Positions 1-25,035 of a stretch of DNA of 25,035 nucleotides are shown here, piece after piece. The DNA lies in NCBI GenBank assembly GCA_036939355.1, contig JALLAP010000177.1:1-25035 (forward strand), in the 5' to 3' direction. The DNA is from Thalassiosira profunda. Its lineage: Eukaryota > Bacillariophyta > Thalassiosirophyceae > Thalassiosirales > Thalassiosiraceae. A program made the translations under genes and the position numbers. Positions within the stretch are counted from its first letter, which is position 1. Every line of letters begins with the position of its first letter. The notes beneath the pieces were generated by a model that saw only the letters and a program-made list of their open reading frames with translations, was not told where the DNA came from and ran no database searches.

Positions 1-119
1 CGCTGAATGTTTTCCAGATTTGCTCTTCCAGATTTGCTTAATCCAAATTTATCCTCACCTCCTGGCTATGGCAGAGTTGCAATTGGGATCGGCGGCCGTC
101 GCCCGCCAGTGAAGCGATC

Positions 120-989
120 GTGGTCGCCCTCTCTTTGAGGGGGGCGTGTGAAATTCTTGATTTGGGGGATGTGGACAAAAATCTGGCAAAGAAATTGTCG
201 GATGGAGACCTCGGGGCGCTGCTCGCGTGCATCGACGCCAAGCGCCACGTCAAGAGGCTGAAGTTGACGGGCTGTTGGAAAATCGTGGGCCACGGGCTGG
301 AACCGCTGAGAGGATCTACAGTGCTGGAGCAGCTCGATCTGAGCATGGTGAAGGAGCACGAGAGACCCAACGTCGGGCACGAGCTGTCCGTCTGCGAGCA
401 GGCGGTTCTCCCCATCCTTTGGGCGATTGTGGACGCCCCCGGAAATGCGCTGAGGCAGTTGCAACTGCCCGAAAATTGGACCGATTCCACCCACATCGAT
501 GGGGCACTGCGGGCTTTCTTGGGGAGGTACGAAATGCTTTTGGAAAGCCGACCCTTTAATTGCGCGGGGCCAGACGTAATGTGCGTGGGGTGCACTGACG
601 GAAGTCCTTGGGTTGACGGCGACACCGGTCTGCAGGGGTTTACGTGCTACAACTGCCTCCGGAACTTTTGCGCGCAATGCCACGAAGGTTCGGCCTGCGG
701 AGTTTGTCGCAAAATTTACTGCGCTGAGTGCGTTCCGGCGAGGAGTTGCGAGAGAGAGAAGCTAATCCAAACAGGGGAGAGCGCCGGGGATTACGAGATC
801 TGCAGTACTGTGCAGTGCATTGAGTGCGAGGAGATGATCCAATGCAAAAACTGCTCCGAGGCTTATTGCCATGGCTGCGGTGAAGAGTGGCTTTCGGATA
901 CTGATTCGGGTTTGTGCCAACGGTGTCGCTCAGCATTTTACAATCTTTTTGCCTCCTATCGGCGTCGTAGAGAGAGGGAGCTGCGGTAG
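120..989 (+). CDS. LRR-like protein with Cys-rich zinc-ribbon C-terminus; start unresolved
   Basis: I read a single open frame that ends at TAG 987-989. The first half (about residues 1-150) has leucine-rich, F-box/LRR-like text such as VKRLKLTGCWKI and VLEQLDLSMV. The second half carries many CxxC pairs (CVGC, CYNC, CAQC, CGVC, CAEC, CIEC, CKNC, CHGC, CQRC), spaced as in RING/B-box-like zinc-binding modules. I recognise this combination as a large lineage-expanded diatom family of unknown function; protein binding or ubiquitin-related roles are only guesses. The frame stays open upstream to a stop at 39-41 but has no ATG there, and position 120 is GTG, so the true start is not visible. The first in-frame ATG is at 345 (residue 76). 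An out-of-frame ATG at 68 runs 14 codons to a stop, so a short upstream exon or a one-base shift near 108 is possible. Confidence 0.7.
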   Translation: MVALSLRGACEILDLGDVDKNLAKKLSDGDLGALLACIDAKRHVKRLKLTGCWKIVGHGLEPLRGSTVLEQLDLSMVKEHERPNVGHELSVCEQAVLPILWAIVDAPGNALRQLQLPENWTDSTHIDGALRAFLGRYEMLLESRPFNCAGPDVMCVGCTDGSPWVDGDTGLQGFTCYNCLRNFCAQCHEGSACGVCRKIYCAECVPARSCEREKLIQTGESAGDYEICSTVQCIECEEMIQCKNCSEAYCHGCGEEWLSDTDSGLCQRCRSAFYNLFASYRRRRERELR

Positions 990-1126
990 GTGCGCACGTC
1001 GGCCGATGGGAACGAGCTGTTCAGTGCATCGAGTGTGAGGAGATGATCCGATGCCAATACTGCCCGGAGTCTTATTGCTGTGACTGCTGCCACGATGAGT
1101 GTCGAAGTTGCACGATCGAAATGTAA
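990..1126 (+). pseudogene. Duplicated Cys-motif fragment, possible alternative terminal exon
   Basis: Directly after the stop of the preceding gene, another frame reads QCIECEEMIRCQYCPESYC and ends in TAA at 1124-1126. This is a clear second copy of the motif at about 813-872 (QCIECEEMIQCKNCSEAYC). The copy continues Cys-rich and then stops early. No ATG precedes it. Both copies begin immediately after a CAG that could serve as a 3' splice site (ends at 815 and 1024), so it could be a relic of tandem duplication or an alternative last exon. Without transcripts I favour a relic. Confidence 0.5.
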
Positions 1127-1174
1127 AGCACTCATCAGGAATCAGGATCAATGAAGAAACGACACTGCACCGGT

Positions 1175-3588
1175 TTACTTTGTCGACACTAGCTTCTTAC
1201 GCCTCTTCATTGACTGGTAGCAGAGAATGAAATCATCCAATTTGTCCATCACACCGCTGTCTAGCCGAGACAATGCCATGTCGTCCGCATTGCATTGAGG
1301 ATCTCCGATGCTGTCTTTCTCTTTGGCAATGCGGTCGGCATCGCCATTCTTCTCTCCGAACCTATCAAGCTCGACCGCGCTGGAGGTGACTACTCCAGTG
1401 GCAAGAGAGGAACCCGTGGGCCGTCGAGGTGGTTGAATCTCCATCGCTTCTTCAGGACTTTGGCCATCCTCTAGACGCCGTTCTGCTCTGCTGAGCACCG
1501 ACTTCATGCTTTGGAGTTGTTGGGGGGTTGGATCCGGAAACCCTTCTTCCTCGTCCTCTTTGTCGTCGTACTTTTTGTCGCGCGAGTGTAAGGGGTTGTG
1601 CGACATCCCGGCGTAGAGATTGAGTGTCGATGACCGGCCCACCAAAGAACCAGAACCTCGACGGTGGGTCTTCATCATCCGCTCGTGATAAAGTTGCAAG
1701 ATTATTGCAACAACCGCGCAGCCGACGAAGAACATGGTTGGAAAAATCACTGCAGTAACGACAGACGTGAGATGCATTTTGGATCTGATAAGTTGGAGCA
1801 AATGTCCTTACAATTCTCGACGCCAATCTGTGCGAACTCATCCTCCTCCGCATCCTGCTCCGACAATAAGACATTACATCGGGGCTCTCTGTTGTACTCG
1901 AGGTTGTACGCCTCTTCCAACGTTTCGACCGTCACGTCAGAGTACTTCTCGCCCTGATAAATCCAATAGCTGAAGCCAGACGCAAGGTCCGATCTGATGG
2001 GAAATCCAACAGGCTACTTGGTGTGCATGATCATAAAAGTGAGCTCCGCCAGAGAATTGCAAACATCGTCTTAACACGAGAGATGTTCACTCACATTTTC
2101 GATGACGAGGCTGTCGGTGTAGACGAGCTTCCGGTCACAGAAGAGAGCCATCAGATTGAGGTCCCCCAAGGAGTCCATTTTGCCCACTGCCATGACCTCG
2201 CACAACCCAGCGTCATAATCATCGAGCAGACCGTACAGTTCCCTTCCCTCTTGATTGAAGACGAAATTCGCGTTGGGGTGTGCCAGCTCGAGGTCTGATT
2301 GCAACGCCGGATGTGCGCATATCTTGTATCCCAAGGCAATTGACTCTTCGATTGTGCCCACGTAACTCGACTTTGATCGCGTCAGAAACGCCGCCAGATT
2401 TGACACATAAGCTGACACGAGGATGAGGATGAAGAAAGCAAAGCCGAACATCAGCAGCCGATGTGGGAGACTCGCCCCTTCCTTTTGTTCAATGCCGGCG
2501 CTGCAGAAAAAAGTTCCGTTTTGCAAGAACTCGTCAATACAGCCGCGCCAGGACTCTCTTCTTCACGCGCCCCGACGCGTGTCTTTGTCCGCGTCGCGTC
2601 AGCTTCGCTCCCTTGCCAGAGAACCACGTGGCCAGCAGAGCCGCCACGGCAATCATTGCTATCAGTAACGCCCAAACTCCATAGGTGAAAGGATCCAGCA
2701 CCTTTTGCGTCTCCGCACTCAATGAGTTGGCCGAGCCTGGCTTTGGGATGACCAGCACCGTTCGATCGTGGTGAATTGGCATTGTGAAGGTCACCTTCTT
2801 CAGTCGTCCCCCAGTGATCCAAATGGGACCATGGCAATGTCCGCAATTCCGTCCACCACATCTTGCACGGCCGCATTCCCCGGGCTCGACGGATGGACCT
2901 TCGCCGACGCCCTCGATCCGGGGACATAGCTTACGGTAAAATCCTCATCAGACATCTTCTGCAGGGCATTGACAAAGTTGATGCACACCTTCCGGGGGCA
3001 CGTTGCTGTCGTAATACTCCTCCCCCGGCACCGCCGGGATGTTCCCGTCGTAATCTCGCGTGTAAACCCAAGGCAAAATGTTGTAGTTGGGCGCGATGGC
3101 CGTCATGGCCACCCCACCTAACGCGTAGTGGGTGCTCTCGAACCAGTCCGCCGGAGAGGACCCACACGTGCTGTACGAGAAGAACTAGAACATGCGACGT
3201 CAGATGACCTCCACAAAATTTGAGCATATGATATGCACACAGAGCAAGTGCTCACCATGTCCACCCCCGATTCGGCCGGGAACATCTGAGATCTGTAAAC
3301 CCGCTCCTCGGTGGCCCTGCACTGCGTACGGTTCACGTAGCACCAGGAGCGATTGCAGTAGTCGGGCAGTGTCGCGTTGTTCGACGCTATGCAATTGGAA
3401 TCGACGCCCAAATCGTGAGGAAGACAGGCCGACGCGCCGTAGTCGTAGTCGACGCACGGGTCAACTCCGGCGATGCCGAGCAACACTCCATCGTTTCCAT
3501 CTGAGGTGGTGCAGGCGCGGTCGGGGAGGGAGGCGAGTGTTTCTGTTGTGTCGATGCACCGACATCCCTCTGCGCCGGCGCTACTCAT
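1175..3588 (-). CDS. Ionotropic glutamate receptor-like channel (4 exons, frame breaks in exon 2)
   Basis: Predicted ligand-gated cation channel of the plasma membrane. Exons on the minus strand: 3588-3256, 3184-2095, 2013-1812 and 1749-1175; introns of 71, 81 and 62 nt have GT-AG ends and keep phase. Exon 1 is a Cys-rich extracellular region ending near DYCNRSWCYVNRTQC. Exon 2 holds the S1 lobe (YNILPWVYTRDYDG, then PIWITGGRLKKVTF), TM1 (FTYGVWALLIAMIAVAALLA), the pore region and TM3 with VSAYVSNLAAFLT, matching the SYTANLAAFLT signature of the iGluR family. Exons 3 and 4 give the rest of S2 (GFPIRSDLASGFSYWI) and TM4 (IFPTMFFVGCAVVAIILQL), then about 160 residues of probable cytoplasmic tail. 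Three apparent frame changes lie in exon 2 near 2990, 2828 and 2560, so this is either a recent pseudogene or a region with sequence errors. No signal peptide is seen at ATG 3588; a 5' exon may be missing. Confidence 0.82.
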
Positions 3589-4035
3589 CGCGCCGGTCCG
3601 AGAGGCTGCGAGCGGGTTCTATGGGCGACGCGACAGTCCCCAACGCCGGCGAGTGGTCAAGCCAGCGCGGAGGCGCATGCATCGATCGTCAACGTGCAAC
3701 GTGCAGTGAATGAAAAGAAAGAAAACGCTGAGAGGCTACATCTCCCAACTTACGCGAACCAGGGCTTCAAGTAGGTAGGGAGTAGGTAGCTCAAAAGATC
3801 AAGCAATCAAGCTGACCTCCTCCGCGCTGGGTGCTGGGCCGCCATCCCTCGAACTCCCTGCCCGCCGCCACCACCCTGAGGGTGGAGGAGGCGCCGCTGC
3901 TCGTGGTAAGTGTGGAGTGGGCGCCGCTGCGCTCCAGCGGCAAGGAAAGGAGTTGCAACAATTTTTATTCCGGAGCCGGAGGTGCAGCTCCACCATCAGA
4001 ACATTGCAACCAACAAATCAACTGAACAACTAACA
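3589..4035. promoter_or_regulatory. Divergent promoter region between channel and VPS15 genes
   Basis: These 447 bp separate two divergently transcribed genes, so both promoters and 5' leaders should lie here. TTGCAA at 4004-4009 lies 26 bp before the VPS15 ATG and a second copy lies near 3953. Donor-like GTAAGT is present on the plus strand at 3906-3911 and on the minus strand at 3753-3748, so leader introns or a missing first exon of the channel gene are possible. Short direct repeats occur near 3770-3790 (GTAGGTAG twice) and 3688-3700 (AACGTGC twice). I see no convincing coding exon. Confidence 0.4.
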
Positions 4036-7000
4036 ATGGGCAACGCCCCGTCGAGCACGGATGCCTCGGGCTCTCCGGAAAAGACGGCGGGTGCATTCAA
4101 TTCCGCGGACAAAGGCGACGAGGCGTCGTCACTATTAGATGCCGGGAAATTCAACCCGCACATCTCCATCCAAATCCTCGGCGGCTCCGGCCCATCCGAC
4201 GACGCGGCCGTTTACAACATTGATACAGCCAACCAGACGGTCGGCCAGGCGCTGGGCGCCGCCCTGGGAGGAGGGGGCAATGCCTCCTCCAGCGATCCAC
4301 TCTTATCCTCCCTCCCGAAAGATCTCAATCCATCCGTGTTGGGCGGGCAGCTGGTCGCGGTGGGGAGATTGTGGCCCGGGAGCGGGCGGATGATGCGCTC
4401 GTACCGGCTGCGGGCGAGGGTTTCCCGGATAGACACCAAAACTGGCGCTGCCGCTGAATCGGACAATTCAGCCGCGGCCTCCCTCCCGTGCACGGTCGAA
4501 CTGGCGTGCAAGTCGTTCCTCGTCCGGTCCGAAGAGGGGGAGGGTCCGTTGCGCGCGGCGCTGGCCGAGGGGGACGCCGAATTGAAACGATTGCGGAGCC
4601 TCCTCTCCGATCCGCAGAAACATCCACATGTGCTGGCATATGCACGGTGGGCCGTGGGTCAATCTTCCGCGCCCAACAACCAAGCGGCCGACGCTCCGGT
4701 GGCGAGGCCGGTGTACTTGCTGAGGCAGCATGCTCATGCATCACTCTCGGATCGTCTTGTATCGAGGCCGTTTCTGACCCTCATCGAGAAGAACTGGATC
4801 ACCTTCCAGCTCCTGAAGGCGATCCAATCCCTCCACGACGCGGGCGTGTGCCACGGCCACCTCACCACGGAAAACGTCCTCCTCACCAGCTGGAATTGGG
4901 TCCTGATCGGCGATGTGGGATGCCAGCATTACAAGCCGGTGGTCTTGCCGGACGACGATCCCTCCCAGTGGCGGCACTGGTTCGAGGGGAGGGGAGGTGA
5001 CGAGGTTAGGACGGAGAGCTTGGGGGGCCACCACAGCGGAAACGGGGAGAGGAAGTGCTGTCTGAGTCCGGAGCGGTTTTCCTCGGGAAGTGGGAGCGAG
5101 GATGCACCGACCAAACTTACCCCGGCCATGGACGTCTTTTCGTTGGGATGCGTGCTCATCGAGCTCTTTCTGAACGGCGAACGGGCGCTGGATTTGGGAG
5201 ATCTCATGGAATACAAACGGCTGGGCGGCGACGGATCCACATTGCCCCAATCCCTCAAGCAAAAATTGGACAAGATCGAATCCTCGAAGATGCGGGCGGC
5301 GTGCCGGCACATGCTGAGCCTCGATCCGTCCGAGCGGCTGCAGCCGCTGGAATACCTGGAGCGCCTCTCGTCTACGAGCTCGAAGAAGAAGAAGGGTAAA
5401 TCGGGGAAGGACGAGGCCAAGGGTGAGCCAACCCTCGCGCCGCTGCCGCCCTGCTTCGCGTCGGCGTTGTACCCTTTCATGCTGCGGTTGCGAACGCAGA
5501 TTTTGTCGCCTGACGCCCGCATCGCCCTGGCGGCGTGCAACTATGGAGGAATCTTGAAGGCCACAGTCGGGGTTGACGATGAGTGGGGCGCGGCCTACTT
5601 TGCTCGAGCGCTGGGACCCTCGCTACGCCAGTTTGAGGATCCGGTGGCAGCAAAAGATGCTCCCAAATCGGAAAAAGCGTCGAAGGTTGGGAAGAGCAAC
5701 GCCAAGAGCGACCTATCCCATTTCTCCTTGGACGAGCTTCTCGCCGAGACGGAGAGCCTCCTGTCGCAACTCGACTCAGGCGTGCTCGCAGCCAACGCGG
5801 AAAGCTCTCCCGATCAAACAGAGGTCGCATTGCCGAAGTCCTTGTCGATGTTTGAAAAGCCCAAAGGCTCCGACGTCAATCGGGCATCGCAGGCCTCCCC
5901 ATCGCAATCGGCAATCATCAAACTACTCCAGGTGGTGTTCTCTTCTGTGGGGCACGTGCAGCGGGCGTCGTCCAAGTTTGTGGCGCTGAAATTGAGTGAG
6001 TTCCAATCTGCATTCGCTATCTGTCATGCATGTTGACCTGCTAACATCATGCGTCTTGTCCTCTTTCTGGCAGTGCATCGAATTGCCCTCTTCACATCCG
6101 ACGAGATTCGACTTCAGAGGATAGTCCCTTTCGTGACGTCGCTGCTTCAGGATCCGGAGTCGATCGTGCGGGCATCGGGAATTTCGGTCCTAGCATCGGT
6201 CTTATCGCTGGTGACGACCTTCCCTCCGTCGGACGCCATGCTCTTTCCGCGATACGTGTTCAAAAAGGTGGCGCACCTCATCACGGACTCTTCCTTGATC
6301 GTCCGAGTGGCGTTTGCGCAAAACATTGCCAGTCTCGCGGAAAGTGCGTTGCGGTTCCTCGATGTTGGACACTCCGTCAGCCTGTATGAGGCGGTGGCGG
6401 GGAGGCAAAGTGGTGGCAACGACAACGCTGGCACATCGGCTGCCATGTTTTCAGAAGAAGCCGCCAATCTACTAGGGAAGCAGAGCAGCTCTTCCGATGA
6501 TGGCGCTCATTTGTCGAACGTCGATGCTTTGGCTCCCTCGTCTGTTACAATCAAGAGCACATATGATTCAGATCTGGCAGTGTTGCACGACGTGGTATTT
6601 CGATGGGTGATCCACATCACTACCGATACTTCTGACCACTCGTCGCAGTCGAAGCAAGCGCTGTTGAGCGGGCTCCCTCGCTTGTGTCACTTCTTTGGAG
6701 AGGAGTACTCCTTCCAAATCCTGCCGATTCTTCTTGCTTTCTTGAACGATCGGCAGAATTGGCAATTGCGGGCATCGCTCTGTCGGCACCTGCCATCGGT
6801 TTGCCTCTCTGTTGGGCGCGCTGCTACCGAACAGTTTGCGATCCCTTGCATCGAAACGGCGCTGAATGACGATGTGGAGCAGGTCATTAGCGAAGCACTG
6901 CGCTGCCTGTCAACTTTGGTGTCACTGTCGCTGTTGACTCGGGCCTCTCTTCTTGGAACCGAGATAGCGGGAGCATTGCCATCACCCAACGAAAGCCCGT

Positions 7001-9205
7001 CGAGATCTCGTCGCAAGAAGCAAGGCGTGATCCGGAGATGCGGCCCGCTTTTGCTGCATCCATCTCAGGTTGTGCGTACAGACGCGGCATCGTTGGTTCT
7101 CGTGAGCTGGAAGGTCCTCGGCGATACGGATGCAGAAGTGTTCGTCAACCAACTGCTGCGGCCTTACCTTCAGTACAAGCCCACCTTCGAGTCCATGCCC
7201 CACCTACTTGCATGCCTCAAAGATCCTCTTGTGGAAGCAACGACTGCCTCTGAATCTTCGCAGGAAATAAAGAGTATCGACGCGGAGATCGAAATCTCTA
7301 CCAAACTTGCCAACAGCCTTTCCGTGCCAAGCCAAAAGTCTGTGGAGTTGGTATCGAAGAACAGCCTCAAGTGGTTTGAGCCGTTGCATCTGGCTGCTGC
7401 AAAAGACCCAGAACTCAGTGCTGCGTTCCACTCTCTTGGGTTCCTGTCTCTTCAGAAAGGTGAGCTGCGTTGTACCTCGGCATCTGCTTTTGGTATCTTT
7501 ATCGACAAAGCCAACTTCTGACGTCAACCCTCGCTTTGTAGTTTACGGCCTCGGCATCGAACACCCGGCCAATATATCGCCTCACATACTGATCAATCGA
7601 GTGGACGAGAAGAAGCTTTCTGGTCTGGTGGGAAACAAGGAGGACATTTCCGCTGAGGTTATAGCTTCCTTTCTTACCCGACCAGAGGTCAAGGTTCTCG
7701 AATCGGCAGGAGGCGGAGAATGGGGATCTGCGTCAGTCAGCGACCAGTTGGTGCCAGAAAGCTCGGCAGTGCACAGCAAAATTGGGGCCTTGGATGTGCC
7801 TCCACTTTCGCCCAGCTTTGGTCTTGCTCGCGTCGCCGGCGATGCTAGCACAAGGCATCACTGGAGTCCAAAGGAGGACAACCTTGTTGGGAGCACGGGA
7901 GCATCTGAGCACATGGGACCAGTCAATCGCCTGGCAGTGTCGGAGGACGAATCGTTCTTCGTGTCCGCTAGCTACGACGGCACGAGTAAAGTTTTTGAGC
8001 TTCGTCAGGCGCACGATTCTGGCGGTGACATTCAGAGCTGCCTCACCTACGATGGCCACAAGATCGAGAATGATCTATCTGCTGTCAGAATCAACGACGT
8101 CTCGATTTTGGAGCACAGCCATTCCACGGCAACTGCTGCCAGCGACGGATCCCTGCATCTTTGGAGGGTCGACATGGTAGCATCGCATCAGACTCAGCAA
8201 CCAAAGAGGCTGAGAGTGTCAGGACACACCACTTTGCGCCGCATCAACCTCAACGAAGGAGAAGTGCAGGCTGTTTCCCATTTCAACTCTCCGTCAGCTT
8301 CGATATTGGCCTACGCCACGCAGAAAGGCAACATTCATTCGCTGGACATCAGATGCGCACGCGAGCCCTTCGCCTTGAGTCTAAAGCCCGAGCTGGGATA
8401 CCTGACGGACATGGAAGTCGGCAATGGCAAGAATTGGATTGTGGCCGGCACCAGCCGAGGATACGTTGGGTTGTGGGACATTCGATACCAGACGATGGTG
8501 AAGCTCTGGCGCCACAATAGGAGTTCACCGATCAAACGGCTCACCCGAGGTTTTGCTGATGTCCAAGACGAGTCCTCACGCCCTCTGGTCTTCATGGGCT
8601 TGGATAGCAACGAAGCTTCGCTGTTCGATGTGTCCACTGGAAGCTGTCTCCAGTGCTATCGAGTGCTGGATTCTCAGCTTTCGTACGTGGATCAGTCGGC
8701 ATTGCCGCCAGACTGCCTTGCGATGCCCTCGCTCGAAAGCGTCGGCATCCCCGGGCGTTCAGGGAACCGGCTAGTGTCGTTGGACGCAGCGATCCAAATG
8801 ACCACCCGGCGGCCAACGACCGACAGCATCAATGCATTGATCGGCGGCATCAACCGCCAAGGCCCATCCTATCTCATGACGGGCGGCTCCGATGGCCAGA
8901 TCCGATACTGGGACATGAACACGGCGTCCAAATCGTACTGCGTCAGCGGCCTCGAGCGCAACCAGCCCCCACCCAGCTTCGAGCAGGTGCAACACGGCCG
9001 CACTTCGCGCTTGATCCTTTGTCGGCAGCCGGCCATGCCCCCGACGGGACTGATGGAAAGCAGCAAGCTCCCGTTGCGCAACCGGCAGGGCGCGGCCAAG
9101 TGCGAAAGTCGACACTTGGACTCCATTCTCGATCTGAAGGCCGTGAAGCATCCGTCGCTTCTGTTGAGCGCCAGCCGGGATCACACCATCAAGCTGTGGG
9201 CATAG
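4036..9205 (+). CDS. VPS15: VPS15 / PIK3R4, regulatory subunit of class III PI3-kinase
   Basis: Predicted membrane-anchored scaffold that binds and activates Vps34 for PI3P synthesis in endosomal sorting and autophagy. Exons 4036-5995, 6074-7459 and 7542-9205 join in phase (introns 78 and 82 nt, GTGAG donors) to 1669 aa, longer than the human protein of about 1360. The start is supported by MGNAPSS, a classic N-myristoylation signal found in Vps15. A kinase-like domain follows, with ACKSF (possible lysine about residue 159) and CHGHLTTENVLLTSWNW, matching the Vps15 catalytic loop HGDxKTENVLxTSWNW. The aspartate is replaced by His275, while GDVG keeps the later Asp. HEAT-like repeats run through exon 2 (RLQRIVPFVTSLLQDPESIV). 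WD40 repeats fill about residues 1237-1669, ending SASRDHTIKLWA. The second join gives LQKVYGL, as in other Vps15 proteins. Insertions rich in Ser/Ala separate the N-terminus and kinase region. Confidence 0.95.
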
Positions 9206-9272
9206 CTATGTGGCTTCCTCTGCTGTGCTATTCTTATCATCACAAAGGCGCAGTAAATGTAACCGCTAGTTG

Positions 9273-10712
9273 TTACGGCAAGATCCAGTTGAAAAACAGC
9301 AGCAGCAGCGCCATGAGCACAATGAACGACGCCATTGGATGGCGGCTCTTGGCCCCCCTCTCCGCCGCGTCGACCAAATTGTCCTGCCCCTTGTCCACGT
9401 TCTCCTTGCTCTTCACCGCCCCGTCGTGAATGGCGAATATGTCCTCCTGTTGTTCCGTAATCAGGTCCGTGAAGCGCGACAGGAGGGTGGTGATGGCGAC
9501 CATCGATTGCTCGACCTTCTGGACCGAGTCCAATTCGGACGTTTGATAGGTGGCGAGGAGCATGGCCGACTCGCGCTGCAGTTGGTCCCTGTGCTGCTCC
9601 TCTTCCTCGTAGGGAGGAGGCGGGACGGTTCGAGGGCGCGGTCGTTGTGTGGGCTGTGCAATACGCTGCGGTGCATCGATTCCCCGCTCTTCCAGCGTCG
9701 GTTTGGGCAGATTCATGAACCGCATCACCGACGAGGGCGGGAGCAAATTGGCCGCAACGTCCCCCGCATCCGCTCCATCCCCCTCTTCTTTCTCCTTGCC
9801 GTACACCCCCAAAAACTCGTTCTTCTCCTGCTCCCTCTCCCTCCGATCCCGCTCGGCGTCGTGCTCCCCCACCTCCCACTGCGCCGGGGGCAGCGCCCTC
9901 CTCGTCGAATCTCCCCACGCCCGCGTCCGGAACCCCCGCATGGGATTCTGGGCAATGTCCAGCGCCCCGTCCCCCGCCAGGCTGTGGACGCTTTTGGGCG
10001 CCGCCTTTTCTCGCTGGGATTGCAGGTGAGTCATGGGCTCCATGATCTCGGATTTGAGGCGCTGCATGAGGCAGGACGCGATGGCGGCGCGGTGGCCGAC
10101 GGGGCCGGACGCCCATTGGTGGGGATCCGCGGCGGCTTCGCCCTCGGGCGTCGCTGCCTGTCTCAGGGAGTCTATTTGCCTGCACTATTGGGTGAGCATA
10201 AGGATGAATGAGACACGATGTGCACTGCAAAACACTCACTTGGCCATCCCCGCACTGAAGCTGGCGGCCGCCGTCTCCAAAATCGATCGATCGGCATTCG
10301 TCATGGTCCCCTCTCCTCCGGCCTCCTTCTCTCTCCCAAAGCAAATGTCCAGCGCGTCGGTGCTGCTGACGTACGAAGCTGCCTTTTGTCGAATCATTTG
10401 AGACACCTCGTCTATTGAGGCCGACATGGCCATTGCGGTGGACATCCAGGAGTCTGCAATTGCAGCTTCTTCTCGTTGATTATTGCCATTGCGGGTCAGG
10501 TCGATGGCGAGGTAGCCGGGGGCCGCCCAGCACCCTCTCAGCGCCTCTCCCTCTGCACCTCCACGTGCACCAAAAATTTGGCCCTCGGATTCACGGTCGT
10601 CTTCGACGTTCAGCCGCTGCCGCTTGGGATCCCGCCCCATAAAGACCTCGTGGCAGCACGATCGCCACTCGCGGGTGCGGTCGTGGGCGGCGTGGGGGTG
10701 GCGGGGCTCCAT
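9273..10712 (-). CDS. STX18: Syntaxin-18/Ufe1-like Qa-SNARE
   Basis: Predicted ER Qa-SNARE for Golgi-to-ER retrograde fusion (family knowledge). Exon 1 (10712-10240) and exon 2 (10179-9273) join across a 60-nt GTGAG-CAG intron, phase 2, giving 459 aa; the join reads GMAKQIDSLRQA. The start Met is followed by HDRTREWRSC, resembling the conserved N-terminal peptide DRTxEF of plant SYP81 and syntaxin-18, which supports this start. The C-terminal SNARE helix (about residues 385-438) reads SRFTDLITEQQEDIFAIHDG with a probable zero-layer Gln near residue 402. A tail anchor of about 20 residues (FIVLMALLLLFFNWILP) ends the protein. A Pro/Glu/Arg-rich linker makes it longer than the human protein of about 335 aa. 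Its stop lies 67 bp from the stop of VPS15 on the other strand. Confidence 0.88.
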
Positions 10713-11135
10713 GTTTGGGCGGCACCAGAGAGCAGGGGCGGGCGAGGGGCGAGGGGAGCACTGCTGGGGACCGGCGGATACATACGTACTTACGTAAAAG
10801 TAGTTAACCGTATCTTTGGCCCCTGCGCGAGCGCACCGCCCACCACACCACACCCGCCGCTTCGACGCCGCCCCTCTCCTGTGGAGCCAATCAACATCGG
10901 CGGGCGGCAGGAGGCTTGACGCTCTTGTGAGCATAACGAGCCGGATTGTCAGGTTGGCGGGCCCAGAAGTGAAGGGATTGGGTCAGTCGTCGGTGACTGA
11001 GGCGCAGTATCGGAGCCATCAAACTGGCAGGAGCCACGCAACTCTGAAATACAGGGGCGAATCTCGCTATCTAGGACGAGGGCCGATAATTGCGCCCGCT
11101 TTGCTTGAGATATCGAGCATCACCACGGAGACATC
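10713..11135. promoter_or_regulatory. Divergent promoter region between syntaxin and SET genes
   Basis: This 423-bp gap separates two divergent start codons. Most of it (10872-11099) is the left arm of a long inverted repeat described separately. The remainder (10713-10871) holds GC-rich sequence and a short AT-rich patch near 10783-10807 with repeated TACGTA/TTACGTAA. The minus-strand frame remains open upstream of 10712, but I place the syntaxin start at 10712 because the conserved N-terminal peptide follows it. Confidence 0.45.
10872..11099 (+). repeat. Left arm of about 230-bp inverted repeat pair
   Basis: This arm matches the reverse complement of 13139-13369 in ordered blocks: 10872-10881, 10897-10915 (19/19 bases), 10919-10947 (two differences, one a single-base gap), about 11012-11028, the perfect 39-bp core 11029-11067, and AATTGCGCCCGC at 11088-11099 (one difference). 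Gaps of different length separate the blocks. The core lies 69 bp before the SET start codon. The arm fills most of the syntaxin/SET divergent promoter. Confidence 0.9.
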
Positions 11136-12282
11136 ATGGATCTTCTCTCCAGCAGAGACGATGCAAATACTGATGAAAGTGACAGTGAAAGTTACGGCGT
11201 CGGGAATTCAGAGGAACCGGATGCAGTAACTCGGTCAGGACAAAAGGAGAAATTGCTGCGCAATCTGAAATCTCACAACGTGGAGCTGCGCCCCAGTGAC
11301 ATCCATGGCGTCGGGGTGTTTGCTCTTGCATCGATCTCGAAGGACACCAAAATGTTCCAATTCAACGGGGAGCCAAACCCTCGCAACATCAGCTTGACAC
11401 AGCGCGACATCAACAGTCTCCCGGAGCATGTGCAGCACAAATTGAAGAGTTTCATTCTCCCTGACAGCGATGGGCTGTATCCCGTCCCTGAGCATGGCCT
11501 ATCTTGTGCGCTGGGAGTGAGTTATTACCTCAATAACTCTGAGGATTCTGGCAAGACGCCGAATGTTGAGTTCGGTGGTAAGTGGGATGCATCTGGCTAC
11601 ACAGAAATCATTGCAACGAGGGGCATCAACAGGGATGAAGAGCTTGTTCTTCCGCCGTACAAGATGAACAGGAGCGTGCGCGATGCAAAGCGGCAAAAGA
11701 CGGCCCCAGACGAAGTGCAGAAGAGATCGAAGATCCAGTTGGCAAAGGAACGCCTCGTTGTTGCTAAGGAGAAGGCCGATTTGGCCAAGAAAATGGCTGA
11801 ACAGAATGAAGCAATGTATGTGGCAGCAAGGAAGGGCTTTGAAGTGGCCTCGGAAAACAGAGAGGCGGCCGAAGCCGAGCTTAAGAAAGCCAATATGGAC
11901 GTAAGGAGGGAAGGGTTCGAATTGATGCTGACGAACGGAGTTCTCCCGAAGGATCACGCTTATCGCCTATTGAAATCTATACTCATCATGTGGATGGAGA
12001 TAGAAAGCAAGATGTATGGCAACAGAGACATCCTATGTGAGTCTTTTCTTGCGAAGCGTCTGTCGCTTGTGTGAATAACGACACTCATCCGGCCTCTCTT
12101 TAGGTTGGAGCACCGGAAACAATGTACTGAGGAACCTTGTCAGCACAGTTCCTACATCGATCGCCAAGCTTGAGGGTTGCGGTGTTCCTGCTGATGTTGT
12201 TGAGACATATGGATGTCGCATCGTGAAGGGAATCAAAGCCTTCATCAAGGAGTGGAATCTGCAGCAATACATTGACGACTGA
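11136..12282 (+). CDS. SET-domain protein with coiled-coil C-terminus
   Basis: Predicted lysine methyltransferase of a small SET type; the substrate is unknown. Exon 1 (11136-12036) and exon 2 (12104-12282) join over a 67-nt GTGAG-TAG intron, phase 1 (DILCWSTGNN), giving 359 aa. SET landmarks in order: SDIHGVGVFAL (residues 54-64), YYLNNSEDSGKTPNVEF (130-146, position of the NHS-type motif, here NNS), and ATRGINRDEELVLPPY (160-175, position of GEELxxxY). The N-terminus is acidic. Residues about 195-265 are charged and Ala/Glu/Lys-rich, likely a coiled coil. No pre-SET or post-SET cysteines are seen. The change from NHS to NNS leaves activity uncertain. Its stop lies 36 bp from that of the convergent membrane-protein gene, and both genes sit between inverted-repeat arms. 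Confidence 0.82.
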
Positions 12283-12318
12283 AGCCCTTATTTCCACAAT
12301 AATGAAGTTGCATTCTCC

Positions 12319-13020
12319 TCAACCCCCGATGCCCTTGATATTTGCATTCAGCTCCACGAGCTCCCGTCGAATGTCCCTCAATATCTCATTCGTCTCCGCA
12401 TTGCCACCCCTTTCTCCCCGGTCCATTGCCATGGCCGGAGGGGCAACCGCAGGCGCCGTCGCCACGGTCTGCCCCTTGGCCCCCGCCCGTTTCATCGCCC
12501 ACACGAGCTGCTTGAATTTGTCTGCCTCCTTCAACCCCGCCAGCGTCAATTCGTGCCGCGGTCCGCCCTCCGTATTCCCCCCGCTCGACGCCGTGTCGAC
12601 GTTCACCACGCTCAGCACGTTCTCGACGCAGCAGCACGTCGCCCCCGCCGCCTCCGTCACATCGCAGTCCGTAATCTTGTCAAATGGCACCGTCTTGCTC
12701 ACTCTCCCGGCATCCTGGCATCCCATCCCGCAGCCCGTCTTGCGCCGCTCTTTGACGTACTTGATCCCGTCCCGCGTCACGGCCACGTGTTGCGAATGGA
12801 CGTCCCAGTCGATCTGCTGCTTGAAAAAGCAGGGCCAGCAAAAGAAGCTGCTGCAAACCAGGACGGGCGGGAAGAGAAGGGCGATGCACGCCACATCTTT
12901 GCGGAAGGCGGCGATGGTTTCATAATCAAAGTCGAAGACGGCCACGAGGCCCTCCTCGCGCTCGAAGAATTGGTCGGTCCAGCGGAAGGACCGGGCGAGC
13001 TTGGTCGCTTCGCCGTCCAT
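12319..13020 (-). CDS. Uncharacterised membrane protein, PH-like/protist-conserved type
   Basis: I read one exon of 233 aa. After a soluble N-terminus (MDGEATKLARSFRWTDQFF), one strong hydrophobic stretch (ACIALLFPPVLVCSSFFCWPCFF, about residues 44-66) could form a membrane hairpin. It is followed by a beta-rich segment with HVAVTRDGIKYV, KTVPFDKITDCDV and VNVDTASSGG, then LKEADKFKQLVWAMKR and a short C-terminal helix. The layout of a membrane anchor plus a small PH-like sheet, and the KITDCD and VDTASSGG text, resemble an unnamed family I believe occurs in several protist groups; that is memory, not a search. The ATG at 13020 is preferred because TTGCAA overlaps it. The frame stays open to 13101 with an alternative ATG at 13098, which would add 26 residues. 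Confidence 0.75.
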   Translation of the reverse strand: MDGEATKLARSFRWTDQFFEREEGLVAVFDFDYETIAAFRKDVACIALLFPPVLVCSSFFCWPCFFKQQIDWDVHSQHVAVTRDGIKYVKERRKTGCGMGCQDAGRVSKTVPFDKITDCDVTEAAGATCCCVENVLSVVNVDTASSGGNTEGGPRHELTLAGLKEADKFKQLVWAMKRAGAKGQTVATAPAVAPPAMAMDRGERGGNAETNEILRDIRRELVELNANIKGIGG

Positions 13021-13138
13021 TGCAAAATATAGTATCGTTTGGAAGTGGAAGAGTGATTGGAGCCTGGGCCGTGCAGCGGTAGTTGTGGAGCTGCCCATCA
13101 ATTTGGATGCTGCTCGTTCGTCCTACCCTGTCCCGTAC

Positions 13139-13369
13139 GCGGGCGTAATTCCGGGCGAGATTCGCCCCTGTATTTCAGAGTTGCGTGGCTCCTTATTGCC
13201 ACGTATTGATGGCTCAGCTCCGCCACTCCTCTGAACGCCGCGCCCACTGGCAATATGAGTACCAATCTGTTTGCAAATCCGGCTCGGTATGCTCACAAAG
13301 CGTGTCTGTCGTCACTGTTCCGCAAGGCCTCCTGCCGCCCGCCGAGGTCGATGGCTTTGCAGGAGAGGG
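13139..13369 (-). repeat. Right arm of about 230-bp inverted repeat pair
   Basis: This is the reverse-complement partner of 10872-11099. Clear blocks are the 39-bp core at 13155-13193 (identical), GATGGCTC at about 13208-13215, 13276-13303, 13327-13345 (19/19) and 13360-13369. It lies in the divergent region between the membrane-protein gene (start 13020) and the LRR-like gene (start 13673). Relative to the enclosed gene the core has the same orientation as the left copy, 135 bp before the preferred start codon. The right arm holds extra sequence between blocks (for example about 13304-13320), so the arms are diverged, not freshly copied. Confidence 0.9.
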
Positions 13370-13672
13370 CGGCCGGGGAGGCTCCTTCAGGCTCCTTCTT
13401 CTCCGGGTGCGGGGGCGGGCGGCTCTTTTTTGGCGGGAACATCCATCACACCCCGCGCGGATGGAGGCCGCACAAAAATCCAAGCAAATCCTGACAAACA
13501 GCAGCCGCCCCCACAAACCCGCGCCTATCGCGCGCAGGCTCGGAGCCGGCGGTCAAGGCGCCCTCATTTGTGACGAAGAGCCGGAAGCTGGAAGATCGAG
13601 CGGGCGTTTATCGTTGTCTTTAATACGCCTACGTCTCCGCCCGCACACACAACACATCTACCATCTCATTCC
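13370..13672. promoter_or_regulatory. 5' region of the LRR-like gene
   Basis: About 300 bp of GC-rich sequence outside the right inverted-repeat arm. Frames running through it on both strands are Arg/Pro/Ser-rich and show no domain, so I treat them as non-coding. A CATCTCATTCC pyrimidine patch directly precedes the ATG at 13673 and could be a transcription-start element. I see no TTGCAA close to this start. Confidence 0.3.
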
Positions 13673-15151
13673 ATGACGTCCCACTGCCAGTCCATCAAAA
13701 CGGTGTGGGCGACGATCGAGCCGTTCTCGGACGTTTTGTCGACGGTGGCGGTGGCGCAGACGTGTCGGGGATTGCACGATGAAATCATTGACGCTGATAC
13801 GCAGAGGATTAAGGTCTCTCACCTCGCCGTTTCGCCTCCTATCTTCGGCGATGATTCCGAAGATAATAAGCCCTGGCGCCGGATTCCGAACTACATCCCG
13901 CATCTTCTAAACAGCATCCACTGGCCATCATTGCGGGCGATTCGTTTAGAGTGAGTTCGTGGCTACTTTTTTGCTGTTGCGGCGCCATTCCTCATCTCCG
14001 TGACCTACCACTCCTGCAGCTTTCGTATTGAAATCTTGCCACGGGACGCAGACGGCAACACTATCGCCGATGCCACCGCTTCGTGCTTTCCTATATTCGT
14101 TTCACAACTCGCGTACGCGAAGAATCTGGAAACGTTGACATTGAAGTTGGGTGGTGCATTGCATGGCGATGACGATGGCAATCCGGAGAGCATGCAGCCC
14201 CTCTTGGAGCTCTTTGGGCGGAATCTTTCCCGATGCACCAAGTTGAAAGATGTTGACATCACAGTATCTGAGCATTATTGTCCTCGCGCAATGAGGGGAC
14301 TGCTTCGGGGACTGACTCCTGTGGTGGTAAAGCAGAGGGAAGTGCTCAGCCGAGTACAGTTGAATGTGACATCTCCCGGCAAGCTGGGTGTGGGAGGTGT
14401 CCTACTGGAGACGAGAGGAACTCTTCATTATGCCGCAAAAGAATTCTTCCGAAATGCAATATCCTGCCCCGATCTGCGGGTGTTGGAAATATACGTCCCA
14501 AGATGCTTAACCCTGACCAGCGCCTTGTTTTGTTCTGCGGGGTCATTGGTGTCAAGTTGCTCCAAGAGGCAGAAAACGCAGGGAGTGTCGAGTAGATTGT
14601 ATCGTTTATGTCTACACACTTATGGCATGCACGGCCGGGGAGATCCAATAGCGGAAGAGAGAATGGTAGACGCGAGAATGCTCCTAGAGCTCTTCTCATG
14701 TTGCACCGAGCTCGAAGACTTGACACTGGGCCTTCATCGAGAAGTCTGGCGAGCTCATTCTGATGCAGTTGCAAATATACTCCGTGGCAACAAGCAAAAG
14801 TTGTCGGCTGTTTCGTTTGGCTTCGGCGACCACAGAGATGGCGACGGGAAAATGCTGGAGCTGCTAAGGGGTTGCGCGATTGGAAACGAATGCAAGATGG
14901 GTGATATCTTGATAGACGATTTGAACTTCGTTGATGGCCAGAGACTGTTCAATCTGCTGCAGGATATGAGGGGTGTTGGATTTACCGTGAATGATTTCAT
15001 TGCAGTGCACAATTCGCTTGACAGTGACGATGAAGTGGGTCATAACACCGAGGAAGAGGACATTCCAGAGAGAGTCCAAATTGGACGGATATGGATACAT
15101 CATGATGAGAATTACGATCGTCGCGAGAGGGACCTTGGGCCGTGGTACTGA
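13673..15151 (+). CDS. F-box/LRR-like protein
   Basis: Exon 1 (13673-13950) and exon 2 (14020-15151) join over a 69-nt GTGAG-CAG intron, phase 2 (AIRLDFRIEI), giving 469 aa. The N-terminus (VWATIEPFSDVLSTVAVAQTCRG) resembles a degenerate F-box-like helix pair. The body contains repeated leucine-rich segments such as LETLTLKLGG, CTKLKDVDI, CPDLRVLEIYV and CTELEDLTLGL, spaced irregularly as in ribonuclease-inhibitor-like solenoids. The C-terminus is acidic then His/Arg/Asp-rich. A protein-interaction role, possibly substrate choice for ubiquitin ligases, is the usual guess for this architecture but is not shown here. The stop lies 17 bp from the stop of the convergent gene. Confidence 0.8.
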
Positions 15152-15168
15152 AATTTCCATTAGAGTTG

Positions 15169-15956
15169 TTAAAAGAGATAAAGCGTGTCCACCAGCAGCG
15201 CCAACGTGCTCGCGTGCGTTGGTGCTCCCGTCGCGACGGGCGAAGGCGCGCTCTGCGGCACGCCATCGCGATGCACGGGCCAGTTGGACGACGGCGGCTC
15301 CTCTTGTACCTCGCCCTTATTCAATTGGGATGTCACCCTCTCGCCCTCGGTTTCCCATTTGGAAATGTCACAACTGCAATTCAGAAGCACCCTCATCTTC
15401 TCCTGCCGTTCTTTTCGCCTCTGCGTCTCCATTTCCCTCTCCCTCTCACATTCGACCGCCTCTTCTTCCCACTGCTTTGCTCGTGCTGCTCGTTTCTCCT
15501 GGGCGTACTCGCGCTTGAACGACTTTATCTCTTCTCTTGTGTAGAATAGCGTGTTTGTATCGAATGTCTCACTTGACGGAGGGGCGTGCACGGAGATGGC
15601 CAGGGAGTTGGGAGAGAAGTGCACCGACCGCCGGCGATTGGGCCGGGCGGCCACGCCGTCGCGGGCGCCTCCGCTCAGGATGCCTGGAGGTTTGTCTCGG
15701 GCCGTGGAGTAGAGCCCGCCGCCCCACATGGGCCCGTAGAGGTTGTTGGGAACCAAGACGTCCATCGAGTCCGCATCCGGACGAGGCGACATTTGCAAAT
15801 ACCGCGGTGCTCTAGGCTCCTCTTCAACCGAGGTGAATGATGAGGGCGTGCGCACCTGTCGATAACCGCCATCCAGCCCTCAGCGCTGGCGACAGTTGTT
15901 TCATTCACTAGGCCCATTGTGCGAGTTGTGTGATGCGACAATGAGGGAGAGGTCAT
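15169..15956 (-). CDS. Coiled-coil protein with diatom-type RRSVHFSP...LFYTREEIKSFK motif
   Basis: The main exon (15855-15169) encodes a basic RRRSVHFSPNSLAISVHAPP stretch, then LFYTREEIKSFKREY and a long charged helix (about 60 residues, likely coiled coil), ending in LVDTLYLF. The RxVxFxP ... (L/W)(F/W)YTxxEIxxFK pattern recurs, to my knowledge, in diatom proteins of unknown function. The exon has no ATG at its start; GTG at 15855 directly follows a CAG acceptor. A 53-nt intron (15856-15908, donor GTGAAT, weak) would link it in phase 0 to a short exon from ATG 15956, giving 244 aa. An internal start (Met of QMSPRPDAD) is the alternative. Confidence 0.62.
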
Positions 15957-16064
15957 CGTATCACTACGACTTTTTGAGACGTTGCAGCAGGACAAAACGA
16001 TTCACGAGATCTTTGATCAAAAGCGTTCTGCACGCCTCCGCACCACCGCGTTGGCCATAAATCC

Positions 16065-16098
16065 TCTTCGTCGCATCCCATCCAACTAAATTGCAACC
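16065..16098 (+). promoter_or_regulatory. Upstream module of small acidic gene A
   Basis: The 12-mer TCTTCGTCGCAT (16065-16076) and TTGCAACC directly before the ATG (16091-16098) are both repeated upstream of paralogue B (24143-24154 and 24203-24210). The shared order suggests a common core promoter or leader. Confidence 0.5.
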
Positions 16099-16569
16099 AT
16101 GGCCTCGTCCACCTGCTTCGGCGCGACCGCCCCGCCCGCCCTCGACGTCGCGCGGCGGGTCTCTGACACTGACGCCTCGTCCGCGTCGGCCGCCGACCTC
16201 GACGCCTTCGACTTCCTCCTCGACGACGGCTGCGACGCCGCGATGGACGTCGATCCCTTCGGCGCCGACGGCAACCCCGACGGCGGGGCGGCCCTCGACG
16301 AATCGTGGGACGAACGGTTCGCGGCCGAGGCGCCGTGCTTTCGGATCACGGTCAATTCCCCCCGCCGCCAGACGAGCGACGCCTCCCTCCTGTCCTTGGA
16401 CGCCGCGGCTTCAATGAACCCAACGCTCGCGCCGGCCAGCTACACCGAGGCATTGCGCAGCCTCGCCGCGTCGATGCGGCGGACGGAGGCGTCGCGCCGT
16501 CAGGTCATGCTCCAGAGAGAATGGCTGAAGCGGCAGCGGAATCCACAGATGCAATCTCCATCGCGGTAG
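16099..16569 (+). CDS. Small acidic protein with SMRRTEASR helix (paralogue A)
   Basis: Single-exon gene of 156 aa. The N-terminal half is Asp/Ala-rich and probably disordered (LDAFDFLLDDGCDAAMD). The C-terminal helix (residues 122-140) reads LAASMRRTEASRRQVMLQR, matching paralogue B at 17 of 19 positions. I associate this (S)M(K/R)R(S/T)ExSR helix with small diatom proteins of unknown function; an acidic region plus a basic amphipathic helix would suit a nuclear or regulatory partner protein, but that is inference. The start is well supported: ATGG context and TTGCAACC immediately before it. No membrane segment or signal peptide is seen. Confidence 0.78.
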   Translation: MASSTCFGATAPPALDVARRVSDTDASSASAADLDAFDFLLDDGCDAAMDVDPFGADGNPDGGAALDESWDERFAAEAPCFRITVNSPRRQTSDASLLSLDAAASMNPTLAPASYTEALRSLAASMRRTEASRRQVMLQREWLKRQRNPQMQSPSR

Positions 16570-16821
16570 GGCCAGCCGAACGGTGTGCGCAGCCGCAGGA
16601 ACCGTGCGATTGCCGGGCAAACATAGATGCGATATTGATGGGCCAACGAGAGACCATGTGCTTGTACACATTGCATTAAAAAGGAAAGATTCTTCCAAAC
16701 AATAACTCATCCTCTATCTTACAAAGACAAACAGTCAACATCGTACAGGTATCCTATCTATTCCTCGAACTATCCTCTCTAAGATGCTTCGTACTACTCG
16801 CGTGGCGAAACGGGCTCGGCA

Positions 16822-17655
16822 TTAAAACGTGGGAAAGGACGTCAAGGCGGGCGAGGGAGCCTGTGTTGCATCGAATGCATCGACAGCGAAAAGTTGAGCA
16901 AGACGAAATCACAGGCAGAGTAAGTAATGTACACAATATGTGAGCACTCACCCCCGTCTCGGCGCAGTAGCAGCAGTTTTCGTTCGCCGCGCCCATGTCG
17001 CCCACGTACATGTCTCCGTAGGTGGGACATCCGGGCGTGTCCATCATCTCGAACCACGTGCAGTCGTCGCCGTGCGAGTCCCTCCAGTTCGGGGTGTTGC
17101 CCTCGCAGGGCGACGTCGGCTTGGCCGTGGGGACCACGGGCTCGGTAGGGAAGGGAGTGTGCGGAGGGTATGTGGGAGATGGCGTGGATGGCGCGCGAGT
17201 TATCGTGGGAGGATACGTGGGATAAGGCGACGGCTGCGGCGTTACCACCGGTGACTGCACATACATATGAAGCGAAACATAAGCGCGATGATTGAGATAA
17301 GCAAAAGTGCGCAAGATATGAGCAAAGTCTTCGAAACCGAACGTACCCCCGTTCCGGCGCAGTAGCAGCAGTTGTCGTCCGCCACGCCCCTGGCTCCCCT
17401 GTATAAGTTGCCATGCCGAGGGCATCCGGGCAAGTCCATCATCTCGTACCACTCGCATCCATCGCCGTCCACGTCCTCCCAGTCGGGTGTGTTGCCTTCG
17501 CACGGTGAGGTAGGCTTGGCCGTGGGAACCGCAGGCGCTGTCGGGTAGTAGGTCAATCCATGGGACAGCATCCTCTCATCTGTCTCCTCGGCTAGCGTGA
17601 CGGTGCTTGAACCGAGAAGTGCGGCGGTGAGTACCTTGATCGAAGAGAGCTTCAT
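16822..17655 (-). CDS. Secreted protein with two exon-encoded Cys modules ending CCYC
   Basis: Predicted secreted or wall-associated protein of 216 aa. Exons 17655-17347, 17254-16952 and 16860-16822 join over introns of 92 and 91 nt, all phase 0. A signal peptide (MKLSSIKVLTAALLGSSTVTLA) starts it. Exons 1 and 2 each carry one module: PTAKPTSPCEGNTPxW, GDxCxWxEMMD, PGCP and NCCYCAxTG, six cysteines each, with conserved acidic residues. Exon 2 opens with a Pro/Thr/Ser-rich spacer (PSPYPTYPPTITRAPSTPSP), likely extended and O-glycosylated. The last exon is only 12 codons (APSPALTSFPTF). Both modules end exactly at an intron of the same phase, a sign of exon duplication. Such modules recur in diatom secreted proteins to my knowledge; a ligand is not known. 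Confidence 0.82.
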
Positions 17656-18118
17656 GTTGTGTTGTGTGTTGGAGAGATGTCCGGCGGAGAGAGAGAGAGC
17701 GGTGTGCTTGTGCGTTGTTTCCTGTTTGGAGGATTTTATGACAATCAAAGTCTGCCGAATGAAACGGCAAGAGCAAGAGAAGCAGGCAACGGGAACTGAC
17801 CAAGACCTCGATATCGCAATCAGGTCGTCCATCCAGACTTACCGCACCAACAAGACCAGCAGCACTATCGACTTTGAAATTGATCTGTGTTTGGAGGAGT
17901 CTGGTCGTGGTCTTACGTATGAGTAGTACTTGTAGATAGGCTCCTTCTCCTCCTCGCTCCTCCTCCCTCCGACGCAGTAGGTACCTATCCTTTATCCTTG
18001 CAATTTGTTGCAACGCGCAACGTTTGGGCTGCTTAGATATCTGACATACTTGCAGCGCTCACACCTTACGAGTTTATGCATGTACAACCTAATTTTTCAT
18101 CGCGTGCATATCTCGTGT
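17656..18118. promoter_or_regulatory. 5' region of secreted-protein gene
   Basis: These 463 bp lie between two genes on the same (minus) strand. They must hold the promoter of the secreted-protein gene and the 3' end of the coiled-coil gene. I see a short GAGAGAGAG run near 17690-17700 and CTCC-rich sequence near 17940-17970. Frames on both strands look like chance. Confidence 0.3.
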
Positions 18119-18667
18119 TCAGCGTTTCTTGACCGGAATCAAACTGCCCCGCAATTCCAGCCCCCTGCCCACCGCGTCCTCGAAGCTCGAGGGAAACACC
18201 ACCCCGCCCGCCTCGAGGATGATTGATCGAGAGCTCCGCTGCACTTCTTGCATCAGCTCGAGCCGCCGAGCGGAGAGCCGGCTGCTCGCGCTATCGTCCA
18301 GCAGCGACGTCCACGACGTCGACAGGCTCGTCTCGGCGCCCGACGGGCACTCGTCGTGATCTTGATCGGCCGTGGACAAGCTCCGTCGATAGGGCGTGTA
18401 CTGCAGGCTGCGCTCGTCCTGCGCGGCCTTGGCTTTGGCCAATTCGAGCGACATCTCGACGATCTTCTCCTCGAGGGCGGCAATGCGATCGTCCTTGTCG
18501 GAAACCTGCTCTTGGAGGGCGGTGATGATGTCCTCGCACTGGATCAAACACTCGACGGCCTCGCGGTAGTCGACGCCCGCTGTGCATCGCTCGTCATCGT
18601 CGGCGCCGGTGTCCGGCCCGGGCGGGCGATTGCGGTTGGATTGGGAGCTATTCATATCGTCGATCAT
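18119..18667 (-). CDS. Coiled-coil protein of unknown function
   Basis: Single exon, 182 aa. Residues about 36-87 form a strong predicted coiled coil (ALQEQVSDKDDRIAALEEKI and following heptads). The flanks are Ser/Asp-rich and likely disordered, and the C-terminus (IILEAGGVVFPSSFEDAVGR) may be a short folded segment. I do not recognise a family. The ATG at 18667 has TTGCAA 14 bp upstream (18681-18686); a second in-frame ATG lies four codons later. No signal peptide or membrane segment. A real gene is favoured by a continuous frame with coherent helix text, in contrast to the Arg/Pro-rich opposite-strand frames. Confidence 0.65.
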   Translation of the reverse strand: MIDDMNSSQSNRNRPPGPDTGADDDERCTAGVDYREAVECLIQCEDIITALQEQVSDKDDRIAALEEKIVEMSLELAKAKAAQDERSLQYTPYRRSLSTADQDHDECPSGAETSLSTSWTSLLDDSASSRLSARRLELMQEVQRSSRSIILEAGGVVFPSSFEDAVGRGLELRGSLIPVKKR

Positions 18668-18891
18668 GGCCTTTGCTTATTTGCAATTCTCGCGCAGTTC
18701 ATCGGCAAGGACGCGCCGGCGTTTTGCAAAACCGCAGCGTTTTGCAAAGCGAGGCGGCCGCCTCAGGTCCCCGATTCACGGTCGGTTTGAGACATCGGCA
18801 ACGCCGCCGCGCGCGCGAGAGCTCTCCGTTTGCTTCTCCTCTTCGCCTGCCTCGCACCCGGCCGGCCCGCGGCCGGCCCGCTTCTCACCTT

Positions 18892-18987
18892 TCACGGAAA
18901 ATAATCCATCGGCACTGGTGTCAGTATCATCAATTTCTGCGCAAAATCCACCGCGAACCCGGATTCGCGAGCAATTATTTCCGTGGT
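18892..18987. repeat. Small inverted-repeat unit, MITE-like
   Basis: CACGGAAAATAAT near the left end is mirrored by ATTATTTCCGTG at the right end (one-base length difference), enclosing about 95 bp. Inside, CGCGAA and TTCGCG flank CCCGGA as a second small stem. Part of it, GATT(C/G)GCGAGCAATTATT, recurs in the same orientation at 23948-23965. Confidence 0.5.
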
Positions 18988-19335
18988 TTCAGACCGTCTG
19001 GCCGCCCGCATTTCGGTCGATGAGACAAACTTGTGACTTGTGACTTTCTTTTTCTTGAGATTTTTTGCGATCGCCCAGCGGGCGCCCCGAAATTTGGCAA
19101 AAAGCGGGCGCAAAAAAGCAAATTTGCGAGCGGCCAGCTCTTTCATTTTGGCGTAGGAATTCATATCATGGATGGCGCGGTCAATTTATTCGAAGCTCAG
19201 ATCAGCCGAATCCAAAGCTGACACCCGAGAAGATCGCAGCAGGCGAGGACTCCAGGAACTGACATCCAAGCCTTGACATCTTGCTGGATGAGAAGCCTTC
19301 CATCTCTGGAGAGAAGCAGCCCCATCATCAGGCGA

Positions 19336-19368
19336 TTTGGCCTTGCTTTGGCCTTGCTTTGGCCTTGC
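19336..19368 (+). repeat. Perfect tandem repeat, 3 x 11 bp
   Basis: Unit TTTGGCCTTGC occurs three times without mismatch. It lies about 90 bp before the preferred start of the 399-aa gene. Confidence 0.95.
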
Positions 19369-19453
19369 TTTTTGCCTTTTGTGGCGAGATCTTGGCAGAT
19401 ACTCCCACAATTTCCTGCGACAACGCCGCCAACTCTCGGATCGACGGCCGACG

Positions 19454-20820
19454 ATGCAAGCTCCAAGCCTCCTTGATGGGAGCGCGCCCTTCGTTGGGGT
19501 GCGCGCCCCCAACAATCCAGAGGGGGTCATCAACCTCGAAAACGAGGCCGGCGAGGATGACGTCGCGCCTGTTCTTCCAAACACCGCCGCCGAACCGAAC
19601 GATGGCGTCGCCGTTCCCAGGAAGAAAAAGCTGCCTGGTCCCCAGGGCTGGATCAAGCCGAAGCTCGACGGCCTTCGCGAAGACGTCACCGCGCTCGTCG
19701 TCCGCAAAGGCCTCCACCGTCTTGTCGGCCAAGGCAATCTCAAGCCGTGGGACGGATTCTACGAGGAGGTCACCGGATATGCCGTGCATGCAGATGGTAC
19801 ACGGCGAGTATTACCTCTATTATTTGTATGCATTTGCAATTGAAAACATATCTTATACATATTCTACTGTATTTTGCAATCATTTGTTTCCAGCGAGGCT
19901 ATGCCCATGGCCGGGTATAGCAAGCACGTCGGCCCCGACGGCCCGAAGAAAATGAGGAATTTCATCCTCAAGGGCATCGAGTTCGACAAGGACCAAGGCG
20001 AGTACGCAGTTCTTCGCGGCACCGAGCCTACCTCGCTGCAGCAACTTGCCACGACGGCCTTCTACCAGCGCGCAGCTGCCAAGAGGGACGCCGATCGCAA
20101 GGCCGCGGAAAAGGCCGAGAAGAACGCCGTTCGCCGTCGCCAAAACGAGGCCGCCGAGAGGTACTTGGGCCTCCGCCCCGACGGGAGCCAGCGCGGCGTC
20201 AACCTCCCTCCCGGCGACGACGACCAGCCGTCCGCGTTCGCCAGCGCCGCCGCTGCCGCCGCTCGCCACCTCGCCCCGCAGCCCCGCGCCGCCGGTAAGT
20301 TGTTGCATGCAAACGTCATCCCCAGTTCATCCCCTGACCCGGACGCCTTCCCCTCTCCCAATTCCACGCAGCGACCACCCCGGCGAGCAGGGCTGAAGAC
20401 GAGGCCAAGCTCGCCGCCCTCGCTACGGCGGGCACCGGGACGACCAAGTACGGCCCCGGCGAGCTGAAGCGGGAGGCGAGGCACCAGGACTCCCAAGGCC
20501 TCATCGACGACTTGGCCAACTCCATGCAGAGCGACCAGAAGGCGATCGTGGACGCCATCAATCATGTGACGTCCGTGGTCTCGGCCTCCGGCCCCGGGGT
20601 CGAGTCTCCGGCGTCGAAGAAGCAGCGCCAATTCCACGCCGTCAGCGAAAACATCAAGCTCCTCCTGCAGGAGAAGAAGGCGTTGAAGGAAGCGGGGGAG
20701 TCGACGGCCGACGTGGAAGAGCAGATCCGAGGCCTCCAGGCGGAGAGGAAGACGCTGAATCGCGCCCAGGGCTCCGGCGCCACCGCGAACTTGGGCAGCG
20801 CGTTCGGCGACGCGGCGTAG
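19454..20820 (+). CDS. 399-aa protein of unknown function, possibly transposon-associated
   Basis: Three exons are inferred. Exon 2 ends at 20294 and exon 3 runs 20372-20820 (clear GTAAGT-CAG intron, 77 nt, phase 1). Exon 1 starts at ATG 19454; its end is less certain. 19808-19897 is the simplest phase-keeping intron (donor A|GTATTA, acceptor GAG), whereas the better-looking CAG at 19893 would break phase with the nearest donors. The protein has an acidic N-terminus, a basic PRKKKLPGPQGWIKPKL segment, a conserved-looking AGYSKHVGPDGPKKMRNF block, an Ala/Arg/Glu-rich helix and a C-terminal coiled coil (VSENIKLLLQEKKALKEAGE). No catalytic motif is recognised. It may bind DNA; its place about 1.2 kb from a transposase and between repeats suggests a companion gene, which is inference. 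The frame stays open upstream with an alternative ATG near 19337. Confidence 0.68.
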
Positions 20821-20949
20821 GTGCGGGTGCATCGCCAGGTCGGTGGCGTTGGGTGTGCATGCTGGGGCTGCACTCCATTAGGAAATAATGCGTATTAAAC
20901 CTGTTTGCAATTGCAATTGGTTGTGTAAGTACGATACAATGAACATCAA

Positions 20950-21129
20950 TTAGAACATATCAACAACGAACGCACCTTCTTCGGGACCAGGGGCCCGGCG
21001 TTCCAGCGACAGCACGTGCTGTCCATCGCGCACAACAACGCCACCTTTGCCAGCGTCATCGATCGTCGTCACGGCCAACGACGCCACGTCCTCCAACGAC
21101 GACGCCTCGTCCAGCGAAGGCACCTCCGG
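20950..21129 (-). other. Possible 3' coding exon, 59 codons
   Basis: The minus strand reads PEVPSLDEASSLEDVASLAV, then TTIDDAGKGGVVVRDG and further, to TAA at 20952-20950, with protein-like composition. A CAG directly precedes it. The same frame continues upstream, past a TGA at 21141-21139, to an ATG at 21303 (MAPLASASRTALSSERTG). No GT donor in the right phase joins the two parts, so it is either a broken gene, an exon of something unseen, or chance. Confidence 0.2.
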
Positions 21130-21830
21130 CTGATGCCCTCACTTTTGACTTTTGAGGCTACACCAACACCACGCATAACTCGGATCGATGCACGTTAGCG
21201 ACGACGCCGGGCCCGCGGCGCCGATGCCCGGGAGGAGCCACGCCGCGTGGCCGGTGCGCTCGGACGACAGCGCGGTCCGCGAGGCCGATGCCAGCGGGGC
21301 CATCGACGAGGAGCTGTGTGATGGGAGGCGAAGTGAAAAAATGAGCGGCCAGCAATCTTTGTCTTTGTGTCCGTCACTGAAATTTCTGAGAGACAAAGCA
21401 AGCAACACAAACCCAGCTTCCTCCACCAATGGCACAGGCACACGCACGCCTCTCGGCGGTTCGTCGTGGCAGCGGGCGTCGTCGTCACACTATCCCGAGG
21501 CGGCGGCATGTACACCCGCGTCTTGCTGGCGGCGCACGTCAATTTACGCCGCGACGTGCGTCTGCTCTGCACGCCACCGCCACATCACACATCGCGCGAG
21601 CCTCGTTGATGTGGCATCACGCGAGCCTCGTCTCCGTGGGCGCAAAACAGTGCACGTGCCCATCATCATGTCGCGCTCGCTGGGGGCGCACGCGGCCGTG
21701 ATTGAGTACGTGGCCGCAGACGCCCGGCCTTCGTCGCCCGGCATGGCACGTGCGTCAATTGATGGATTGCAAGCGCGCACCGACACAGCAATCGGACAAC
21801 GGTTGGTAGAGAGTCGACTGGACGGCGGAT

Positions 21831-21912
21831 CGAGGGAGCACCGTCACAACCCCGCCCGGAGGACGAAACGAGGGAGCACCAACGCGAGATGGAGACGTCG
21901 GACGAGGGAGCA
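21831..21912 (+). repeat. Three spaced copies of CGAGGGAGCA
   Basis: Copies begin at 21831, 21869 and 21903, spaced 38 and 34 bp. They lie just beyond the 3' end of the transposase gene. Intervening sequence is not obviously repeated. Confidence 0.6.
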
Positions 21913-22006
21913 TCGACACAACAACACCGGATCTCGGCTCGTCGCGACGCCACATACAACCCACCGGGACGGCGGGATCCAAACAAAATGAAACCTACAT
22001 TACAAT

Positions 22007-23611
22007 CTACAACCTGAGGTAATCGTCGAGTTCGGGCGGGGAGCAGCGGAACTTGCGGTAGCTGGAGGTCTTGCTGCCGTTCAGGCACACGTAAATGTTG
22101 CTCAGCAAGTGGCAAACACGGAGCTGCTGCTGGGCGTACGGGAGCCGCTTGCCGAGGCGGTAATTCGCGGGGTTCGAGCAAATCTTGAAGATGTTTTCGA
22201 CGTCGGCGTAGCTCCATTCGATGGCTTGGCGGCACGGCTTGATTTTTCTGTTGCAGAGCCGTTGGGCCGGAGTGAGCTGGGCCCCGGGACCGTACGCCCG
22301 GAAGTAGGAACGGACGCCTTGGAAGATTTGCAATACACAGAAATGGAATGTTTTGAGCGAAATATCGCTACAAAATAATGCAATAAGCAATGATATGAAC
22401 TCACACTGCAATCCCTGCGCTCCGTAAACGCCGTCGCCAAAGGCAGAGTAGATATGCGGTCTACCTTGCTGGAGTTGCAACAGAAACTGATCGAGTCCGC
22501 TCATTTGCATAATACCTCGCACATCGTGGAGCCGAGCGGAGCATGGGCCGTAGACGAAGCTCAAACCGTTTGGCAGCATCACAGTCTCCACCTTGATGCC
22601 GTGGCACTTTTTGTACCCGGTGTAGACGGATCTCTGGGCATCATAGTACTCTTCTCGGCGAGGAGCACCGATGTAATCGCCGTCCGGTCCAGAGAAAGGA
22701 CGGTTGATGCGATCGATGGAGCAATCAATGAAGCCAAAGATACTGAACGGAAGGAACTGAAGGCCCGTGTGTACTTCTGCGGTGAAATCGGTGGCGTGAT
22801 GAACCGTCGACTTCTTGATGTGGTTTTGGATTGCATCGAAGTATCGGGGAAAATCATTGACATATCGCACTAGACCTTGGTGGCCCAAGATATCTTGGTA
22901 CCGGGCATTGACGTAGCGGAGTATCCATGGCCAACCGAAGCTCCAGCGAGATGCATGCCCGCCGAAGATCAGATCACACATCTCCTTGTTGGTGAACCCG
23001 GTCTTGCACTTCGTCATCATGAACAGAAATATTTCCTCCGGATGAAACCGATGAAACGCAGCATGTCCGTTCGACACGCGGACGAAGCCGCTGTTCTGGG
23101 CGGCTAGCTGCGCGAGGCCGAAATGTCCATAGATCCGACGGAGCTGATCCTTCTTGAAGCTCGTAAAATCGTAGCATTCTTGATCGGTCCAGCTGTTGAA
23201 GCGGATTTCCTGCCGCGGCAAGCGCGTCGCGTGATGGTTCCACTCCTCTTGCAAGGGAATATCGAAGTAGCGGTGATCGAGGAGGAACTCTCGTACGAAG
23301 CGGGTCTGGTTGACGGCGTATTTGAGGTGGACGAGGCGCAATAGAACGCCAATTGCAATTGCTGCGTTGGGGGCGGTGGCGGCGATCACATGATGTGTGC
23401 TCACAACAATCGACAGCAGCAGGAGCGGAGAGAGCGAGAGCAGGGCGGAGCGCGCGGCAGTTCCGTGATCGAGCATGCTGCTTTGCAAAAGGTGGAGGTA
23501 TCCGACCTCGGCGTGGCTGAGGTGCATCGAGCGGCGGTAGCTGCTGTGGTTGCGCTTCGGGCCGCGACGAAGGCAGCCCGTGCGCTGGCGGCGGCGCGGC
23601 GCCTTCCCCAT
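22007..23611 (-). CDS. PIF/Harbinger-like DDE transposase
   Basis: Predicted DDE nuclease that would cut and join DNA of a class II transposon. Exons 23611-22405 and 22317-22007 join over an 87-nt GTGAG-AAG intron, phase 1 (GLQCVRSYF), giving 505 aa; the intron keeps frame if retained. The N-terminal part has a hydrophobic stretch, then a helix-turn-helix-like region (FTNKEMCDLIFGGHASRWSF). The catalytic core has IFGFIDCSID (Asp296), PCSARLHDVRG (Asp363, matching the G-S-x-HD block of DDE_Tnp_4/HARBI1 proteins), then FGDGVYGAQG, and after the intron EWSYADVENIFKI with the probable catalytic Glu. No stop or frameshift is seen, so the copy may be intact. It is longer than typical members (about 350-450 aa). 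Met28 is an alternative start. Confidence 0.85.
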   Translation of the reverse strand: MGKAPRRRQRTGCLRRGPKRNHSSYRRSMHLSHAEVGYLHLLQSSMLDHGTAARSALLSLSPLLLLSIVVSTHHVIAATAPNAAIAIGVLLRLVHLKYAVNQTRFVREFLLDHRYFDIPLQEEWNHHATRLPRQEIRFNSWTDQECYDFTSFKKDQLRRIYGHFGLAQLAAQNSGFVRVSNGHAAFHRFHPEEIFLFMMTKCKTGFTNKEMCDLIFGGHASRWSFGWPWILRYVNARYQDILGHQGLVRYVNDFPRYFDAIQNHIKKSTVHHATDFTAEVHTGLQFLPFSIFGFIDCSIDRINRPFSGPDGDYIGAPRREEYYDAQRSVYTGYKKCHGIKVETVMLPNGLSFVYGPCSARLHDVRGIMQMSGLDQFLLQLQQGRPHIYSAFGDGVYGAQGLQCEFISLLIALFCSDISLKTFHFCVLQIFQGVRSYFRAYGPGAQLTPAQRLCNRKIKPCRQAIEWSYADVENIFKICSNPANYRLGKRLPYAQQQLRVCHLLSNIYVCLNGSKTSSYRKFRCSPPELDDYLRL

Positions 23612-23905
23612 GGCGGCGGTGATGTATGCTGCAAGAGAGGCGCTGGTGCAAGAAGAGTGTGGGCTGGATACATCATCATTACTTTAGAGTCCTCGCTTCA
23701 TGGTTGCGACCGGTCGATGCGCTCGACCTCTTCGTCTTCGACTTTTGCGGCCGCCGAGCGGCCAAGATTTCGGGTGATGTTTGGCGAGTCCCCAAGTCCC
23801 CAGATCGCCGGCGGCGATCAAGTCACAAGTCCCCAACCGCCAAAAAAGAAGCGCGCGGCCGCCGCGTTGAAACCACTCTATATTAGTTCGCGAACTCCAG
23901 CTTTT

Positions 23906-23983
23906 GTGCAAATCCCACCAGACGAGCAATTCTTCGTCGCTAATCCAGATTGGCGAGCAATTATTGTGCAAATCCCACCCGAA
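23906..23983 (+). repeat. Duplicated TGTGCAAATCCCACC unit with dispersed relative
   Basis: TGTGCAAATCCCACC occurs at about 23906 and again at about 23966. Between them GATTGGCGAGCAATTATT (23948-23965) matches 18962-18979 at all but one base, in the same orientation, next to a related GCGCAAAATCCACC. This is a dispersed repeat present on both sides of the 19-24 kb segment. Confidence 0.6.
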
Positions 23984-24142
23984 ACCCACAGCCCTGCAAT
24001 TTCTGAGCTTCTCTGCGAAGATACGAAGTGACCCCCCAGGACATTTCACTTTGACTTTGAGCCATCTGATTGACGGGTTTTGAAGAGGCTCGCCTTGCCT
24101 TGCATGCAACTGCTCGATGTGTTGTTCGTTCACATCCCTATT

Positions 24143-24210
24143 TCTTCGTCGCATAATTGCAACAGAGGTCGACACATTCCTCTCTCACACGTCGCACAAT
24201 ATTTGCAACC
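24143..24210 (+). promoter_or_regulatory. Upstream module of small acidic gene B
   Basis: TCTTCGTCGCAT (24143-24154) and TTGCAACC touching the ATG (24203-24210) repeat the pair found before paralogue A. An extra TTGCAAC lies at about 24157. The spacing between the two elements differs (14 bp in A, 48 bp in B). Confidence 0.5.
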
Positions 24211-24708
24211 ATGGCCGCCGCCACCATCAACCTCGCCGCCGATTACCTCGACGCCGCGCCCCTCCGCCTTTCCGACCTCGACTTCGCCGCCGCCGTCAGC
24301 GAGGACGAGTTCTTCACCGATGATGAGCTCTTCGGCGCCGCCGATGACGATGAGTTTCGATTCGACGAGATAGAGGGCTGCGCCGTCGACTTCGATCCAC
24401 TGCACGACGACGACATGTCCTGCTCCAGCGACGGCATGGGCCAGAGCCACGCGTCGTCCCATCAAGCCGCCACAATCGCCGCGCAGCTCGACAAGCTCGC
24501 CGCCTCCATGAAGCGCACCGAGGCCTCCCGCGCCCAGGTCATGCTCCAACGCAACATGCTGTCTGAAGAACAAAGAAATCAACTCTCGGTGGCGAGGCGG
24601 CGGATGCAGCGCCAACACGAGGAGACGCAGCGTCAAAAAGAGGCAGAACGGCGGGGGAAGGACGATGAGGTGCAGTCCTCCGTTTTGCGCGCAGCGGCGT
24701 GGGGTTGA
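24211..24708 (+). CDS. Small acidic protein with SMKRTEASR helix (paralogue B)
   Basis: Single exon, 165 aa. The N-terminal 80 residues are strongly acidic (FAAAVSEDEFFTDDELFG, DDDEFRFDEIEG). Residues 96-114 read LAASMKRTEASRAQVMLQR, nearly identical to paralogue A. Unlike A it continues into a long basic helix (about 120-150, RRRMQRQHEETQRQKEAERR), likely coiled coil. An acidic domain plus basic helix would fit a transcriptional co-factor, but no function is shown. The start at 24211 has TTGCAACC immediately before it; an upstream in-frame ATG at 24157 would add 18 residues without resemblance to A, so it is not preferred. Confidence 0.8.
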   Translation: MAAATINLAADYLDAAPLRLSDLDFAAAVSEDEFFTDDELFGAADDDEFRFDEIEGCAVDFDPLHDDDMSCSSDGMGQSHASSHQAATIAAQLDKLAASMKRTEASRAQVMLQRNMLSEEQRNQLSVARRRMQRQHEETQRQKEAERRGKDDEVQSSVLRAAAWG

Positions 24709-24913
24709 GTTTGGAGGAGAAGAGGCGCGTGCACATGGGCCAGCTGGGACGGCAGACGATGTATGCAAGCTGTGTTTTGCAGATGCTTTGATTAGGATAT
24801 TGTTCGGTGGCTTTCATCGTAGGTAGGCGAATGAAGGTGCTGAGTGTAGAAGAGAATGTTTCAAGTTCAGCAGCTTCGGAACAGTACTGTACAACACGCT
24901 ACTTTAAACAGGC

Positions 24914-25035
24914 TCACGGGATGCCGAACACCGCGGCCCAATCATGCTCTGCAACGGAGCACTGCTGCCACTCCGGCCGATCGATGTCGCTCTCGATGTT
25001 CATCCTCCGGCGGGTGGCGCCCGCGCACGGCGCGT
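24914..25035 (-). CDS. 3' end of an unidentified gene
   Basis: The minus strand entering from the right edge reads RRMNIESDIDRPEWQQCSVA, then EHDWAAVFGIP and TGA at 24916-24914. The composition is protein-like and position fits a gene convergent with paralogue B (205 bp between stops). Only about 40 codons are in the window, so no family can be named, and a 3' splice site inside this stretch cannot be excluded. Confidence 0.45.
   Translation of the reverse strand, partial: APCAGATRRRMNIESDIDRPEWQQCSVAEHDWAAVFGIP

Follow-up and report, generated by a model that had tools for sequence, protein, structure and literature searches.

Why do two convergent genes, one predicted to encode a SET-domain protein and the other (M) a protein judged by eye to be a membrane protein, lie between two long inverted copies of the same sequence, and are these arms the ends of a mobile element, a duplicated promoter, or the trace of a rearrangement? 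The question arises in a stretch of Thalassiosira profunda DNA of 25,035 nucleotides, hereafter the window, which is the whole of contig C176 in the assembly that we searched (21.8 Mb, 1,366 contigs, possibly incomplete). The features on which the argument depends are the following.

1113-11099, no strand: left flank, collinear with contig C261, with a VPS15-like kinase, a WD40 protein, an unnamed gene at 9273-10067, and gene L
10236-10712, minus strand: gene L, the left neighbour, an ORF of 158 aa with the left arm in its upstream spacer
10777-10817, no strand: 41-bp block on the L side, identical between window and C261, outside the arms and not in the duplicated segment
10866-11099, plus strand: left arm, putative L-side promoter copy, now also upstream of the SET gene, continuous with C261
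11029-11067, plus strand: 39-bp core, left copy
11136-12282, plus strand: SET-domain gene with one probable intron close to the 3' end (the unspliced frame ends at 12074)
12319-13020, minus strand: gene M, inverted relative to C261, putative membrane protein by eye
13139-13373, minus strand: right arm, putative promoter copy that would have moved with gene M, outer end approximate
13155-13193, minus strand: 39-bp core, right copy
13673-15151, plus strand: gene with one intron (469-aa model), relatives on C583 and C617
15166-17256, no strand: right flank, where synteny with C261 resumes with a minus-strand gene at 15169-15792 and continues beyond
22007-23611, minus strand: DDE_Tnp_4 transposase-like gene (Pfam E = 2.5e-10), with no sign that it made the repeat

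The inverted repeat is real and far beyond chance. When one spacer was aligned with the other in reverse complement, the ordered match reached a local score of 140, whereas 500 shuffles that preserved dinucleotides gave no score above 33, and a self-blastn of the window recovered the repeat at E = 1.4e-14 and 5.7e-7. Its place is as the earlier note had it, with the main blocks in order and in reverse complement: a perfect match of 39 bp (11029-11067 with 13155-13193), 92% identity over 26 nt (10890-10915 with 13327-13352) and 96% over 23 nt (10925-10947 with 13276-13298). The inner arm ends, 11099 and 13139, agree with those given before, while the outer ends are approximate, homology being traceable to about 10866 and 13373. 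Both arms also occupy promoter spacers, as had been proposed, the left one between L (ATG at 10712) and the SET gene (ATG at 11136) and the right one between M (ATG at 13020) and the gene at 13673. A structured RNA or tRNA in the arms was ruled out, given that they had no Rfam match at gathering score and the whole window contained no tRNA. Near the start of the window, a separate direct repeat of 71 bp, 83% identical, occupies 808-878 and 1017-1087.

When the core region was used as a DNA query, the one further match in the assembly was on contig C261, which is collinear with the window at 85-90% identity overall. Window positions 1113-11099 align with it in the same direction (90.0% over 10,215 columns), positions 12329-13220 in the opposite direction (88.6%), and positions 15166-17256 in the original direction again (85.2%); on C261, the first two of these pieces overlap, in the arm. 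Gene order on C261 is L (4095-4574, minus strand, of piece L004; 90.6% amino acid identity to window L), a single arm, M on the plus strand, and then directly the counterpart of the gene at 15169-15792. The arm there takes up the middle of the 612 bp that separate the divergent genes L and M. Neither a SET gene nor a counterpart of the gene at 13673-15151, nor any trace of either, was found on C261. Seen against C261, the window carries M and its promoter in reverse, with a promoter copy at each breakpoint: the reversed block that lies between these copies comprises M and its flank (the SET gene having no counterpart by which to orient it), and the segment present at both ends of the inversion in the window is the single arm of C261. 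In the right flank, the similar ORFs at 16099-16569 and 24211-24708 (DNA match 16462-16514 with 24496-24548) are apparently paralogues, the first of which has a C261 counterpart, and a direct repeat of 76% identity (16950-17153 with 17345-17548), probably a tandem duplication, lies inside ORFs with repeated PTAKPTSPCEGNTP stretches.

This comparison bears directly on the suggestion of the earlier note that the arms are terminal inverted repeats of a gene-carrying DNA transposon of the Mutator or pack-MULE type. Long arms do enclose genes, and the window holds the DDE_Tnp_4 gene; however, that gene lies 8.6 kb away, and its Pfam family is one that we take not to be a Mutator family. The empty-site comparison that had been suggested gave a different picture, since C261 is not an empty site and carries one arm together with M in the other orientation. 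Both arms as DNA queries, and 32 bp of the core allowing up to 3 mismatches, matched nothing in the 21.8 Mb beyond the two window arms and C261, so that the core occurs there at 3 places; copies that are very diverged, or that lie outside these 21.8 Mb, would have escaped this search. Target-site duplications of Mutator and pack-MULE elements measure about 8-11 bp. In agreement with the earlier note, which had seen none, no direct repeat of at least 6 bp was shared by the stretches compared at the outer arm ends (starts 10825-10884 against 13345-13419). Transposon termini were rejected on these three grounds, the one-armed C261 locus with M, the lack of further copies and the lack of a target-site duplication, and we regard this origin as scarcely credible.

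The inverted repeat seems, on balance, likely to be the scar of a small inversion with staggered breaks that copied a shared promoter. The starting state would have been that of C261, with one promoter region between L, reading leftward, and M, reading rightward. Staggered breaks in this region, once filled in, may have placed the few hundred bases that separated the nicks at both ends of the inverted block. The second break would have parted the SET gene from the gene at 13673, both of them standing beyond M by that time. Because the promoter region was copied, neither L nor M would have lost its promoter, and the SET gene, with 36 bp between the arm and its ATG, would have come under the L-side copy. 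The boundaries of the copies carry this reading: the left copy continues without a gap into the L side, as the right copy does into the M side, and each ends where the private flank of the other begins, as such breaks predict. On this reading, the window arrangement would be derived and the C261 arrangement the older one. The alternative of the earlier note to a transposon, an inverted promoter duplication giving the two enclosed genes common control, is supported in its first part and can be explained by the inversion, but common control of the enclosed genes is not borne out, given that the C261 arm stands between L and M and that the SET gene is absent there.

The staggered-break inversion has to account for the two genes without C261 counterparts, which must already have stood, or been inserted, beyond M when the inversion happened, although C261 bears no trace of them. 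In the window, the SET gene allows five possible splicing models, and its SET domain scored 19.6 bits (E = 0.0013) against a Pfam cut-off of 22.4. Its one relative in the assembly searched, on C700, is 59% identical over 166 residues and belongs to an open frame of 737 aa (piece L035, 526-2739) with a SET domain of 22.7 bits and a CXXC zinc finger; near this frame, L035 3046-3373 is an inverted match, at 91%, to the beginning of C700. Relatives of the protein encoded at 13673 number two on C583 (36% and 33%) and one on C617 (29%), while its gene had one short match at the DNA level, on C583. The two C583 relatives (pieces L037 and L038) are about 1.8 kb apart. In a protein collection, neither the SET protein nor the 13673 protein had a relative at E ≤ 0.001 among 1,565 and 1,774 candidates, respectively, in a search with single-exon queries and proteins of 0.55-1.75 times the query length, which would miss the 737-aa SET-CXXC type.

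The joint arrival of these genes raises another possibility, replication-based template switching, in which a single event copied the promoter and M in reverse along with the SET and 13673 genes, and the original M was deleted. Two genes absent from C261 do arrive with the inversion, all within about 4 kb, and the joints are tight, with 36 bp from the SET stop to the M stop and 17 bp from the stop of the 13673 gene to the next gene. Yet no remnant of a second M lies by the left arm, where homology to the M flank ends at 11099, and the two genes are only distantly related to other sequences of the assembly, so that no copied source is visible. We therefore hold template switching to be distinctly unlikely.

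Gene M itself is the counterpart of the M on C261 and not an older duplicate, given that its four-fold degenerate sites diverge much like those of the other genes shared by the two versions. Differences were counted at 20 of 106 such sites for M and at 133 of 810 for six other gene pairs (single pairs from 10/87 to 46/208, with 36/235 for the VPS15 pair), or 153 of 916 in total between window and C261. M was found at 2 places only in the assembly searched, one per version. Neither M nor L had a Pfam match, and M is called a membrane protein here from a hydrophobic stretch judged by eye. A protein search with M gave 287 matches, and among the best 120 of these, which were examined, the first was from T. 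profunda (94% identical), other named matches being proteins of the diatoms Skeletonema, Attheya and Seminavis and of dinoflagellates at about 50%. A viral origin was considered for the SET gene and for M and was rejected, as the 1 and 2 stretches that matched a pattern encoded no relative.

Divergence among the three arm copies is less easily reconciled with the staggered-break inversion. Outside the core, 156 columns could be aligned three ways, with the same base in all copies at 103 and a different base in each at 2; the left and right arms differ at 46 of the 156, more than the left arm and C261 do (20/156) and more than the four-fold sites (153/916), which counts against that model and would suit a duplication older than the split of the two versions. 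On the other hand, in four ungapped blocks of 93 sites, hand-picked by eye as securely aligned and thus chosen for being alike, differences numbered 6 between the left arm and C261, 10 between the left and right arms, and 12 between the right arm and C261. The date of the duplication consequently depends on the columns used, all aligned columns pointing to an old duplication and the hand-picked blocks to no excess (10/93). Judged by the aligned bases, the right arm is the fast-changing copy, which suits decay of its L-side half after duplication or, again, a duplication older than the version split.

The same columns also speak for the opposite polarity, in which the inverted-repeat arrangement is the older one, the arms recombined and flipped the SET-M block, and the SET gene, the second arm and the 13673 gene were then lost to give C261. 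Over most of the repeat, the left arm is nearer to C261 than to the right arm, private bases occurring at 33 columns in the right arm, 11 in the left arm and 7 in C261, and C261 resembles the left arm on the L side of the arm and the right arm beyond it toward M, as a crossover product would. The same pattern would nevertheless result if the right arm had lost an unneeded L-side half after duplication. Furthermore, about 15 bp on the M side of the core are common to C261 and the left arm and absent from the right arm, which a crossover within the core would not explain. Finally, the SET and 13673 proteins, which lack relatives within the searched length range, look like recent additions rather than old genes common to both versions. 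On this evidence, we think it unlikely that C261 derives from the window arrangement.

Whether the 39-bp core was conserved selectively, as the earlier note argued, can be judged with C261 as a third copy. The core is identical over its 39 bp in the left arm, the right arm and C261, while 66% of the fully aligned columns outside it are identical across the three; 0.66 to the power 39 is 9e-8, which gives an order of magnitude and is no test, since the sites depend on one another and the core had been chosen for being identical. The core proved to be no common repeat of this assembly (32 bp of it, with up to 3 mismatches, at the two window arms and C261), and, as described before, it has the same orientation relative to SET and M, lying upstream of each ATG at a distance of 68 bp for SET and 134 bp for M. 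On C261, the distance to the M ATG is 155 bp, and the distance to the L ATG is 316 bp in the window and 418 bp on C261. Selective conservation is not confined to the core, given that the 41-bp block at 10777-10817 is likewise identical between the window and C261. The core region includes a palindrome, GGCGA-ATC-TCGC(C), complete in the right arm and C261 and missing its last pair in the left arm. A scan with bacterial promoter and terminator models, which are meaningless for a eukaryote, gave one match each, no more than shuffled sequences did, and was discarded; its terminator-like match is the palindrome in the right core.

The core is probably regulatory, in so far as sequence comparison can tell, and under the staggered-break inversion it would be an element mattering to both L and M, one that may have been preserved as the remainder of the right copy decayed. 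Arm-to-arm gene conversion could hold the two window cores alike, but it leaves the identity with C261 unexplained. Such exchange also belongs to the idea that recombination between the arms acts as a standing switch, flipping the SET-M block and changing which gene, that of a putative chromatin modifier (SET) or that of the membrane protein, faces the L-side promoter; gene conversion or selection would then keep the core identical, and C261 would descend from a flipped state. We consider a standing switch quite improbable. Switch or not, the duplicated promoter would, following the inversion, have divided its work between the two genes that it served before.

An assembly artefact, that is, a chimeric join of two haplotypes or strains, also has to be weighed, given that diverged second copies are found in other scored regions, a setting that favours chimeras. 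When three contig starts (C50, C200 and C400) were scored against the assembly, a collinear second copy was present for all three: C50 matched C264 at 78-88% and C1236 at 98% over 555 bp, C200 matched C473 at 79-90%, and C400 matched C1159 (73-94%) and C110 (67-89%), besides shorter stretches of C276 and C173. Three copies at C400 do not fit simple diploidy unless the region is duplicated or repetitive. No pairs were found among 19 contig starts, about 1% of the assembly and a sample too small to decide. Nevertheless, the right arm departs from both other copies (10 differences from the left arm and 12 from C261 in the 93 sites), and thus is no assembly copy of either; gene order is conserved on both sides; and the M proteins differ, with the C261 protein 100% identical and the window protein 94% identical to the same T. 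profunda protein, ACHAXT_012043, encoded on a 1.3-Mb contig. An artefact is in our view highly improbable.

The two versions could be highly diverged alleles, allodiploid subgenomes, or two co-assembled strains. One report describes a T. profunda assembly of 58 Mb with a BUSCO duplication of 26% that was still estimated to be diploid, and names incomplete purging, mixed samples and heterozygosity as possible causes of high BUSCO duplication (PMC12159174); a genome size of 41 Mb is given in another (PMC11309476). Since no sequence of the 58-Mb assembly exceeds 137,826 bases, ACHAXT_012043, with its 1.3-Mb contig, must stem from a different assembly. If the versions are alleles of one diploid, they would offer a comparison of one promoter against two within a cell, as well as a natural comparison for the SET gene, which seems to have gained an existing promoter. 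More generally, the locus shows how a compact genome could survive a break inside a shared promoter, the break itself supplying the spare copy, and the paired arrangements with a 39-bp block kept in three copies provide a testable candidate for a diatom regulatory element.

Literature searches on inversion breakpoints or structural variants between diatom haplotypes found nothing, those on staggered inversions with a bidirectional promoter returned titles on other subjects, and those on duplication of a diatom bidirectional promoter by inversion gave, judged by the listing, a general review only. Among known systems, the window resembles Mutator and pack-MULE elements in its long inverted arms around host genes, and differs from them in showing no multi-copy family in the assembly searched, no target-site duplication and a related locus that is not empty. 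It is also related to divergent gene pairs with a shared promoter, such as C261 presents with one 612-bp spacer between two divergent genes, except that the window spacer is split into two partial copies with different partners. The closest mechanistic parallel is found in Drosophila, where inverted duplications at inversion breakpoints, for example those of O4 and O8 in D. subobscura, are ascribed to staggered breaks, which alone among cut-and-paste, repeat recombination and staggered breaks make segmental duplications at breakpoints (PMC5080602). As in the Drosophila inversions described there, the window has inverted end copies of a segment that the other arrangement carries once; unlike in those inversions, what is duplicated is the spacer between two divergent genes, the block measures about 2 kb, and the two arrangements do not hold the same set of genes. 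The proposed mechanism is one known from insects, and the apparent twist here, as read from the DNA, would be that the promoter was spared and that the SET gene received a new one.
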